The notes under the pieces are model-generated. The model did not search any database, was not told where the DNA came from, and saw nothing but the letters and a program-made list of their open reading frames with translations. Shown here one piece after another: positions 1 through 64,000 of a DNA stretch of 64,000 nucleotides; within the stretch, counting starts at the first letter, position 1, and each line of letters begins with the position of its first letter. A program made the translations under genes and the position numbers. Origin of the DNA: Ruminococcus flavefaciens (lineage in GTDB: Bacteria > Bacillota > Clostridia > Oscillospirales > Ruminococcaceae); the NCBI GenBank assembly GCA_902760805.1, contig CACWHY010000018.1, positions 1 through 64,000 of the forward strand, given 5' to 3'.

Positions 1-117
1 ACAGAAAAATTCAGCGGAGTTTCCTACACGCTCGGACAGACCGTGCAGGTAGTCTGCGCATCAGTAAACGTAAGCGACGGAACGATAGACTTCGTTCTTG
101 ATGACGACGAAGGTTAA
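1..117 (+). CDS. rnr: Ribonuclease R, C-terminal fragment
   Basis: The gene enters from the left edge; only its last 38 codons are seen, ending in TAA. The fragment reads like the end of an S1 RNA-binding domain: a 'YTLGQTVQV' strand, then 'GTIDFVL' and an acidic tail. That is how bacterial RNase R (a 3'-5' exoribonuclease) and its S1 module end. The catalytic RNB domain lies outside the window, so another S1-ended protein is possible. The next gene starts 9 nt later with its Shine-Dalgarno overlapping this stop, so the two are probably co-transcribed. Confidence 0.6.
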   Translation, partial: TEKFSGVSYTLGQTVQVVCASVNVSDGTIDFVLDDDEG

Positions 118-126
118 GGAGAAACT

Positions 127-873
127 ATGGACAAGAGAATTTTTGCGGCAGCCCTTGCTGCCCTTATGACAGGAGCTCTTACAGCGTGCAGCGGTGTAAG
201 GAGCGCATCGGAAACCAGCCAGGAGCCTACTACAGCTCCCACGGAAGCAGCAACTGAGGAGGCCACTGAGCAGGAGACCTCCGCTGCTACAGAGGCTGTT
301 ACCACAGCAGCTCCCGAGGAGACCACCACAGCTGCGGAGGCGCCTCAGGAGGAGACAACGGCTGCTGCTCAGAGCGCTGATGAAGGGCTTTTCCCGGCAG
401 ACGACGCAGCCCTCATCGCAAAGGCTCAGGAGATGTTCGACCTGGCCTGCAAGACCGAGTGGGACTTCACCGTTGGCCCAAGATATGAGCTTGACATGAA
501 CACCCAGATCGAAAATCAGTATTCCTGGCCCATGTACCTGATCACGACCCCTGGCATAAGCTCCATGAAGGACATCAGGAACGACTACCACACTGTCTTC
601 AGTGTGACCCACGCCGACGGCCTTGACGAGATGTTCGCCGAGCAGGACGGCAAGGCCTATTCTCTCAGCGTTGGACGTGGCGGGAACATCTTCTACGAAA
701 GCTCCGAGATCACCGGTATCCAGAGCCGCTCAGAGAACGAGGTGGTCTTCTCAGTGGTCAACCACATGAACGGCAGCGATTTCGGGGACGGTCCCGTTGA
801 CGAGCAGGACACCTTCTCCCTTGTGGCCGAGGACGGCGCTCTCAAGGTGGGACAGTTCAGGCTCCCCTACTGA
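127..873 (+). CDS. Secreted lipoprotein with Thr/Glu/Ala-rich linker
   Basis: 248 aa. A signal peptide with lipobox LTAC (Cys21) marks it as a lipoprotein fixed to the outer face of the membrane. Residues about 25-85 are a low-complexity T/E/A-rich tether; residues about 90-248 form a globular domain with no motif I recognise. The start is set by an AAGGAG site 6 nt before the ATG. It follows rnr closely and is closed by a strong terminator. Function unknown; an extracellular sensor or substrate-binding role is only a guess. Confidence 0.8.
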   Translation: MDKRIFAAALAALMTGALTACSGVRSASETSQEPTTAPTEAATEEATEQETSAATEAVTTAAPEETTTAAEAPQEETTAAAQSADEGLFPADDAALIAKAQEMFDLACKTEWDFTVGPRYELDMNTQIENQYSWPMYLITTPGISSMKDIRNDYHTVFSVTHADGLDEMFAEQDGKAYSLSVGRGGNIFYESSEITGIQSRSENEVVFSVVNHMNGSDFGDGPVDEQDTFSLVAEDGALKVGQFRLPY

Positions 874-876
874 GCG

Positions 877-906
877 AAAGGACGCATTCTGTGCGTCCTT
901 TTTTGT
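877..906 (+). terminator. Rho-independent terminator after the lipoprotein gene
   Basis: AAGGACGCA and TGCGTCCTT form a perfect 9-bp stem with a 5-nt loop, followed by a T-rich tract. It starts 4 nt after the stop codon. Confidence 0.92.
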
Positions 907-1038
907 TTGGGGAGGGCTCCGGCGGCGGGATCTCCTTCGATCTTCGGAGAAAAGGTCTGCATAATGTCCAAAAACCGGCTGAAAATTCGACAATAATTGA
1001 TCATTCCCGAAAATTCTGCAAAATATAAAATTTTCCGC

Positions 1039-1067
1039 TTTATTTCTTGGGGAAAATGTTGTATAAT
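1039..1067 (+). promoter_or_regulatory. Probable promoter of the dehydratase-activase genes
   Basis: A TATAAT box lies at 1062-1067, 60 nt before the start codon at 1127, in an AT-rich stretch. The -35 is poor (TTTATT at 1039-1044). The rest of the gap 907-1126 shows no gene. Confidence 0.5.
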
Positions 1068-1126
1068 AGATGTGTATACGAATTTTTGAATTTCAGGCCT
1101 TGGGTCTGAGCATATGAGGTGTATTT

Positions 1127-4054
1127 ATGGCAAGCCGCTATTCTCTCGGTATCGACGTTGGATCCACCACCGTCAAGACCGTTATCACAGATCAGAACGG
1201 AGAGCTGATCTATTCTAAATATCAGCGCCATCTTTCTAAGGTCAAGGAGACCGTTACCGATCAGCTGAAGCTGATCCAGGCCGATTATCCCAGCCAGGAC
1301 TTCACCGTCTGTATAACCGGATCGGCAGGCCTGGGTCTGGCGGACTCAGCAGGTATCCCCTTCGTCCAGGAGGTACACGCTGCCTTCCTGGCTGTTAAGG
1401 AAAAGCAGCCCGACGCCGACGCAGTTATCGAGCTGGGCGGTGAGGACGCAAAGATCATCTTCCTTACCGGCGGTGTGGAGCAGCGCATGAACGGCTCCTG
1501 TGCAGGAGGCACCGGCGCCTTCATCGACCAGATGGCTACTCTGCTGGGCATCACCGCTGACGAGCTGGACGAGCTGTCTCTCCGTGCCCAGAAGATCTAC
1601 CCTATCGCTTCCAGATGCGGAGTTTTCGCTAAATCCGATATACAGCCCCTTCTAAATCAGGGCGCACGCCGTGAGGACGTGGCCGCAAGCATCTTCCAGG
1701 CCGTTGTTGACCAGACCGTTTCCGGACTTGCTCAGGGACGCACTATCGAGGGAAAGGTGCTTTTCCTTGGCGGACCTCTGTTCTTCCTGAAGGGCCTGAA
1801 AAAGGCCTTCGTCAAGACTCTCGGCCTTGACGATGAGCACGCTGTTTTCCCGGAGGAGGCACCTGTATTCGTGGCATACGGCTGTTCCATATATGCAGCC
1901 TCCTCAGCCGACCGCTTCACGATCTCTCAGCTCATCGAGAAGATCCGTGACGCTAAGGCCTCCGACAACATCGTTACCGGCGAGCCGCTGTTCTCCTCAA
2001 GGGCTGAGTACGATGAGTTCATCGCACGCCACAAGCAGTTCGACTTAGGCTACGCCGATATACATAACTACGAGGGCGACGCCTATCTTGGAATAGATGC
2101 AGGCTCCACCACCACAAAGCTGGTGCTGATCACCGACGACGGCAAGATCCTCTACCAGCACTACTCCTCAAATCAGGGACAGCCTCTGGACAAGATCACA
2201 GCTCAGCTGAAGCGGATCTACGCAGAGCTTGGCCCCAAGGTGAACATCAGGGGCTCGGCAGTTACCGGCTACGGCGAGGACCTGATCAAGGCCGGCCTCT
2301 CAATCGACCACGGTATCGTTGAGACAGTTGCCCATTTCAAGGCCGCAGCTTACTTCTGCCCCGACGTTGACTTCATCATCGACATCGGCGGTCAGGACAT
2401 CAAGTGCTTCAAGATCAAAAACCGCAGCATCGACAGCATCATGCTCAACGAGGCCTGCTCCTCGGGCTGCGGATCCTTCATACAGACCTTCGCCATGGCT
2501 CTGGGCTATGACATTGCGGAATTCTCTCAGCTGGGACTTTTCGCAGAGCATCCCGTTGACCTGGGCTCACGGTGCACAGTTTTCATGAACAGCTCCGTAA
2601 AGCAGGCTCAGAAGGACGGCGCTACCGTGGAGGACATCTCCGCAGGACTTTCCTCCTCGATCATCAAGAACGCCATCTACAAGGTCATCCGTGCAAAGTC
2701 TCCCGACGAGCTGGGCAAGAACATCGTTGTTCAGGGCGGTACCTTCCTCAACGACGCCGTGCTCCGTTCCTTTGAGAAGGAGCTTGGCAGGAACGTTATC
2801 CGTCCGGCTATCTCCGGCCTTATGGGAGCCTTTGGATGTGCCCTCTACGCTAAGGAGCGTGCCGGCAAGGAGTCCACACTGATCTCACCTGAGGAGCTGG
2901 AGGAGTTCTCCTACACCTCAAAGTCCGCACAGTGCGGAGGCTGCACCGCAAACTGCCAGCTGAACATCATCAGCTTCGGCAAGGGACGCAGATTTATCTC
3001 CGGAAACCGCTGCGAAAAGGGCAGCGGACAGGCAAATAAGAACAATATCCCCAACCTCTATGAGTACAAATACAGCAGCATTCTGGCTATGGAGAAGGCC
3101 TCTCAGCCTGCTCAGCCGAGAGCTAAGGTAGGTCTGCCTCTGGCTCTGGGCTTCTACGAGCAGATGCCCTTCTGGAACACTCTGTTCAATGAGCTGGGCT
3201 TTGAGACAGTTTTCTCCAACGAGAGCTCCCGTGAGATGTACTACCTGGGACAGCATACGATCCCCTCGGATACGGTGTGCTACCCGGCAAAGCTGGCTCA
3301 CGGCCACATCGAGGATCTGCTGGACAAGGGCGTGGACTTCATCTTCTACCCCTGCATGAGCTACAATCTGGACGAGGGCGACTCCGACAACCACTTCAAC
3401 TGTCCTGTAGTCGCCTATTATCCGGAGCTCCTTGCAGTCAACAACCCAAGGCTGAATGGCCAGAATTTCCGTCACCCCTACCTTGACCTGAATATCCGCA
3501 AGAACGTGATCAAGGTCATGGGGCAGACCCTGAAGGAGTTCAACCTCAAGGGCAAGATCCCCGCAGCCGTGGACAAGGCCTACGCTGCGCTGGAGAATTA
3601 CCACAAGGACGTCGCTGCCAAGGCAAGAGAGATCATCGCTCAGGCTAGAGCTGAGGGCAGAAAGATCATCGTTATCGCCGGAAGACCCTACCACATCGAC
3701 AAGGAGATAAACCACGGCATCCACAAGCTGGTGACAAGCCTGGGCATGGCGGTCATCACTGAGGACAGCGTTGCGGCTCTGGCTCATACGCCTAAGCTGG
3801 GCGTCCTCAACCAGTGGACATACCATTCAAGGCTCTACCGTGCGGCAAAATACGTCACCACTCAGACCGATATGCAGCTGATACAGCTGGTCTCCTTCGG
3901 CTGCGGAATAGACGCTGTTACCGGCGACGAGGTGAGAGCTATCCTTGAGAGCGGCGGAAAGCTGTACACTCAGCTCAAGATCGACGAGATCAACAACCTG
4001 GGCGCTGCAAGGATACGTCTTAGGAGCCTTGTTGCTGCTATGGAGCAAAAATGA
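1127..4054 (+). CDS. Tandem acyl-CoA dehydratase activase (BadF/BadG/BcrA family)
   Basis: 975 aa, cytoplasmic. Two ASKHA-type ATPase domains lie in tandem. Domain 1 begins at G8-I-D-V-G-S-T-T and has 'GGEDAK' and 'NGSCAGGTGAF' (Cys125). Domain 2 begins near G322 and has 'GGQDIK', 'CSSGCGSF' and 'GSRCTVF'. In 2-hydroxyacyl-CoA dehydratase activators the equivalent cysteines bind a [4Fe-4S] cluster and ATP hydrolysis drives electron transfer. A cysteine-rich stretch (CxxCxxxC from Cys603, another Cys near 631) leads into a DUF2229-like region to the end. Many Clostridia have one protein of about 1400 aa; here its last third is the next gene. No dehydratase genes are nearby, so the substrate is unknown. 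Confidence 0.85.
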   Translation: MASRYSLGIDVGSTTVKTVITDQNGELIYSKYQRHLSKVKETVTDQLKLIQADYPSQDFTVCITGSAGLGLADSAGIPFVQEVHAAFLAVKEKQPDADAVIELGGEDAKIIFLTGGVEQRMNGSCAGGTGAFIDQMATLLGITADELDELSLRAQKIYPIASRCGVFAKSDIQPLLNQGARREDVAASIFQAVVDQTVSGLAQGRTIEGKVLFLGGPLFFLKGLKKAFVKTLGLDDEHAVFPEEAPVFVAYGCSIYAASSADRFTISQLIEKIRDAKASDNIVTGEPLFSSRAEYDEFIARHKQFDLGYADIHNYEGDAYLGIDAGSTTTKLVLITDDGKILYQHYSSNQGQPLDKITAQLKRIYAELGPKVNIRGSAVTGYGEDLIKAGLSIDHGIVETVAHFKAAAYFCPDVDFIIDIGGQDIKCFKIKNRSIDSIMLNEACSSGCGSFIQTFAMALGYDIAEFSQLGLFAEHPVDLGSRCTVFMNSSVKQAQKDGATVEDISAGLSSSIIKNAIYKVIRAKSPDELGKNIVVQGGTFLNDAVLRSFEKELGRNVIRPAISGLMGAFGCALYAKERAGKESTLISPEELEEFSYTSKSAQCGGCTANCQLNIISFGKGRRFISGNRCEKGSGQANKNNIPNLYEYKYSSILAMEKASQPAQPRAKVGLPLALGFYEQMPFWNTLFNELGFETVFSNESSREMYYLGQHTIPSDTVCYPAKLAHGHIEDLLDKGVDFIFYPCMSYNLDEGDSDNHFNCPVVAYYPELLAVNNPRLNGQNFRHPYLDLNIRKNVIKVMGQTLKEFNLKGKIPAAVDKAYAALENYHKDVAAKAREIIAQARAEGRKIIVIAGRPYHIDKEINHGIHKLVTSLGMAVITEDSVAALAHTPKLGVLNQWTYHSRLYRAAKYVTTQTDMQLIQLVSFGCGIDAVTGDEVRAILESGGKLYTQLKIDEINNLGAARIRLRSLVAAMEQK

Positions 4055-4090
4055 TAAAGGCCGTTTGCCTTGTGAAAATAGGAGGATAAA

Positions 4091-5320
4091 ATGCCTGAAT
4101 ACGCAAAATTCACCGAGGATATGATCAAAACTCATACGATCCTCGTTCCCGATATGCTGCCGATCCATTTCAAGCTGCTCATGGGCATCTTCGAGGCCTG
4201 CGGCTATAAAATGGAGCTGCTGCAAAACGACTCCCGTGCGGTAGTTGACGAGGGACTGAAAAACGTCCACAACGACGCCTGCTATCCGGCTCTGCTGGTC
4301 ATCGGACAGTTCATGGACGCCCTCAACAGCGGCAAATACGACCCGGACAAGACCGCCCTGCTGATCACTCAGACAGGCGGCGGCTGCCGTGCTTCCAACT
4401 ATATCCACCTGCTGAGAAAGGCCGTTGACAAGAACTACCCTCAGATACCTGTAGTTTCCCTGAATTTCAGCGGCCTTGAGAAGGACAGCGCCTTCAAGAT
4501 CACTCCCGTCATGTTTTTCAAGCTGCTCTACGCAGTTTTGTACGGAGATCTGCTCATGACCTGCTACAACAAGTGCAGAGCCTATGAGGTCAACAAGGGC
4601 GACTCAAAGGCTGTTCTTGACAAATGGCAGAAGGAGCTGGGCGACATCTTCCGCTCGGGAAGCTGGAAATTCACGAAGACCAAGAAGCTCTACCGCCAAA
4701 TCTTAGACGAATTCGCTGGGATAAAGCTCTCCGGCGAGAAGAAGATCCGTGTGGGCATCGTGGGCGAGATCTACGTCAAGTATTCTCCCCTTGCAAACAA
4801 CCACCTGGAGGACTTCCTGATCTCTGAGGGCTGCGAGCCTGTAGTTCCCTCTTTGCTGGAGTTCGTCATGTACTGCGCAGCCGGTACCTTCAACGACGCT
4901 AAGATCTACGATCACCAGACCATGAGCTCACGGATCTATAAGCTGGGCTATAAGCTGATCTACTCCAAGCAGAAGGAGCTGATCCGCATAATGAAGGAGC
5001 AGGGCAGCTTTGAGCCACTCCACGATTTCGAGTACCTGCGTGCCCTTGCGGACAAGTACATAAACCAGGGCGTCGTAATGGGCGAGGGATGGCTGATCCC
5101 TGCGGAAATGGCGGCTCTTGCAAAGTCAGGTGTTGAGAACATCATCTGCACTCAGCCCTTTGGCTGTCTGCCAAACCATATCGTTGCCAAGGGAATGGCC
5201 CGAGCTATCAAGCAGGACAATCCCAACGCAAACATCGTTGCTATAGACTATGATCCCGGCGCTACCAGAGTAAATCAGGAAAACCGCATCAAGCTCATGC
5301 TGGCCAACGCCAGAAGATAA
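4091..5320 (+). CDS. 2-hydroxyacyl-CoA dehydratase-like (HgdB/C-type) protein
   Basis: 409 aa. It resembles the 2-hydroxyglutaryl-CoA dehydratase D-component family: 'NDACYPALL' (Cys64), 'TGGGCRASNY' (Cys99) and 'VGEIYVKYSP', all plausible iron-sulfur or active-site segments. It starts 36 nt after the activase gene behind its own AGGAGG site, so it is a separate gene rather than a frameshifted tail. In related bacteria it is often the C-terminal part of the same polypeptide, so the two products very likely form one complex. The family is a low-potential double-cubane reductase; the substrate is unknown. Confidence 0.8.
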   Translation: MPEYAKFTEDMIKTHTILVPDMLPIHFKLLMGIFEACGYKMELLQNDSRAVVDEGLKNVHNDACYPALLVIGQFMDALNSGKYDPDKTALLITQTGGGCRASNYIHLLRKAVDKNYPQIPVVSLNFSGLEKDSAFKITPVMFFKLLYAVLYGDLLMTCYNKCRAYEVNKGDSKAVLDKWQKELGDIFRSGSWKFTKTKKLYRQILDEFAGIKLSGEKKIRVGIVGEIYVKYSPLANNHLEDFLISEGCEPVVPSLLEFVMYCAAGTFNDAKIYDHQTMSSRIYKLGYKLIYSKQKELIRIMKEQGSFEPLHDFEYLRALADKYINQGVVMGEGWLIPAEMAALAKSGVENIICTQPFGCLPNHIVAKGMARAIKQDNPNANIVAIDYDPGATRVNQENRIKLMLANARR

Positions 5321-5360
5321 ACAATACGGGCTTATTTGCGGGATCTGTGGGGTGTTACTT

Positions 5361-6221
5361 ATGATAAAGACAAGAACTGGCGAGGTCATCAAGACAAATG
5401 AAGGACAGAACAAAGTCCTTGAGCGGCTGTATAACACAGCTGACGGAAGAAGGCTGCTGAAGCTGCTGACAAGACCTTTCGTCTCAAAGATCGTGGGAGA
5501 CTTCATGAGCTCGATCTTCTCAAAGCCTCTCATCAAGCCGTTTATCCGGAAAAACCACATCGACACATCGCAGTATGTCATGAAGGGTTTCCGCTCCTAC
5601 AACGACTTCTTCACCAGGAAGGTCAAGCCGGAAAAGCGCCCTATCGACTACGATGCAAGCCACCTGATAAGCCCCTGCGACTCAAAGGTGAGCATCTATC
5701 CGGTGGACGAGAACAGCATTTTCCGCATAAAGGGCTCGATGTACCGAGTTTCTGACCTGCTGCACAATAAGTTCCTTGCAAGGCGGTATGAAGGGGGCTG
5801 GTGTATGATCTTCCGCCTAGAGGTGGACGACTATCACCGCTACTGCTACATCGATGACGGCATAAAGACCGGGAATACCTTCATCAAGGGCGAGCTCCAC
5901 ACCGTCAACCCGATCGCTCTGAAGCGCTACAACATCTATAAGCGCAACAGTCGTGAGTACACGATCCTCCACACTGACAGCTTCGGCGACGTGGTGCAGG
6001 TGGAGGTCGGTGCAATGATGGTGGGGCGCATAAAAAACCACCACACCGAGTACCTCTTCCGGAAGGGCGAGGAAAAGGGAATGTTCCTCTTCGGCGGCTC
6101 AACGATAGTTTTGCTGTTTGAAGGGGGCAGAGTTAGACCTGACAAAGACCTCCTCACGAACACCGAGGAGGGGTATGAGACAGTAGTGAAATACGGCGAG
6201 AGGATAGGAAAAGCCCTCTGA
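5361..6221 (+). CDS. psd: Phosphatidylserine decarboxylase proenzyme
   Basis: 286 aa. It makes phosphatidylethanolamine from phosphatidylserine at the membrane. The catalytic set is visible: Asp107 in 'SPCDSK', His159 in 'DDYHRY', and the self-cleavage motif Gly245-Gly246-Ser247, where the pyruvoyl group forms at the serine. The length fits the PSD-B class. I chose ATG 5361, with GGGG 8 nt upstream, over GTG 5352. It follows the dehydratase gene by 40 nt. No phosphatidylserine synthase gene is in the window. Confidence 0.9.
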   Translation: MIKTRTGEVIKTNEGQNKVLERLYNTADGRRLLKLLTRPFVSKIVGDFMSSIFSKPLIKPFIRKNHIDTSQYVMKGFRSYNDFFTRKVKPEKRPIDYDASHLISPCDSKVSIYPVDENSIFRIKGSMYRVSDLLHNKFLARRYEGGWCMIFRLEVDDYHRYCYIDDGIKTGNTFIKGELHTVNPIALKRYNIYKRNSREYTILHTDSFGDVVQVEVGAMMVGRIKNHHTEYLFRKGEEKGMFLFGGSTIVLLFEGGRVRPDKDLLTNTEEGYETVVKYGERIGKAL

Positions 6222-6285
6222 TCCGTGGGACAGGTTTTCCCGGCAAATAAGTCGGGCGGTATGTACCGCCGGAAGAGGAGTATCT

Positions 6286-7571
6286 ATGTATCGTGCCAGA
6301 AAATTGATACAAAAGAGCTTCACGGTCCTTTGGGCCGTGATCTTTTTTGTTACGAGTATTATCATCAGACAGCCGGAGCTGAGATGTGAGGCTGCCGCAA
6401 TGAAAAATCCAAATGGCGTCTACCTCAATGCCGCACTGGTGAAGGCCGGAGCCGGCAGCGTGGTGGAGCCCCTGGAGGACTGGCAGAGCTTTCTGAACAA
6501 GTTCTCCGCAAACAATTATTATGTGGGAACGCCCTACTCCGGGTGGCTGTATGCGGCCTCTCCCAACGGCGATAAATGGCAGTATAACGAGGGCTACGGC
6601 ACATACCTGAACGCAAACGGCGGCACAACTGCCCTGGGCGGCATGAACTGCACAGGTTTTGTCTGGCACGCCCTGATGAACGGCCTTGCCTACGCAAACG
6701 GCTCCTCAAAGCAGGCTGTCAGCGCAGGCATTCCCAACGTGAACGGCTTCAACTCCATGGGCTTCACCCGAAAGGCCTGGACAGGCGGCGCAAACCGCTG
6801 GTATGACTTTGTGGTGAAGTACAGCGTCCACTACTACGAGTTCAGCACAAAGGCGGAAATGCTCAGCAGCGGCGTTCTCACCAAGGGCGACATCATCTGG
6901 TGCGTGGACGGCTCAGGGGGAAGCTAATGGCGGGACTGGCGATACCTGCCAGCTATCATCACGTCGGCATCTACATGGGCGACGGAAAGTCCGACCGCTG
7001 GTGGCAGTCCGGCCCCACAAAGGCGGACGGGGATCTTTCCTCCCAGAAGAACAGTATCAACCCGATCTACGGCTGTGCCAAGAAAAACACCTACGTTGTG
7101 ATCCCATTTGGAGCAAAGTCCAAGTCCACTGACGGGATCCCGGCAAAGACCACAACGGCTCCCGTGACCACCGTCACCACGACCTTCACCACAACTGTCA
7201 CTACCACAACTGTCACCACCACAACTGCCACCACAACAACTGTCACCACCACAACTGCCCCGCCGGAGACTATCCCGGCCCCGGATCCTCAGTATATCGG
7301 CGTGGAGATCCCTCTTGGGGACGTGGACAACGACGGCTGTATCGACTCCGCCGACGCCTCGCTGATCCTGCTGGCCTATGCTCAGCTCTCCACCCATGGC
7401 GTTTCTCAGCTCAGCGAGGAGCAGGCTCTGGCGGCGGACGTGGACTCTGACGGCTGCGTAGATGCAACAGATGCCTCAGCGGTGCTGAGCTACTACTCCT
7501 ACACCTCTACCGGCGGGACAGCCGGCATAGAGGAGTTCGTCCAGCAGCCTCCGGAAGAGCCCTCTGCATAA
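6286..7571 (+). pseudogene. NlpC/P60-like hydrolase with dockerin, interrupted by a frameshift
   Basis: Two reading frames join into one protein. The first (6286-6927) has a signal peptide and a catalytic cysteine, Cys122 in 'MNCTGFVWHAL'. It stops just after 'GDIIWCVDGSG'. The second frame resumes around the run of five G at 6916-6920 and continues 'SYHHVGIYMGDG', which supplies the catalytic histidine of an NlpC/P60 (cysteine peptidase, cell-wall cutting) fold. It then has a Thr-rich linker (about 7140-7260) and two dockerin EF-hand repeats ('GDVDNDGCIDSADAS', 'ADVDSDGCVDATDAS'). One extra G would restore the frame. Start ATG 6286 has AGAGGAG 5 nt upstream. It could be a sequencing error or a real mutation; no good slippery heptamer is seen. 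Confidence 0.75.
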
Positions 7572-7598
7572 AAAAGCGGCAGCCAAAAGACTGCCGCT
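7570..7598 (-). terminator. Terminator of the leftward purN-purD operon
   Basis: GCGGCAG (7576-7582) pairs with CTGCCGC (7591-7597). On the minus strand it is followed by a run of T. It lies between convergent genes and may also slow plus-strand transcription. Confidence 0.85.
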
Positions 7599-7602
7599 AA
7601 AA

Positions 7603-8325
7603 TTATTCCTTGTCCTCAGTGACTGTTTCAGACAAGGTCTCCTCCGTCTCTTGACTGGAGGTCTCCTGTATGTCTGCCAGAACTGAGGGCTTTTTCTTTC
7701 CGTTGTCGTCATAGACGATGCTCTTGTACTCAGCAACTCTTGCACGGTCGCCGTGACAGTCGATCTCGATGTCCTCATTTTTCAGCATGAACTTGATCAT
7801 GAAGAACATAAGAGCGAAGGCGACGGCATTGACGATGATGCTGAAATAGATCCTGATGCCCATGACAATGCCCATCATTCCGCCGAATATCAGTCCTATG
7901 CAGACCACCAGCACAGCCTCAAATCGGGTGCGGCTGGGGTCCAGCTGCAAGAATGAAAGGCACACCAGTCCTGAGAAAACTGCGTGTATTATGGCCAGAA
8001 CAACAGAATACGGATCATAGAACGAGCGGAAGGTGAAGGAGTTCAGCTCAATGATCATCAGCACTACCTCCACCACTATATAGGCGGTGTAGGCGATCTT
8101 CATGAGCTTTCTCATTCGCACCGCAACGCTGATCAGGTAGTCCGAGAAGATGAGCATACCGAAGCCTGAGAATTCCACCACATAGGCGATCATTTCGATA
8201 GCCTTTGAAACGGCGCTGTCTGAATCGTAGGTCAGGTAGTAGATGTAGCAAATGAAGCCGAACATGACGAAGAATACGTTCCCCAAAAATCCCAGGCTCA
8301 GCCCTTTATTCAGCCTTTCACGCAT
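7603..8325 (-). CDS. Multi-pass membrane protein, unknown function
   Basis: 240 aa. About six hydrophobic segments fill residues 10-185, followed by a charged cytoplasmic tail rich in Glu and Thr. No family motif recognised. It begins 10 nt after the purD stop and ends at the operon terminator, so it is the last gene of the purine operon. Confidence 0.75.
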   Translation of the reverse strand: MRERLNKGLSLGFLGNVFFVMFGFICYIYYLTYDSDSAVSKAIEMIAYVVEFSGFGMLIFSDYLISVAVRMRKLMKIAYTAYIVVEVVLMIIELNSFTFRSFYDPYSVVLAIIHAVFSGLVCLSFLQLDPSRTRFEAVLVVCIGLIFGGMMGIVMGIRIYFSIIVNAVAFALMFFMIKFMLKNEDIEIDCHGDRARVAEYKSIVYDDNGKKKPSVLADIQETSSQETEETLSETVTEDKE

Positions 8326-8335
8326 GGCTTTCTCC

Positions 8336-9622
8336 TTATCCGAGAGCCTTCAGAGCTCTCTGGCCAATATCTTTTCTGTAGTGTGCGCCCTCGAATGAGA
8401 TCTTGTCAACGCCCTCGTAGGCCTTGCTCAGCGCATCAGGGAGATCCTTGCCTCTGGCGGTGACACCGATGACACGTCCGCCGTTGGTGAGGAACTTTCC
8501 GTCCTCAGACAGCTTAGTGCCGGCGTGGTAAACGAAGCAGCCGTCGATCTGGCCCTTTTCGTCGAAGCCCTTCATCTCGATGCCCTTGGGGTAGCTCTCG
8601 GGGTAGCCGCCGCTTGCCATAACTACACAGGCGCAGCTTCCGTCGTGCCACTTAACGTCCACCTGGTCGAGGGTGTGGTCATAGATAGCCTCAAAGATCT
8701 CATACAGGTCAGCGTCCAGCATGGGGAGCACCACCTGAGTCTCAGGATCGCCGAAGCGGCAGTTGTACTCGATCACCTTGGGTCCCTTGGGAGTGATCAT
8801 CAGGCCGAAATACAGGCAGCCCTCGAATGTTCTGCCCTCGGCGTTCATGGCGTTCATTGTGGGGAGGAAGATCTTCTCCATGCACTCCTTAGCCACCTCA
8901 TCGGTGTAGTAAGGGTTGGGGGAGAGAGTTCCCATACCGCCGGTGTTGAGGCCCTTGTCGCCGTCCAGAGCACGCTTGTGATCCATGGACGAGATCATAG
9001 GGATCATGGTCTTGCCGTCAGTGAAGGAAAGAACGGATACCTCGGGGCCTGTGAGGAATTCCTCGATAACGATCCGGGCGCTGCTCTTGCCGAATTTCAG
9101 CTCGTCGATCATCTCGTGGACAGCAGTAACGGCCTCATCCTCATTCTGAGCGATGATAACGCCCTTGCCCAGAGCCAGACCGTCAGCCTTGATAACTGCC
9201 GGATAGCTGTTCTGCTGCTTGAGGTAAGCGATAGCGCTGTCGCTGTCGGTGAAGACCTCATAGAAGGCAGTAGGGATGTCGTACTTCTTCATGAGCTCCT
9301 TTGAGAAGACCTTGCTGCCCTCGATGATAGCAGCGTTTGCCTTTGGGCCGAAGGTCTTGAAGCCCTCAGCCTGGAGAGCGTCCACCATTCCCAGCACCAG
9401 CGGATCGTCAGGAGCGACTACTACCATGTCGGGCTGGAGCTTCTTAGCCAGCTCCACAACTCCCTCGATGTCGGTAGCGCCTACTGAGAAGCACTCAGCG
9501 TACTTTGAGATACCGCCGTTTCCCGGGGTACACCAGATCTTGCCGACTTTGGGGCTTTCAGCGAGCTTCATGATGATAGCGTGCTCACGTCCGCCTCCGC
9601 CGACTACTAATACGTTTTTCAT
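8336..9622 (-). CDS. purD: Phosphoribosylamine-glycine ligase (GAR synthetase)
   Basis: 428 aa, the usual length. It joins 5-phosphoribosylamine and glycine using ATP, the second step of de novo purine synthesis. The N-terminus 'KNVLVVGGGGREHAI' is the family signature; the ATP-grasp fold is seen in 'AVIKADGLALGKGV', 'EEFLTGPEVSVLSF' and 'NCRFGDPETQ'. I set the start at ATG 9622 because GGAGG lies 4 nt upstream; an ATG 24 nt earlier lacks such a site. It sits 16 nt after a lipoprotein gene within the operon. Confidence 0.95.
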   Translation of the reverse strand: MKNVLVVGGGGREHAIIMKLAESPKVGKIWCTPGNGGISKYAECFSVGATDIEGVVELAKKLQPDMVVVAPDDPLVLGMVDALQAEGFKTFGPKANAAIIEGSKVFSKELMKKYDIPTAFYEVFTDSDSAIAYLKQQNSYPAVIKADGLALGKGVIIAQNEDEAVTAVHEMIDELKFGKSSARIVIEEFLTGPEVSVLSFTDGKTMIPMISSMDHKRALDGDKGLNTGGMGTLSPNPYYTDEVAKECMEKIFLPTMNAMNAEGRTFEGCLYFGLMITPKGPKVIEYNCRFGDPETQVVLPMLDADLYEIFEAIYDHTLDQVDVKWHDGSCACVVMASGGYPESYPKGIEMKGFDEKGQIDGCFVYHAGTKLSEDGKFLTNGGRVIGVTARGKDLPDALSKAYEGVDKISFEGAHYRKDIGQRALKALG

Positions 9623-9638
9623 ATGTCCTCCAATGTAT

Positions 9639-11153
9639 TTATTCAAATTTCAGTGAGAAGAAGAACTCGCTGATGAAGTCCGTCATCTCGTCCTCGTTGT
9701 CCGGAGAGTTGGTGAACTCAAATGCCCATTTCTCGCCGTCATGTTCAAGATAGTATCTCCTTATCGTCTCATCATAGCTGTGGGAGAAATTCTCCGGCTC
9801 GGTATATGTGAGCAATACCAGGTCGTACTCGCCCATAGCGATATTTTCCACAGTGAGCTTCAAGTCTTCGGGGGTCATGTCTTCGCTGGCTTCCGCAGCC
9901 CTGATCTCTCTGTCAGCATCATTGTTTGCGATCTCTTCCGGCGTGAGAGCCTGCTGGAATACCCTGATGTAAAGATCACTTCCATAGTTGCTGAACTTCA
10001 CCTCATCATCGCTGTCATAAACCGTACTTCGCTTCATTCTTCCGTCTACTATGAAGGAGGCGCCGTGGAAGGTATCGTCGTAGTAGCGAGCATCCTCCCG
10101 TGACTGGTTGAGCTGAGCCATCTCCTGCTCGGTGAGCTTGAAAATGGTAAGTCCCGAAAGCAGGTCGTAGATGTCCTGCTCGTCACGCTCGGAGCCCTCA
10201 TTGACTGTTTTGGTGATGACATAGACCATATCGTTCAGATCCATGTAGTAGGTCGTTCCCACTAATGCAAGATCGTCGCCCATGGTGTAGGTCACTATAT
10301 GGGCGTCAAGTCCGAAGAATTCCTCGTTTTTCAGCTTTACGTCCTTGAGGACGCTGGACTCGCTGTTCTTGTCGTACTGCTTTCCGGCAAGGTCAAAGGC
10401 ATTCTCAGTGCCGCCGTTGTTGATGACTTTTATGCCTGCGGACGGGAAGAGATACTGATCCGGGTCGTCTGTTTCAGCGATGCAGAACTTCAGGTCGACC
10501 ATTACGTCATTGGCAAGATCCTCGCCCCCGTCACGCTCGATCATCCACTGGGGTCCGTAGTGGAAGTTGAAAAGCTGGCAGGTATAGTCCTGCTCAGTAG
10601 TAGGCAGCATGAAGTCAGAGGTGTATTTTGCGGACTTCACGATCCGCTCCATCTCCGCTCTTGCAGCCTTCTTGTTCTTGTCCTTGTATCTGGCGGATAC
10701 CGTGAAGGATCTTGACTGGTAGGTCATGAGATACTCGCTGATCCACTGTCCCTCGTCTTCGCTGTAGCTGGTATTCTTATAGTGCAGCGCAGCACACTCA
10801 TAGGGAGCGTCTTTGATTTCTTCCCAGCTTGCGTCCTCGACGCTTTCATTGTTCTCCTCCAATGTGGAGGCGTTTTCCTTCTCGGTGGCAATAGCTGTGA
10901 GCTGGTGGATATATCCGCCTTGTACTGTCAGCTCCTCAAAGAGCTTGCCCTTGAACTCATATGAAGCAACATTGCCGTTCTCGTCCTCATAGGGCTCGTA
11001 GTCCAGCTCCAGGCCATCATCGATGGTGAAGCTGTAATTCGTTGAGTCGTAGTTGACTCTATTGCCGTTGTATTTTTCTCCGCAGCTGCCAAGGGGGAGC
11101 AGCATAGCTCCCACAGCGGTCAGTGCGATGAGTTTTTTGCCCAACAAACCCAT
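9639..11153 (-). CDS. Lipoprotein of unknown function inside the purine operon
   Basis: 504 aa. A signal peptide ends in lipobox LGSC (Cys24), so it is anchored outside the cell. The rest is acidic, mostly beta-like with YD- and ED-rich turns; no motif recognised. ATG 11153 is preferred because GGAGAG precedes it; the ATG at 11165 forms part of that ribosome site. It lies between the AICAR transformylase gene (13 nt) and purD (16 nt) and must be co-transcribed with them. Nothing in it points to purine chemistry. Confidence 0.8.
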   Translation of the reverse strand: MGLLGKKLIALTAVGAMLLPLGSCGEKYNGNRVNYDSTNYSFTIDDGLELDYEPYEDENGNVASYEFKGKLFEELTVQGGYIHQLTAIATEKENASTLEENNESVEDASWEEIKDAPYECAALHYKNTSYSEDEGQWISEYLMTYQSRSFTVSARYKDKNKKAARAEMERIVKSAKYTSDFMLPTTEQDYTCQLFNFHYGPQWMIERDGGEDLANDVMVDLKFCIAETDDPDQYLFPSAGIKVINNGGTENAFDLAGKQYDKNSESSVLKDVKLKNEEFFGLDAHIVTYTMGDDLALVGTTYYMDLNDMVYVITKTVNEGSERDEQDIYDLLSGLTIFKLTEQEMAQLNQSREDARYYDDTFHGASFIVDGRMKRSTVYDSDDEVKFSNYGSDLYIRVFQQALTPEEIANNDADREIRAAEASEDMTPEDLKLTVENIAMGEYDLVLLTYTEPENFSHSYDETIRRYYLEHDGEKWAFEFTNSPDNEDEMTDFISEFFFSLKFE

Positions 11154-11166
11154 TTTTCTCTCCATA

Positions 11167-12363
11167 TCAGTGGTGGAAAAGTCTGATGCCTGTGAAGGCC
11201 ATTGCGATACCGTACTTGTTGCAGGTCTCGATAACATTGTCGTCACGGATAGATCCGCCGGGCTCAGCGATGTAAGCAACGCCGGACTTCTTAGCTCTCT
11301 CGATATTGTCGCCGAAGGGGAAGAAAGCGTCTGATCCGAGGCAAACGTCTGTGTTCTTAGCCAGCCAAGCCTTCTTTTCCTCAGCAGTGAAAACAGCAGG
11401 CTTTACCTTGAATATGCGCTGCCACTCGCCCTCGCGGAGAACGTCCTCGTACTCGTCGCCGATGTAAACGTCGATAGCGTTGTCACGGTCAGCACGGCGG
11501 ATGTCGTCAACGAACTGGAGACCCATTACCTGAGGAGACTGTCTCAGCCACCAGTTATCAGCCTTCTGGCCTGCAAGACGTGTGCAGTGGATACGGGACT
11601 GCTGGCCTGCGCCGATACCGATAGCCTGGCCGTCCTTGACGTAGCAGACAGAGTTGGACTGAGTGTATTTCAGTGTGATCAGAGAGATCAGCAGGTCGTC
11701 CTTCTTGTCGTCGGGGATGTCCTTGTTGTCTGTAACAACGTTTGCAAGGAGCTCACGGTTGATGTCCAGCTCATTGCGTCCCTGCTCGAAGGAAACGCCG
11801 TATACCTGCTTAGTCTCGATAGGAGCGGGCTTGTAGCTCTCGTCGATCTTGAGGATACAGTAAGTGCCCTTTCTCTTGGACTTCAGGATCTCCAGAGCCT
11901 CAGGGTCGTAATCAGGAGCGATAATGCCGTCACTGACCTCACGCTGGATCATCTTAGCTGTGCAAACGTCCACCTTGTCAGAAAGTGCGATGAAGTCGCC
12001 GTAGGAGGACATTCTGTCTGCGCCTCTTGCTCTTGCGTAAGCGCTTGCAAGGGGAGTGAGGTCGCCCAGGTCGTCTACCCAGTAGATCTTCTTCAGGTCG
12101 TCGGAAAGAGGTCTGCCGATAGCAGCGCCTGCGGGAGAAACGTGCTTGAAGGAAGTTGCTGCACACACGCCTGTAGCAGCCTTCAGCTCCTTTACCAGCT
12201 GCCAGCCGTTAAGGGCATCCAGCAGGTTGATGTAGCCGGGCTTTCCGCAGAGCACCTCGATAGGGAGCTCGCTGCCGTCAGCCATATAGACTCTTGAAGG
12301 CTTCTGATTGGGGTTACAGCCGTACTTTAACAAATAATTCAATTTGTATCTTAAGGAGCTCAA
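11167..12363 (-). CDS. purH: AICAR transformylase, stand-alone (no IMP cyclohydrolase domain)
   Basis: 398 aa, cytoplasmic. It transfers a formyl group from 10-formyl-THF to AICAR. Signatures: 'CNPNQKPSRVYMADG' near the N-terminus, Lys73-His74 in 'SFKHVSPAGAAIG', 'GIGAGQQSRIHCTRLA', and 'SDAFFPFGDNIERA' near the end. Bifunctional PurH is about 510-520 aa with an N-terminal MGS-fold cyclohydrolase domain, which is absent here; a PurO-type cyclohydrolase is encoded four genes upstream. The start is uncertain: TTG 12363 overlaps the previous stop and sits very close to GAGGAG; TTG 12342 is an alternative. Confidence 0.93.
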   Translation of the reverse strand: MSSLRYKLNYLLKYGCNPNQKPSRVYMADGSELPIEVLCGKPGYINLLDALNGWQLVKELKAATGVCAATSFKHVSPAGAAIGRPLSDDLKKIYWVDDLGDLTPLASAYARARGADRMSSYGDFIALSDKVDVCTAKMIQREVSDGIIAPDYDPEALEILKSKRKGTYCILKIDESYKPAPIETKQVYGVSFEQGRNELDINRELLANVVTDNKDIPDDKKDDLLISLITLKYTQSNSVCYVKDGQAIGIGAGQQSRIHCTRLAGQKADNWWLRQSPQVMGLQFVDDIRRADRDNAIDVYIGDEYEDVLREGEWQRIFKVKPAVFTAEEKKAWLAKNTDVCLGSDAFFPFGDNIERAKKSGVAYIAEPGGSIRDDNVIETCNKYGIAMAFTGIRLFHH

Positions 12364-13346
12364 AGCTCCTCGTACTCATATTCTGTTCTGGAGATCTGAT
12401 AGTCTCCATAGCGGACAGTCTCTGTAGAGATCCTGTCCTGCTCGTCGTAGGTGTACTCATAGCGGGTCATGGCGCTGAGCTGCCCGTCCTTGTCGTAGCA
12501 GCGCTGAGTTTTCTGTCTCAGCAGGCCGCTTTTCAGGTAGGTGTACTCAGTGACGATCTTTGAGACCAGGTGATCTTTGCCAATCTCTTTTGTCTCCAGC
12601 ACCAGCCTGTGCTGACTGTCGTACTCATACCGGCAGGAAGACTCCACCTCATAGGCCTGATAGAACTCAGACAGCACCAGGTCGCCGCTGTCATTATAGG
12701 AGTTAGCTGCAATCCGGGAAGAGGTCCTTCCGCCGCTGTAGCAATAGCCCTCAGAGATGATATTGCCGTGGCTGTCGAACTCAGTGTAGCTGCTTGCCCG
12801 GTAATCGCCGTCGTCCCTGCGGTCGCAGACCACAGTTTCCGCAACGGATCCGTCCTCCCGATAGGTGTTTTCCTGATACTTGGGGACGCTGCCGTAGTTC
12901 AGGGCGTAGATCCTGAGGATCTGGCCGTTTTCGCCGTACTCATAAAGGCTGCTGAGGGAGAAGCCGCTGCTGCCGAGAGCGCCCAGCTCATTTCCCTTTT
13001 CGTCCAAGATCACAGTGCGGCTCACGGTGGAGCTTTCCACCGCAGCGCCGCCCTCCAGCTTCTCGCTTGTGACAGTCATATGCCTGGCCTGAGCCGGATA
13101 GTTCATGGGCAGGTCAAGGCCGGTGAGCTGCGAGGCTGCCAGCTTTTGCCGCCTTAGCTGATCTGTTAGGGAAGGCTCCCTTTCCGGCTCGCTAGGTGCC
13201 TCAGTTGCAGGCTGGGTGGGAGCCTCAGTGACTGGCTCAGCCTCCAGCGCCGCCGGAGCCTGTGGAGCTCTTTGCGGAGCCTCAGTTCTTACCGACAGGA
13301 TCGCTCCAAGGAGCAAAACTGCCAGTATCACCCTAGATCTCTTCAT
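12360..13346 (-). CDS. Secreted or membrane-anchored YD-repeat protein
   Basis: 328 aa. The N-terminus is a hydrophobic signal or anchor without a lipobox cysteine, followed by a P/E/A/T-rich linker (about 25-60). From about 100 on it has repeated short strands ending in Y-x-Y-D or Y-x-E-x, with 'DSHGNII' and 'DEQDRIST', as in YD/RHS-type repeats. It is a tandem paralogue of the gene just upstream and overlaps it by 14 nt; its stop overlaps the TTG start of purH. RHS-like repeats often bind carbohydrate or form shells; the role here is unknown. Confidence 0.75.
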   Translation of the reverse strand: MKRSRVILAVLLLGAILSVRTEAPQRAPQAPAALEAEPVTEAPTQPATEAPSEPEREPSLTDQLRRQKLAASQLTGLDLPMNYPAQARHMTVTSEKLEGGAAVESSTVSRTVILDEKGNELGALGSSGFSLSSLYEYGENGQILRIYALNYGSVPKYQENTYREDGSVAETVVCDRRDDGDYRASSYTEFDSHGNIISEGYCYSGGRTSSRIAANSYNDSGDLVLSEFYQAYEVESSCRYEYDSQHRLVLETKEIGKDHLVSKIVTEYTYLKSGLLRQKTQRCYDKDGQLSAMTRYEYTYDEQDRISTETVRYGDYQISRTEYEYEEL

Positions 13347-14319
13347 AGGTCATTTCTTTGGTGCGGTGAGTGCCGCTGTTAGAGGTCTCCTCATAGAAGG
13401 TCTCCCTGCCCTCTGAGTCGTACTCCCAGCGGATATCGAGGGTATAGTCCTGACTTTCGTCATCGTACTGAGTGACAATGCTATGATGGATCATATGATT
13501 CTGGCTGTCGTACTCATAGGTGTTCAGCTCATGATAGTCGGTCCCTGTGATGTCTGCGGTGAGCTTGTTTCCCCGGTCGTCATATGTATAGACCGTGGTC
13601 TTTCTGACATCGCCGTTGTCATCGTGCTTCCGGCAGACTGATACTCTGTTGTTCTCGTCCAGGTCACAGTCGCTGTAGTCGTACGTCAGGGTGAACTGGA
13701 TTTCCTGCTCACCGTTTTCGCCAGGCTCATCGTAGGCGACGAACTTGGACGTCATCATGTTGCCGAACTCGTCAAAGGTCTGCCAGCACTCTGAGCTCAG
13801 ATTGCCGTTCCGGAATACCTTCTCATAGGAGAAGTCCTCTAAGTCGCCTTCGTACTCGTACTCACGCTGTATCTCCTCTGTCCGGTAGGTGCTGACCATC
13901 TTCTGATGAGTGATCCTGCCCTTATCGTCGTAGGTGTATTCGTTGGAGCTGTAGGGCAGCTCCTGTCCGCCCTCATAGATCTCGACCTTGAGGAGCTCGT
14001 TCCCGTGGCTGTCAAGGTAGCTTGTATACCTGTGGTCGGCCTCGCCGGTGTTTTTTTCCAGGTAGGTCATCTTGGTCACGGCTTCCTCGGGGATCTCATC
14101 GCTTATCTCATTGCGCAGTGAGGACTCGTCCTCTTCCTCTGGCTCTTCCTCCGGATCTGTATCTTCCTCTGGCACGTCCTCTTCCTCCGGCTCAGTCTCC
14201 TCCTCCGCAGCCACGCTCACCTCAGAAAGCTCCTTAGAGCTCTCCGGCGGAGCAGGCTGCTTTTCCGAGCAGCTGCAAAGAGCCAGAAGACAGGCTGCCG
14301 CTAATAACAGCCGCCTCAT
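13333..14319 (-). CDS. YD-repeat lipoprotein
   Basis: 328 aa. Signal peptide with lipobox LCSC, a very acidic E/D/P/S linker (about 28-70), then YD-type repeats such as 'YTYDDKGRITHQ', 'YTYDDRGNKLTAD' and 'WEYDSEGRETFYE'. It is paralogous to the next gene, suggesting tandem duplication, and overlaps the zinc-ribbon gene upstream by 4 nt. Surface location is inferred from the lipobox. Function unknown. Confidence 0.8.
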   Translation of the reverse strand: MRRLLLAAACLLALCSCSEKQPAPPESSKELSEVSVAAEEETEPEEEDVPEEDTDPEEEPEEEDESSLRNEISDEIPEEAVTKMTYLEKNTGEADHRYTSYLDSHGNELLKVEIYEGGQELPYSSNEYTYDDKGRITHQKMVSTYRTEEIQREYEYEGDLEDFSYEKVFRNGNLSSECWQTFDEFGNMMTSKFVAYDEPGENGEQEIQFTLTYDYSDCDLDENNRVSVCRKHDDNGDVRKTTVYTYDDRGNKLTADITGTDYHELNTYEYDSQNHMIHHSIVTQYDDESQDYTLDIRWEYDSEGRETFYEETSNSGTHRTKEMTYEEI

Positions 14320-14798
14320 TGGTTAAGAAGAGTGCCGAGCATTGCTCCGAACATGATGCCTACCCAGAAGGCTGCACCAAGGATGATAAATCCGACTATG
14401 TACGCACCGCAGCCTGAAGGCTTGTTGTTCAGGTCACGGGTGGGGTATTTTCCGGAAATGATACCCGGTACTGCGAAGGAGTAAAATGCGGTGACCAGCA
14501 GAATGAGAAACGCCAGCCCGTCGATGTCCAGCGAGAGACAAAATCCCATTGTCGCTGACATAGCAAGCTCGAGGAGAGCGTGCTTCTTCATGACCTTCTT
14601 CCAAGCCAGCATAGCCTCCTTGTATTCCGCATCGGTAAGCACCGTCCTCAGGGGAGGAGGTGCTGCCGGAGCGCTTTTCTGAGGGGGAGACATATCTATC
14701 TCAGAGTCGCAGTATTCACACTTGACGATGCCGTTCACGGCCCGGCTCAGGTCGAGTCCGGCGCCGCAGTAGGGGCATTTGCTGTTTTTTCTTGCCAT
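14316..14798 (-). CDS. Zinc-ribbon membrane protein
   Basis: 160 aa. Two CPYC/CEYC knuckles (residues about 8-32) make a zinc ribbon; the C-terminal half has three hydrophobic segments. The start overlaps the purO stop by one base (TAATG) and its stop overlaps the next start, so translation is coupled. It shares the CPYCGA...CEYCDS ribbon with the TM2 protein at 17235-17609, so the two may be functionally related. Specific function unknown. Confidence 0.75.
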   Translation of the reverse strand: MARKNSKCPYCGAGLDLSRAVNGIVKCEYCDSEIDMSPPQKSAPAAPPPLRTVLTDAEYKEAMLAWKKVMKKHALLELAMSATMGFCLSLDIDGLAFLILLVTAFYSFAVPGIISGKYPTRDLNNKPSGCGAYIVGFIILGAAFWVGIMFGAMLGTLLNQ

Positions 14799-15511
14799 TA
14801 CTTGTTCTTGTTTACGATGCGGGTATCCTCTTTTCCGGTCTCAAGGTCAACGTAGCGCACGAAGAGAGACACCTTGTTGTCCTCGTTGAGGCTAGTCCAG
14901 AGCATATCTGTGAACTGGTCGATGTCCCCTGAGATCTCTACCAGCTTAGGCTCGCCCTCGAAGCTGGGCAGAGGAGATCCGTCGCCCATGTAGGTGTGGA
15001 TAAAGTGACCCTGGCCTGCGATCGGGTTGTTGTAGGAGAAGGTGTATCTCTGGCAGGAGGAAGGATCGCCGTTTGCGCTCTTGAGGATAGACATTGCGTA
15101 GTTGAAGCCCTCCTCGCCGAAGCGGAGGATACCGGAGATCCTAGGTGTGTAGTTGGGAGCGTCGTCCTCGAACTCTCTTGTGCGGAGAGCCTGCTCGAAG
15201 GTGTACTGCTTATCCATGAGCTCGTAGATAGTGTCGGTCTGGTCGCCGTTGGTAACGATGAGCTTGTTGCCCAGCACTCTAACGGGAGCGTAGATGATCA
15301 GGTGGGGATCGGTGAGCTTTGAGGGATCGAAGGCCTCAGTGCGGATGCCTCTTCCCTCCTCAAGGAATACACGGTTGCGGCTGTTCTCGCTTCTTCCCAT
15401 GATGAAATAAGCGGTAACAGCGGACTTTCCGTCCTTAGACTTGCCGATGACGATACCTCTTCCGGGGTAAGCGTTGGACTTCAGTTCCTGTGACAGATCA
15501 AGCATTTTCAT
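14798..15511 (-). CDS. purO: IMP cyclohydrolase, archaeal PurO type
   Basis: 237 aa. It closes the ring of FAICAR to give IMP, the last step of purine synthesis. The sequence resembles the PurO family first known from methanogens rather than the MGS-fold domain of PurH: 'NAYPGRGIVIGKSKDGKS', 'YFIMGRSENSRNRVF', 'VTNGDQTDTIYE' and 'YTPRISGIL'. The assignment fits because the AICAR transformylase in the same operon lacks its own cyclohydrolase domain. AAAGGAG lies 8 nt before the ATG. Confidence 0.85.
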   Translation of the reverse strand: MKMLDLSQELKSNAYPGRGIVIGKSKDGKSAVTAYFIMGRSENSRNRVFLEEGRGIRTEAFDPSKLTDPHLIIYAPVRVLGNKLIVTNGDQTDTIYELMDKQYTFEQALRTREFEDDAPNYTPRISGILRFGEEGFNYAMSILKSANGDPSSCQRYTFSYNNPIAGQGHFIHTYMGDGSPLPSFEGEPKLVEISGDIDQFTDMLWTSLNEDNKVSLFVRYVDLETGKEDTRIVNKNK

Positions 15512-15530
15512 GATAATAGCTCCTTTCAGA

Positions 15531-16010
15531 TCAAAGCCTTGTGATATAGTTTCCGGGATCCTGAGCGAGCTCCGGGTCCCATACTGAGCGGCTGGGGTCG
15601 TATTTTCCGATGAACACAGCCTTGTTTGCGATGATGTCTATTTCCAGCCGGAGATCCTCCTGCCATTTGCAGTCGAATTCCAGCTGATAACCGATAGTTT
15701 CTCTGTCCGGGGGAAGGTTCACCCGGAGGTCATTGAGGACGATGTAGCTGAGCACTTCCTTGGGGAAGGACTTCTCGCTGAACTGGCCGAAGGTCTTGTC
15801 ACCTTCAAGAGTGTCCAGCATAAAGAGCTTCACCCCACGGCACAGCTCATCCATAGTCAGATAGGGCAGGTCGTTGAAATTGTCGGTGCAGCGCTCGGCG
15901 TACTCCTTGGTGACGCCTGTATCTACCAGCACTATGCCGTAGTTGTTGAACAGGCTGCTCCAGAACTTGCCCTCAGAAAAGAATTTACCCTCTTTAAGTC
16001 CCACGATCAT
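15531..16010 (-). CDS. Conserved-looking cytoplasmic protein, unknown
   Basis: 159 aa, no signal peptide or membrane segment. It contains 'GIVLVDTGVTKEYAERCTDNF' and 'LRVNLPPDRETIGYQLEFDCKW'. I do not recognise the family. It starts behind AAGGAGG and sits between the CmpB-type membrane protein gene (12 nt) and purO (19 nt), inside the purine operon. Confidence 0.7.
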   Translation of the reverse strand: MIVGLKEGKFFSEGKFWSSLFNNYGIVLVDTGVTKEYAERCTDNFNDLPYLTMDELCRGVKLFMLDTLEGDKTFGQFSEKSFPKEVLSYIVLNDLRVNLPPDRETIGYQLEFDCKWQEDLRLEIDIIANKAVFIGKYDPSRSVWDPELAQDPGNYITRL

Positions 16011-16022
16011 GGCGTTTCCTCC

Positions 16023-16583
16023 TTACTTTAGGAAAAAGGTGTAGACGCAGTCTGCGGCGACGATGATCAGCACCGTCAGGGCTGCGATATTGATAGCTTT
16101 AGGTCTAGGCTTGCTGAGGATCCAGTCGAAGAATGGCTGGACGGCGTAGAGGAAGAGAGTTCCTCCAAGGCCAAATCTCAGCGAGGTGGAAAGTGCGATC
16201 CTGGCCTGGAAATTGTACTTGTACCGGGCGTAGGTCTGCCAGGGCCAGGCGCCTGTTGCGGCCTCCAGGATATAGCTTGCGATGAGCTCGATAAGGGTAG
16301 CCACCGCCATGCACCCGATGAAAATAATGACAGGCTTGACTATATTCAGCCATTTCACGTCCTTTTTGCGCATGAGCCAGCCGAAGCACCCCAGAAAGGC
16401 CAGGGCTCCCACGCCGTATACCGGGCAGTACGGCCCGAAAAGGACTCCTCTGTTTGAAAAGCCCCAGCGGTAGATGAAGGTCTCCAGCACTACCTCGTAG
16501 CACCACCCCAGCACCGCATACATCCAGAAGCAGAGGAAGAGCTTCTGTAGGGTCTGTTTTTGTTTCAGCTCAGCAAGTCCCAT
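16023..16583 (-). CDS. CmpB-like membrane protein (putative type-IV ABC permease family)
   Basis: 186 aa with about five membrane segments. The motif 'LGWCYEVVLETFIYRWGFSNRGVLFGPYCPVYG' region (residues about 24-56) is typical of the ABC_trans_CmpB family, widespread small membrane proteins of Firmicutes with no proven transport role. Its start lies 3 nt after the purN stop, with GGAG in the purN end as ribosome site. Confidence 0.8.
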   Translation of the reverse strand: MGLAELKQKQTLQKLFLCFWMYAVLGWCYEVVLETFIYRWGFSNRGVLFGPYCPVYGVGALAFLGCFGWLMRKKDVKWLNIVKPVIIFIGCMAVATLIELIASYILEAATGAWPWQTYARYKYNFQARIALSTSLRFGLGGTLFLYAVQPFFDWILSKPRPKAINIAALTVLIIVAADCVYTFFLK

Positions 16584-16586
16584 GGA

Positions 16587-17213
16587 TCACTCCTGAGCGT
16601 AAGTCTTGCCGTCTCTGATGATGATCTTATCCTGACAGAAGAGGGACACCGCCTTGGGCAGCAGCTTCCACTCCACGTTCTCCATGATCCTTTTCTGGAG
16701 GATCTCAGGGGTGTCCTCCGGGAGAACATCAACAGTTCCCTGGAGAATGATAGCGCCGGCATCGGCCTTTTCGTTTACGAAATGTATGGTAGCTCCCGAC
16801 ACCTTCACGCCGTATTCAAGGGCAGCCTCATGGACCTTCAGTCCGTAGAAGCCCTCTCCGCAGAATGAGGGGATAAGAGCCGGATGAACGTTGATGATCT
16901 TGTAGGCGTATTCCTTTGTGACGCACTCATCAAGGATCGTCATAAATCCTGCCAGCACGACCAGGTCAGCCTTTTCCTCGTTAAGAGCCTCAAGGATAGC
17001 CTTGCTGTAGCTCAGGCTGTCCGAGAACTGCTTCCGGGGGATCACTCTTGTGGGGATATTGTTGTTTTTGGCTCTTTCCAGAGCGTAAACGCCCTCCTTT
17101 GAGGAGATGACGCAGGTGATCTTTCCGCCCTTGATGATGCCGGACTTCTCGGCGTCGATAAGCGCCTGTAAATTAGTTCCTCCGCCCGAAACGAGCACGA
17201 CTATGTTCTTCAT
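16587..17213 (-). CDS. purN: Phosphoribosylglycinamide formyltransferase (GART)
   Basis: 208 aa, normal length. It formylates GAR with 10-formyl-THF, the third purine step. Folate and substrate residues are visible: 'VLVSGGGTNLQAL' near the start, catalytic Asn108 and His110 in 'INVHPALIPSF', and Asp151 in 'NEKADAGAI'. GGAGG precedes the ATG. It is the third gene of the operon, between the TM2 protein and the CmpB-type protein. Confidence 0.95.
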   Translation of the reverse strand: MKNIVVLVSGGGTNLQALIDAEKSGIIKGGKITCVISSKEGVYALERAKNNNIPTRVIPRKQFSDSLSYSKAILEALNEEKADLVVLAGFMTILDECVTKEYAYKIINVHPALIPSFCGEGFYGLKVHEAALEYGVKVSGATIHFVNEKADAGAIILQGTVDVLPEDTPEILQKRIMENVEWKLLPKAVSLFCQDKIIIRDGKTYAQE

Positions 17214-17234
17214 TTCAAAAACCTCCGATAAATA

Positions 17235-17609
17235 TCATTCTAGGGGCTCGCCGTTGCTGTCAGTGAAAACACCGCCGGCGATGAGCGCAAGGTCAACTAT
17301 GGTGCCCAGGAAGAAAAGACCGTATGTAAAAATGTACAAAAGGCCTGTGCCGATCTTCCCCACATAAAGTCTGTGAACGCCGCCCACTCCGAAAAATCCA
17401 AGGCAGCACAGCAGCAGAGCGGTCTTTTTGCTTTTGGGTCCGGTCTGAGGGCCGGGTACATAAACACGCTGAGCATTGCTCTGGCCGGTGCGCCAATTAT
17501 CGGCAGCAGGCTCAGGCTTTGGGATAAGGTCGCTCAGGTCTGAGTCGCAGTATTCGCACACAGGCGAAGCGCTCACATTGACCTCAGCGCCGCAGTATGG
17601 ACATCTCAT
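17235..17609 (-). CDS. Zinc-ribbon TM2-domain membrane protein
   Basis: 124 aa. A CPYC...CEYC zinc ribbon (residues 3-22), a Pro-rich spacer, then a TM2 domain: a basic KSKKTA turn, hydrophobic helix 1, the conserved 'GVGGVHRLYVGKIGTG' loop and helix 2. GGAGG precedes the ATG. TM2 proteins are small inner-membrane proteins of unclear role. The same ribbon occurs in the product of 14316-14798 in this operon. Confidence 0.85.
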   Translation of the reverse strand: MRCPYCGAEVNVSASPVCEYCDSDLSDLIPKPEPAADNWRTGQSNAQRVYVPGPQTGPKSKKTALLLCCLGFFGVGGVHRLYVGKIGTGLLYIFTYGLFFLGTIVDLALIAGGVFTDSNGEPLE

Positions 17610-17627
17610 GGATCCACCTCCACAGGA

Positions 17628-18047
17628 TCAGCCGATAAGGATCTCAAACATGATCCCGACGATGATAAGTGCAGCTCCGGCCACGAAAGCAGCGATCGCC
17701 TCATAGCAGGCCTTTCCGTTTTCCTCCGGGAAATAGAAGGTCTTAGGCATACGGGGGTCGGCGAAGATCGTCACCAGGTCGCCCTCACAGTAATTCCCCA
17801 GGAGCTGGTCGTAGCTGTGGTGGTCGGCAGTAATCTCACGCTTGCCGTTGTCGTACTTGACCACGGGGCAGTAGACCTTCACCAGAAGGTAGCTCTTCTT
17901 CTGCATTTTCTCACGAATACCGATAACAGTTCCCTGATATTCGGTCATATTTGCACGCCGGCTGTTGTGTGCGTACATCAGGAAGGCACCCAGCCCCAAG
18001 GCCAAGATACCGAAAATAATAAAGCCCAAAATGATCCCGCCTTTCAC
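17628..18047 (-). CDS. DUF3592-like membrane protein, first gene of the purN operon
   Basis: About 139 aa. One membrane helix at each end (residues about 4-25 and 118-138) encloses a soluble beta-rich domain: 'YQGTVIGIRE', 'CPVVKYDNGKREITA', 'YCEGDLVTIFADPRMPKTFYF'. This is the DUF3592 layout. It is paralogous to the gene at 35489-35956, the last gene of the other purine operon. A longer frame from TTG 18098 is ruled out as that codon lies within the -10 box; GTG 18047 or TTG 18029 (behind AAAGGCGGG) are the realistic starts. Confidence 0.7.
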   Translation of the reverse strand: MKGGIILGFIIFGILALGLGAFLMYAHNSRRANMTEYQGTVIGIREKMQKKSYLLVKVYCPVVKYDNGKREITADHHSYDQLLGNYCEGDLVTIFADPRMPKTFYFPEENGKACYEAIAAFVAGAALIIVGIMFEILIG

Positions 18048-18089
18048 TGCGCCATTGCCCGTCAGGGCACACTTAGGCACTATACATCT

Positions 18090-18118
18090 ATTATACAATT
18101 TTTCCGCTCTGATGTCAA
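18090..18118 (-). promoter_or_regulatory. Promoter of the 13-gene purN-purO-purH-purD operon
   Basis: A consensus sigma-A promoter read leftward: TTGACA (18118-18113), 17-bp spacer, TATAAT (18095-18090). All 13 genes down to 7603 are closely spaced or overlapping with no internal terminator seen, so it probably drives the whole set. No purine riboswitch or PUR-box repeat was recognised in the short leader. Confidence 0.88.
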
Positions 18119-18262
18119 GATTTTACAGGCTCTTGGTATGGGGAAACTAACAAGATCCCAGGGGCGGAGCGTGGGATCGAAAATGCAGGAGGGCGAAGCC
18201 CGGATCGCCCCGTGGGTTTTTCAGCGTGAAAAAACCAGCCCCCGAAGTTCGGAAAGATCTCC
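18119..18262. other. Intergenic stretch with imperfect palindromes
   Basis: No gene seen. It holds a GC-rich 'GGGCG...CGCCC' type segment and the palindrome GGTTTTTCA-GCG-TGAAAAAACC around 18218-18240. It lies between the GH9 terminator and the divergent start of the purine operon promoter. Confidence 0.5.
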
Positions 18263-18266
18263 CTGT

Positions 18267-18296
18267 AAAAAAAGGAGCGGCCTTATGACCGCTCCT
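18267..18296 (-). terminator. Terminator of the GH9 gene
   Basis: AGGAGCGG (18273-18280) pairs with CCGCTCCT (18289-18296); on the minus strand a run of seven T follows. Confidence 0.92.
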
Positions 18297-18312
18297 CTTG
18301 GAGATATTCACA

Positions 18313-20862
18313 TTATTCAGACAGGAGCTGATCCATCTCAGCCTTAGTGATCGGCAGCTTATCAGCTTTGATGAGCTTAGCATCGACCATCTGGATAGCC
18401 AGAGCGTCAAGGCCGTTTACGCCGCTTGTGCTGTTGTCGATAACGTCAGCATTTATCAGGCCGGACGGAGTCAGGGGGTACTTTGCAGGAAGTGCAGTGT
18501 ACTGGAGGATCGCAACAGCGTCCTGGAGATCCACCTTATCGTCGCTGTTAGCGTCGCCCCAAAGAGGCACATCAGAGCTGAGCACCTCGATCTGTCCGTG
18601 GAGCAGCTCGTTGTTTGCCAGCCTCATTTCTGCGCTGAGCCTTACCTTGTCGCCCACCTTGCAGATCGTCTGGAAGTAGTTGGGGCTCATAAGGCCGAAG
18701 AGGTAAGTCGTATCGTCGATAGTGATAGACTCATCAGTCATAGCTGTAACAGTTCCCTCTACCTCGATATAGTCGGAATACTGAGTCATTCCCAGGATGA
18801 TAGTTACGCTGGAAGCGCTGCTGTTGTTGTACTCGACTAGGCCGTCCTTAACGGTGAAGGTATCGGTAACTCCGCTGTAGGTAGAGCCGGGAGCAGGTGT
18901 GAGGCCGACCTCGTAGCTTCCGTCGGGAAGTCCCATAACGCTGAAGTCGTTCTCAGAGGGGGTCCATCTGATCTCCTCGCCTGCAAGGGTAACGTCCCTT
19001 CCGCCTGCGAATGAAAGGCTTTCAAGAGAAGTGCCGTCCTTGTTCAGGATATAGCACATAGCGTTGTTATCGCCCTCTACCTTGACGGTAACGCAGGCAG
19101 TTGATGCGGACTTCTTTACCAGAGGCACCTTGTCCTCGATGACCTCGCCTGCCTTTGAGAAGGCATAGCCGCCGGAAGCTGCTGTACACTCATAGCCTGC
19201 CGGGAGAGCTGTGATGCTCAGGCGGTAGCCGACGCCGTCAATGTAGTCAGTGGTGAACTCGTGAGCCTCGCTTGTGGACTCCCACTCGTCAACAACGGCC
19301 TCGGGCTCGCTGATAGCGATGAGCTTAGCTTTAACGCCGGGAACGATATTTCCGTCCTCGTCAACAAAGGAGATGCTGAGCTTGCACTTCTCGTCCTGTA
19401 CGATCTCGCCGTTTGCAGCAGCGATCTCCTGAGGATAAACTGTAACGCCGTCGCCGATGGAGGAAACTACCTTGCCTGTCTGGAACTCAGAGAACAGACC
19501 GGCGGCAGCTCCTACCAGACCGATCTGATAGTCCAGAGCGACCTCGTTGGAGGTGGAGTCCTTGGCATCGTACTTTCTGAATGTGGAGAAATCCTGACCT
19601 GTGGGGCCTCCGCAGAGGGCTCCGTAGAGCACACGGCTGTCGGGGATGCTTGCGTAGTTTCCGTCCCAGCTGTTCCACTTGCTCCAGGTGCTGTCATCGT
19701 TGAGGTTTGAGGCGCTTCTGTGGTGAGGAGAAGTTGCAGCCACGTCGTTATAGCCAACTACCAGGCAAACGTTAGCGTTGTTGTCGCCCAGGATGTAGTT
19801 CATCTGCTTTTTGCACCAGTCGGAGAAATCGGCTCCGGACTTGTCCTTGTGCTTTGTAGCCACCATTGCGCAGGTCTGCATGAGAGTGTTGTGACGGGCG
19901 CTTCCCCAGGAATTCATGATGTAGAACTGGTTGGCGTTCTTGTCGGTGACGCTCTTGATGTAGTTCACGGGAGCAGTCCAGTTGCCGGTGATCTCGGCAT
20001 TTATGAGAGCCGCACCCAGCCAAACTCCGCCATAGTAGTAATCGTTGACCCAATCGTTGGTGCCGCTGGTGTCCTTGCTGTTGGCCTCAAGGTACTTCTG
20101 CTCGTTGGTGGCAAGGTAGAGCCAGCCGGCAGCCCAGGCGATGTCGTCCTCAACGCTCTTGTCGGAGTAGGTCATCTGCTCCGTGGTCATTTTGCGGTAT
20201 TTCGCAGCAAAATCGTAAAGGGCAACAGCGTATTTCAGGTCCTCCTCGCTGCCGAAGTTGATGTAGCTCTGAGCCAGAGCCGCAGCATACTGAGCAGCAA
20301 CATCGCTGGCGCCGTTAGTGGTGGAGTAGGTCTCGTCGGAGCCGTGATCCCACATTTTCTCGGCATTCTGCCAGATACCGTGGTCACGTCCGTCGTCGCC
20401 TATCTCGTAAACGAAGTTCGTAACGTTGCCGCTTCCGTCCAGAGTTGTGCTGTTGCGGAAAAATCTTGCGAACTCGTCAGAGATGTCCTTGACGTGGGCG
20501 TCTGTGCCGGTCTTCTTGAAATCATCGGCGTACTCATAGTACATCCAGCCCAGAGTTGAGGCGGTGAAGCCTTCTGTGAGGCCGCACTTGATGTGGTCGC
20601 CTGCGTCGTGGAAGCCGCCCTCGCAGACGTCACCTGAGTGGCAGTTGTCACGCCATGAGAAGTGTGAGAGCTCTCCTGCGTTCTTTCCGCAGTAGTTAGC
20701 GTCGAAGAAGTAGAGCGAATACTGGAGGAGCCTTGCGTAGTTGTCGAGATCCAGATCGGCAGCCGATGCGGTAGGTACAGCGGTGACGGCGGAGGTCACT
20801 GACATAACAGCGGCAGCGCCGGCTGCGGCCAGCTTCTTCAGTAAGCTGTTGTGGGTTTTCAT
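18313..20862 (-). CDS. Cellulosomal GH9 cellulase with C-terminal dockerin
   Basis: 849 aa, secreted (signal peptide cleaved near residue 34). The GH9 catalytic module starts almost directly after it: Asp86 and Asp89 in 'GGFHDAGDH', His380-His381 in 'TSPHHRSAS', and the acid Glu440 in 'SNEVALDYQIGLVG'. These match the GH9 catalytic set, so it should cut beta-1,4-glucan. Residues about 470-765 hold two or more beta-type modules of unclear family; no CBM3c is recognised. Residues 768-849 are a type-I dockerin with two EF-hand loops ('DANSDDKVDLQDA' and 'NADVIDNSTSGVNGLDA'), so it should dock on a scaffoldin. AGAGAGGATG precedes the ATG. Confidence 0.95.
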   Translation of the reverse strand: MKTHNSLLKKLAAAGAAAVMSVTSAVTAVPTASAADLDLDNYARLLQYSLYFFDANYCGKNAGELSHFSWRDNCHSGDVCEGGFHDAGDHIKCGLTEGFTASTLGWMYYEYADDFKKTGTDAHVKDISDEFARFFRNSTTLDGSGNVTNFVYEIGDDGRDHGIWQNAEKMWDHGSDETYSTTNGASDVAAQYAAALAQSYINFGSEEDLKYAVALYDFAAKYRKMTTEQMTYSDKSVEDDIAWAAGWLYLATNEQKYLEANSKDTSGTNDWVNDYYYGGVWLGAALINAEITGNWTAPVNYIKSVTDKNANQFYIMNSWGSARHNTLMQTCAMVATKHKDKSGADFSDWCKKQMNYILGDNNANVCLVVGYNDVAATSPHHRSASNLNDDSTWSKWNSWDGNYASIPDSRVLYGALCGGPTGQDFSTFRKYDAKDSTSNEVALDYQIGLVGAAAGLFSEFQTGKVVSSIGDGVTVYPQEIAAANGEIVQDEKCKLSISFVDEDGNIVPGVKAKLIAISEPEAVVDEWESTSEAHEFTTDYIDGVGYRLSITALPAGYECTAASGGYAFSKAGEVIEDKVPLVKKSASTACVTVKVEGDNNAMCYILNKDGTSLESLSFAGGRDVTLAGEEIRWTPSENDFSVMGLPDGSYEVGLTPAPGSTYSGVTDTFTVKDGLVEYNNSSASSVTIILGMTQYSDYIEVEGTVTAMTDESITIDDTTYLFGLMSPNYFQTICKVGDKVRLSAEMRLANNELLHGQIEVLSSDVPLWGDANSDDKVDLQDAVAILQYTALPAKYPLTPSGLINADVIDNSTSGVNGLDALAIQMVDAKLIKADKLPITKAEMDQLLSE

Positions 20863-21074
20863 TGTGTATCATCCTCTCTGTAGGTCGAGCAGCAAAAAAG
20901 CTGCAAAACAAATATTTATGCAGTATAATTATATCAAGAATATTTGAAAATTTTGTTACAGAACTGTGTACATCGACGGATCTTCCTGCATTTCAGCAGT
21001 TATGTCAAAAACTGCCGCCGGTTCTTGTTGGTTTTAACTATATGAGAGCCAAGCTATCAAGGGGGAGCCTTTCC
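20863..21074 (-). promoter_or_regulatory. Upstream region of the GH9 gene with a -10 box
   Basis: AT-rich 212 nt without a gene. TATAAT on the minus strand (20933-20928) lies 66 nt before the ATG, inside a near-palindrome TATAATTATA; no clear -35 is seen. Nothing else recognised. Confidence 0.4.
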
Positions 21075-21105
21075 CCAAAAAGAAAAGGGCGGAAAAGCTC
21101 CGCCC
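21075..21105 (-). terminator. Terminator of the GT2 gene
   Basis: GGGCGGA (21087-21093) and TCCGCCC (21099-21105) form a 7-bp stem with a 5-nt loop; on the minus strand a T-rich tract follows. Confidence 0.85.
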
Positions 21106-21109
21106 ATGG

Positions 21110-22072
21110 TCATTTTTCTTTATTTTTGAATTCGGCGATGATGTATCTCGGCCTAGCCTTGACCTCTGAGTAGATCTTGCCGATGTATTCGCCGATGATG
21201 CCCAGGCACAATAGCTGAAGTCCTCCCACCAGCCAGATCGAGCACATCGTGCTTGACCAGCCCGGCTCTGAGAAGCCGCCGATCTTTGCGATGAATGCCC
21301 ACGCCAAGGCCACCACGCTGAGCGCTGACATAAGGCAGCCCAGACCGGTGATCAGCTTCAGGGGCTTAGTGCTGAATGAGGTTATGCCGTTTATGGCGAA
21401 GGACAGCATTTTTTTCAGGGGGTACTTGCTCTCTCCGGCGAAGCGCTCCGCACGCTCATAGTAGACGCAGCAGCTCTTGAAGCCGATCAGGGGCACCATT
21501 CCTCTCAGGAAGAGGTTGACCTCATGGAATTCCCCCAATTCCTGTAGGACCCTGCTGCTCATCAGGCGGAAATCAGCGTGGTTGTACACCACGTCAGCGC
21601 CCATGGTCTTCATGAATTTGTAGAAGCCCTCTGCCGTAAATCTCTTGAAAAAGGTGTCGGTATCTCGGGCGCTGCGGACGCCGTATACCACATGATTGCC
21701 CTCGTAGAATTTTTCCACCATAGCGTCGATAGTGTTGATGTCGTCCTGAAGGTCGGCGTCCATGGTTATGGCCATGTCGCACAGGCCCTTCACGGTCATA
21801 AGGCCGGCGAGGACGGCGTTTTGGTGACCTGCGTTATGAGCCAGATCTATACCGGAAAAGAAGTCCGGGTCGCTTTCGTGGAGCTTGCATATCAGCTGCC
21901 AGGTGTTGTCCTTAGAGCCGTCATTGACGAATACCACCCGGCTCTCACCGGAGATCAGCCCACGCTGGATCAGGGACTGATATTTTTCCTTGAGGCGCCT
22001 TGAGGTCTCGGGGAGCACCTCCTCCTCATTGTAGCAAGGTACCACCATATACAGCTTCCGTGGCTCTTCCAT
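21110..22072 (-). CDS. GT2 glycosyltransferase, polyprenyl-phosphate sugar transferase type
   Basis: 320 aa. An N-terminal GT-A domain carries 'YMVVPCYNEEEVLPE', the nucleotide Asp in 'VFVNDGSKD', and the metal motif 'TMDADLQDD'. Two C-terminal membrane helices (about 235-260 and 275-300) fit the DPM1/GtrB group that loads sugar onto undecaprenyl phosphate at the inner membrane. It has its own promoter (22132-22104) and AAAGGAG. It is paralogous to the gene at 42704-43669. The sugar and acceptor are unknown. Confidence 0.88.
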   Translation of the reverse strand: MEEPRKLYMVVPCYNEEEVLPETSRRLKEKYQSLIQRGLISGESRVVFVNDGSKDNTWQLICKLHESDPDFFSGIDLAHNAGHQNAVLAGLMTVKGLCDMAITMDADLQDDINTIDAMVEKFYEGNHVVYGVRSARDTDTFFKRFTAEGFYKFMKTMGADVVYNHADFRLMSSRVLQELGEFHEVNLFLRGMVPLIGFKSCCVYYERAERFAGESKYPLKKMLSFAINGITSFSTKPLKLITGLGCLMSALSVVALAWAFIAKIGGFSEPGWSSTMCSIWLVGGLQLLCLGIIGEYIGKIYSEVKARPRYIIAEFKNKEK

Positions 22073-22103
22073 TCTAGTTCTCCTTTAATGATATGATACA
22101 GTA

Positions 22104-22132
22104 ATTATACCACGATCGGCGCCTAAATGCAA
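22104..22132 (-). promoter_or_regulatory. Promoter of the GT2 gene
   Basis: Leftward TTGCAT (22132-22127), 17-bp spacer, TATAAT (22109-22104), located between birA and the glycosyltransferase gene. Confidence 0.75.
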
Positions 22133-22144
22133 GGCGGCCGCTCC

Positions 22145-23128
22145 TTATTTTTTGATGCGGCAAAGGCTTGCCTCGCCGGAGGAAAGGTGGATCTCCTCGC
22201 CGCTGTCCAGCCGCACGATCAGGTTTGCGCTGTCGTCTATGCCGACTGCCTCTCCTTCAATGGGACGAGTTCCCAGATTTGCGGTGATCCTGTTTCCGGT
22301 GAGGAGCTCTCTGCTCCGGTAATCCTCCAGAAAGCCGCCGTTTTCGATAGTTGCAAGGTATCTTTCCAGCTGGCTGAGGATCTCTCCGCAGAGCCTGCTC
22401 CTGTCCAGTTTTTTGCCGCAGGCGTCCTCAATGGAGGTGGCCACGGTCTGGAGCTGAGTGTCTAGGGCAGACTTTACACTGCGCACGTTTATGCCGATGC
22501 CGATAACTGCGTAGTCCAGAGACTTAGCCTCAAGGCCGAAGGAGGCCTCAGTGAGTATTCCGCAGATCTTCCGCCCGTCCATGTACACGTCATTGACCCA
22601 CTTGATCTGGGTCTTGCTGCCGGAGAGCTTCTCCACCGCCACAGCCACAGCGCAGGCCGCCGCCGAAGTCATCATGGGAGCCTGCTCTATGCCGAATTCC
22701 GGCCGCAGGATGATGCTCATGTAGATGCCTGTGCCGGAGGGGGACTCAAAGCTGCGCCCCATGCGTCCCCGGCCGGCGGTCTGCCGGTCAGCCACCACCG
22801 TTGTGCCGTGGACAGCTCCCTGTCCGGCAAGTTCCTTTGCGGCGGCGTTGGTGGAGCCTATCTCGTCGTGGACGAAGAGGGGCCTGCCCAGCTTTTCCGT
22901 GTGAAGAGCCTGAGTTATCAGCTCGGCTGAAAGCCTGTTGTTGTCTCCTGAGAGCCGATAGCCCTTGGCGGTCACCGACTCGATAGTATAGCCCTCGCCC
23001 TCGAGAGCCTTCACTGCCTTCCAGACAGCGTTCCTGCTCACGCTCAGCTGTTCCGCCAAGGCAGAGCCCGATATATAGCCTTCTCCGGCGCCTGCGAGAG
23101 CGCTGAGAAGTGCAGCTTTAACGTTCAT
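22145..23128 (-). CDS. birA: Biotin-protein ligase / biotin operon repressor
   Basis: 327 aa. An N-terminal winged helix (residues about 1-65, 'GSALAEQLSVSRNAVWKAV') is followed by the ligase domain with the biotinyl-AMP motif 'QTAGRGRMGRSFESPSG', then 'KWVNDVYMDGRKICGILTE' and 'GIGINV', and a small SH3-like C-terminal domain. It makes biotinyl-AMP, biotinylates carboxylase carrier protein and can repress biotin genes. It begins 17 nt after the PEP mutase gene, so the two probably share a transcript. Confidence 0.93.
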   Translation of the reverse strand: MNVKAALLSALAGAGEGYISGSALAEQLSVSRNAVWKAVKALEGEGYTIESVTAKGYRLSGDNNRLSAELITQALHTEKLGRPLFVHDEIGSTNAAAKELAGQGAVHGTTVVADRQTAGRGRMGRSFESPSGTGIYMSIILRPEFGIEQAPMMTSAAACAVAVAVEKLSGSKTQIKWVNDVYMDGRKICGILTEASFGLEAKSLDYAVIGIGINVRSVKSALDTQLQTVATSIEDACGKKLDRSRLCGEILSQLERYLATIENGGFLEDYRSRELLTGNRITANLGTRPIEGEAVGIDDSANLIVRLDSGEEIHLSSGEASLCRIKK

Positions 23129-23145
23129 CCTATCACCTCAAACGA

Positions 23146-25158
23146 TCAGTATTCCTCAGGGATCAGGCGTATGATCTCCCCGAAAGGCATACACAGCTCA
23201 TCACATTCCTTGGCACGGTGGTGCTCCAAAATGGAACGAGCGGCGCTCTGCATTGCCGGGAAGCCCGTCCTGGTCAGCTGATTTGCGTAGATCACGATGT
23301 TTATCCCGTGAGAGAGCAGCTCCTCCTCTGTGACCGAGCTGTAGGCCGTGGGAACAGCCACGATCGGCGTGGTCTTGTCTCTTTGGCGGAATTTATCTGC
23401 GAAATCCAGCACCTGTCCGGGTTCGGAGCTTCGGCTGTGGATCATGACAGCATCAGCGCCGGCCTCCACATAGGCAAGGCTCCGGCCGAGAGCGTCCTCC
23501 ACGCCCTTGTCCAGGATCAGGCTCTCGATACGGGCGCAGATCATCATGTCCCTGCCCTTGAGAGCAGCCTTTCCGGCGGCTATTTTTCGGCAAAAATCCT
23601 CAATGTCCGCCTGAGTCTGAGCCGCCTGTGTCCCGAAGAGGGAGTTCCGCTTCAGGCCGGTCTTGTCCTCGATGATCACCATGGAAACTCCCACCCGCTC
23701 CAGAGTTCGCACGTTGTACACGAAGTGCTCCGTGAGGCCGCCGGTGTCGCCGTCGAAGATCACCGGCTTGGTGGTGACCTCCATGATGTCATCCAGAGTC
23801 CTCAGCCGGGAGGTCATGTCCACCAGCTCGATGTCGGGCTTGCCCCTTGCTGTGGAGTCGCACAGTGACGAGATCCACATTGCGTCGAACTGCCTTGCCT
23901 GGCCGTCCTGGAGAATGGCGGTGTTTTCGGCGATGAGCCCGGTAAGACCGCTGTGTGCCTCGATTGCCCGGATCTGGGGCTTCATGGAGAGGAGCCTTTT
24001 CAGGCTTCCCCGGCGAAGCTCCGGCATGGCGGCCTCGGCACGGCTGCGCAGCTCGATCTCGTGGTATTTTTCGTCGTGGGAGTAGGGGAATTCCACCAGC
24101 TTTCCGCCCCAGCCCTCAAGGACCCTGATGACCTCCTCCCGGATCGGCTTCTGGAAGCCCTCACGCCAGTCGTCCCCGTGAACGACTATATCCGGGCGGA
24201 ATCTCTCCAGATTTTCTCGATAGCTGAGAGTATTCTGCTCAACTGCCTGTGAAACTCCCGATATGCTCTCGAACATGGCCTTGCGCTCGGAGAAGGGCAG
24301 CAGCGGCAGCCGCTTGAAGCCGGCAACAGCCTCGTCTGAGAGCACTCCTGCGATCAGTCTTCCCAGCTTAGCGGCACGGCGGATCATCTTGATGTGGCCG
24401 CTGTGGATCATGTCTGTGGAGAAGCACATATACACCACCCGGCGGCTGATCCTTTCCAGCTCAGCGGAGACCTTTTGCAGGTCTGTCGGGTCATCCACCT
24501 CAGCGCAGAGCCGCTCCCCCACGTCAAGGGCGAAGATCCGCTTGGCTGAGATCTGGTTCAGTGCGTCCTCAGCGTAGCGCCTGCGCAGGGAGAGGTCGCT
24601 GCTGGTGCAAAATTCCTCTATTTTTCGCAGCCAGCCTGCCATTTCCTGCTTGGTGAGCCTGTAGAGCGGCTGAGCCGGAAGAGCCTCGCTCCCCAGCTCC
24701 ACTGAGATCTTTTCCACAAGTCCGTCCCTTATCTGCGCCTTGAAATCCTTGGTGGAGCGGTCCGCAGCAGAGCTGACCGCCATGCAGCTTCCCTCAAAGG
24801 AGACTACGTCCTCCAGCACCGACGGCTCGAAGACCAGATCCCCGTGCATGAGGACGATGTCGTCCTGGAGCAGCTCCCGGGCGAGAAAGATCGAGTAGAT
24901 ATAGTTGGTGGAGTCGTACACGGGATTGTGGACGAAGGCTATATTCAGGGAATTTTCCCACTTTTTGCAGTATTCCGTGAGGGCGCTCTCGTGGGCGCCG
25001 GTAGTGATCACGATGTCACGGACGCCGGCCTGCTCGAGAAGGCGGAGCTGGCGGCTGAGGATCGTTTCCCCGGCCAGCTCGGTCATGCACTTTGGCCGGT
25101 CAGCGGTAAGGCTTCCCATACGGCTGCCCAGGCCGGAATTGAGGATAAGAGCTTTCAT
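23146..25158 (-). CDS. pepM: Three-domain phosphoenolpyruvate mutase fused to two nucleotidyltransferases
   Basis: 670 aa, cytoplasmic. Residues 1-about 225: a MobA/LicC-like nucleotidyltransferase ('LNSGLGSRMG', 'RPKCMTEL', 'MHGDLVF'). Residues about 238-365: a TagD-type cytidylyltransferase with the HxGH motif (His252-His255) and 'HGDDWREGF'. Residues about 385-660: PEP mutase with 'FDGDTGG' (468-474) and the diagnostic Glu497-Asp498-Lys499...Asn505-Ser506. The EDK(x5)NS motif separates PEP mutase, which makes the C-P bond of phosphonates, from isocitrate lyase relatives. Fom1 joins a cytidylyltransferase to PEP mutase, and PntC enzymes activate phosphonates as CMP esters; here both transferase types occur together. 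No phosphonopyruvate decarboxylase is near. GGGAGG precedes the ATG. Confidence 0.88.
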   Translation of the reverse strand: MKALILNSGLGSRMGSLTADRPKCMTELAGETILSRQLRLLEQAGVRDIVITTGAHESALTEYCKKWENSLNIAFVHNPVYDSTNYIYSIFLARELLQDDIVLMHGDLVFEPSVLEDVVSFEGSCMAVSSAADRSTKDFKAQIRDGLVEKISVELGSEALPAQPLYRLTKQEMAGWLRKIEEFCTSSDLSLRRRYAEDALNQISAKRIFALDVGERLCAEVDDPTDLQKVSAELERISRRVVYMCFSTDMIHSGHIKMIRRAAKLGRLIAGVLSDEAVAGFKRLPLLPFSERKAMFESISGVSQAVEQNTLSYRENLERFRPDIVVHGDDWREGFQKPIREEVIRVLEGWGGKLVEFPYSHDEKYHEIELRSRAEAAMPELRRGSLKRLLSMKPQIRAIEAHSGLTGLIAENTAILQDGQARQFDAMWISSLCDSTARGKPDIELVDMTSRLRTLDDIMEVTTKPVIFDGDTGGLTEHFVYNVRTLERVGVSMVIIEDKTGLKRNSLFGTQAAQTQADIEDFCRKIAAGKAALKGRDMMICARIESLILDKGVEDALGRSLAYVEAGADAVMIHSRSSEPGQVLDFADKFRQRDKTTPIVAVPTAYSSVTEEELLSHGINIVIYANQLTRTGFPAMQSAARSILEHHRAKECDELCMPFGEIIRLIPEEY

Positions 25159-25205
25159 GTAGACCTCCCTTGGCTGAAATTTCCCCGAAAATATGGGGAA
25201 AAACG

Positions 25206-25233
25206 AAAAAAGCGGCTCACATCACTGAGCCGC
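25206..25233 (-). terminator. Terminator after tRNA-Ala
   Basis: GCGGCTCA (25212-25219) pairs with TGAGCCGC (25226-25233), followed on the minus strand by five or six T. It lies between the tRNA and the PEP mutase gene. Confidence 0.88.
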
Positions 25234-25239
25234 AGGACT

Positions 25240-25315
25240 TGGTGGACCTGAAGGGGATCGAACCCTCGGCCTCTGCGTTGCGAACGCAGCGCTCTCCCAA
25301 CTGAGCTACAGGCCC
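25240..25315 (-). tRNA. tRNA-Ala (anticodon CGC)
   Basis: A 76-nt cloverleaf read on the minus strand. The acceptor stem GGGCCTG/CAGGTCC contains the G3:U70 pair that identifies alanine tRNA. The anticodon stem CTGCG/CGCAG encloses the loop TTCGCAA (anticodon CGC, codon GCG). The T-loop has GTTCGATCC, and CCA is encoded. It has its own promoter and terminator. Confidence 0.97.
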
Positions 25316-25325
25316 GTACACGCCT

Positions 25326-25354
25326 ATTATAGCACCACAGGGGAGATTTGTCAA
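25326..25354 (-). promoter_or_regulatory. Promoter of tRNA-Ala
   Basis: Perfect leftward TTGACA (25354-25349), 17-bp spacer, TATAAT (25331-25326), ending 10 nt before the tRNA. Confidence 0.92.
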
Positions 25355-25419
25355 TATCTTTAGCAGAAAGCGGCCGCAGCTTATGGTGGGGCAGGGCTTT
25401 GTGCGATCTCTCCACAAAG

Positions 25420-25469
25420 TTTTCAACTCAGTGTTGAAAATCATGTTTAGTGTCCAAAAATACACTAAA
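25420..25469. promoter_or_regulatory. Two perfect inverted repeats upstream of the protease promoter
   Basis: TTTTCAAC-TCAGT-GTTGAAAA (25420-25440) and TTTAGTGT-CCAAAAAT-ACACTAAA (25446-25469) are both perfect 8-bp arms. They lie 34-83 nt upstream of the -35 box of the protease-dockerin gene. They look like binding sites for dimeric regulators; the regulator is unknown. Confidence 0.6.
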
Positions 25470-25502
25470 GGTTGCAAATGTGAACAGATCTTTGATTTTG
25501 TG

Positions 25503-25531
25503 TTGACAAATTGGAGTTCCAGTGTTATGAT
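25503..25531 (+). promoter_or_regulatory. Promoter of the protease-dockerin gene
   Basis: TTGACA (25503-25508), 17-bp spacer, TATGAT (25526-25531), about 80 nt before the start codon. Confidence 0.85.
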
Positions 25532-25610
25532 TAAACCAGATCATACGGCTGGTTATAGGCAAACCGCCGTAATATCGGGAAAACTAAATATATATATCGG
25601 AGGAATCACT

Positions 25611-28469
25611 ATGAAACATCTCAAAAGGCTGACAGCCGCTGTCTCCGCAGCAGCGCTGACCCTCACAGCCCTCCCCCTCACCACAAGCATAGTTTCTGAC
25701 GCTGCGGACGAGTATTCTGTCAGAGATCCCTTCTTCAATTTCAGCTCACAGTACAATTACTATGAGTCTGAGCACTTCCAGTTCATCTGGGGCAATACCG
25801 GTCCAGACTCCGCTAAGGTGACTCAGGAATTCCTGGAAGGCAACGTGAAAAACCTTGAGGCTATCTGGGACGTTTACATGAACGAGCTGTCCAACAGGCC
25901 TCCCTGCGAGTCCGTGGAGACCTACCTCCAGGACGGCAAAAAGTACAAGACCAACTTCTATCTCTCCGGCACAGGCCTTGCAGGTATGCAGGACGATTGG
26001 GCCTATATGTCCTGGGACAGCGGCGGATTTGCGTATATGTTCTGCTGCGTGGACTCTATGAAGGTCGACCCGCCCTCATGGGTGCTGCCCCACGAATTCG
26101 GCCACGTCATGACCGCTCATCAGCTTGGCTGGAACAACAACAAATACTCCTACGCCTGGTGGGAGGCCATCGCTAACTGGTACCGTGAGCAGTACCTCTA
26201 CAGCGACTACAGCACCGACGAGACCGGCCACGGCACGGATTTCTTCCAGACCTATATGCTCAACCTCTGCTTCACCTTCCCCTGCGGCAGAGACTACTAC
26301 GCCTCATGGCCGTTTTTGCAGTACCTCACCGAAAATCCCGACAATTTGGAGGGCTACGGCAAGGACTTCGTGAAGAAGATGCTCCAGGAGGGTCAGGTGG
26401 ACGAGTACCCCTTTGACCAGGTAGAGCGCCTTGCTCCTGCCGATTTTAAGGAAACTCTTGGCAAGTACGCCGCACGCATGGCAGGTCTGGACTTCGCTCA
26501 CGGCGACGCCTACCGTGCAAGGCTCAGCGAGATGCTGGCGGAGCAGGAATGGTACTGGCAGCAGGTATACACCATGCTCCAGCCCGTTGCAGGCAAGGAG
26601 AACACCTACACCGTTCCCACAGAGCGAGCTCCCCAGTTCGCCGGACTGAACATCGTTCCCCTTGAGGTCTCCGGCGGGACCATCACAGCCTCTCTTGAGG
26701 GACTTTCCAGCAAGGAAGGGGCTGACTGGAGAGCCTGTATCGTTCAGCAGGCCGACGACGGAAGCTGCACCTACTCAGATCTTTTCAGCGCCGGCCAGGA
26801 GGTCAGCGTTCCCTATACCGGCGGAAAGGCCTATCTCTCCGTGATAGCTACTCCCGACCTTGACACTATCGAGAAGTACGGCCTGCCGGGAATTTACGAC
26901 AACAACGCCCTGTTCTCCGAGAAGAACGTGCCATTCAACAGCAAGAGCCGCTATCCCTACAGCGTGAAGTTCAGCGACAACGTTTCGATCACTCAGCGCA
27001 AGGTCTCCACAGAGAACAAGAACTGGTGGGAGAACGCCACCTATTCCGCTCATCCCAACGGCGGAGGCCTTGTGGCAAGCACAGCCAAGGTGGACGCATC
27101 AGTTTACGTTGCTCCTGACGCAGTTGTCAAGGGAAACGCCACCGTCACCGGAAACGTAAAACTCCTTGATCACGCAGTTGTCTGCGGAAGTGCAAAGGTC
27201 TCCGGGGACGTGGTGGTCTCCGGCTACGGAATGATCGGCGAGAACGCCACGGTCTCCGGCAATGCCCGTGTGGACGACTTCGGCATCGTCTGCGGAAGAG
27301 CCAACGTAAGCGGCTATGCTCAGGTGATCGAGAGCGCCTGTGTTTACGGGAACACCACCATGCAGGACAAGTCCGTGGCAAAGGGCGTGGCCTTCACTAT
27401 GGCCAACACCAAGTTCTCCGGACAGGGCGTGGGCGACGGCGACCTTTACTCCGACAACGACATCTCCTTCACACAGGGAGTCACCGCCGGCTGGACAAGC
27501 GCTCAGGCCTATGCCAGCAGCCGTCCCTTCACCAAGGATCTGATCCTTGCCTACGACTTCGACCAAGACAGCACATTTACCGCCAGCGACCGCTATTCCT
27601 CCACCTACGCTGTGAACAGCGGCGCAAAGTGGGAGGCTAAGCGCACATCAGCAAATGGCGTGCTCACCTTTGACGGCAGCAGCTGGCTGGACTTCGACCG
27701 CAGCGCTCTCTACGATACGGACGACTTCGAGATACAGCTCTCCTTCCTCACAAGAGAGGGCTCAGACCGTGTGCAGGAGCTGCTCCACATCGGCAATGAT
27801 CTGGATCACATCGATATGTATGTTTCCGGCAGTGACATCGAGGTGGTGAAGGAGGGCTCGCCTGTGTCGGCTAAGGGCGTGATCACTCCCGGAGAGTGGA
27901 CGAAGGTGCGATTCATAGTTGAGGGCGACACGGCAACTCTCATGGTCAACGGCCAGACAGTCGCCACCGAGGCCTGGACTGAAAATGACCGAAATATCCT
28001 GGAGAAGCTGGCTCTGGGCGACCAGACCTCAGCCTATCGCATAGGCGCTGACAGAAACGGCGAAAACGGCCTTAACGGTTCTGTGGACTTCGTGAGATTT
28101 TTCTCCGCAAAGTCCGATGAGCCTGCCGAGGTCTACACCGAGAAGGAGGACGTTCAGCAGACGACCGATCCCACCACTGAGCCGCCTACAGATCCTCCCA
28201 CAGAGCCGGGACTTACTCCTGATTGGGGCGACGCAAACTGCGACGGCAACGTAAATCTCAACGATGCAGTTGCGATCCTCCAGTACGCAGCTCTCAAGGA
28301 GAAATACCCCCTCACTGAGCAGGGCATGGTGAACGCCGACATCGTAGACAACGGCACCAGCGGCGTAAACGGCATGGACGCTCTGGCTATCCAGATGATC
28401 GACGCCGAGCTCCTTAAAATTGGCGAGCTCCCCACGACCAAGAGCTACATGGATCAGCAGATGAAGTAA
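25611..28469 (+). CDS. Dockerin-bearing HExxH metalloprotease-like protein with beta-helix and lectin-like modules
   Basis: 952 aa, secreted (signal peptide about 1-32). Residues about 40-290: a peptidase-like domain with His161-Glu-Phe-Gly-His165 and Glu185 in 'WWEAIANWY', a gluzincin zinc set; the layout recalls the Svx/AvrXca-type (DUF6055) family. Residues about 490-590: hexapeptide-like 'GNATVTG', 'GSAKVSGDVVVSG', 'GNARVDD' repeats expected to form a beta-helix. Residues about 640-830: a concanavalin/LamG-like domain ('LILAYDFDQD', 'GVLTFDGSSWLDF'). Then a TTDPTTEPPTDPPTEP linker and a type-I dockerin (about 873-950). GGAGGA precedes ATG 25611. It would be a cellulosome component acting on protein or a glycoprotein; the substrate is unknown. 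Confidence 0.85.
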   Translation: MKHLKRLTAAVSAAALTLTALPLTTSIVSDAADEYSVRDPFFNFSSQYNYYESEHFQFIWGNTGPDSAKVTQEFLEGNVKNLEAIWDVYMNELSNRPPCESVETYLQDGKKYKTNFYLSGTGLAGMQDDWAYMSWDSGGFAYMFCCVDSMKVDPPSWVLPHEFGHVMTAHQLGWNNNKYSYAWWEAIANWYREQYLYSDYSTDETGHGTDFFQTYMLNLCFTFPCGRDYYASWPFLQYLTENPDNLEGYGKDFVKKMLQEGQVDEYPFDQVERLAPADFKETLGKYAARMAGLDFAHGDAYRARLSEMLAEQEWYWQQVYTMLQPVAGKENTYTVPTERAPQFAGLNIVPLEVSGGTITASLEGLSSKEGADWRACIVQQADDGSCTYSDLFSAGQEVSVPYTGGKAYLSVIATPDLDTIEKYGLPGIYDNNALFSEKNVPFNSKSRYPYSVKFSDNVSITQRKVSTENKNWWENATYSAHPNGGGLVASTAKVDASVYVAPDAVVKGNATVTGNVKLLDHAVVCGSAKVSGDVVVSGYGMIGENATVSGNARVDDFGIVCGRANVSGYAQVIESACVYGNTTMQDKSVAKGVAFTMANTKFSGQGVGDGDLYSDNDISFTQGVTAGWTSAQAYASSRPFTKDLILAYDFDQDSTFTASDRYSSTYAVNSGAKWEAKRTSANGVLTFDGSSWLDFDRSALYDTDDFEIQLSFLTREGSDRVQELLHIGNDLDHIDMYVSGSDIEVVKEGSPVSAKGVITPGEWTKVRFIVEGDTATLMVNGQTVATEAWTENDRNILEKLALGDQTSAYRIGADRNGENGLNGSVDFVRFFSAKSDEPAEVYTEKEDVQQTTDPTTEPPTDPPTEPGLTPDWGDANCDGNVNLNDAVAILQYAALKEKYPLTEQGMVNADIVDNGTSGVNGMDALAIQMIDAELLKIGELPTTKSYMDQQMK

Positions 28470-28490
28470 GATCTCCGCAGATAATACCCC

Positions 28491-28518
28491 GGGCGCACAG
28501 TTTGTGCGCCCTTTTTTT
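28491..28518 (+). terminator. Terminator of the protease-dockerin gene
   Basis: GGGCGCACA and TGTGCGCCC form a perfect 9-bp stem with a 3-nt loop, followed by seven T. Confidence 0.95.
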
Positions 28519-28527
28519 GTGTGATCC

Positions 28528-28556
28528 TTGACATGGATATTCGCCCATGATATAAT
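28528..28556 (+). promoter_or_regulatory. Promoter of the membrane protein gene at 28608
   Basis: Perfect TTGACA (28528-28533), 17-bp spacer, TATAAT (28551-28556). Confidence 0.93.
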
Positions 28557-28607
28557 TATGTTGCCGGAGCATTTCCCGGCAAAAACATGATAAAGGGGTA
28601 CACTATT

Positions 28608-29288
28608 ATGAACGATTTTATGGACGACTTCAACTCGCCTCCTCCTCAGCAGGAAAAGCCTCCCGTGGCCGGTGCTGCACAGGAGAGAGTATTCACCGCC
28701 GCAGACGTTTACGAGGCCGGAAAGCTGGCTCCGATCCAGGAGGAGTCAGTGCTCATGGAGATATTCAAGGGGATCCTGGGCGCCGTTGTGGGCGCTATAC
28801 CGGGAGTTCTCCTGTGGATAATCATTGGCAGAGTGGGCTTCATCGCTGCCATATGCGGAGCAGTCCTTGCAGGCGGAACTGTTGCAGGCTATATCTTCAT
28901 GTCCAAGGACAACTTCCTTCCCCAGCATTACGGCGTTATCATCTGCCTTGCAGTGATCGTCATCGGTATCTTCCTTGCGCAGAAAATAGTCTGGTGCTGG
29001 GAGATCGCCGACGTTTTTGACCGGTACATGAAGGACTACCGAAACGAGATGTACGGCCTTGGCGACGCTGCCGGAATGAGCCGTGGGGAGATAGACTCTG
29101 TCATCGACCAGACCGTCAAGGAGCAGCTTGGCGTTACCGACCTTTCCTTCGGGAGCTGCTTTAGCAACTTCGGAAGGCTCCTCAAGGGACTTGACCTGAA
29201 GGGCAAGTACGCTCTCTCAATGCTGGAATGCTACGGCTTTGCAGCACTGGGCGGAGGCTCCCTCTTCACAAAATTTGCAAAGAAATAA
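28608..29288 (+). CDS. Membrane protein with Pro-rich N-terminus, unknown
   Basis: 226 aa. The cytoplasmic N-terminus has a PPPQQEKPP stretch and 'RVFTAADVYEAGKLAPIQEE'; three hydrophobic segments lie about residues 48-130, followed by a soluble C-terminal part. ATG 28608 is chosen because AAAGGGG lies 9 nt upstream. It stands alone between its own promoter and terminator. No family recognised. Confidence 0.75.
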   Translation: MNDFMDDFNSPPPQQEKPPVAGAAQERVFTAADVYEAGKLAPIQEESVLMEIFKGILGAVVGAIPGVLLWIIIGRVGFIAAICGAVLAGGTVAGYIFMSKDNFLPQHYGVIICLAVIVIGIFLAQKIVWCWEIADVFDRYMKDYRNEMYGLGDAAGMSRGEIDSVIDQTVKEQLGVTDLSFGSCFSNFGRLLKGLDLKGKYALSMLECYGFAALGGGSLFTKFAKK

Positions 29289-29314
29289 AACTATATTGCT
29301 TCCAAAAATACACA

Positions 29315-29350
29315 AAAGGCACGCCGGAGAAAGCGTGCCTTTTGCTTTAT
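29315..29350 (+). terminator. Terminator of the 28608 gene
   Basis: AAGGCACGC (29317-29325) pairs with GCGTGCCTT (29334-29342), with flanking A and T runs; it could also act on the convergent ABC operon. Confidence 0.88.
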
Positions 29351-29374
29351 GAATGAGCCGAATAGCTGTGGATC

Positions 29375-30052
29375 TCAATTTGCAGCTATAGCAGCCGCAG
29401 GAACGTTAATAGGGCCACGGAGGGAGCTGTTCCACCACTTTCTGAGAAGAAGGTGGGTGACGCCCAGGCCTGCGATGTAGATCACGGCTGCGAGCAGGCA
29501 GCCAGCCAGAGAGTGGCCTGCCTCTCCGCCGAAGATACCGTCCGAGAGTCCGGGGATCTTGGGGAGGAAGATGCCCTGTAGGAAGTATCCCATGTACAGG
29601 ATGAATTTCAGCACATTGTAGGAGTTCCTAGCGATGAGGCAAACGATCATGGTCATCAGGATAGTGTTGGCAGCGTTGACGATGATCACGTCGTCGTTGG
29701 GGATACCGTTCCAGCAGAAGTGTGTGATCAGACCGGCCGTTAAGTCGAATACCAGTCCCAGAGCTCCGCAGAGGATAACGGGAGCTGTGGTGATCAGGTC
29801 CTTGGCAAAGGGCAGTGACAGGAAGAACTTGTTCTGGGTGGTCTTCATGGCTCCCACCAGCATAAAGAGCAGGATACCGATGTGGCCGAAGCCGATAGCG
29901 CCCACCATTGACATATAGTCCTCGCTTCCGGGCTCAGCGGGCTCCTTGACAGCTGCAACCATGAGAACTGCCGCAAAGATCAGTGCGATGATAGTCATTA
30001 TGGGGTTGAATGTCAGACGTAAGTAAGTCTTAATAGCTTTTTTCATGTTCAT
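29375..30052 (-). CDS. ABC-2-type permease, YtrA-regulated operon
   Basis: 225 aa with about six membrane segments. It is the last gene of the GntR-ABC operon and overlaps the upstream permease by one codon position (TAATG). No binding motif is visible; the permease call rests on hydrophobicity and its place next to an ATPase. Such operons in Firmicutes often answer to cell-wall-acting compounds. Confidence 0.75.
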   Translation of the reverse strand: MNMKKAIKTYLRLTFNPIMTIIALIFAAVLMVAAVKEPAEPGSEDYMSMVGAIGFGHIGILLFMLVGAMKTTQNKFFLSLPFAKDLITTAPVILCGALGLVFDLTAGLITHFCWNGIPNDDVIIVNAANTILMTMIVCLIARNSYNVLKFILYMGYFLQGIFLPKIPGLSDGIFGGEAGHSLAGCLLAAVIYIAGLGVTHLLLRKWWNSSLRGPINVPAAAIAAN

Positions 30053-30762
30053 TACCTGCTTTCCAGCCAGCGGTTTTTCTTGTAGTACGCCAGCACGAAC
30101 TTGTGTGAAACGATGGTGATGATCACTGCGGCAGCGGCTGCGATCAGGTGGATGATGGTCAGCTTTCCGTCAGTGACGAACAGTGATAATGGGCCTATGG
30201 CAACAAGTGCGAAGGCAGTTATCATCATCAGCAGCGAACGGGTTAGATAGTTCTTGATCACAAGGATGAAGCTGCAAAGGCCGATCGTCAGAAGTGCGCT
30301 GATAGCGGTCGCTGCAACGCTTGCCATTCCCCATTTGAACGGGAGGAGGCCGGTGACGTTGATCAGTGCTACCAGTGCAAGGTATCCGGCGGACTGCACG
30401 ATCATGCAGATCAGCATACCTGTGCGGAACTTTGCGAAGGTGGAGAAGCCGCCCTTCACTGTGCGGACGAACTTTCCGCCGGGGAGATCTCTTTCGTGAG
30501 TGAGCATGATCTCGGTTGCCAGAGTAGGGGCAAGGATCATGCCGAAGATGAAGTTTGCCACGGAGCTGTCGCAGAGCTTCTTGACCGTTGCGGAAAAGTT
30601 GCCGCCCTGCTCCATAAGGCCGATGATCAGGACCCAGACCATTGCGCCGAGAAGTATGGCTGTGGGGAGGATCATCAGCAGCACCATGCCCTTGAGCATA
30701 CTTGAGCCCTGATAGATCTTCATTGCCTGGGGGATCGTAACAGTTGAGCTGTTCTTATTCAT
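30052..30762 (-). CDS. ABC-2-type permease, second subunit
   Basis: 236 aa, about six membrane segments, with a soluble loop 'LAPTLATEIMLTHERDLPGGKFVRT'. I set the start at ATG 30762, which overlaps the ATPase stop and has GGAGG upstream; a frame extension to 30867 lies inside the ATPase gene. It pairs with the neighbouring permease as a heterodimer (inference). Confidence 0.75.
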   Translation of the reverse strand: MNKNSSTVTIPQAMKIYQGSSMLKGMVLLMILPTAILLGAMVWVLIIGLMEQGGNFSATVKKLCDSSVANFIFGMILAPTLATEIMLTHERDLPGGKFVRTVKGGFSTFAKFRTGMLICMIVQSAGYLALVALINVTGLLPFKWGMASVAATAISALLTIGLCSFILVIKNYLTRSLLMMITAFALVAIGPLSLFVTDGKLTIIHLIAAAAAVIITIVSHKFVLAYYKKNRWLESR

Positions 30763-31639
30763 CGTCCTCCGCCTTTCTGAGGATCCCGACGCTGAGCTGC
30801 TGGAGGGTGGGTTTCTCAATGGCCGTATCCAGAGCTGAAAGAGCCTCTGCATTCTCAGCGGGAGCAATGCCGCTGAAGCCGGAGCTGTTCGATGTGAATG
30901 AGATCATGAGAGGTCTTGCCTTTGCGGAATTCTCAGCATCGCCATGGACAAGGATGTATCTCTCCTTCAGGTCCTCAACGAAGCCCTCCTCGATGACCTT
31001 GCCCTCGTGCATGAAGATAGCGTAGTCTGTGGCGAACTCCATATCAGCGATGTTGTGGGTGGAGAAGAGCACTGAGCGCTCGCCGTCGCCCTTAGCAAGG
31101 TACTCTCTGAACATATCGCAGAGCAGGTCTCTTGCCAGTGGGTCAAGGCTGGATGCAGGCTCGTCAAGGATCAGGAGCTTTGTATCTCTAGCCAGAACAG
31201 CTGCAAGATATGCTCTCATGCGGTTTCCGTCGGAGAGCTTCACCAGCTTCTTCTGCTTTTTAGCGTCCGGGTCGTCCAGCTTGAAGCGCTTGCAGAGCTT
31301 CCTGAACGCCTCGGGACTGAAGCTGTCGAAGGCAGTCTCCATAGCTGTGCGAATTGCCTTCATATCCCAATCCTGAGGGAAGAAGTTCGCTGATGAGCAG
31401 TAGCCGATGAGCTCTCTGACCTGATCTGAGTCGATGTCGGTCATATTCTCGAAGTAAACAGCCTCGCCGCCGTCCTTTCCGGTAACTCCGGAAATAATGT
31501 CGATAAGTGTAGTTTTTCCTGCGCCGTTAGCTCCGATGAGAGCTGTAGCAAATCCGCAGGGGATAGAAGCCTCGATGCTTCCCAGGGTGAAGTCCTTGTA
31601 TTTCTTAGTGATCCCGTTGATCTTAACTGCGCTTTTCAT
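30755..31639 (-). CDS. ABC transporter ATP-binding protein
   Basis: 294 aa. Walker A 'GANGAGKTTLID' (about 35-46), signature motif in the drifted form 'LSDGNRMR', Walker B 'LLILDEPASSLDPLARD' and the switch histidine in 'STHNIADME'. The C-terminal 75 residues form an extra domain. It powers the two downstream permeases. Its product is the energy unit of a YtrBCDEF-like exporter. Confidence 0.92.
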   Translation of the reverse strand: MKSAVKINGITKKYKDFTLGSIEASIPCGFATALIGANGAGKTTLIDIISGVTGKDGGEAVYFENMTDIDSDQVRELIGYCSSANFFPQDWDMKAIRTAMETAFDSFSPEAFRKLCKRFKLDDPDAKKQKKLVKLSDGNRMRAYLAAVLARDTKLLILDEPASSLDPLARDLLCDMFREYLAKGDGERSVLFSTHNIADMEFATDYAIFMHEGKVIEEGFVEDLKERYILVHGDAENSAKARPLMISFTSNSSGFSGIAPAENAEALSALDTAIEKPTLQQLSVGILRKAEDDE

Positions 31640-31657
31640 AACCTTTCTCCTTCTATA

Positions 31658-31987
31658 TCAGAAAATAACGGACTTTTTCTTGCCGTTCTTTTTACGGGGG
31701 TATTCCTGGATCCTTGTGATCATGTCACAGTTCACCATCTGCTTGCTGTCCTTAGTCTGGATCTCGAGCCAGCCGTCAGCGGCGTCCAGAATGGTTCCTG
31801 TGATAGTGCTTGACCAGCTCAGCCAGATAAGGCACTCTTTGTCGATGTAGTTCTTTATAAGCTCATTCATATCTATCTCTCCATTTATTTTGTTTTTTTT
31901 ATAAGCCTTCAGCCGCCTGTAGTAATTTGTACCATGGGAAGAGAGCACTACAAAAAGCAGCAGAAATATGATAAAGCCAGAGCTCAT
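31658..31987 (-). CDS. Small membrane-anchored protein of the ABC operon
   Basis: 109 aa. An N-terminal membrane helix (about 3-18), then a short domain 'ECLIWLSWSSTITGTILDAADGWLEIQT' whose strand pattern recalls an Sm-like barrel, and a Lys-rich tail. ATG 31987 is chosen for AAAGGAGA upstream. It lies between the GntR regulator and the ATPase. Function unknown. Confidence 0.65.
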   Translation of the reverse strand: MSSGFIIFLLLFVVLSSHGTNYYRRLKAYKKNKINGEIDMNELIKNYIDKECLIWLSWSSTITGTILDAADGWLEIQTKDSKQMVNCDMITRIQEYPRKKNGKKKSVIF

Positions 31988-32004
31988 ACTCTGTTCTCCT
32001 TTCC

Positions 32005-32376
32005 TTATCCGTCGATGTCCCACAGAGTCCTGAGAGTCTCGCAGACCTCATCTGCCGTAAGACCGGCGATCTTAGCTGAGTGTATGGCGTCTGTCAGGTG
32101 AGTTTCAAGCTGACGCATATGCTGTTCAGCCAGCATCTTCTGATCCTGAGCGTTGACGAAATACCCCTTGCCCTTAGAAGCCGTAACAAGTCCCTCAGCC
32201 GAGAGCTCTTCGTAGGCCTTCATGGTGGTGATGACGCTGATCTTCAGGTCCTGCGCAAGACCTCTGATCGAAGGCAGAGGATCGCCGCCCTTGAGCTTTC
32301 CGGAGAGGATCTGTTCTCTCAGCTGTGAGGCGATCTGTTTGTAGATCGGCTCGTTGGAATTCTGGTAGATCTTCAT
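32005..32376 (-). CDS. GntR-family repressor, YtrA subfamily
   Basis: 123 aa. A winged helix fills residues 1-75 ('EPIYKQIASQLREQILSGKLKGGDPLPS', 'YEELSAEGLV', 'GKGYFVN'), followed by a short two-helix dimerisation tail of about 45 residues, the YtrA layout. It is the first gene of an operon with an ATPase and permeases. A 41-bp operator overlaps its promoter, so it very likely represses itself. Confidence 0.92.
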   Translation of the reverse strand: MKIYQNSNEPIYKQIASQLREQILSGKLKGGDPLPSIRGLAQDLKISVITTMKAYEELSAEGLVTASKGKGYFVNAQDQKMLAEQHMRQLETHLTDAIHSAKIAGLTADEVCETLRTLWDIDG

Positions 32377-32393
32377 GGTGTACCTCCTTTCTA

Positions 32394-32443
32394 CTGTTCA
32401 TGTGTTCTATATACAGTATATAACACATGAACAGTTTTGTCAA
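32394..32443 (-). promoter_or_regulatory. Promoter and 13-bp inverted-repeat operator of the YtrA-type operon
   Basis: The operator arms CTGTTCATGTGTT (32394-32406) and AACACATGAACAG (32422-32434) are perfect inverted copies. The leftward promoter TTGACA (32443-32438), 17-bp spacer, TATACT (32420-32415) is overlaid: one arm fills most of the spacer and the other covers the start point. A bound regulator would block RNA polymerase. Confidence 0.9.
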
Positions 32444-32590
32444 TAGGCTGACCTGCCAGATCTCGAAAGAATTTTTCCCGTCTGATCGTGCTGATCGCAC
32501 AAAAAGCCGCCCCTCCGGAGACTATTTCGGCCTCCGGAAGAGCGGTTTAGTGTTTATGCGTGATATAAACAGTTGTACTCGGGAGCAAGA

Positions 32591-33322
32591 TCACTTGCCT
32601 GAGCAGTAGATCTCGATCGCACGGGCAGTGAACTCAGCCGTGCTGGTGCCTCCCACCTTGTCGATATTGTCGGAGATCTCTCCTCCGGCGGCATACATCT
32701 TTCCCAGCCCGGCCAGGATCTGATCTGTGCAGGTGTACATATTCTCTGTGATATAGTCCTGAACGTCCTTCACCAGCTCCTGAGCCTGAGGGTCGCCGGG
32801 GTCGCCGCTGCGCAGCTGTCCCAGCTTTGCGAAGATCTCCATAAATCCCTGAGCGATCTGCTGGTCGTCATCGGGGGTGCGGTCCTTGGACTTCCGGAGC
32901 ATCTCCTGATACTCCTTAGTGCCGCCCCACTCCTCCTTGGCTCTGCGAGCGTACTCCTCCAGTTTAGTTTTGTTAAATGCGGTAAGATCCACAGCTTTCA
33001 CTCCAATCATTTTTATTCCACGAGCGAAGGTGATGAGATCGTCGATATGCTCCCGTTTCAGCTCAAGGAGGGTGATCTGCTGCTCCAGGGCTTTTTTTCG
33101 GTCGAAATCGGGGCTGTCCAGGATCTCCTTGATGTGACTCAGGGGGAATTCCAGCTCACGGAAGAGCAGGATCTGCTGCAAGCGCTCCAGCGCCGTATCG
33201 TCATACAGCCTGTAGCCTGCCTCGGTGCGCTCTCCGGGTGGCAGCAGACCGATCCTGTCGTAGTATTGCAGCGTGCGCACGCTGACGCCGGTGAGCTGGC
33301 TCACCTGTTTGACTGTCATCAT
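32591..33322 (-). CDS. MerR-family regulator with TipAS ligand-binding domain
   Basis: 243 aa. An N-terminal MerR winged helix ('VKQVSQLTGVSVRTLQYYDRIGLLPP', 'YRLYDD') and coiled-coil (about 75-115) are followed by a TipAS domain (about 125-240) that in relatives binds thiopeptide or other cyclic drugs. GGAGG lies 7 nt before the first ATG. The promoter upstream has the 19-bp spacer typical of MerR activation, so it is probably self-activating. No efflux gene is adjacent, so its other targets are unknown. Confidence 0.9.
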   Translation of the reverse strand: MMTVKQVSQLTGVSVRTLQYYDRIGLLPPGERTEAGYRLYDDTALERLQQILLFRELEFPLSHIKEILDSPDFDRKKALEQQITLLELKREHIDDLITFARGIKMIGVKAVDLTAFNKTKLEEYARRAKEEWGGTKEYQEMLRKSKDRTPDDDQQIAQGFMEIFAKLGQLRSGDPGDPQAQELVKDVQDYITENMYTCTDQILAGLGKMYAAGGEISDNIDKVGGTSTAEFTARAIEIYCSGK

Positions 33323-33346
33323 GATATGACCTCCTCTCGTGATCTT

Positions 33347-33377
33347 AGTATAGACTATGACGTTAGGTAAGGGTCAA
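33347..33377 (-). promoter_or_regulatory. MerR-type promoter with 19-bp spacer
   Basis: Leftward TTGACC (33377-33372), 19-bp spacer, TATACT (33352-33347). The long spacer with a partial TGAC...GTCA dyad is the hallmark of promoters that MerR proteins untwist. Confidence 0.8.
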
Positions 33378-33444
33378 TAGTCTCCGGGGAACTTCGTATA
33401 CCTGCACAAGATCGCCGCACCTGATTTGTTGGAAATGTACAACC

Positions 33445-33468
33445 GTAGGGGCGGAGTGGCCGCCCGAC
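33445..33468. repeat. Single copy of the GTAGGGG-type palindromic repeat
   Basis: GTAGGGGCGG-AGTGG-CCGCCC forms a 6-bp GC stem. It matches the units of the array at 59091-59345 (GTAGGGG start, CCGCCC end), so it belongs to the same dispersed family. Confidence 0.7.
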
Positions 33469-33478
33469 CTGATCCCGC

Positions 33479-33504
33479 AAAAAAGCCCCCCGAAGGAGGC
33501 TTTT
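33479..33504 (-). terminator. Terminator of the Na/Pi cotransporter gene
   Basis: On the minus strand AAAAGCCTCC, loop TTCG, GGGGGGCTTTTTT: a stable tetraloop hairpin with a T run. Confidence 0.88.
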
Positions 33505-33506
33505 GA

Positions 33507-35327
33507 TCATGATTTTGTGCTTGAGGTAGACGGGATCGCATCCAGGCGTGTGAAGTAGCTCTCGGTGTATTCTCTGAACTGCTTGCGGAAGGTCTCGTCG
33601 TTCTCCTTAACGTCGTGGAGATAAGCGTGGAGGTTGGTCTTCTCGTCAGTTTCGATAAGGCAGCCTGCGATGTTTGAGCAGTGGTCTGAAACTCGCTCAA
33701 GGTTAGTGAGTATATCCTGGAAGATATATCCCAGCTCAACTGTACACTCGTCGTTTTGCAGGCGGCGGATATGGCGGTTTTTCAGCTCAGTGCTAAGGTT
33801 GTCCACCACCTCTTCAAGAGGCTCCACCTTGTGAGCGATGCTCAGGTCGTTGGTGATGTAAGCGTCGAAGGCACGCTCGATATTTTCGATGATAGCATCG
33901 GTGATGACCTTAAGCTCGTTTATGCACTCAGGTGAGAACTTGATGCCTTTCTCGTGCATTTCCTGAACGGACTCCAGCAGGTTTACCGAGTGATCCGAGA
34001 TACGCTCGAAATTGCCCACACAGTGCATCATTTTGGAGACCTTACGGCTGTCGGCGCCGGTAATGGAGCTCTTTGAGATCCTTACCAGATAGCTGTTGAT
34101 CTTGTCCTCAAAGTGGTCGATAAGGTCCTCACGCTCGATGATGGACTGAGCCATTTTCTCGTCATAGGCCGGAGCGATGAGCATATTGAGTGAGTCCTCG
34201 ATAGCCTCACGGGTGATGTTGGCCATTTCCACAGTAGCACTGCGGCAGGTCTCAACAGCCACGCTGGGGGTCTTGAGGAAGCGGTCATCCAGGCCGGCGA
34301 TCTTCATGCCGTCCTCCTCTGCGTCGTCCTTGCCGGGCTTGTCCCTGACGACCAGATGAGACAGCCAAACCAGCTGTTTTGTGAAAGGGAGGAACATAAC
34401 GGTAGTTGCCACGTTGAAAATAGTGTGCATGATAGCGATGCCCAGATAGCCTACAGTCTCGTTGAATATGCCGATACCCAGCACATTCTGGAGGAGCATG
34501 ATAACAGGCAGCAGCACGATCGTGCCGATGATCTTGACAAGGATATGGATCCAAGCCACACGCTTAGCGTCCTTGCTTACGCCGAATGTAGACAGCAGGG
34601 CGGTGACGCAGGTACCGATATTACAGCCCATGATGATAGGCAGAGCCATTCCGTAGGTGAGAGCTCCTGAGCGAGAGAAGACCATGAGGATACCGATGGA
34701 TCCGGCAGAGCTCTGGATTATTCCGGTGAAGCCAGCTCCCACAAGAACGCCCAGGATCGGGTTTTTGAAAGCGGTAAGTGTCTTCTGGAACTCAGGGGAG
34801 TTTGCCAGAGGATCCACGGAGTCAGACATAAGGGTCATGCCGGTCATGAGCACGGCAAATCCCACTAAAATTCGGCCAATGTCCTTTTTCTTGGCCTTTT
34901 TGCAGCCCATGATCATGATGATACCGATAAGGGCGATGATCGGCGAGAAGGATTCCGGCTTGAGCATTCTCAGCCAGATGCTGCTCTTTCCGTCAACTCC
35001 GCCAAGACAGAGGATCCAGGCTGTGAAGGTGGTGCCGATATTTGATCCGAAGCAGACGGCGATGGTCTCTGCCAGAGCCATGATGCCCGAATTTACGAAG
35101 CCCACCAGCATAACGGTCATAGCCGATGAAGACTGGATAGCGATAGTGACTATCATTCCAAGGAGGATAGCCATGAATTTGTTGGACGTCATCTTTTTGA
35201 GAGCGATCTCCAGCTTACCGCCGGTGAGCTTTTCAAGGCCGGTTGACATAACGTTCATTCCGTAGAGGAAGAAGGCAAGTCCGCCAAGCATGGTGAAGAT
35301 GTTGAAGATACTGAATTTTTCGTCCAT
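33507..35327 (-). CDS. Na+/phosphate cotransporter with PhoU-like C-terminus
   Basis: 606 aa. Residues about 1-320 are the membrane part with the two inverted Na/Pi-II repeats: 'TIAIQSSSAMTVMLVGFV' and 'TGIIQSSAGSIGILMVF' (QSSS/QSSA motifs that bind substrate), plus 'GSNIGTTFTA' and 'GCNIGTCVTA'. Residues about 345-590 are PhoU-like helices. The protein imports phosphate with sodium. It stands alone with its own promoter and terminator; no phosphate-box was recognised. Confidence 0.93.
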   Translation of the reverse strand: MDEKFSIFNIFTMLGGLAFFLYGMNVMSTGLEKLTGGKLEIALKKMTSNKFMAILLGMIVTIAIQSSSAMTVMLVGFVNSGIMALAETIAVCFGSNIGTTFTAWILCLGGVDGKSSIWLRMLKPESFSPIIALIGIIMIMGCKKAKKKDIGRILVGFAVLMTGMTLMSDSVDPLANSPEFQKTLTAFKNPILGVLVGAGFTGIIQSSAGSIGILMVFSRSGALTYGMALPIIMGCNIGTCVTALLSTFGVSKDAKRVAWIHILVKIIGTIVLLPVIMLLQNVLGIGIFNETVGYLGIAIMHTIFNVATTVMFLPFTKQLVWLSHLVVRDKPGKDDAEEDGMKIAGLDDRFLKTPSVAVETCRSATVEMANITREAIEDSLNMLIAPAYDEKMAQSIIEREDLIDHFEDKINSYLVRISKSSITGADSRKVSKMMHCVGNFERISDHSVNLLESVQEMHEKGIKFSPECINELKVITDAIIENIERAFDAYITNDLSIAHKVEPLEEVVDNLSTELKNRHIRRLQNDECTVELGYIFQDILTNLERVSDHCSNIAGCLIETDEKTNLHAYLHDVKENDETFRKQFREYTESYFTRLDAIPSTSSTKS

Positions 35328-35384
35328 GATAATAACTCCTTCGGTTATTTTTTTAGTGATCTCTTTCTACTTATCTAATATACT

Positions 35385-35412
35385 ATTATAGCGAAAAAAG
35401 TCTCTTCGTCAA
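35385..35412 (-). promoter_or_regulatory. Promoter of the Na/Pi cotransporter gene
   Basis: Leftward TTGACG (35412-35407), 16-bp spacer, TATAAT (35390-35385). Confidence 0.82.
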
Positions 35413-35453
35413 GGGGGAACGGAGATTTTTAACCTAAATTTAACATTGGGGCA

Positions 35454-35484
35454 TAAAAAAAGGCGCACCCCTCAGGTACGCCTT
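35454..35484 (-). terminator. Terminator of the purE-C-F-M operon
   Basis: AAGGCGTACC pairs with GGTGCGCCTT (one mismatch), followed on the minus strand by seven T. It closes the operon that starts at 43709. Confidence 0.85.
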
Positions 35485-35488
35485 GATG

Positions 35489-35956
35489 TTATTTAAGAAT
35501 TTGAGCCGTAATGAATAGAGCCACAGCGATGACTCCGCCGAAGACCAAAAACCGGAAGTAGCCCCGGGTGAGCTTATCCTCCTGGCCGGCGAAATAGAAG
35601 AACTGGGGGTCTCTTGGGTCGTAGCAGAGCATTTCCTCCGCACCGGCAAGATACCGCTCCTCGGTGTCTGCCAGCAGACTTGTAGCGGTTATCTCCTCGC
35701 CCACCTCTGTGGTGAACTCCACCACAGGGAAGACCTGTTTGCCACGGCTCTCAGTAGCGAAGCCTGTGACGGTACCGTAAGTAGGGAGGCTGCGCTCGAT
35801 GCGGCTGCGGATGGACATGATATGGGCAAAAAACGCCCCGCCCATGATCAGGTATACAGCGATGCCGCCGTAGAGCAGCATACCGAAGTGGAACGAAACT
35901 CCCAGCAGCGCCATTGAAAGCGCCGCAAGCATCATATCAGTTTTAGTGACCTTCAT
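35489..35956 (-). CDS. DUF3592-like membrane protein, last gene of the purE operon
   Basis: 155 aa. Membrane helices lie at about 8-45 and 132-153, with a soluble beta domain between ('YGTVTGFATESRGKQVFPVVEFTTE', 'LCYDPRDPQFFYF'). It is paralogous to 17628-18047, the first gene of the other purine operon; compare 'FADPRMPKTFYF' with 'YDPRDPQFFYF'. ATG 35956 has GGAG 7 nt upstream and starts 4 nt after the expansin stop. The role is unknown. Confidence 0.8.
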   Translation of the reverse strand: MKVTKTDMMLAALSMALLGVSFHFGMLLYGGIAVYLIMGGAFFAHIMSIRSRIERSLPTYGTVTGFATESRGKQVFPVVEFTTEVGEEITATSLLADTEERYLAGAEEMLCYDPRDPQFFYFAGQEDKLTRGYFRFLVFGGVIAVALFITAQILK

Positions 35957-35960
35957 AGCA

Positions 35961-36845
35961 TTACTCCGGGAACTGCACATGACCCTGAATGATCTCAGTG
36001 TCGTCTGTGGAAAGTGGTATGCCCTCGTCGATGATCACCTGGCCGTAGATGTCGGTGATCCGGAAGGTAAAGGGGCCTGCGCCCATTTTGTCGGACTCAA
36101 AGTAATTATAGTGCCGGCGCTGGATCTCCTGGAACTGTCCGTTCTCGTCCAGGTATTCCAGCCTTGTGATGGGGTATCTGTGGTTGCGCACCTGAACTCC
36201 GCACCAGAACTGAGTAGTCCCCTCCTTATACTTATAGCAAACAGGAGCGTCCGCCGCAGTATCAAGGGGGATGATCTTCCAGCTTACGGGGACCCTTCCC
36301 TTTTCCGCCGGAGCGATAAGGGGGAAGGCGTCAACGTGCAGGTCGAGGTCGCCCTTCTTGCCCTCAGGCAGAAGGTCAGTTACCAGCATATTTATGGTGC
36401 CCAGCTCGCCCGTCACCTGAATGTAAGCTCCGGCAAGCTGAGAGTTGTTATAGTCGGCCAAATTCATGGCAACAACGTAGTATCTCAGGTCCACAGGGTC
36501 CAGCATAGCGCAGCCGCCCTCATAGCCTCCGCCGTAGAAGGTGCCTTCGCCGGTATGTACGGTGCCCTTTGGCTCAAGGATACAGCTCTCGTCGATCTCC
36601 ACGTCCTCCGGGATCACCGGCTTTTGGGGAAAGTCCGGGTCTTTTCCCAGGAGGAAATCGCTGAGCAGGGTCAGGGTCTGAGAGCTCTGGCCGCTTTGTC
36701 TGGCAAGGATCAGGTCATAGACCGAGAGCCTTCCGTCGCTGTCGAAGTCGAAGGTCACATCTCCCGCAGAATAGCTTCCCAGAGAGACCGCACCGCCGGC
36801 AGTTATAACAGCAGCAGTCAGAGCAGAAAGGATCTTTCTTTTCAT
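35961..36845 (-). CDS. Bacterial expansin with N-terminal dockerin-like segment
   Basis: 294 aa, secreted (signal about 1-27). Residues about 28-70 hold one clear dockerin EF-hand loop ('DFDSDGRLSVYDLILAR') and a possible degenerate second half. Residues about 95-195 are expansin domain D1: Thr102, Asp157 in 'VTDLLPEG' and Asp168 match active residues of B. subtilis EXLX1, while the tyrosine after 'VTDL' is Leu159. Residues about 200-294 are the CBM63-like D2 with Trp214 and 'VQVRNHRYPI', ending 'GHVQFPE' like EXLX1. It should loosen plant walls without hydrolysis. It lies 27 nt after purM in the purine operon. Confidence 0.9.
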   Translation of the reverse strand: MKRKILSALTAAVITAGGAVSLGSYSAGDVTFDFDSDGRLSVYDLILARQSGQSSQTLTLLSDFLLGKDPDFPQKPVIPEDVEIDESCILEPKGTVHTGEGTFYGGGYEGGCAMLDPVDLRYYVVAMNLADYNNSQLAGAYIQVTGELGTINMLVTDLLPEGKKGDLDLHVDAFPLIAPAEKGRVPVSWKIIPLDTAADAPVCYKYKEGTTQFWCGVQVRNHRYPITRLEYLDENGQFQEIQRRHYNYFESDKMGAGPFTFRITDIYGQVIIDEGIPLSTDDTEIIQGHVQFPE

Positions 36846-36872
36846 AGCTTTATCCTCAGCCCGTGATCGGTC

Positions 36873-37910
36873 TTAGCAGATGATAACGCCCTCGTCGGAC
36901 TCTACCAGCTCGCCCAGGATATATGCGTCCTCGCCGGCAGCCTTGATAGCAGCCACAGCCTTGTCAGCGTCGTTCTTGTCAACAGAAACGACCATGCCAA
37001 CGCCCATGTTGAAGGTGTTGAACATATCACGCTCCGGGATGCTTCCGCTGCGAGCGATGAGGTCGAAGATCGGCAGCACCTGAACGGCGTTGCGCTCGAT
37101 CTTAGCAGCCAGTGTCTTAGGCAGAGCACGGGGGATATTCTCGTAGAAGCCGCCGCCTGTGATGTGAGAAACGCTCTTTACGGTAACGCTCTCCATAAGG
37201 CTCATGATAGCCTTGACGTAGATCCTTGTGGGGGTGAGGAGAGTCTCGCCCAGGGTAGCGCCCAGGTCGTCGAAGTGCATATTGAGGTTAGCCTCGTTCA
37301 CATCGAATACCTTTCTTACCAGAGAGAAGCCGTTGGAGTGAACGCCGCTTGACTTGATAGCGATGAGCACATCTCCGGCCTTCTGAGTTTCGGGGCGGAA
37401 GATCTTGTTCTTGTCAACAACTCCCACGGAGAAGCCGGCAAGGTCGTACTCGTCCTCGGGCATAAGGCCGGGGTGCTCGGCAGTTTCGCCGCCGATAAGA
37501 GCGCAGCCTGCCTGAACACAGCCCTCAGCAACGCCGGAAACGATCTGAGCGATCTTCTCGGGAACGTTCTTGCCGCAGGCGATGTAGTCAAGGAAGAACT
37601 GGGGCTTAGCGCCGCAGCAGATGATATCGTTGACGCACATAGCAACGCAGTCGATACCGACAGTATCGTGCTTATCCATGATGAATGCGATCTTGATCTT
37701 AGTGCCTACGCCGTCTGTTCCTGAAACGAGAACAGGCTTTTCGATACCGGTCAGGTCGAGCTCGAAGAGTCCGCCGAAGCCGCCTATGCCGGAGAGAGCT
37801 CCGGGGGTCATAGTGCGGGCGATGTGGGTCTTCATGAGCTCAACAGCCTTATAACCGGCAGTTACGTCAACGCCGGCCTTTTTATAGCTTTCAGAAAAAC
37901 TGTTGTTCAT
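36873..37910 (-). CDS. purM: Phosphoribosylformylglycinamidine cyclo-ligase (AIR synthetase)
   Basis: 345 aa, typical length. It closes FGAM to AIR using ATP. Family motifs: '[13 protein letters not shown]', '[16 protein letters not shown]', '[14 protein letters not shown]' and '[16 protein letters not shown]'. It follows purF and precedes the expansin gene. Confidence 0.95.
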
Positions 37911-37973
37911 ATATGGTCCTCCGTTTTCATTTTTTGGGGGAATGGATCCCGATGATCTTTTATCAGGTCAAAA

Positions 37974-39398
37974 TTATTCCTTGCCGCTCCAGCAGTATGT
38001 GCAGAGCTGGCACTCTGGCAGTCCCACAGCCTTCACCTTGCCGGGAAGTGACTGGAACTCCAGAGAAGTGAGCTTGAGTCTGCGGCAGATCTCATCACGC
38101 ATACGCTTGCCACGGTCGGTGTTGGTATCGCTGTACTCAGCCAGATACTTAACGCCCTCCTCGCCCTCGAACTCGTCGATGATCTGACGAGCGATGAGCT
38201 CCAGCTCGGAATGGCTCCGTGAGAAGTTGAGGTACTTACAGCCGTACATGATCGGCGGGCAGGCTGAGCGCATATGCACTTCCTTGGCGCCGTTCTCATA
38301 CAGGAACTCAACGGTCTCTCTCATCTGAGTGCCACGAACGATACTGTCGTCCACGAAGAGGAGCTTTTTGCCCTCGATCAGTTCGTGAACAGGGATCAGC
38401 TTCATCTTAGCCACCTGATTTCTCATGCTCTGGTTAGTTGGCATGAAGCTGCGGGGCCAAGTGGGGGTGTACTTGATGAAGGGTCTTGCGAAGGGTATGC
38501 CGCTGCGGTTAGCGTAGCCGATAGCGTGGGGAGTTCCCGAATCCGGCACACCGCAAACGTAGTCCACATCGGGGAGCCTTCCGGCAGCGATGTCGTTCTC
38601 GGCCATGATCTCGCCGTTGCGTGTACGCATGACCTCAACGTTGACGCCCTCATAGCAGGCGGTGGGGTAGCCGTAGTAGGTCCACAGGAAGGTACAGACC
38701 TTCATCTGTGAGGGATCGCCCTGAGCCAGCACCTCAACACCGTTAGCAGTCATCTCCACGATCTCGCCGGCCTGGAGCTCTTTGTAGGTCTCATAGCCCA
38801 GCTTCTGGAATGCGAAGGACTCAGTTGAAAGGCAGAATCCGTCCCAGCGCTTACCTATTATAATGGGGAGGCGGCCGTAGCGGTCTCTTGCAGCGATGAT
38901 GCTGTTTTTAGTGAGGATGATCAGAGACATAGTGCCCTCGATCTTGCTCTGAGCGTAGCGTATGCCCTCAACGAAGGAATCTCTCTGAGCGATAAGGGCT
39001 CCGATGAGGTCACCTGAGTTGATATTTCCGCTGCTCATAGCCTCGAAGTTAGCGCAGCCCTTTTCCAGGAGCTCGTCCACCAGAGCGTCGGCATTTCTGA
39101 TGATACCGACTGAGCAAACGGCGTAAAGTCCCAGCTTTGAGCGCACCATGATAGGCTGAGGGTCGGTATCGCTGATACAGCCGATACACAGTCTTCCCCT
39201 CATATTGACAACATCGTTCTCGAACTTCGTTCTGAAGGGCGAGTTCTCGATGCTGTGGATACTTCTTTGAAATCCTCTGTCTTCGCAGTAGGAGGTCATA
39301 CCGCCTCTGCGTGTACCAAGATGTGAGTGATAGTCCGTTCCGAAGAAAACGTCCGTTATGCAGTCATTTTTTGAAGCTGCACCGAAAAATCCTCCCAT
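37974..39398 (-). CDS. purF: Amidophosphoribosyltransferase-like protein with degenerate glutaminase domain
   Basis: 474 aa. The phosphoribosyltransferase half is intact: 'VCGVPDSGTPHAIGYANRSGIPF', 'FMPTNQSMRNQVAKMKL' and the PRPP loop 'KKLLFVDDSIVRGTQMRETV'. The N-terminal glutamine amidotransferase half is not: canonical PurF begins at a catalytic Cys (CGVFG), while this one starts 'MGGFFGAASK'; the substrate Arg motif and the 'HNG' oxyanion motif are also missing. Proteins of this form recur in Clostridia. It may use free ammonia, or a partner supplies the glutaminase. It lies in purine order between purC (3 nt) and purM. Confidence 0.9.
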   Translation of the reverse strand: MGGFFGAASKNDCITDVFFGTDYHSHLGTRRGGMTSYCEDRGFQRSIHSIENSPFRTKFENDVVNMRGRLCIGCISDTDPQPIMVRSKLGLYAVCSVGIIRNADALVDELLEKGCANFEAMSSGNINSGDLIGALIAQRDSFVEGIRYAQSKIEGTMSLIILTKNSIIAARDRYGRLPIIIGKRWDGFCLSTESFAFQKLGYETYKELQAGEIVEMTANGVEVLAQGDPSQMKVCTFLWTYYGYPTACYEGVNVEVMRTRNGEIMAENDIAAGRLPDVDYVCGVPDSGTPHAIGYANRSGIPFARPFIKYTPTWPRSFMPTNQSMRNQVAKMKLIPVHELIEGKKLLFVDDSIVRGTQMRETVEFLYENGAKEVHMRSACPPIMYGCKYLNFSRSHSELELIARQIIDEFEGEEGVKYLAEYSDTNTDRGKRMRDEICRRLKLTSLEFQSLPGKVKAVGLPECQLCTYCWSGKE

Positions 39399-39401
39399 AT
39401 C

Positions 39402-40121
39402 TTATTCTCCCATGAGTCTCTTCATGATTTCCTGATAAGCCTCTTCAACGCCGCCCATATCTCTGCGGAAGCGATCCTTGTCCAGCTTCTCGTGAGTAGT
39501 AGAATCCCAGAAGCGGCAGGTATCGGGAGAGATCTCATCAGCCAAGATGATAGTACCGTCGGAGGTCTTGCCGAACTCGATCTTGAAGTCGATGAGGTCG
39601 ATGTTAAGGCCCTTGAAGAACTTCACCATGAACTCGTTTACCTTGAAAGCGTACTTAGCGATAGTGTCCAGATCTTCCTTTGTAGCGATGCCAAGAGCAA
39701 GAGCGTAGTAGTCGTTGATGAAGGGATCGCCCAGGTCGTCGTTCTTATAGCTGTATTCAAGGATCGGGCAAAGGAGCTGCTTGCCTTCCTCAACGCCCAT
39801 TCTCTTGGAGAAGCTGCCTGCGGCCACGTTTCTGATGATGACCTCAAGGGGAACGATAGAGACCTTCTTAACGATAGTCTCACGGTCGCTGATCTCCTCT
39901 ACGAGATGAGTGGGAACGCCCTCCTTCTCCAGCATCTTGAACATGAAGTTGGTCATACGGTTGTTGATGACGCCCTTGCCGGAGATAGTGCCCTTCTTTT
40001 CGCCGTTGAAAGCGGTAGCATCGTCCTTGTAATCCACGATAACGAGGTCGGGGTCGTTTGTAGCGAAGACCTTCTTAGCCTTGCCCTCATAGAGCTGTTC
40101 CAGTTTTTCAATGTTTGCCAT
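39402..40121 (-). CDS. purC: SAICAR synthetase
   Basis: 239 aa, normal length. It joins CAIR and aspartate with ATP. Motifs: '[10 protein letters not shown]', '[17 protein letters not shown]', '[16 protein letters not shown]', 'LIDFKIEFG' and '[15 protein letters not shown]'. AAGGAGG precedes the ATG. The 71-nt gap upstream holds a CCTGCA-AGGA-TGCAGG hairpin and a TATAAT box on the minus strand (about 40160-40170 region), so a secondary promoter is possible. Confidence 0.96.
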
Positions 40122-40192
40122 TGTAAATTCCTCCTTGAGAATTATATAAATGTATGTATGTGCAATCCTGCATCCTTGCAGGAATTGTAGGC

Positions 40193-40393
40193 TTATTCCT
40201 CTGTGATGTCGCTGACGGGAGTGACGATCACCTTTCCGTTCTCGTCAAGCAGCGGAGTTATGCCGTCGGGGGAGTGCATGAGCAGATAGTTGACACCGGT
40301 CACGGTATCCACAACTACCTCTGCGGCGCCCAGCCCGAAGGACTGAGACTCCTTGGAAATAAATCTTTTGGGCTTTTTTTCCTTGTTGAACAT
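40193..40393 (-). CDS. Small DUF6440-like protein
   Basis: 66 aa, soluble. It has the pattern '[29 protein letters not shown]' region of the small DUF6440 family, common in Firmicutes and of unknown function. It begins 3 nt after the HAD gene, so it belongs to the operon. Confidence 0.7.
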
Positions 40394-40396
40394 AAG

Positions 40397-41047
40397 CTAT
40401 TCCTTTCCCAGCAGGATATCTGCTGCCTCTGAGGGAGTTTCGGCAATGATCTGAGCCCCTGAGAGCTCCTCACGGTCGCCGTAGCCCCACAGTACACCCA
40501 TACATGGGATCTTGCATTTTTCTGCGCCCAGAACGTCCTGTTCACGGTCGCCTATCATGATGACGCGGGAGCGGTCGGTGATCCCGGCCTGAGCCAAAAC
40601 GTACTCGATCACGTCGTTTTTATCGTCACGGCTGCCGTCAAGAGCAGCGCCGCCGATGATCTCAAAGAATTGTGAGAGCTCGTACCTGTCCATGATCTGA
40701 CGGGCGAACTTCTCCGGCTTGCTGGTGGCCACAAGAAGGCGCTTCCCGGCGTTTTTTAGCCGAAGGAGCATCTCCGGGATCCCGGGGAACACGCCGTTCT
40801 CGAAAAGTCCGATGGTGGCGTATCTTTCACGGTAGATCTTTATGGCCTCTTGGGTCTGAGCCTGGTCGAGCCCGCAAAACCGTGGGAAGGACACATAAAG
40901 CGGAGGCCCCACGAAGCACATCATGTTCTCCGGCTGGGGGAGCCCCATTTGGGAGAGAGCGTGCTTTGCGCAGTTGATTATACCGGGAGCGGAGTCTGTA
41001 AGAGTTCCGTCCAGGTCGAATAAAAGGTCGCTGTATCTGCTCATCAC
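40397..41047 (-). CDS. HAD-family phosphatase (phosphoglycolate phosphatase-like)
   Basis: 216 aa. HAD motifs: I 'LLFDLDGTLTDSAPGI', II 'LLVATSKPEKFA', III/IV 'VIMIGDREQDVLGAEK'. The helical cap after motif I is of the Gph/PpaX type. Its start overlaps the purE stop. Physiological substrate unknown; 2-phosphoglycolate or nucleotide phosphates are possible. Confidence 0.9.
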   Translation of the reverse strand: MMSRYSDLLFDLDGTLTDSAPGIINCAKHALSQMGLPQPENMMCFVGPPLYVSFPRFCGLDQAQTQEAIKIYRERYATIGLFENGVFPGIPEMLLRLKNAGKRLLVATSKPEKFARQIMDRYELSQFFEIIGGAALDGSRDDKNDVIEYVLAQAGITDRSRVIMIGDREQDVLGAEKCKIPCMGVLWGYGDREELSGAQIIAETPSEAADILLGKE

Positions 41048-41544
41048 AGTGCTGCGATCTGCTCCTGAAGAGCCTTGTCCTTGGCGATAACGCCCTCAGC
41101 CATAGCCTTTTTCTCGGCAGCCAGCTTTGCGGCCAGCTCCTCATCAGCGATAGCCAGCATCTGAACAGCCAGCACAGCGGCATTCTTTGCGCTGTCTATG
41201 CCAACGGTAGCCACAGGCACTCCGGGCGGCATCATAACGGTAGCCAGAAGAGCGTCAACACCCTCCAGAGCCTTTGACTTCATGGGGATGCCGATAACGG
41301 GGAGAGTTGTGTGTCCGGCAACTACGCCGGCCAGGTGAGCTGCCATGCCGGCGGCACAAATGATAGCACCGAAGCCGCTGTCTCTTGCGCTTGCTGCGAA
41401 CTGGCAGGCCTCAGCGGGGGTGCGGTGAGCGCTCATGACTCTGCACTCGAACTCCACGCCGTATTTTTTCAGCTCAGTGAGAGCTGACTTTACAACGGGG
41501 AAGTCACTGTCGCTTCCCATGATAACTGCAACTTTTTTTGACAT
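41044..41544 (-). CDS. purE: N5-carboxyaminoimidazole ribonucleotide mutase
   Basis: 166 aa. Motifs 'IMGSDSDFPVVKSA', catalytic His in 'MSAHRTPAEA', 'ICAAGMAAHLAGVVAGHT' and 'PVIGIPM' mark PurE. Class I enzymes need N5-CAIR from PurK, which is not in the window. ATG 41544 has GGAG 8 nt upstream; an in-frame ATG at 41583 lies inside the preceding gene. Confidence 0.95.
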   Translation of the reverse strand: MSKKVAVIMGSDSDFPVVKSALTELKKYGVEFECRVMSAHRTPAEACQFAASARDSGFGAIICAAGMAAHLAGVVAGHTTLPVIGIPMKSKALEGVDALLATVMMPPGVPVATVGIDSAKNAAVLAVQMLAIADEELAAKLAAEKKAMAEGVIAKDKALQEQIAAL

Positions 41545-41545
41545 T

Positions 41546-42673
41546 TCAATTACTCCATTCTGCCGCCGGAGCGGTCGATCCATCTTGTAGTGAGCCAGGG
41601 GACTGTTCCCCGGGAACAGCAGCCTCGCCCTCTTCCGGGGGAAGCTCAGGCGGGGGATAATCCGGCTCCTGCTGAGTGAATGAGCCCGAGACAGCCGTCA
41701 GGTCGCTCTCAGAGCCGCTGTATTCGATCTCAGCCTTGTATTCGCCCCTAAGGGACTTTTTCTGACCGGTCTCGTCCGAGTAGCCGATCTCAGTGTCAGC
41801 AGTGACGGTGACCAGGAAGTGAGGCCGTCCGTCCTCTGAGCGTTTTTCATAAATGTAAACATCTGAGATGCCCATCAGCTTTTTTGAGAGGATCTTGTGG
41901 TCCTCGGGGAAGAGCTGAGAGAAGCCGGCTCTGCTGCCGGTAGTCAGCTTTGAGAGCATCTCGTCATCGCCGGTGAAGGCGTATTGTATGTAGCTGCCGG
42001 CTCCGGCAGTCATTTTCTCGATCATAGGCACAGTGAGCTTAGACAGCAGCACACGGCTGACGATGTCCACGGTGTAGTCCTTTCCCATGACGCTGCCGCT
42101 GACGGTAGCACGCTTGAAAAGGAGCTCGCCGCCGCTGACGCAGTAAATGTAGTCGCCCACAGCGCTTGACAGGGTGAGCTCATCGCTTCTGAGAGCGCAT
42201 GACTGCCAGGCTCTTCCGGAGAAGGGGATGAAGCTGCTGCTGTAAAGCACAGTAGTGCCGTCCTCAGCGGATTCAGCGGTATACAGCTCAAGGCCGCCCA
42301 CCTCTCTGCGGATTATGCTGCTGTAGATGAAAGGCACGCTGACGTCGCCCTCGTAGTCGATACAGCCCCAGAGGGTCCTGCCGCCGATGCGTTTTGCAGC
42401 GATACAGCGGTCCTCTCCTGCGAATTTCAGCTCCTGCCATTCGGGAGCCACGATCAGGCGCTCACTGCTGTCGATAAGGCCGCAGCTGCCTGAGCTGTCC
42501 TGAAAGATCCTGTTCCCGTCGGAGTCCGCCTCCAGCAGCTTAGCCACATCGACTGAGCCGCCTCCCACGCCGGTATCGCCGGTATCGTTCCGGTAAAACC
42601 TGGTGATCGCAACGGCAAGTATGATGATAACAGCGAAGAGCAGTGTTGCCAGAAGCCTTGTATGCTTATTCAA
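41546..42673 (-). CDS. Membrane-anchored WG-repeat-like protein
   Basis: 375 aa. One N-terminal helix (about 7-25) anchors an extracytoplasmic domain. Residues about 40-125 contain WG-type repeats such as 'LWGCIDYEGDVSVPFIYSSI' and 'SCGLIDSSERLIVAPEW'. The C-terminus is a P/E/G-rich tail. It precedes purE by 1 nt and follows the GT2 gene by 30 nt. Function unknown. Confidence 0.75.
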   Translation of the reverse strand: MNKHTRLLATLLFAVIIILAVAITRFYRNDTGDTGVGGGSVDVAKLLEADSDGNRIFQDSSGSCGLIDSSERLIVAPEWQELKFAGEDRCIAAKRIGGRTLWGCIDYEGDVSVPFIYSSIIRREVGGLELYTAESAEDGTTVLYSSSFIPFSGRAWQSCALRSDELTLSSAVGDYIYCVSGGELLFKRATVSGSVMGKDYTVDIVSRVLLSKLTVPMIEKMTAGAGSYIQYAFTGDDEMLSKLTTGSRAGFSQLFPEDHKILSKKLMGISDVYIYEKRSEDGRPHFLVTVTADTEIGYSDETGQKKSLRGEYKAEIEYSGSESDLTAVSGSFTQQEPDYPPPELPPEEGEAAVPGEQSPGSLQDGSTAPAAEWSN

Positions 42674-42703
42674 GGGAGATCACCTCCGGCTTGCAGGGGA
42701 GCC

Positions 42704-43669
42704 TCATGCGCCCTGCTTTTTGCTGCGGTAGGTCTCGTCGGTCTCGCTGGCGATATAGATCGGGCGGTGCTTGCTCTCCATGTAGGTCTTGCCCAGGTAC
42801 TGTCCCAGCACGCCGGTGCAGATCATATCCAGGCCGCCCACCAGCAGAATAGTTCCGATAATGGCAAGAGTACCTGCTCCGTCGCCGTAATTGCAGGCAG
42901 AGATGATAGCGCAGATGTAGAGGATCAGGGAAGCAGCGCAGCCCAGTATGCCGAAGAGTATAGCCAGAGCAAGGGGCGCAGTGGAGAAGGCCATGATGCC
43001 CTCCAGCGAATATCTGAATAGTCCCCAGAACGACCATGAGGTAGTACCTGCGGGGCGCTCAACGTTCTTATAGGGCATATACTTCACACGGAAGCCCACC
43101 CAGCTGAAAATTCCCTTAGAGAAGCGGTTGTACTCGCTCATCTGAAGGATAGCGTCCACCATCTGGCGTGTCATGAAGCGGAAGTCCTGAGCGCCGTCAA
43201 CGATCTCAGTCTGAGAGATCTTGTTCATGATCTTGTAGAACTTCATAGCAAACCACGATCTCACCTTAGACTCGCCCTCACGGCTTGTCCTTCTTGTGGT
43301 AGCGCAGTCATATTCGCCGCTGCTGACGTAGCTGTACATTTCCGGGAGGAACTCCGGGGGATGCTGAAGATCGGCGTCCATGACCACAACGTAGTCACCC
43401 TTAGCATTGCTGAGGCCGGCGTACATACCGGACTCCTTGCCAAAGTTTCTTGAGAAAGAGATATATCTTACACGCTTGTCCTTGTCGGCAAGTGAACGGA
43501 AAATCTCAAGGGTCTTGTCTTTGGAACCGTCGTTGATGAAGAGGAACTCAAAGGTGAGCTCCGGCCACTTGGCAGTCATGCCGTCTGTGACCTTGGTTAT
43601 CTCGTCGTAGAACATGGGGAGGACCTCCTCCTCATTGTAACACGGAACGACTACAGAAACAAGTTTCAC
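42704..43669 (-). CDS. GT2 glycosyltransferase with C-terminal membrane helices
   Basis: 321 aa. GT-A domain with 'VSVVVPCYNEEEVLPMF', 'FLFINDGSKDKTLE' and 'VVMDADLQHPPE'; two C-terminal membrane helices (about 230-255 and 265-295). Paralogue of 21110-22072 and of the GtrB/DPM1 type. The start is GTG 43669, fixed by AGGAGGAG 4 nt upstream. It is the first gene of the purE operon. Confidence 0.88.
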   Translation of the reverse strand: MKLVSVVVPCYNEEEVLPMFYDEITKVTDGMTAKWPELTFEFLFINDGSKDKTLEIFRSLADKDKRVRYISFSRNFGKESGMYAGLSNAKGDYVVVMDADLQHPPEFLPEMYSYVSSGEYDCATTRRTSREGESKVRSWFAMKFYKIMNKISQTEIVDGAQDFRFMTRQMVDAILQMSEYNRFSKGIFSWVGFRVKYMPYKNVERPAGTTSWSFWGLFRYSLEGIMAFSTAPLALAILFGILGCAASLILYICAIISACNYGDGAGTLAIIGTILLVGGLDMICTGVLGQYLGKTYMESKHRPIYIASETDETYRSKKQGA

Positions 43670-43703
43670 ACAACTCCTCCTAACATAAATAAATACACTA
43701 CTA

Positions 43704-43732
43704 ATTATACTACGATCTGAGTGATACTTCAA
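43704..43732 (-). promoter_or_regulatory. Promoter of the GT2-purE-C-F-M operon
   Basis: Leftward TTGAAG (43732-43727), 17-bp spacer, TATAAT (43709-43704), 35 nt before the GTG start. Gene spacing down to 35489 is mostly under 72 nt with no clear internal terminator. Confidence 0.85.
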
Positions 43733-43971
43733 GAGAAATTTTCTGATTTTCCGAAAAATTTACATAAAATTCTCAGAGAGAGACTGTGAATATTAACGAA
43801 TGATAATTTTTTAACTAAAAATCTCTGAAAATTTTTTGCCCGAATGGTTATATCTATTATAATCTGCAAACAACATGGGGAAATTTTGACAAAAAAATCA
43901 ATAACGTTTTGTTATTTCCTCCAAAATTATTAAAAAGCGTATAATTTCAGGCTGGAATTTTTAAGAAGGTG
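43733..43971. other. AT-rich intergenic region between divergent operons
   Basis: About 240 nt, strongly AT-rich with runs of A and T; no gene and no clear repeat. It could serve as upstream activating DNA for the two divergent promoters. Confidence 0.5.
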
Positions 43972-44000
43972 TTGATTTTTTTTGTCAGATACGGTATAAT
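43972..44000 (+). promoter_or_regulatory. Promoter of the PAE-rich protein / TPR operon
   Basis: TTGATT (43972-43977), 17-bp spacer, TATAAT (43995-44000). Confidence 0.85.
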
Positions 44001-44006
44001 GTACTT

Positions 44007-44202
44007 GTATCATTGACAGCCGAGCCCTGCCTGCGCTTATCAAATCTGTTTTCGTGTCATCAAAGCGCCCTCTTGGCAAGCTCGTGCTTATGGACGACAG
44101 TATCGTACTGTCAAAGAAATCCGGCCTGCCACAGCCGTAACCGTGGCAGCCGCTGCCTGTTCAGACTTTCGTTTGTCCCCGGCACGGTAATGGAGAAGCC
44201 CT
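44007..44202 (+). promoter_or_regulatory. Structured 5' leader of about 195 nt
   Basis: Between the -10 box and the start codon lies an unusually long leader with perfect short hairpins, GACAGTA-TCG-TACTGTC (44096-44112) and CTGCCAC-N10-GTGGCAG (44126-44149). No known riboswitch class was recognised and no convincing gene is present. It may be a cis-regulatory RNA. Confidence 0.5.
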
Positions 44203-46320
44203 ATGGATATCATGCTCGTCACTTCATCGAACGATCCGGTGGTACACGGCACAACTACCGGAAAAAGGACCGGCTGCAACATCAATCTCCTCAAGGACGA
44301 GAACGTTACACGCTACCACAGGACCGGCCGTATGACCGACCTGAAGGAGATCACCTGCCCCAAGTGCAAGGAAAAGCTGGCTAAGGAGATCATCAAGGCC
44401 GATAAAAAGGAAATGACAAGGATCATCAAGGAAGAGAAGCAGAGGGCTAAGATGGGCCTGGGCGACGAGGGTATCGTTCCCCTGGGCGGAAGCACTGCTA
44501 AGATCACAGGCTCTCAGAACAGAAGGCCTGAGCCTGAGCCCGAGCCTGCGCCTGCACCTGCACCTGCTCCTGTTGAGGAAGCTCCTGCACCTGCACCCGC
44601 ACCTGCACCTGCGATTTCTCCTGCAAGCGGCGCTCTCAGCGGCCTGGAGGAATTCAGCATCCCTGTTCCCCAGCCTGAGCCTGAGCCGGAGACAAATGAC
44701 GACTTCCTGGCACAGTTCGCAGTAAACGCACCTACAGCTGAGCCTGAGCCTGCTCCTGCACCTGCCCCTGCAATGGGCATCCAGGACGACTTCCTGGCAC
44801 AGTTCGCAATAAACGCTCCTACAGCCGAGCCTGAGCCTGTTCCCGAGCCTGCACCGGCTCCCCAGCAGGTATATCAGCCTCAGCCTGACCCGGTACAGAC
44901 CGCTACAGAGGAGCTGCTGAATATGTTCTCAGTTGGAGGACAGCAGCAGCCTGGCGTTGAGGTACTCTCAGACGATCAGCCTGCCCAGACCAGCATTTAC
45001 GACAACGATTCAAGCGTTATAGATGTTCCTGAGGAGACTCTCTCCGCAGTTGAGGCACCGGCTCCTGCACCTGTCCCGGAGGCTGCACCTGCTCCCGCAC
45101 CTGTACAGGAGGCTGCTCCTGAGGCCGGAAACGGCGCAGAGTGGGATCTGGTGGCAAATCAGATCTTCGGCTTTGCCGGAGTGAATGCTCCTGCTGAGGA
45201 AGCAACGGCTGCTCCTCCCGTTATCGAGGACATCGCAGCTCCTACAGCTCCTGTTATCGAGGACATCGCTGTTCCTGAGATCGAGGACATCAAGGCTCCC
45301 GAGATCGAGGACATCGCTGTTCCTGAGCTCCAGGGACTTGCCGACTACGATGATGAGGACGACGAGGACGACGATGAGGACTTCGGCGGCCAGATCGCTG
45401 ACGATGAGGACTATGAGGAAGAGGACGAGTACGAGGAGGCTTATGAAGAGCCTGCTCCTGCACCGGCACCCGTTCAGGCCGCTCCTGCTCCCCAGCCAGT
45501 TCCTGTTCAGCCTGCACCGGCTCCCCAGCCTGCACCTCAGGCAGCTCCCAAGCCTGCCGCAGCAGCTGCTCAGCCCCAGCCTCAGATCGTGGTAGTTCCG
45601 CAGTTTACCGGCTATGACCAGAACGGTCAGCCGATCTATTCATACATCCAGATGCAGATCACAGGCCGTGACGCTAACGGTCAGCCTATCCTTGCTCCCC
45701 TTCCCGGTCAGCAGCCCATGGCAGCCGCAGCGCCCGTACCGCCTCAGTTCGCAGGTCAGGCAGCTCCCAGAGCCGCAGCTCCTGCACAGCCCAAGGCTCC
45801 TGCACCGGCTCAGCCCAAGGCACCGGCTCCCCAGCCCGTTCCCCAGGCACAGCCCAAGGCAGCTGCACCTTCTCTTGCAAGACCTGCTGCTCCTGTTGCA
45901 AACCCGGGAGCTCCTACAGCAAACATCTCAAAGATCGCTGTAAATCCCCACAGCAAGCCCATGCCTCAGTCCTTCGTCAATGCTCTTGCTGAGTCAAGAC
46001 AGTACGGCGACAAGAATCTCATCGAGACTCAGGGACTCCAGGCTCGTCAGCCTATCCTTTCCTCTGTTGAGGACGTTCTCTCTGAAATGGGCGACAGCAC
46101 TGTTTCAAGACAGAAGGCTGCTCAGGCCGCTGCAAAGGCTGCTCCTACCTTCAAGGAGTACAAGGGGCCCTCAAAGTCCACTACAACTTCTCGTCCGAAG
46201 CCCCAGCGCCCTGCTGTTGATGACAGACCCCTCACCAAGGCTGAGCTGAAGGCTAAGAAGAAGCAGGATAAGATCGACGCTAAGTTCAAGAAAGAAATGG
46301 CTAAGAGAGGCCTTGAATAA
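44203..46320 (+). CDS. Large cytoplasmic Pro/Ala/Glu-rich protein with possible zinc site
   Basis: 705 aa, no signal peptide. Residues 1-about 95 form a small basic domain with His15, Cys25 and Cys52-Pro-Lys-Cys55 as possible zinc ligands, followed by a charged helix. Residues about 105-620 are low complexity: P-A-P-A-P/PEPEP runs, 'DDFLAQFA-NAPTAEPEP' repeated twice, 'IEDIA-PEIEDI' repeats (about 345-385) and an Asp/Glu cluster (about 383-425). The C-terminus is basic and Lys-rich. GGAGA lies 6 nt before the ATG. The following TPR gene suggests a scaffold-type pair. I do not recognise a family. Confidence 0.75.
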   Translation: MDIMLVTSSNDPVVHGTTTGKRTGCNINLLKDENVTRYHRTGRMTDLKEITCPKCKEKLAKEIIKADKKEMTRIIKEEKQRAKMGLGDEGIVPLGGSTAKITGSQNRRPEPEPEPAPAPAPAPVEEAPAPAPAPAPAISPASGALSGLEEFSIPVPQPEPEPETNDDFLAQFAVNAPTAEPEPAPAPAPAMGIQDDFLAQFAINAPTAEPEPVPEPAPAPQQVYQPQPDPVQTATEELLNMFSVGGQQQPGVEVLSDDQPAQTSIYDNDSSVIDVPEETLSAVEAPAPAPVPEAAPAPAPVQEAAPEAGNGAEWDLVANQIFGFAGVNAPAEEATAAPPVIEDIAAPTAPVIEDIAVPEIEDIKAPEIEDIAVPELQGLADYDDEDDEDDDEDFGGQIADDEDYEEEDEYEEAYEEPAPAPAPVQAAPAPQPVPVQPAPAPQPAPQAAPKPAAAAAQPQPQIVVVPQFTGYDQNGQPIYSYIQMQITGRDANGQPILAPLPGQQPMAAAAPVPPQFAGQAAPRAAAPAQPKAPAPAQPKAPAPQPVPQAQPKAAAPSLARPAAPVANPGAPTANISKIAVNPHSKPMPQSFVNALAESRQYGDKNLIETQGLQARQPILSSVEDVLSEMGDSTVSRQKAAQAAAKAAPTFKEYKGPSKSTTTSRPKPQRPAVDDRPLTKAELKAKKKQDKIDAKFKKEMAKRGLE

Positions 46321-46329
46321 GTAATTGTG

Positions 46330-46358
46330 AAACGCTGGACAGCTCTGTTCAGCGTTTT
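46330..46358 (+). promoter_or_regulatory. Intergenic hairpin, weak terminator or attenuator
   Basis: AACGCTGGACA-GCTC-TGTTCAGCGTT forms an 11-bp stem (one G-U pair) followed by only three or four T. It may reduce transcription into the TPR gene or protect mRNA ends. Confidence 0.6.
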
Positions 46359-46399
46359 ACGCAAATATAAGAAAACATGAAAAGAAAGAGGTACCCCAT

Positions 46400-47479
46400 A
46401 TGGCATACAGCGATATACTCAACGAACTCAGAGCCAAGCTGGGAGAGTCAAAGGAAGAAAACGAAAAGATCCTCAAGGCTGAGGGCGAACGCTTCGGTCA
46501 GGAGGGCAATTTCGACGGCGTTAAGGCTGTTGGCGAGCTCCTGCTTGAGCAGATGTCCGAGGAGCGCCGTGCCGAGGTAACACGCCTTACTCACCTGGAC
46601 GGCAAGCTCCTTGAGGAGTATTATCAGGATATCGTGGCACTCATGGACGATAGAAAGATGGTGGAAGCCAAGAATTTGGCCGAGAAGCTCTACAAGAAGA
46701 TCCTCATGGATTACAGCGAGACCGACGAGGCTGTTTTCGTTTCGCTGAGAAATCCCCTTCAGGACAATCTCTACCGCCTGCTCTATCCCACTGAGAAGGT
46801 GGTGAACAGGGCCCCCTTCGATTTTGCCCAGTATATCACAGCATACGGCTATATCCTGGTGGATACGGGCTCTGCGTTCGACGCTATCCCCGTTCTGGAG
46901 AAGGCTATCCAGTTCAACCCCGTTGACCCCAACCCTCGCTTTGAGCTGGCAGAGGTCTACAAGCTGATCAGGAACAGCAAGCAGCTCCTCCAGGTGACCC
47001 GTGATACCCTGAAGATCGCATCCTCACCTGTGCATATCGCACGGTGCTACGCCAACGTGGGCTATTCTCTCACAGATCTGGGCGAGTATGAGGACGCCGT
47101 GATCTTCTATACCGCAAGCGCAATGTTCGCTCCCAACCCGGCTATCCCTCACGAGCTCCACGGACTCAAGGACCGCATCGGCCATGAGCTGTCAGTTCCA
47201 TCAAGGGAAAAGGTGGAGAAGACCATGGAGAAGTACGACATTTTCTACGGCCCTGACGAGAAGGTGATCGCAGTTGCCGCACAGATGGCTACGGATTATC
47301 TGAAGAAGGGCGATATGCGCAACGCTCTCCAGTCTCTCAAGGTCACCTACAACCTGACCCGTGACGAGAATATCCGCAAGCTGATCCTCCAGTACGAGCC
47401 GGACGCTCCTGTGGTCTTCCCGGAGAAGGACGCCAAGCCCAACATAACCCAGACAGTGAACAACTCCCCCGAGGAATAA
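46400..47479 (+). CDS. TPR-repeat protein
   Basis: 359 aa, soluble and helical. Residues about 150-270 have TPR-like pairs: 'ITAYGYILVDTGSAFDAIPVLEKAIQFNPVDP', 'PRFELAEVYKLIRN' and 'ARCYANVGYSLTDLGEYEDAVIFYTASAMFAPN'. The N-terminal 130 residues are helical and unrecognised. It starts 79 nt after the PAE-rich gene and ends at a strong terminator. TPRs bind peptide segments, so the Pro-rich neighbour is a plausible partner (inference). Confidence 0.8.
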   Translation: MAYSDILNELRAKLGESKEENEKILKAEGERFGQEGNFDGVKAVGELLLEQMSEERRAEVTRLTHLDGKLLEEYYQDIVALMDDRKMVEAKNLAEKLYKKILMDYSETDEAVFVSLRNPLQDNLYRLLYPTEKVVNRAPFDFAQYITAYGYILVDTGSAFDAIPVLEKAIQFNPVDPNPRFELAEVYKLIRNSKQLLQVTRDTLKIASSPVHIARCYANVGYSLTDLGEYEDAVIFYTASAMFAPNPAIPHELHGLKDRIGHELSVPSREKVEKTMEKYDIFYGPDEKVIAVAAQMATDYLKKGDMRNALQSLKVTYNLTRDENIRKLILQYEPDAPVVFPEKDAKPNITQTVNNSPEE

Positions 47480-47485
47480 AAAACA

Positions 47486-47516
47486 GGGGCGGACCCGTGA
47501 GTCCGCCCCTTTTCTT
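47486..47516 (+). terminator. Terminator of the TPR operon
   Basis: GGGGCGGAC (47486-47494) pairs with GTCCGCCCC (47501-47509), followed by TTTTCTTT. Confidence 0.93.
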
Positions 47517-47542
47517 TGTATCTAGCCGTATCTTTGCTATCC

Positions 47543-48478
47543 TCAGCACTGAGTCAGCAGGTAGTACAGAACGGCCTTTTCAGCGTGGCGCCTGTTCTCA
47601 GCCTCGTCCAGGATAGTCTCAAGGTGCTTGTCGAGAACGCTCTGAGAGATCTCAAAGCCCGAATGTATGGGCATATCGTGGAAGACCAGAGCATTTGAGC
47701 CCTCCAGCAGGTCGTCGCTGATCTGATAGGGCATCATCTTGGCCAGAGTCTCCTCCTTCTGCTTCTGGTAGGCAGGATCGTTGAAGAACTCCATATCCAC
47801 CCATGTATCGGTGTAGATCACGTTCATCTTCTTAGCGTAGGACTTGGCCTCCTCCATAGACATTGAGGTGTCCAGCTCGACATAGTGGCCTGTAGCCTTG
47901 GCCTCCTCGTAGAAGTCCGTGCCGCAGACGGTGTTGTTCACCAGGGGAGTCAGGCCGTAGAGAGTGCCCTTCTTCATCTTTGCGAAGAACTCCACCAGCG
48001 AGTTGAAAACGTTGTTCTTGGCGCCGATGTACATAAGGTCAACGTCAAGGCTGCCGAATTTCTCCATGATCGTGAGAGCGTCTGCCAGGATCTGGCAGGG
48101 GTGGTAGGAGCTGTCACAGCCGTTGATGAAGGGCACAAGAGTATTCGCTCCGAAGAGCTCAACGGTCTCGTTCTTGATAAGGCGAGCCATGATGATGTCA
48201 ACGTTCCTGCCGACGTACTTGATCTCAGAAACGGGCTCGCCCAGCATGAAGTTTGAGTTCTTCCAAAGCTGGTTGTAGTAGGTGCCGCCCAGCTCAGTGA
48301 TAGCGGTGGCAAAGGACAGGAAGGTCCTTGTTGAGGTCTTTTCAAAGAGAGTGTACAGCTTCTTTCCCTTGAGGCTGTCTGAGTATTTATCGGGATCCTT
48401 CTTCATATCCAGAGCTATATCCAGGATCTTGGCCAGCTCGTCTGCTGAGAAGTTCTTGAAATTGAGCATATTTTTCAT
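47543..48478 (-). CDS. Carbamoyltransferase, ornithine-type but with atypical second-substrate motifs
   Basis: 311 aa, normal length. The carbamoyl-phosphate site is present: 'FEKTSTRTFLSFATAITELGG' region (STRT) and 'SYHPCQILADALT' (HPCQ). The usual ornithine signature (a Ser-Met-Gly loop) and the 'HCLP' loop are missing; the matching places read 'DTWVDMEFFNDP' and 'FHDMPIHSGFEIS'. It could be a divergent ornithine carbamoyltransferase (argF) or act on another amine. No other arginine gene is near. It has its own promoter and AGGAGG-like site. Confidence 0.8.
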   Translation of the reverse strand: MKNMLNFKNFSADELAKILDIALDMKKDPDKYSDSLKGKKLYTLFEKTSTRTFLSFATAITELGGTYYNQLWKNSNFMLGEPVSEIKYVGRNVDIIMARLIKNETVELFGANTLVPFINGCDSSYHPCQILADALTIMEKFGSLDVDLMYIGAKNNVFNSLVEFFAKMKKGTLYGLTPLVNNTVCGTDFYEEAKATGHYVELDTSMSMEEAKSYAKKMNVIYTDTWVDMEFFNDPAYQKQKEETLAKMMPYQISDDLLEGSNALVFHDMPIHSGFEISQSVLDKHLETILDEAENRRHAEKAVLYYLLTQC

Positions 48479-48534
48479 AAGAGTAGTCCTCCTTTTTCAT
48501 GATATTCCGGTGCAGCCACCATGAATGAAATACT

Positions 48535-48564
48535 ATTATAACACGGAAATGAGTGGGATGTCAA
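48535..48564 (-). promoter_or_regulatory. Promoter of the carbamoyltransferase gene
   Basis: Leftward TTGACA (48564-48559), 18-bp spacer, TATAAT (48540-48535). No convincing arginine-repressor box was seen. Confidence 0.85.
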
Positions 48565-48611
48565 GGGGGGATCTCTGAGAAATTTCATGTACTAAAAGTG
48601 AATTTTTGTAA

Positions 48612-48675
48612 AAGCCCTTGACAAGGGAAGGGCTTGGTGCTAGAATTAAGGTAGCACAATGTGCACAAATGCACA
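48612..48675 (+). promoter_or_regulatory. GH5 promoter with two inverted repeats
   Basis: TTGACA (48618-48623), 17-bp spacer, TAGAAT (48641-48646). AAGCCCTT-N8-AAGGGCTT (48612-48635) overlaps the -35, and TGTGCA-CAAA-TGCACA (48660-48675) lies just after the start point. Both are placed like operators; the regulator is unknown. Confidence 0.75.
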
Positions 48676-48696
48676 TAAATGAGAGGGGAAATTTCT

Positions 48697-50541
48697 ATGA
48701 AGTATTTTTCTAAGGCAATAGCAGCTGTTGCTGCCGCAGCTATGACGCTGTCGGGCTCTGCTGCTCTGCCGGGAGCTCTGTATGCAGCTCCCATGACAGC
48801 ATCTGCTGTTGATGACACAAATGACGACTGGCTCCACGCAAAGGGAAGCCGACTTTACGACATGAACGGCAACGAGGTGTGGCTCACCGGCGCAAACTGG
48901 TTCGGCTTCAACTGCACCGAGTGCGTTCCTCACTACCTCTGGAGCGGCGACATCGACGACATGGTGAAGGACATCGCAGACCACGGCGTGAATGTGCTCC
49001 GTCTGCCTGTTTCCACCGAGCTGCTCTACAACTGGATGATCGGCAACCCCGATCCTATCGCCAGCGTTAACCCCAACGACGATCCCAACTATCCGATCAA
49101 CGTTGACCTGATCAACCCCGACGGCTCTATCGCCAACAGCCAGCAGACCTTTGATGTGCTCCTGGCTAAGTGCAAGAAGTACGGCGTAAAGTGCTTCATC
49201 GACATCCACAGCCCTGAGTCCAACAACTCCGGACACAACTACGGCCTGTGGTACGGCAAGAGCTTCAAGGGACGTGACGGCAAGAATGTTGAGGTAACTA
49301 CCGATGTTTGGATTGAGACACTTGCTTGGTGCGCCGACCACTACAAGGGCGACGATACCCTGATCGGCTTCGACCTGAAGAACGAGCCTCACAGTAAGTA
49401 CGGCGGAGCTCCTATCGACGCTATCTGGGACGATTCTGATGCGCCCAACAACTGGAAGAAGGCCGCTCAGGACTGCGCAGATGCTATCCTTGCAAAAAAT
49501 CCCAACGCACTCATCCTCATCGAGGGAGTTGAGGGCTTTGAGGGACACGGCGCTTGGTGGGGCGGAAACCTCCGTGGCGTTGCGAAGTACCCTGTTCTGC
49601 CTGAGTCCGGCACATCACAGATCGTTTATTCTCCCCATGATTACGGCCCGGTAGTAAGTGACCAGCCATGGTTCCACAAGGACTTCACCGAGCAGACCCT
49701 TCTGGACGACTATTGGTACGATACATGGGCATATCTGGTCGACAAGGATATGTACCCGCTGCTGATCGGCGAGTGGGGCGGAAGACTTGACGGCGGCGAC
49801 AACGAGAAGTGGCTGGGTCTCCTCCGTGACTACATGATCAAAAACCACATCAACCACACCTTCTGGTGCCTGAACGACGACTCCGGCGATACAGGCGGAC
49901 TTTGGAAGGACATCCAGTTCGGCGTAACAAGAGCAGCTGACGGCACTATCCAGGCAAAGACGACTATCAACTGGGACGAGGAGAAGTACGATACCTACTA
50001 CTATCCCGCTATCTGGAAGACCCTTACCAGCAAGAAGCCCATCGGCCTTGACCACCAGGTGGCTCTTGGAAAGGACGGCATCTCTCTGAACGACTTCTAC
50101 GCAAGCTACGCCAGCAGCGAGGGAAGCAACCTTGACGGCGGCACAAAGTCCTCCGGCAAGATCGTTGAGCCCACAGACGAGCCCAAGGTCACAACAGCTC
50201 CCCCTGTTACAACTGCAAAGGCAACTACCACAGCAGCAGTCACTACCGCAGCAGTTACAACAACGGTTTTTACGCCATCGTCCGGAAACGAAGATCTGGG
50301 CGACGCAAACGTTGACGGTAAGGTGGATCTGAACGATGCAGTCGCTATCCTTCAGTATGTGGCTCTTCCGGCCAAGTACAAGCTCTCCGATGAGGGCGTT
50401 GACAACGCAGACATAATTGACAGAGGCACCAGCGGAGTAAACGGCAAGGACGCTCTTGCTGTCCAGATGGTGGACTCTAAGCTGATCAGTACAGAAGAGC
50501 TCCCCCTGACAAGTGCTCAGATGGAGAGCCGTCTCAAGTAA
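48697..50541 (+). CDS. Cellulosomal GH5 endoglucanase with dockerin
   Basis: 614 aa, secreted (signal about 1-42). The GH5 barrel fills about 45-460: 'LTGANWFGFNCTE', the acid/base Glu230 in 'GFDLKNEPH' and the nucleophile Glu359 in 'LLIGEWGGRLD', with His in 'VYSPHDYG'. A Thr/Pro/Ala linker (about 490-530) leads to a type-I dockerin (about 534-612) with 'DANVDGKVDLNDAVAILQ' and 'SGVNGKDALAVQ'. It should cut internal beta-1,4-glucan bonds on the scaffoldin. GAGAGGGG precedes ATG 48697. Confidence 0.95.
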   Translation: MKYFSKAIAAVAAAAMTLSGSAALPGALYAAPMTASAVDDTNDDWLHAKGSRLYDMNGNEVWLTGANWFGFNCTECVPHYLWSGDIDDMVKDIADHGVNVLRLPVSTELLYNWMIGNPDPIASVNPNDDPNYPINVDLINPDGSIANSQQTFDVLLAKCKKYGVKCFIDIHSPESNNSGHNYGLWYGKSFKGRDGKNVEVTTDVWIETLAWCADHYKGDDTLIGFDLKNEPHSKYGGAPIDAIWDDSDAPNNWKKAAQDCADAILAKNPNALILIEGVEGFEGHGAWWGGNLRGVAKYPVLPESGTSQIVYSPHDYGPVVSDQPWFHKDFTEQTLLDDYWYDTWAYLVDKDMYPLLIGEWGGRLDGGDNEKWLGLLRDYMIKNHINHTFWCLNDDSGDTGGLWKDIQFGVTRAADGTIQAKTTINWDEEKYDTYYYPAIWKTLTSKKPIGLDHQVALGKDGISLNDFYASYASSEGSNLDGGTKSSGKIVEPTDEPKVTTAPPVTTAKATTTAAVTTAAVTTTVFTPSSGNEDLGDANVDGKVDLNDAVAILQYVALPAKYKLSDEGVDNADIIDRGTSGVNGKDALAVQMVDSKLISTEELPLTSAQMESRLK

Positions 50542-50545
50542 CAAA

Positions 50546-50581
50546 AAAGCTCCCGAGATCATCGGGAGCTTTCTTTTTTTT
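50546..50581 (+). terminator. Terminator shared by convergent GH5 and LRR genes
   Basis: AAAGCTCCCGA (50546-50556) and TCGGGAGCTTT (50562-50572) form a perfect 11-bp stem with T runs on both strands; it serves the plus strand best. Confidence 0.94.
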
Positions 50582-50583
50582 GC

Positions 50584-51723
50584 TTACTTTGTCAGCTCAG
50601 TGCGCATTGCGATAAGGTCGTAAACGTTCAGCTTGTCGTCCTCGACCAGATCGCCGTTCTTCCAGTTCTTGACGTTGTTGTCAGGGTTAGCCAGCAGGTA
50701 CTTCTGGAGAGCAACAGCATCGGCGATGTTGAATGAGCCGTCATCGTTGATGTCGCCTTTTACCACCTCGGGGTCAGAGTGGCTCTCATCGAAGACCATG
50801 GTAGCGTTTTTGAGGTAAGCCTCCTCGCTGTCCTTTTCAACGCCGTTCCAAGTGGCCTCACTGCCGTAGAAGGTAATGGTCGCACGAACATTGTCATCGT
50901 CCATGAAAGCGCTGCCCTCAATGGTTTTCAGCTTGCCGGAGAGCTTCAGGTCAGTGAGCTTGGGAGTGTCGTAGAATGCCATGCTCTCGATCAGCTCAAC
51001 GCCCTTGAGCTCAACAGATGTAAGGCTTTCGCAGAAAGCGAAGGTGTTGCTCAGAAGGGACTTGACGGAAGCAGGAACGACAACAGATGTAACAGAAGAG
51101 CTCATGAAGGAGCTGGGAGCGATGTACTCCACATCTGAGGGCACCTCAACGTCGCCTGTGCAGGTCTGGGCGTCAACAAGGGCGCCGTTTACCATGACCA
51201 GGGGGCTCTTCTTGCGCTGAGCCTCCAGCCAGGGCGTATCTCTGAATACCTGTCCGTCGAATTTGATCAGGTGGTCGGGGAAGTTTATCTCAGAAAGCAC
51301 GGAGCACTGGTCAAAGGCCTGGATGCCGATGTATTCAACGCTGTCGGGAATGGTGACGGACTTCAGGTTACTGTTTCCGGCGAAGGCCCAATTTCCGATG
51401 CTTGTGATCGTGTCAGGAAGTGTGATAGTGCTAGCTGACGAGCCGTCGAAAGCGTAGTCGCCGATAACAGTGACCGGCACGCCCTCGATAGCGGCAGGCA
51501 CCTCGAGGCTGGTGGCCTGGTAATCGCAGCCCCAGACAGAAACGTGATCTGAGTATTTTGTGTAATACAGCGTACCGGTGTTGCCGTCAGTGCCCTCTTC
51601 ATCAGCCCAAGCGGTAAGCGGAGCAGGTGCATAGCGGCTCTGGATGAGGCCGGAAGTCATGCCTGCGGTGATAGTCAGTGCTGCCAGAAAAGCGACAGCC
51701 TTCAATGATCTTTTCCCTCTCAT
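50584..51723 (-). CDS. BspA-type leucine-rich-repeat protein with dockerin
   Basis: 379 aa, secreted (signal about 1-42). Residues about 70-300 are LRR_5/BspA repeats ('VTVIGDYAFDGSSASTITLPDTITSIGNWAFAG', 'LKSVTIPDSVEYIGIQAF'). The C-terminal 60 residues are a dockerin: 'GDINDDGSFNIADAVALQKYLL' and 'NGDLVEDDKLNVYDLIAMRTELT'. AAGGAGA precedes ATG 51723. It carries no catalytic motif, so a binding or adhesive role on the cellulosome is likely (inference). Confidence 0.9.
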   Translation of the reverse strand: MRGKRSLKAVAFLAALTITAGMTSGLIQSRYAPAPLTAWADEEGTDGNTGTLYYTKYSDHVSVWGCDYQATSLEVPAAIEGVPVTVIGDYAFDGSSASTITLPDTITSIGNWAFAGNSNLKSVTIPDSVEYIGIQAFDQCSVLSEINFPDHLIKFDGQVFRDTPWLEAQRKKSPLVMVNGALVDAQTCTGDVEVPSDVEYIAPSSFMSSSVTSVVVPASVKSLLSNTFAFCESLTSVELKGVELIESMAFYDTPKLTDLKLSGKLKTIEGSAFMDDDNVRATITFYGSEATWNGVEKDSEEAYLKNATMVFDESHSDPEVVKGDINDDGSFNIADAVALQKYLLANPDNNVKNWKNGDLVEDDKLNVYDLIAMRTELTK

Positions 51724-51895
51724 AATAAGATCTCCTTTTTTGTAAAATAATTCCCTGTGGGCAAATAAAAATAGCCCATAATAATTGTAGCATTTTTTTA
51801 GTGGGATTTCCATACAAATCAGCGCCAAAAACCGAAAATCAGCGTATTCCACAAATACCGCAGCACCGATCTTAGCAGATCGACGGGATCTTTCT

Positions 51896-51924
51896 GCAAA
51901 AAGGGGGACTGCCATAGTCCCCCT
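51896..51924 (-). terminator. Terminator of the CorC/HlyC gene
   Basis: AGGGGGACT pairs with AGTCCCCCT across a 5-nt loop; on the minus strand a run of T follows. Confidence 0.92.
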
Positions 51925-51929
51925 CAAAG

Positions 51930-53189
51930 TCAGCTCTCGTTTTCCTCGTTTGGGTCGCTGATGAGCTCCACGATCACCTTTTCCACGGTCTGGTCTGTGA
52001 CCTTGGAAGCGGTCAGCCGGAAGCAGCCGCTGTCGGCAGACTGTCCCTCCTCGGGGATATGCTCCATAGCGTCGGTGATCCAGCCGCCCACTGAGGTGTA
52101 GTCCGTATGGACCAGATCCTGATCCAGGCCGAGCTGCTCCAGCAGGTCGCTGACGCTCATGTCTCCGGCCACCTCATACCTGCCCTCTGACAGGCGGAAA
52201 ATGCTGGGGACGATCTCGTCGTCCTCGTCATAGATCTCGCCCACAAGCTCCTCGATTATGTCCTCAAGGGTAACGATGCCCTTGGTGCCGCCGTACTGAT
52301 CCGTGACCACGGCCAGGTGTACCTTTGAGCGCTGCATAGACCGCATTGCCTCGCTGATCAGAGCGCTTTCGGCGATGTGGGGCACCTCCTGTATGATCTG
52401 TGAGATGTCCTCTCTGCCCTCCACCAGCATCTTGAAGAAGGCCTTGTTGGTGATCATGCCGGTGATGTTGTCCAGGCTCTTCTCATAGACCGGCAGCCGT
52501 GAGTACATCTCTGAGCTGAACAGCTCCTTGATCTGGGCAATGGTGGAGCCGGCCTCGATGCCCACCACCTTCACACGGGGGATCAGGATCTCGCTGACTG
52601 AGATCTCGTCGAATTCCAGAGCGCTCTTCACAAGCTCGCTCTCCTGCTCCTCGATAACGCCCTGCTCTTCGATCTCGTCGATCATGTATTTCAGCTCGTC
52701 CTCGGTGACGCTGGGGGAGGAGTCTCCCTTTGAGACCAGGGAGGAGAGCTTGTTGAAAAAGATCACCAGGGGCCTCAGCAGAGCCACCAGCACGGAAAGA
52801 GGCGAGGCGAAGGCCAGCGCCAGCTTCTCGGAGTTCTTCTTGGCGTAGGATTTTGGCAGCACCTCGCAGAATACCAGCACCAGCACAGTGATCACAGCGG
52901 TGGAGATGCCGGCGCCCTTGCTGCCGAAAATGCTGACGAAGAGCAGCGTGCTGATGGAGGAGCAGGCGATGTTGACGATATTGTTGCCGATGAGGACGGC
53001 AGTGAGCACGTCGTCAAAGCGGTTTGCCAGCCGAAGCGCCTTGCCGGCCTTTTTGTTTCCCTGGGACTCATAGTTTTTCAGCCTTAGCTTGTTCACGCTG
53101 GAATAGGCGGTCTCGGTGCTGGAAAAAAGCGCAGAGAACACCATCATAGCGGCGATAAGCAGGACCTTTACGATAATTTCCTTGTTCAT
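51930..53189 (-). CDS. CorC/HlyC-family (CNNM-type) membrane protein with CBS domains
   Basis: 419 aa. An N-terminal DUF21 membrane domain (about 1-180, 'SALFSSTETAYSSVNKLRLKN'), two CBS domains (about 205-325, with 'ILIPRVKVVGIE' and 'GGTKGIVTLEDIIEELVGEIYDE') and a CorC_HlyC domain (about 335-415). Members move or sense divalent cations, often Mg2+. ATG 53189 is chosen for AAAGGG upstream. It stands alone with its terminator. Confidence 0.92.
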   Translation of the reverse strand: MNKEIIVKVLLIAAMMVFSALFSSTETAYSSVNKLRLKNYESQGNKKAGKALRLANRFDDVLTAVLIGNNIVNIACSSISTLLFVSIFGSKGAGISTAVITVLVLVFCEVLPKSYAKKNSEKLALAFASPLSVLVALLRPLVIFFNKLSSLVSKGDSSPSVTEDELKYMIDEIEEQGVIEEQESELVKSALEFDEISVSEILIPRVKVVGIEAGSTIAQIKELFSSEMYSRLPVYEKSLDNITGMITNKAFFKMLVEGREDISQIIQEVPHIAESALISEAMRSMQRSKVHLAVVTDQYGGTKGIVTLEDIIEELVGEIYDEDDEIVPSIFRLSEGRYEVAGDMSVSDLLEQLGLDQDLVHTDYTSVGGWITDAMEHIPEEGQSADSGCFRLTASKVTDQTVEKVIVELISDPNEENES

Positions 53190-53448
53190 ATCCGACCCTT
53201 TCTCGATTTTATACCTATTTATTGTACCACGATCCCCGGAAAATTGCAAGATGGGTGGGAGGTGTGGGAGAGAAAGCCTGTCCCGGCACATTGGGTATTG
53301 GTAAAATGCACATATTCTCCACGAAAAGCTCCGGAAAATTCGTTACAGAAAACTCGAAATGAAACGTGAGAACAAGAGCGTTTGCGAGAAAACAAGAGAG
53401 ATTTGCAGAGAAAGTGGGATATAGATTGAAAAAAATCCGGAAAAACCC
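53190..53448. other. Intergenic region before rplM
   Basis: About 260 nt between divergent genes. No gene, repeat or strong promoter other than that of rplM was seen. Confidence 0.5.
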
Positions 53449-53477
53449 TTGACAAGGTGAAAAGTTTCGTGTATAAT
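53449..53477 (+). promoter_or_regulatory. Promoter of rplM-rpsI
   Basis: Perfect TTGACA (53449-53454), 17-bp spacer, TATAAT (53472-53477). Confidence 0.94.
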
Positions 53478-53483
53478 AATTCA

Positions 53484-53545
53484 TGCACTGTCGGGAATTC
53501 GGTTAGATCCTCCCCGGCGAAAATAAACTTATGGAGGAATAAATT
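53484..53545 (+). promoter_or_regulatory. Candidate ribosomal-protein L13 leader
   Basis: The roughly 60-nt leader of rplM contains a stem GTCGGG/CCCGGC around 'GGTTAGATCCTCC'. Firmicute rplM-rpsI operons often carry an L13 leader that binds the L13 protein for feedback control. The match is by position and a simple stem only. Confidence 0.5.
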
Positions 53546-53974
53546 ATGTCAACTACACTGGCAAAACCGGCTGAAGTAAGCCGTACATGGTATATCCTCG
53601 ACGCAGAGGGCCAGCCTCTCGGACGTGTAGCTGCTAAGGCTGCTCATATCCTCAGAGGTAAGCATAAGCCCACCTACACACCTAACGTAGACTGCGGCGA
53701 CCATGTTATCATCATCAACTGCGCAAAGGCTGTTCTCACAGGCAGAAAGCTGGAGCAGAAGAAGTATTACTGGCACACAGGCTGGATCGGTGGACTCAAG
53801 TCCATCTCTTACAAGGACCTGATGGCTAACCAGGCTGATAGAGCTATGATGATCGCAGTAAACGGAATGCTCCCCAACAACTCACTGGGCAGAGCACAGC
53901 TGAAGAGACTGCGCACATACAAGGATGCTGACCACAAGCAGGCTGCACAGAAGCCTGTAGCTTACGAGTATTGA
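53546..53974 (+). CDS. rplM: 50S ribosomal protein L13
   Basis: 142 aa. Family signature '[21 protein letters not shown]', '[24 protein letters not shown]' and '[19 protein letters not shown]'. It binds 23S rRNA early in 50S assembly. GGAGGA precedes the ATG and rpsI follows after 19 nt, the usual pair. Confidence 0.98.
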
Positions 53975-53993
53975 TAAAAGGAGGCGCTTTACA

Positions 53994-54395
53994 ATGTACG
54001 AATCAAAGGTAAAATACTACTACGGCACCGGCAGAAGAAAGCACTCCGTAGCAAGAGTTCGCATCTATCCCGGTACAGGTAACGTTACTATCAACGGAAG
54101 AGGCATCGACGATTACTTCGGTCTTGAGACACTCAAGCTCATCGTTCGTCAGCCCCTGGCACTCACAGACAACCTGGACAAGTTCGACATCGTTTGCACA
54201 GTTGCAGGCGGCGGCGTAACAGGTCAGGCTGGCGCTATCAGACACGGCGTATCAAGAGCTCTCTTGGAGTTCGATGCTGAGCTTCGTCCCGCCCTCAAGA
54301 AGGCTGGCTTCCTCACTCGTGACCCCAGAATGAAGGAGAGAAAGAAGTACGGTCTCAAGGCCGCTCGTCGTGCTCCTCAGTTCAGCAAGAGATAA
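53994..54395 (+). CDS. rpsI: 30S ribosomal protein S9
   Basis: 133 aa. '[16 protein letters not shown]', '[19 protein letters not shown]' and the universal end 'RRAPQFSKR', whose basic tail reaches the P-site tRNA. AAGGAGG precedes the ATG. The 3' end of rpsI is a known target of some integrative elements; remnants lie just downstream. Confidence 0.98.
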
Positions 54396-54433
54396 TCAGT
54401 CGCGAACTTACTTTTTTATCAAAAACAACGAAA

Positions 54434-54470
54434 AGCCTCGTAAACATTGCGTTTGCGAGGTTTTCTTTTT
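54434..54470 (+). terminator. Terminator of rplM-rpsI
   Basis: CCTCGTAAAC (54436-54445) pairs with GTTTGCGAGG (54451-54460, one G-U), then TTTTCTTTTT. Confidence 0.92.
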
Positions 54471-54510
54471 GCCTGAAAAACGTGCTGAGAACTGCTCAAA
54501 AACTGACGGT

Positions 54511-54540
54511 AGCACCCATACAGCACCCATACAGCACCCA
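54511..54540. repeat. Tandem 11-bp direct repeat AGCACCCATAC
   Basis: Two full units and one partial unit at 54511, 54522 and 54533. Short direct repeats next to a conserved gene's 3' end resemble integrase arm sites; this is inference. Confidence 0.65.
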
Positions 54541-54596
54541 CTAATAACTGTTTGGAAGTCTTATGAGGGATTTTCTTGTGGAGCTGAAATATTCAG

Positions 54597-54731
54597 TTAT
54601 GAAAGCGGGCGATTTAAGCTTGCTGCAAGCAGAAGGTTTTTCTGGTACGCCTCGAAGTCGTTTAAGGCTTCCTTTAGGGTATCCGCTCTGCCGGAGGTAA
54701 CTGTGTAGAACGGGGTGGAGGCGGATACTGA
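54597..54731 (-). pseudogene. C-terminal remnant of a lost gene
   Basis: Read on the minus strand, an open stretch of about 45 codons ends in TAA with protein-like sequence ('GRADTLKEALNDFEAYQKNL', then 'LLAASLNRPLS'), a plausible helical C-terminus. There is no start codon or ribosome site, and the frame runs into a terminator hairpin upstream. It looks like the tail of a gene lost by deletion. Family not recognised. Confidence 0.45.
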
Positions 54732-54767
54732 AAAAGCACCGTACCTTATTCGGCACGGTGCTTTTTT
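54731..54767 (-). terminator. Bidirectional terminator after the 30-aa peptide gene
   Basis: AAAAAGCACCGT pairs with ACGGTGCTTTTTT across a loop of about 12 nt; A and T runs allow use on either strand. It sits 6 nt after the small peptide's stop. Confidence 0.88.
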
Positions 54768-54772
54768 CTTGA

Positions 54773-54865
54773 TCAGTCTCTCTCAAGCAGGTCACCACTT
54801 GCTGTGATAACATCCTCACAGTCGAAAGATACGATCTGCATTGAGGGGCTCTCGTAATTCTCCAT
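54773..54865 (-). CDS. 30-residue peptide gene
   Basis: A short frame of 30 codons with GGAG 9 nt before the ATG and a terminator just after its stop, so it looks like a real gene. The peptide begins MENYESPSMQIVSFDCEDVI and ends TASGDLLERD. The pattern 'P-x-M-x-I-x-x-F-x-x-E-D-V-I-T-x-S' recurs in small peptides of gut Clostridia as I remember them, whose function is undefined. It has one cysteine and no signal peptide. Confidence 0.65.
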   Translation of the reverse strand: MENYESPSMQIVSFDCEDVITASGDLLERD

Positions 54866-54901
54866 TGATGAACACGCTCCTTTCGTAGCATTGTTATATT
54901 A

Positions 54902-56146
54902 TCATGCACTAAAGTAATTTTCAGCTGACTTGCAGTAGACCATGAGTGCAGTGATAATTGTCTTGAGGCTCTCTGATGTAGTGCTCTTATTTAGCTTGTT
55001 GTAAGCGTAGGTCTGGATACTATAGGTGATCGTGCTGCTGATCTGTTTACCGTTCACACAGAGCTTTGCAGTAACAGGACAGCAGGAGTCCTTTGCCTTG
55101 ATATCAGACAGATCATACCTATACTCGTTTTCATGATCTCCCTTGATGAACTTCTTGAACGGTACGCTCTTGGTGATCTGCTCGCCAAGAATATTTTTGT
55201 AGGAAAGTTCTAAGGTCACCTTATTTTTATCAACGGAGCTGTCGAAAGTCATGTAGTAAACGATCGATACATTGTTGCCCAAAAGCAGGTTTTTGCCTGT
55301 GAATTGTGCCTTGGGAGAGCTTATGGTTTCCTCAAAAGCATCTGACTTGATGTTGATCGTAGAGGGATCTGTTGCCAAAGCCTTCTGTGCGGAGGTGAGC
55401 TGTCCATTAGCCAGAGCCTCTGTGTTGTAGCTGAAATAGGTCTGTGCTGCTGCTCCGTAGTTAAGCATATCCACCAGAAGCACCTTGAGATCCTTCTTTG
55501 TTGAGCTCTTATTCAGCTTGTTGTAGGCGTACTTGCTGATGCTGTATTCATCAGTTTGTGAGATGTATGTCTTTCCGTCCTTCTCGGCGAAAAGGACTGC
55601 ATACACGTTGCTGTTCATTTCTTTAGCTGCAATGTTCTTGTACTCGAAGGCATACTCTTCGCCATATCCTGAGTCCTCGATAAAATAATTTTTCATCACG
55701 CTGGTAACATACTCTGTACCGTTATCAGTGTATTTCTCCTTCATGAGCACAAGGCGGACATTCTCAAATCCTTCAAGATCTGCTGTTGAGACATAGTACA
55801 TTATTCCCAGGTTATTGCTAATGGAAACATTATGGCTGAAGGTCAGATCCATATGGCCGGAGATCTCGAGGCCGTTGTTCGGGTCGGTCTCTTGGTCGAT
55901 GTACTGACCGCCTTCCAGAGCTTCAACAGCGGCAGTTGAGGCCTTCTCAGAGAAGAACGGCTTAGTCTCGCCGGCAAGTCTCAGTGAGATCGTGTACTCT
56001 GTGCTGGGAGACAGACCTGTGAAGGCCGCACCGTTCATGGACACCATCGAAACGTAATTCTTACCGTCAATGCTCAGCTCATAGGCACAGTCATCGAATA
56101 CGTTCTCATATGCGAGCATACTCATTTTCCAACTTTTTGTGTACAT
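54902..56146 (-). CDS. Surface-protein fragment, 5'-truncated, with duplicated C-terminal module
   Basis: 414 aa. It begins inside what looks like a fibronectin-III-type domain ('AAFTGLSPSTEYTISLRLAG') and has neither signal peptide nor a Shine-Dalgarno site. Two copies of a module of about 155 aa follow, each ending almost identically ('YAYNKLNKSSTKKDLKVLL' at about 212 and 'YAYNKLNKSTTSESLKTII' at about 380). Such modules end secreted proteins in related bacteria. The gene starts right behind the response-regulator stop. It is probably the tail of a larger exported protein joined by deletion. Confidence 0.65.
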   Translation of the reverse strand: MYTKSWKMSMLAYENVFDDCAYELSIDGKNYVSMVSMNGAAFTGLSPSTEYTISLRLAGETKPFFSEKASTAAVEALEGGQYIDQETDPNNGLEISGHMDLTFSHNVSISNNLGIMYYVSTADLEGFENVRLVLMKEKYTDNGTEYVTSVMKNYFIEDSGYGEEYAFEYKNIAAKEMNSNVYAVLFAEKDGKTYISQTDEYSISKYAYNKLNKSSTKKDLKVLLVDMLNYGAAAQTYFSYNTEALANGQLTSAQKALATDPSTINIKSDAFEETISSPKAQFTGKNLLLGNNVSIVYYMTFDSSVDKNKVTLELSYKNILGEQITKSVPFKKFIKGDHENEYRYDLSDIKAKDSCCPVTAKLCVNGKQISSTITYSIQTYAYNKLNKSTTSESLKTIITALMVYCKSAENYFSA

Positions 56147-56152
56147 ATAACA

Positions 56153-56181
56153 AAGAGGACCGACATTCCGTCAGTCCTCTT
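56153..56181 (-). terminator. Hairpin at the response-regulator stop
   Basis: AAGAGGAC-GAC and GTC-GTCCTCTT pair with one mismatch over a 5-nt loop; only three T follow on the minus strand, so termination may be partial. The stem includes the stop codon. Confidence 0.55.
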
Positions 56182-56815
56182 CTCCGATATCCCTGTTATT
56201 GATGACAAGTCCGCCGCCCCTTGCCCTTATGGCAAGCTGCAAACGGCTCTTGAAGCCGGTCTTTTCCAGCATATCCGAAATATGCCGCTTCACGGTGCTC
56301 TGGGACATATAAAGCCGCTTGCTGATCTCCTTGTTGGACGCCCCGGATACAAGCTCACGCAGCACTTCTATCTCAGTGTCAGTGAGCTCTGTGCTGATGA
56401 TATTCCCGAATCGCACAACGGGCATACTTGTGGGATAAATGGATTCGCCTGCCATCGTTCTGTCCATTATCTCGATGAGGGGCTGCTCCTGCACCTCCTT
56501 GTGCCAGAAGCTGTCCACCACGACCGCCTTAGCTCTTTCGATGTAGGATACCTCCGGCATGGAAGTCACCAGCAGGATCTTTATTTCCGGACGTTTCTCC
56601 TTGATCTCCTTCGATGCATCAAGACCGTCCATGCCGCTGCCCATTACAACGTCCATCAGGATAAGGTCTATCTTCTGATGCAGTGCAGTTTCTACGGCTT
56701 CTTCGGGCGTTGTGGCAAAGGCGGCGATCTCGTAGCTCTCTGAGCCTTTGACCGCCAGCTCAAACATCTGACGCACCATTTTCTGATCGTCAGCGATCAG
56801 CACCTTATATGCCAT
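56171..56815 (-). CDS. NarL/LuxR-type response regulator
   Basis: 214 aa. Receiver domain with acid pair Asp9-Asp10, phospho-acceptor Asp55 in 'LILMDVVMG', and 'LLVTSMPE'. C-terminal LuxR HTH ('LTDTEIEVLRELVSGASNKEISKRLYMSQSTVKRHI'). ATG 56815 has GAGGAGG 5 nt upstream and overlaps the kinase gene by 11 nt. Its kinase partner is the next gene upstream. Targets unknown. Confidence 0.92.
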   Translation of the reverse strand: MAYKVLIADDQKMVRQMFELAVKGSESYEIAAFATTPEEAVETALHQKIDLILMDVVMGSGMDGLDASKEIKEKRPEIKILLVTSMPEVSYIERAKAVVVDSFWHKEVQEQPLIEIMDRTMAGESIYPTSMPVVRFGNIISTELTDTEIEVLRELVSGASNKEISKRLYMSQSTVKRHISDMLEKTGFKSRLQLAIRARGGGLVINNRDIGEED

Positions 56816-58076
56816 TTTGTTCCTCCTCACTTTTCTTTGGCAGCGTCAGGCTCAGTGCAAACGCCGGGCTGCTGCTGATCTGCATACTGCCGCCGATACT
56901 TTCTGTCTTTTCCCTGAGATTGGCAAGTCCGCCGTTTTCCCTGATCTTTCCTTCAGGGGATTTTCCGTTGTTGGTAAAGCGCAGCCTGTAGCTGTCAGCG
57001 GTTTCTTCCACTGTGATATATGCTTCATTTCCCTGCGCATGACGCAGAACATTGGTCACATGAACGATGATCGCCGAGTTTATGACAGGAACGAGGTGCT
57101 TCTTTTCAGGCAGTTCTCCCGTCAGTACGACCCTGACACCCAGCTTTTCTGCATGGCTCAGCGTAACATAATACGGATGCTGCCATTCCTCCCGTTCTTC
57201 GTTTTTCAGCAGGGCGATATTCCTCCTCCACAGCCGGAGCATCTCACCTTTGTCGGTCTGCTCCGGGTCTGCCAGATACCGCTTTGTCATAAGCAGGGTC
57301 TGCCCGAAGCTGTCGTGGATATTGATCTTGATCTGCAAGGTCTCCTTCTCCATGATTACATACTGAATGGTGGAGTTCAGTGCTTTCAGCCTGGTGTTGA
57401 TATAGTCTGCCTGCCGCTGCTTTTCCCGAAGCTCTGCGGTCAGGCGGTATTCCTCGGTGATGTCGAAGGCGAGCAGTTCCCAGATAGGCGTATCGTTCAG
57501 CATTACTCTGCGCCTGTCGAAGCTGTATGCAGTGCCGTCATCAAAGCAGATGATAGGCCTTTCGCCTCTGGTGACAGCGTATGGCGTATCGCCGTCCGAG
57601 ACAGCGTTCCACAGGTATTCGGCGTTGGATATGTTTTCCCCGAACAGCCTTTGGGAGATGCTTTCCATTTTTAGATTGACCAGCTTCGTCTGTCCGCCGT
57701 CATAGTAAAAGCATATCCCCGTCGGAAGATGATCCATGCTCTCCTTGAGCGAAAGCGGGGAGAGTTTTTGTTTGTGGGATCTCAGGATATGCAGCAGCTC
57801 CAGCACCATTATGGCTGTCAGAACAGCATTCAGTACAATGACGCTGACCGCTGGTATCCCGATCATAAGATCGCCCATTTCTTCGATCTGTGTGATCAGT
57901 ATCATATCAATGGTGAAGGCGAACAAGACCTCCGCAGCTGATGCGAAAAGCCTGAGCCTGCTTCGCTCGGTGTGGTAATAGCGCAGAAATTCGATCAGAA
58001 GTAAAAAGGAGATGACCGTCAGCCACAGGAGCAGACTGCTCTTTATCACTTCGGGGAGAGACATGAAATTACTCAT
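56805..58076 (-). CDS. Membrane histidine kinase of the NarX/LiaS type
   Basis: 423 aa. Three or more membrane helices (about 12-30, 45-62, 72-95), a PAS-like segment (about 115-210), a coiled-coil, the phospho-acceptor His254 in 'NIHDSFGQTLL', and an HATPase_c domain ('INSAIIVHVTNVLRHA', 'ENGGLANLREKTESIGG'). ATG 58076 has GGGAGG upstream and overlaps the upstream gene by 8 nt. It forms a two-component system with the downstream regulator. Confidence 0.9.
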   Translation of the reverse strand: MSNFMSLPEVIKSSLLLWLTVISFLLLIEFLRYYHTERSRLRLFASAAEVLFAFTIDMILITQIEEMGDLMIGIPAVSVIVLNAVLTAIMVLELLHILRSHKQKLSPLSLKESMDHLPTGICFYYDGGQTKLVNLKMESISQRLFGENISNAEYLWNAVSDGDTPYAVTRGERPIICFDDGTAYSFDRRRVMLNDTPIWELLAFDITEEYRLTAELREKQRQADYINTRLKALNSTIQYVIMEKETLQIKINIHDSFGQTLLMTKRYLADPEQTDKGEMLRLWRRNIALLKNEEREEWQHPYYVTLSHAEKLGVRVVLTGELPEKKHLVPVINSAIIVHVTNVLRHAQGNEAYITVEETADSYRLRFTNNGKSPEGKIRENGGLANLREKTESIGGSMQISSSPAFALSLTLPKKSEEEQNGI

Positions 58077-59226
58077 TAACAGCACCTCCCATACACAGTG
58101 TAAAGCGGTGCATATCGTCTTCTGTCTCTTCGGCAAGTGTAAGTCCCGCAGCTTTAATAGTCTCACACAGATGCTCTCTGTCTATCCCCACACTGTCCTG
58201 ATCGGTCTCCATTATCATAACAGTTCTTTCATCGGGTATGATATGTACCAGACCTGCACTCATACCTTCAAGTCCCGATTCGATGACCGCTTCGAACAGG
58301 TCATAGGCTGCGATGATCTTCTGTGAGGGCAGCAGGAGATTCCTGCCGCTTTTAAGCTCACATTCTATCCCCAGAAAGCTCATATACTCAAAGCTCTCAT
58401 TGATCGAAAGATACAGATCGTCAGTGGAGAGCGTACCCTGTTTGTCAGCGATCAGCATCATATTGGCACATCGCTTGACATAAGCTCCCAGCAGCAGACA
58501 GAGCTTCATACGCCTATCAAGTACATCATCGGCTTCCAGGAACTCATCGATCCGCACAAGCTGATTTCGGGTATGCTCTGCTATCCTGTCGTAGAGTTTG
58601 TTCTGTGTCTCGTATTTTACCATTTCGGATGTGAGCCTGTTCTCTTCCTCAATGAGGTCGTTTTCTTCCTCGATGCACTCAGTGGCTTCCTCGATCTCGC
58701 TGTTGATGCGATGTATAGCAGACAGATCCTCGCTCCACAAAACGAAGCCGCCGTTTATGGGCTTTCTGCGTGTGATATGCTCCTCGCTGTCTGCCTGTTC
58801 AATAAAGTCTGCCGAACGGAAAATGATCCTTTCATCAGTATCTACCAGAGCGGCATTGACGCCAGAGCGTTCAAACAGCTCCCGATAGCCTGTGTTTGTC
58901 TTGATAAGCCCGATATGTACGCAGCTTTCCCAGATGCCAATGAAAAGGAGAGCATACATCTCTTGCAGGTTGTATGTTTTTATATCCGATACCATCGGCG
59001 AGCCTCCGCAGACAAAATACACGGCTAACATTATCACACCGAAAACAGAGACCGCCACTGGGACATACCAGCTTTTGCGGCTCTGGGAAAGTAGGGGAGG
59101 CCGCCCTCGGCCTCCCGACCGATCCGACAACATCCGCCGGAACAAATTGTAGGGGACGGCGTCCTCGACGTCCCGGCCATTGGCAAAATGTATGCGGAAA
59201 CGATATTGGCGGGGCGATGTGGGCAT
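58069..59226 (-). pseudogene. Sensor-like membrane protein, 5' end replaced by palindromic repeats
   Basis: The open frame has 385 codons, but about the first 48 (upstream of roughly 59085) are translated repeat DNA with RG- and P-rich junk. Recognisable sequence starts near 'SWYVPVAVSVFGVIMLAVYF', one membrane helix, then 'NAALVDTDERIIFRSADF' (PAS-like), a long Glu-rich coiled-coil (about 170-215) and a degenerate kinase-like C-terminus without His or ATP motifs. It overlaps the kinase start and likely belonged to the same three-gene sensor operon. Membrane helices further upstream were probably lost. Confidence 0.65.
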
Positions 59227-59345
59227 CGCCCCCTACGTTTTGGTGTTCGTGGCGGACGGGCAGACACATGGGATCCGCCCCTACAGAACGATCCAACATA
59301 CGTTATTCAAACACTCAAGTAGGGGCGGATATTATCCGCCCGTAC
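59091..59345. repeat. Array of five GC-rich palindromic repeats
   Basis: Units at 59091-59120, 59149-59178, 59209-59236, 59251-59285 and 59319-59345. Each has GTAGGGG (or its inverse CCCCTAC) at one edge and a short inverted repeat, for example GGGAGGCC/GGCCTCCC, GGGGCGATG/CATCGCCCC and GGGCGGATA/TATCCGCCC. Spacers also repeat: TTGGCAAAATGTATGCGGAAA-like at 59180 and 59350. A further copy is at 33445. They are a dispersed REP-like family. Confidence 0.8.
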
Positions 59346-59364
59346 CGTTTGGACAATGTATGCG

Positions 59365-59412
59365 AAAAAAGCAGGCTGCCGATTCGTGATCCATGATCAC
59401 GAATCGGCAGCC
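59365..59412 (-). terminator. Terminator of the ECF sigma operon
   Basis: An 18-bp perfect stem (59374-59391 with 59395-59412) with a 3-nt loop; six T follow on the minus strand. The gap 59413-59511 shows nothing else. Confidence 0.88.
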
Positions 59413-59511
59413 CACGAAACTGCATGAGGGGGAGTTCCCCTCCGCAGCGTTTTTATGCTTTTTCAGTACAGGCGGCTAAGTTTCAGAGTCAACAGGCAGC
59501 ATTGATTTCTG

Positions 59512-60726
59512 TCACATCTGCGTGAATCCGCCGTTTTCGATCTCGCTAATGATGTCTGAAGCTGTTCTGAACTCTACAGCTTCATCATTGAAACTGTAGT
59601 TCGTCAGTTTGAATGAATAAGTGTTATTTCCGTCACTGTCGTATTCATCATATGAAAGGATCACACCTGTTTCAGCGTCGACTTCTATGGTATAAGGAAG
59701 CTCACGATAAACGCCCTCATAATTGTTATCGCCTTTATGAACACCGCTTATTGATATGATATTCCTGCCGTTTTCTGTTCTTTCGCCGGTGATGTCCCAG
59801 CTTTCAGGATCGTAAGCATCTATTTCGATGAGCCTGCCCCAAGGGCTAAGAGATACTTTATCTGTATTCTGGTCTTTTACATAGTAAGATCTGTTCGGAG
59901 TTTCAAGGAATTTATATCCGCCGTTTGAGTAATCTGTTTCTGCCCATGACTCTTCAGCGTTATAGTAATAATTGTCCATTATTGCTATGAGAGACTTGCT
60001 TATGCACTTTTCATTTTCATATCGCTCAACTGTTGCTGAAGCTGTCATAGCCACCTCATCGAGATATATTTTACCTGTGTGAGTCTCAGGCTCTGTATGG
60101 AATTCACGGCGCTCATTTATATGGACAGTAAAATCTGCCGAGAACTTATCAAAATAGTTTGCGCTGTCATTCTTAGCCTTTTCGATGAGCTCTTCCTTTG
60201 TAACACTGAACGACTGTGGCTCTTCTCCTGGAGTTGCAGGATCAGCGGCAGTTGTCTCTGATGTTTCGAGGAGTTCCTCCTTTGCAGCGCTGGGCTCCTG
60301 TGTCTCCTCGGCTGAAACTGAAGGAGCGGCGGCAGTTGTCTCTGATGTATCGCTGCTTGTTGTGCCTGTTCCTGTGCTGACTGTTGATGTTGTATCGGTA
60401 TGTGACTCTGATGTTGAAGCCGGTCCGACCGGTCCGGGGAGCACCGGGCCATTATTGTTGTTTTTTATCACATATGCTCCGCCGCCGATAGACCCCATAA
60501 TGAGAACTGCTGCTGCAGCTATGCTTGCTATTCTTGTCATACTGATTCTCCTCTCATACTTTTCAACTCCGTTTACGCTGTCTGCGTATTCGGATCGTTC
60601 GATATTTGCTCTCTGCTGAGCCTTTGCAAATATCTCGTTCTTCTTTGCTTCCTCCGCCATAAGCCTCTCGACAGAAGCCTTATCCGCATTGCGGAGAGTT
60701 CTTATTATTTTCTTCTTATTATTCAT
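59512..60726 (-). CDS. Single-pass membrane protein paired with an ECF sigma factor
   Basis: 404 aa. A charged cytoplasmic N-terminus (1-about 63) is followed by one membrane helix (about 66-86), a long Thr/Ser/Glu/Ala-rich tether (about 95-175) and an extracytoplasmic domain (about 180-404) rich in Tyr, Asp and Glu strands ('TVERYENEKCISKSL', 'LPYTIEVDAETGVILSYDEYD'). It begins 12 nt after the sigma gene. Topology and position fit an anti-sigma or sensor; no zinc anti-sigma motif is seen. The outer domain recalls lipoprotein-type folds. Confidence 0.75.
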   Translation of the reverse strand: MNNKKKIIRTLRNADKASVERLMAEEAKKNEIFAKAQQRANIERSEYADSVNGVEKYERRISMTRIASIAAAAVLIMGSIGGGAYVIKNNNNGPVLPGPVGPASTSESHTDTTSTVSTGTGTTSSDTSETTAAAPSVSAEETQEPSAAKEELLETSETTAADPATPGEEPQSFSVTKEELIEKAKNDSANYFDKFSADFTVHINERREFHTEPETHTGKIYLDEVAMTASATVERYENEKCISKSLIAIMDNYYYNAEESWAETDYSNGGYKFLETPNRSYYVKDQNTDKVSLSPWGRLIEIDAYDPESWDITGERTENGRNIISISGVHKGDNNYEGVYRELPYTIEVDAETGVILSYDEYDSDGNNTYSFKLTNYSFNDEAVEFRTASDIISEIENGGFTQM

Positions 60727-60738
60727 ATTTACTCTCCT

Positions 60739-61299
60739 TTACAGAGTGATACCGGCAGCTTCAAGAAGCTTTTTCAGCCGTTTCATTGCTCTCCCGCAGC
60801 GCACTCTTACTGCTGCTGCGTTTAGTCCTACCATTTCGGCTATTTCCTTTGAGCTTTTGTCGTAGTAGTATTTCTGAATAATTATTATTGAATCAGGAGG
60901 TCCGAGCTCTGAGACTTTTTTCAGCAGCAGTTCGGATGTTTCGGATCTGTCGTTGTTTTCTTCGATGTCCTCATCATCTGCGATCTCTGCCATGTTCTCA
61001 TCATCTGCGGATATGTTTCTGCCCGTTTTGGCTGAAAGAGTGCGTCTCATGCTGATCGCCGCATTCCTCGCAGCTGTGCCGATGTACGACTTCAATGAGC
61101 AGTCATCGTCCGGAACAAGCTTCATCATGACCGATGCAAACACGTCTATGACGCATTCCTCTGCATCATCGGGACTTCCGGTCCCACTTATTATCCTGTT
61201 CACAATAGAATATACATAACTGTAATATTTATCAAAAAGTGTGCGCTGTCCCTGCTGTGGTGCTTCCCGCAGCAGATGCAGTATCTCATTGTCAGTCAT
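60739..61299 (-). CDS. ECF-type RNA polymerase sigma factor
   Basis: 186 aa. Region 2 ('LFDKYYSYVYSIVNRIISG', 'DAEECVIDVFASVMMKL') and region 4 ('IIQKYYYDKSSKEIAEMVGLNAAAVRVRCGRAMKRLKKLL') are clear, with an acidic insert (about 98-120). ATG 61299 has GGAGG 6 nt upstream; an ATG at 61305 touches that site and is unlikely. It would redirect RNA polymerase to its own genes when released by its membrane partner. Confidence 0.92.
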   Translation of the reverse strand: MTDNEILHLLREAPQQGQRTLFDKYYSYVYSIVNRIISGTGSPDDAEECVIDVFASVMMKLVPDDDCSLKSYIGTAARNAAISMRRTLSAKTGRNISADDENMAEIADDEDIEENNDRSETSELLLKKVSELGPPDSIIIIQKYYYDKSSKEIAEMVGLNAAAVRVRCGRAMKRLKKLLEAAGITL

Positions 61300-61346
61300 A
61301 CGCATCCTCCTTTGTTTTTGTAGTCCAGATCTGTCCTTCGCTTATA

Positions 61347-61375
61347 TAAACGCACAGTGATCTCAGGCTGTAACA
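61347..61375 (-). promoter_or_regulatory. Possible ECF-type promoter of the sigma operon
   Basis: Leftward TGTTACA (61375-61369), 16-bp gap, CGTTTA (61352-61347). The pattern is unlike the sigma-A promoters elsewhere in the window and may be recognised by the operon's own sigma factor. Confidence 0.4.
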
Positions 61376-61574
61376 CTTTTTTGGAAATTTTTCAAAAAAA
61401 TTTTTCAGGCGTTGTTTTTCTTTCGATACAAAGCTCTGACAGTACGTTTATTATCATATCATTTCTGCACGCTGCGGTCAATATAATGACGGGAAAATAC
61501 CCTATGGATCAAAGCTGTATCTTCACAGAGCAAGAATACTTGCTCCAAAGAATGATAACTAAATGTGCGACGGT
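61376..61574. other. AT-rich gap between sigma operon and isomerase operon
   Basis: No gene. It holds long T and A runs (61376-61410) and a perfect GAGCAAG-AATA-CTTGCTC palindrome (61528-61545) without a T run. Confidence 0.5.
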
Positions 61575-61603
61575 TTGACATTTTTGGCACGATATAGTAT
61601 AAT
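61575..61603 (+). promoter_or_regulatory. Promoter of the first isomerase gene
   Basis: Perfect TTGACA (61575-61580), 17-bp spacer, TATAAT (61598-61603). Confidence 0.93.
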
Positions 61604-61635
61604 AGGTATACTCAATAACCAGCGAGGTGCGTTTC

Positions 61636-62430
61636 ATGAAAAAAACCAGCGGCCTTTTGCGGCTCGTCATCATACTCTGCCTTGTAATGGGCGGACTTTC
61701 ACTCATACTTCTGACCCTTTCCAGCATTCGTGAGAAGAACGAGACCTACATCACTATCGACACCGACACAGTGAAGCTGATCCAGCTCGATCCTCCCAAG
61801 AAGGGCGACCCGATCGCTATCGTTGACACCACAGTGGGGCAGTTCCGCATGGTGCTTTATCCGGAGCAGTCGCCCAAGGCTGTAGAGAACTTCATCCAGC
61901 TTGCTCAGAGCGGCTACTACGACGGCACCTACGTCTTCAATTCTGACAGCGGAGCCTACAGCGCCGCAGGTGCTCCCCAGAAAAACGGCAACCTTCCCCA
62001 GGGCTACGACCAGAGCCGTGAGCTGATCCCCAGGGAGCTCAGCCAGGATCTTTGGCCTTTCAAGGGAGCCGTATGCGTGCTGAACACAACTATCGACCGC
62101 ACCCTCAAGCAGAAGATCCTTGGCGGAGGCCAGTATTACAACGGCAGCCGTTTCGCCGTGATCAACACGATCGAGATGACCGACGAGATCAAGGAGGGGC
62201 TGCGCTCCGGCCAGGAGACCGGCAATATCGTGGCTGAGGCCTTTATCCAGCAGGGCGGCATACCCAACTTCGCCCAGCAGATGACCGTTATCGGCCAGAC
62301 CTATGAGGGCATGGACGTGGTGGAGGCGCTTGCCTCACTTGAAACTGAGAACAACGGCGTGTACAAGGTGCCCAAGGAGGACGTTAAGATCCTGGCAGTT
62401 ACGATCTCAGCCTATTCGGAAGAGGACTGA
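61636..62430 (+). CDS. Membrane-anchored cyclophilin-like protein lacking catalytic motif
   Basis: 264 aa. One N-terminal helix (about 9-32), then a cyclophilin fold with 'IVDTTVGQFRMVLYPEQSPKAVENFIQLAQSGYYDG'. Active cyclophilins follow this with F-H-R-V-I..F-M-I-Q-G-G-D; here the text is 'TYVFNSDSGAYSAAG', so the catalytic arginine is missing. It may have lost isomerase activity and act as a chaperone or binder. GAGGTG lies 6 nt before ATG 61636. It precedes a canonical homologue. Confidence 0.85.
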   Translation: MKKTSGLLRLVIILCLVMGGLSLILLTLSSIREKNETYITIDTDTVKLIQLDPPKKGDPIAIVDTTVGQFRMVLYPEQSPKAVENFIQLAQSGYYDGTYVFNSDSGAYSAAGAPQKNGNLPQGYDQSRELIPRELSQDLWPFKGAVCVLNTTIDRTLKQKILGGGQYYNGSRFAVINTIEMTDEIKEGLRSGQETGNIVAEAFIQQGGIPNFAQQMTVIGQTYEGMDVVEALASLETENNGVYKVPKEDVKILAVTISAYSEED

Positions 62431-62520
62431 AAACTGCTCATTCTTACTGCACTTTGAAGGAATATTTTCCGTTTTTGGTCTTTTGTTTACCCGATTATGA
62501 CTAAAAATCTGCGGAAAGAC

Positions 62521-62549
62521 TTTACAAAACAGTTTTTTTGGTGTATAAT
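62521..62549 (+). promoter_or_regulatory. Promoter of the second isomerase gene
   Basis: TTTACA (62521-62526), 17-bp spacer, TATAAT (62544-62549). Confidence 0.85.
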
Positions 62550-62626
62550 GAGTAGGTTAGGTCATAAGCTATCTTTATACCCTGACGAAAATCAACTAAA
62601 AATGTTCATCACCAAGGAGTGATATT

Positions 62627-63451
62627 ATGATCAAAAAAGCAGCCGCTGCACTTATCTGCACTGTCGCTGCCGCTTCTCTGCTCACTTCATGCGGAGTAAA
62701 GGACGGCTCAGACAGCAGTTCATCAAGCAGCCAGGAGAGCGTTGCTCAGCATGAGATCAAGCTGGATCGCTTCGCAGGCATCACTAAGCCTTCTATCGAC
62801 CTGGAAAACAGCGCAGTCAAGAACTTCACCACACCCAAGAACGGTGATACTGTCATCATCATGAACATCAAGGGCTATGGCGAGGTCAAGATCAGACTTT
62901 TCCCCGAGTACGCTGCAAAGGGCGTTGAGAACTTCGTAGAGCTGGCCAAGAAGGGCTACTACGACGGCCTCACCTTCCACAGAGTCATCAGCGACTTCAT
63001 GATCCAGGGCGGCGATCCCCTTGGCAACGGCACAGGCGGTGAGTCAGTATGGGGCGGCTCCTTCGACGGAGGCACAGACCCTAACGTTATCCACGCTGCC
63101 GGCGCTGTGGCTTACGCAAACAGCGGCTCGACTGCTACTAATGGCAGCCAGTTCTATATAGTTACAGGTACACCCGTTTCTGAGGAGGACTTCGCCCTCT
63201 ACGAGCAGTACGGATACACCTTCTCAGACGACGCTAAGGCTGTTTACACAACAGTCGGCGGAACTCCCCACCTTGACGGCGGCTACACTGTCTTCGGCCA
63301 GGTATATGACGGACTTGACGTGATCTTCGCAGCTCAGGACGTTGAGACTGACCAGATGGATAAGCCTGTAGACGACCTGATCATCGAATCAGTTAAGGTA
63401 AGCGAATATAACGGCGAAGAGCTGAAATGGTTCCTTCCCGATTATCAATGA
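62627..63451 (+). CDS. Lipoprotein peptidyl-prolyl cis-trans isomerase (cyclophilin type)
   Basis: 274 aa. Signal peptide with lipobox LTSC (Cys22), a Ser-rich tether, then a full cyclophilin domain: 'YDGLTFHRVISDFMIQGGDPLGNGTGG', 'NSGSTATNGSQFYIVTG' and 'LDGGYTVFGQVYDGLDVI'. The catalytic Arg of FHRVI is present. It should help fold exported proteins outside the membrane. AAGGAG precedes the ATG. Confidence 0.95.
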   Translation: MIKKAAAALICTVAAASLLTSCGVKDGSDSSSSSSQESVAQHEIKLDRFAGITKPSIDLENSAVKNFTTPKNGDTVIIMNIKGYGEVKIRLFPEYAAKGVENFVELAKKGYYDGLTFHRVISDFMIQGGDPLGNGTGGESVWGGSFDGGTDPNVIHAAGAVAYANSGSTATNGSQFYIVTGTPVSEEDFALYEQYGYTFSDDAKAVYTTVGGTPHLDGGYTVFGQVYDGLDVIFAAQDVETDQMDKPVDDLIIESVKVSEYNGEELKWFLPDYQ

Positions 63452-63552
63452 TCACACCCCCCTTTTAGCCGGTCCTCGGCAAGACAAAAGAAAGAAGTCA
63501 GGAATACACAGATATACCCCCGTTCCTGAGATTTTAAGGAGAGAATTTGTTT

Positions 63553-64000
63553 GGATAAGTTTGTTATTAAGGGCGGAAGACGCCTTGAGGGTGAGGTAGT
63601 TATCAGCGGAGCCAAAAATGCAGCTGTCGCTATACTCCCCGCAGTGATCCTGTCAGACGAGCCTTGCGTCATCGAAAACGTTCCTTCCATTAGCGATGTT
63701 ACCATAAGTCTTCGCATACTCGAAGAAATGGGCGCTGTTGTCACAAATATCGGCAAGGACGCCTATCGCATAGACCCTACTCCTATCAACAAATGCTGCG
63801 TTCCTTATGAGACTGCCAGAAAAATGCGTGCGTCCTATTACTTCCTGGGCGCTCTGCTGGGCAAGTTCAAAAAGGCCAGAGTTTCAATGCCCGGCGGATG
63901 TCCCCTGGGCGACCGCCCTATCGACCAGCACCTGAAGGCCTTTTCTGCTCTGGGAGCTAAGTACACTCTCAGTCAGGGCATGATCGACCTGAGCGCTGAT
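63553..64000 (+). CDS. murA: UDP-N-acetylglucosamine 1-carboxyvinyltransferase, N-terminal part
   Basis: 149 codons seen; the gene runs off the right edge. It begins peptidoglycan synthesis by adding enolpyruvate to UDP-GlcNAc. Signatures: 'GGRRLEGEVVISGAKNAA', 'MRASYYFLGALLGKF' and the Cys loop 'MPGGCPLGDRPIDQH', whose cysteine is the fosfomycin target. The start is TTG 63553 with AAGGAGAG upstream. It has no clear promoter of its own in the 101-nt gap. Confidence 0.95.

Follow-up and report, generated by a model that had tools for sequence, protein, structure and literature searches.

The early enzymes of the fosfomycin pathway are a PEP mutase joined to a cytidylyltransferase (Fom1), Ppd and Fe-ADH. 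The protein that we describe here likewise joins a cytidylyltransferase to a PEP mutase, and its cytidylyltransferase part shares 53% identity, across 123 columns, with 5x3d, a HEP-CMP-bound structure of Fom1 from Streptomyces wedmorensis. It differs from Fom1 in an extra N-terminal LicC-like domain, and in surroundings that are of a lipid or glycan type rather than fosfomycin genes. The fold and catalytic motifs of this N-terminal domain are common to PntC and LicC, the AEP and phosphocholine cytidylyltransferases, but the fusion has His105 where Tde-PntC has Glu104, a residue that PMC6697681 puts at the AEP amine.

How common such a domain order is was a question raised by an earlier note on this DNA. 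The architecture is already in print and is not rare, since 42 of the 1485 Ppm proteins surveyed by Rice et al. (2019; PMC6697681) are triple fusions, with the same PF12804, PF01467 and PF13714 in one chain. That paper, as far as its accessible text goes, characterises AEP enzymes and assigns no pathway to triple fusions. What is new here is that the triple fusion is tied to Ppd and Fe-ADH, not to AEPT. A further point of comparison is the Kennedy pathway, in which a CDP-alcohol phosphotransferase likewise acts after a cytidylyltransferase; among solved structures, CEPT1/CPT1 come closest to a phosphotransferase encoded in the gene cluster described below. The system considered here differs in that its head group would be a phosphonate and not a phosphate, in being bacterial, and in having extra genes for a radical SAM protein, an acyl ligase and an acyltransferase.

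Results

Architecture and conservation of the triple fusion

The window, that is, the whole stretch of DNA analysed, comprises 64,000 nucleotides of a Ruminococcus flavefaciens genome (G000 below). The earlier note had recognised in one of its genes a LicC/PntC-like domain, an HxGH cytidylyltransferase and a PEP mutase with an EDK...NS motif; Pfam, NCBIfam and solved relatives bear out all three identities, and the motif is present (Table 1). In a single chain, PF12804, PF01467 and PF13714 all score above gathering (NTP_transf_3 at residues 3-121, CTP_transf_like at 249-343, PEP_mutase at 387-644), and the NCBIfam model TIGR02320 (PEP_mutase) gives 376.7 bits against a cut-off of 319.55. The solved relatives are the Fom1 cytidylyltransferase 5x3d, the PEP mutases 5unc and 1m1b, and LicC 1jyk. 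An AlphaFold2 model from 32 alignment rows (mean pLDDT 85.2, pTM 0.72) matches 5x3d with an rmsd of 1.3 over the 123 columns and LicC 1jyk with an rmsd of 2.8.

Table 1. Features of the fusion gene and of other loci in the same genome; coordinates without a prefix are positions in the window.
Feature	Coordinates	Strand	Remarks
Triple-fusion gene, LicC/PntC-like + Fom1-like CyTase + PEP mutase	23146..25158	minus	670 aa, ATG start
Probable ribosome-binding site GGGAGG	25164..25169	minus	5-base spacer to ATG of fusion gene
LicC/PntC-like nucleotidyltransferase domain, residues 1-236	24451..25158	minus	Pfam PF12804 46.7 bits; LicC 1jyk E 4.4e-10
His105 codon in LicC-like domain	24844..24846	minus	aligns with Tde-PntC Glu104
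Fom1-like cytidylyltransferase (CyTase) domain, residues 237-372	24043..24450	minus	Pfam PF01467; likeness to 5x3d
HSGH motif of CyTase domain, residues 252-255	24394..24405	minus	HxGH form
PEP mutase domain, residues 373-670	23149..24042	minus	TIGR02320 above cut-off
EDKTGLKRNS, PEP mutase signature, residues 497-506	23641..23670	minus	fits EDKxxxxxNS
birA	22145-23128		neighbour of fusion gene
GT2	21110-22072		neighbour of fusion gene
tRNA-Ala (CGC)	25240-25315	minus	directly upstream of fusion gene
Ppd	C2:97230-98336		single copy in G000
Fe-ADH	C2:98348-99463		adjoins Ppd
Five-gene cluster, contig C2	L066:14669-19555	divergent from Ppd/Fe-ADH	Acyltransferase, AMP-binding ligase, B12-binding radical SAM, CDP-OH_P_transf, 208-aa protein
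LicD	C11:74854-75528		only LicD in G000

Catalytic residues are retained across relatives. Among 85 distinct triple-fusion sequences, the window's included, the LicC-domain catalytic motifs are kept in 85/85, as are H252 and H255 of the HxGH motif and E497, D498, K499, N505 and S506 of the PEP mutase; G254 is kept in 82 and replaced by Ala in three (HSAH in L031). The C-terminal domain is likely a PEP mutase that converts PEP to phosphonopyruvate, and we propose that the LicC/PntC-like domain is a HEP cytidylyltransferase. The idea that the second nucleotidyltransferase is a dead remnant is unsupported, the motifs of both nucleotidyltransferase domains being conserved.

Of 60 genus genomes sampled, G000 included, 24 match the fusion. 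In seven the match spans the entire chain and in 15 just CyTase and PEP mutase (in G057 from residue 178); G005 encodes a PEP mutase plus a LicC-like protein on its own, and G046 has no more than a partial LicC match. Among named genomes, the best 80 of 520 relatives were kept; all 80, from Clostridia and Bacteroidales of rumen and gut, match along the full chain. Some loci belong to both samples, L095 (R. flavefaciens ND2009) being G047 and L097 being G043. Because the whole length is conserved in 7/60 genus genomes (the window's own among them) and in these best 80 named loci, the fusion is neither a chance joining nor a frame artefact. A different joining occurs at L042:1231-3039, where a LicC-like domain is attached to a CobD/HisC-like aminotransferase.

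Partner enzymes on another contig

At the locus itself, the earlier note's picture holds: birA and a GT2 gene are the nearest genes, and no decarboxylase or transaminase gene is adjacent. Across 20 other loci compared, birA clustered with no ORF, and the GT2 solely with a further GT2 encoded in the window, so neither was retained as a partner. Elsewhere in the window (18313-20862, 25383-28469 and 48679-50541) lie genes for large secreted enzymes that, from their sequence, have dockerin-like C-termini, as in cellulosome-forming Ruminococcus.

The label 'orphan' given to the PEP mutase does not hold for the genome as a whole: the partner genes lie on contig C2. A search for ppd and AEP transaminase, which the earlier note had suggested, succeeded for the former, a single Ppd (TIGR03297, 434.9 bits against a cut-off of 312.5), and gave no TIGR03301 match above cut-off for PhnW/AEPT in G000. 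With Ppd on C2, the irreversible step after PEP mutase is present. The best match of the adjoining Fe-ADH is Phn_Fe-ADH, at 161 bits under the cut-off of 423.7. A TIGR03301 match above cut-off was found in 4 of the 14 genomes queried.

The same partners recur beside the fusion in other genomes. We searched the flanks of the best 80 of 520 named loci by tblastn (E 1e-8, one query per family) and found Ppd in 75/80, Fe-ADH in 75/80 and AEPT in 0/80; hence the fusion marks a HEP route. Ppd was lacking at L104, L107, L146, L166 and L172, the last three of which end shortly past Fe-ADH, and Fe-ADH was lacking at L095, L097, L111, L135 and L162. Within the genus, fusion, Fe-ADH and Ppd stand in a row in G002, G009 and G004, and the fusion is followed by Ppd in G047, G043 and G054. 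The best Fe-ADH homologues of the latter three genomes are 32-34% identical, none of them close, and the ORF list around them gives no evident link that would mark dedicated reductases. It is well supported that the route in G000 would end in reduction, to HEP (2-hydroxyethylphosphonate), and not in transamination. Another type of phosphonate operon in the genus (L037:8872-14975 and L038:9281-15473) begins with a CyTase-PepM gene and ends with Ppd; between them come a YfcE-like phosphoesterase, an epimerase-like protein (judging by its sequence) and a 386-aa protein with no match. It has no AEPT and no Fe-ADH.

In G000, the fusion gene seems to have become separated from the locus of Ppd, Fe-ADH and the five-gene cluster. 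Fusion and Ppd are also spaced apart in L091, and the tRNA-Ala gene upstream of the window's fusion is a possible clue to its separate position. We take C2 as native to G000, with reserve, since the only full-length copies of pnp and aspS in the genome lie there and its G+C rises to the genome norm (0.519) at 180-200 kb; some chance of wrong binning remains because its G+C is otherwise below most of the genome. Six stretches between 1 and 160 kb have G+C of 0.465-0.484 and GC3 of 0.50-0.56; C19 and C22 are also low in G+C, and most other contigs lie at 0.50-0.55. The low-G+C/GC3 stretch, at least 150 kb long (L202, L230, L203, L066, L067, L204, L229), carries ordinary single-copy housekeeping genes.

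Linkage of a five-gene cluster to the probable HEP genes

The five-gene cluster that diverges from Ppd and Fe-ADH in G000 is divergent from the fusion operon itself in G054, G009 and G004. It lies beside a LicC-Fe-ADH fusion in G012, and in G005 a contig end carries part of its fifth gene next to PepM, Ppd and LicC. Among the 60 genus genomes, 11 have the radical SAM gene of the cluster, 11 have HEP-type LicC and 10 have both (Fisher p 1.6e-9, kinship not corrected). Outside the genus, all eight genes (PlsC-like acyltransferase, acyl-AMP ligase, B12-binding radical SAM, CEPT-like phosphotransferase, 208-aa protein, triple fusion, Fe-ADH and Ppd) are found on one strand in L123, with five of seven junctions overlapping and the other two 1 base apart, an apparent single operon. 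The set minus the ligase is found in L152 and in L193 (G388, in which cluster and fusion are both present); these two show the same identities and are possibly the same genome. The flanks of the best 80 of 520 fusion loci contain the cluster in 2/80, with five genes in L123 and four in L152.

The linkage is not universal. In G045 (98% complete) the cluster occurs but a PEP mutase does not, the sole fusion match being 27% over LicC residues 1-111, and the only PEP mutase of G443, which has the cluster, is a two-domain one encoded on a different contig. In G047, G043, G032, G010 and G045, no HEP gene was found near the cluster within the stretch fetched. In a class sample, the radical SAM protein was matched at E 1e-60 in 13/391 genomes, and its surroundings were inspected in 5 of the 12 other genomes, which are G388, G443 and those of L195-L197. 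Tandem runs of three to five related radical SAM genes are present at L195, L196 and L197, with no other cluster genes among those searched for.

The main rival to a lipid product is that CMP-HEP decorates a capsule or wall glycan via a LicD-type transferase, while the cluster serves another head group. LicD-like genes, from queries confirmed as LicD, are found at 28 of the best 80 of 520 fusion loci and at 17 of the 51 loci of at least 20 kb; in G002, which has no cluster, the fusion operon has two LicD genes and one for Polysacc_synt as neighbours. G000 has a LicD as well, but on C11, where it is accompanied by CTP_transf_like and CDP-alcohol phosphotransferase genes of its own and not by phosphonate genes, whereas its Ppd and Fe-ADH adjoin the five-gene cluster, which is present in 10 of the 11 genus genomes with HEP-type LicC. 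We consider a glycan destination unlikely, though well worth keeping in view.

Residues that may indicate the substrate

In the LicC-domain alignment, residue 105 is His in 88/88 triple-fusion rows (85 distinct sequences); the acidic residue at the Glu104 position, a PntC trait, is absent from the fusion. Residue 105 is also His in 4/4 standalone HEP-type LicC proteins, three of which are fused to or beside Fe-ADH and the fourth of which (G005) is beside Ppd, and its position is Glu in 8/8 proteins of AEPT operons. His versus Glu is a suggestive mark of the substrate and not proof, since residue 105 is one among 22 alignment positions that separate HEP-type from AEP-linked LicC.

The second nucleotidyltransferase domain shows a parallel division. 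CyTase residue 282 is K in 78/85 triple fusions, the window's among them, and R in 7/85, and residue 330 is D in 85/85, the window's D330 included; Fom1 likewise carries K and D at these positions. The two-domain CyTase-PEP mutase proteins have N at both in 11/11 aligned (of 15 in the genus sample). G010 and G012 combine an N/N CyTase with a standalone His105 LicC, which suggests that LicC serves HEP there. Judged from these residues and from gene content, HEP is very probably what the fusion activates.

The competing possibility, that AEP or some other phosphonate is what the fusion activates, or that the gene decayed once its operon had broken up, would fit the position of the G000 gene away from Ppd and Fe-ADH, and two nucleotidyltransferases in one chain are unexplained. 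It appears quite improbable to us given that the catalytic motifs of all three domains are conserved in the 85 distinct sequences, with AEPT in none of the best 80 of 520 loci and none above cut-off in G000.

Enzymes encoded by the cluster

The CDP-alcohol phosphotransferase of the cluster matches PF01066 (CDP-OH_P_transf) at 42.3 bits against a cut-off of 22. The residues of the family motif D..DG..AR........G...D...D are invariant in 12 rows. A profile of these 12 proteins puts choline/ethanolamine phosphotransferases at the top, with five sequences at E 5.7e-7 to 5.9e-6, followed by AF2299 (8.2e-5), PssA (1.3e-4), IPCT-DIPPS (4.3e-4), PIS (0.02) and PgsA (0.11); this ranking favours, by a modest margin, transfer of a CMP-activated head group. 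In the 208-aa protein, His28 and Cys126 are invariant in 13/13. A resemblance to a permuted papain/LRAT-like enzyme was considered and not retained, as the protein found no match in a PDB profile search, a Pfam scan or a fold search, the last with a model of pLDDT 52 from 2 alignment rows.

The best named model for the radical SAM protein is HpnR, a hopanoid methylase (131.6 bits, under the cut-off of 650); its one PDB match, 6fd2, is weak (E 0.003). Its B12-binding type, its gene's linkage to Ppd and Fe-ADH, and the equivalence of PEP mutase-CyTase, Ppd and Fe-ADH to the early fosfomycin enzymes would suit an antibiotic-like pathway to a free, fosfomycin-type small molecule, with CMP-HEP methylated as by Fom3 (a precedent found in PMC8158854), but this is the least probable reading of all, as none of the 12 families matched is named Fom3 and the cluster also has acyltransferase, acyl ligase and phosphotransferase genes.

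Discussion

Gene content, linkage, domains and motif conservation were computed, and from them we infer every reaction of the following scheme. The PEP mutase domain of the fusion would convert PEP to phosphonopyruvate, Ppd on C2 would decarboxylate this irreversibly to phosphonoacetaldehyde, and Fe-ADH on C2 would reduce the aldehyde to HEP. CMP-HEP would then be formed by one nucleotidyltransferase domain of the fusion or by both; CMP activation of a phosphonate within one chain, as the earlier note had supposed, is supported as the likely role. The cluster's CDP-alcohol phosphotransferase would transfer the HEP phosphonyl group from CMP-HEP to a diacylglycerol-like lipid to give a phosphonolipid, and the acyltransferase, acyl-AMP ligase and B12-binding radical SAM protein would build or modify that lipid.

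We lean, by somewhat more than even chances, towards the fusion being the entry and activation enzyme of a HEP pathway that passes CMP-HEP to lipid, and the balance tips to a similar degree towards a phosphonolipid as the product. More tentatively, and with the odds a little against it, the eight genes could together make up an undescribed bacterial Kennedy-type pathway to a HEP-glycerolipid, in which the radical SAM protein would alkylate the head group or the acyl chains and the HEP hydroxyl may be acylated. We found no paper joining Ruminococcus, phosphonate and phosphoenolpyruvate mutase, nor one joining Ruminococcus flavefaciens, lipid and phosphonic, and such an operon is named in none among the matches listed, in a search whose coverage mostly excludes subscription literature. 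Phosphonolipids in Burkholderia are mentioned in PMC12723261.

The steps past C-P bond formation in surface phosphonates are described as enigmatic by Rice et al. (PMC6697681). The present results offer a testable route, a HEP branch for which the triple fusion is a marker; His105 versus Glu may predict the substrate, and L123 provides a compact operon that could be expressed whole. If the proposed route is true, the membranes of cellulose-degrading rumen relatives of R. flavefaciens would contain phosphonolipids.
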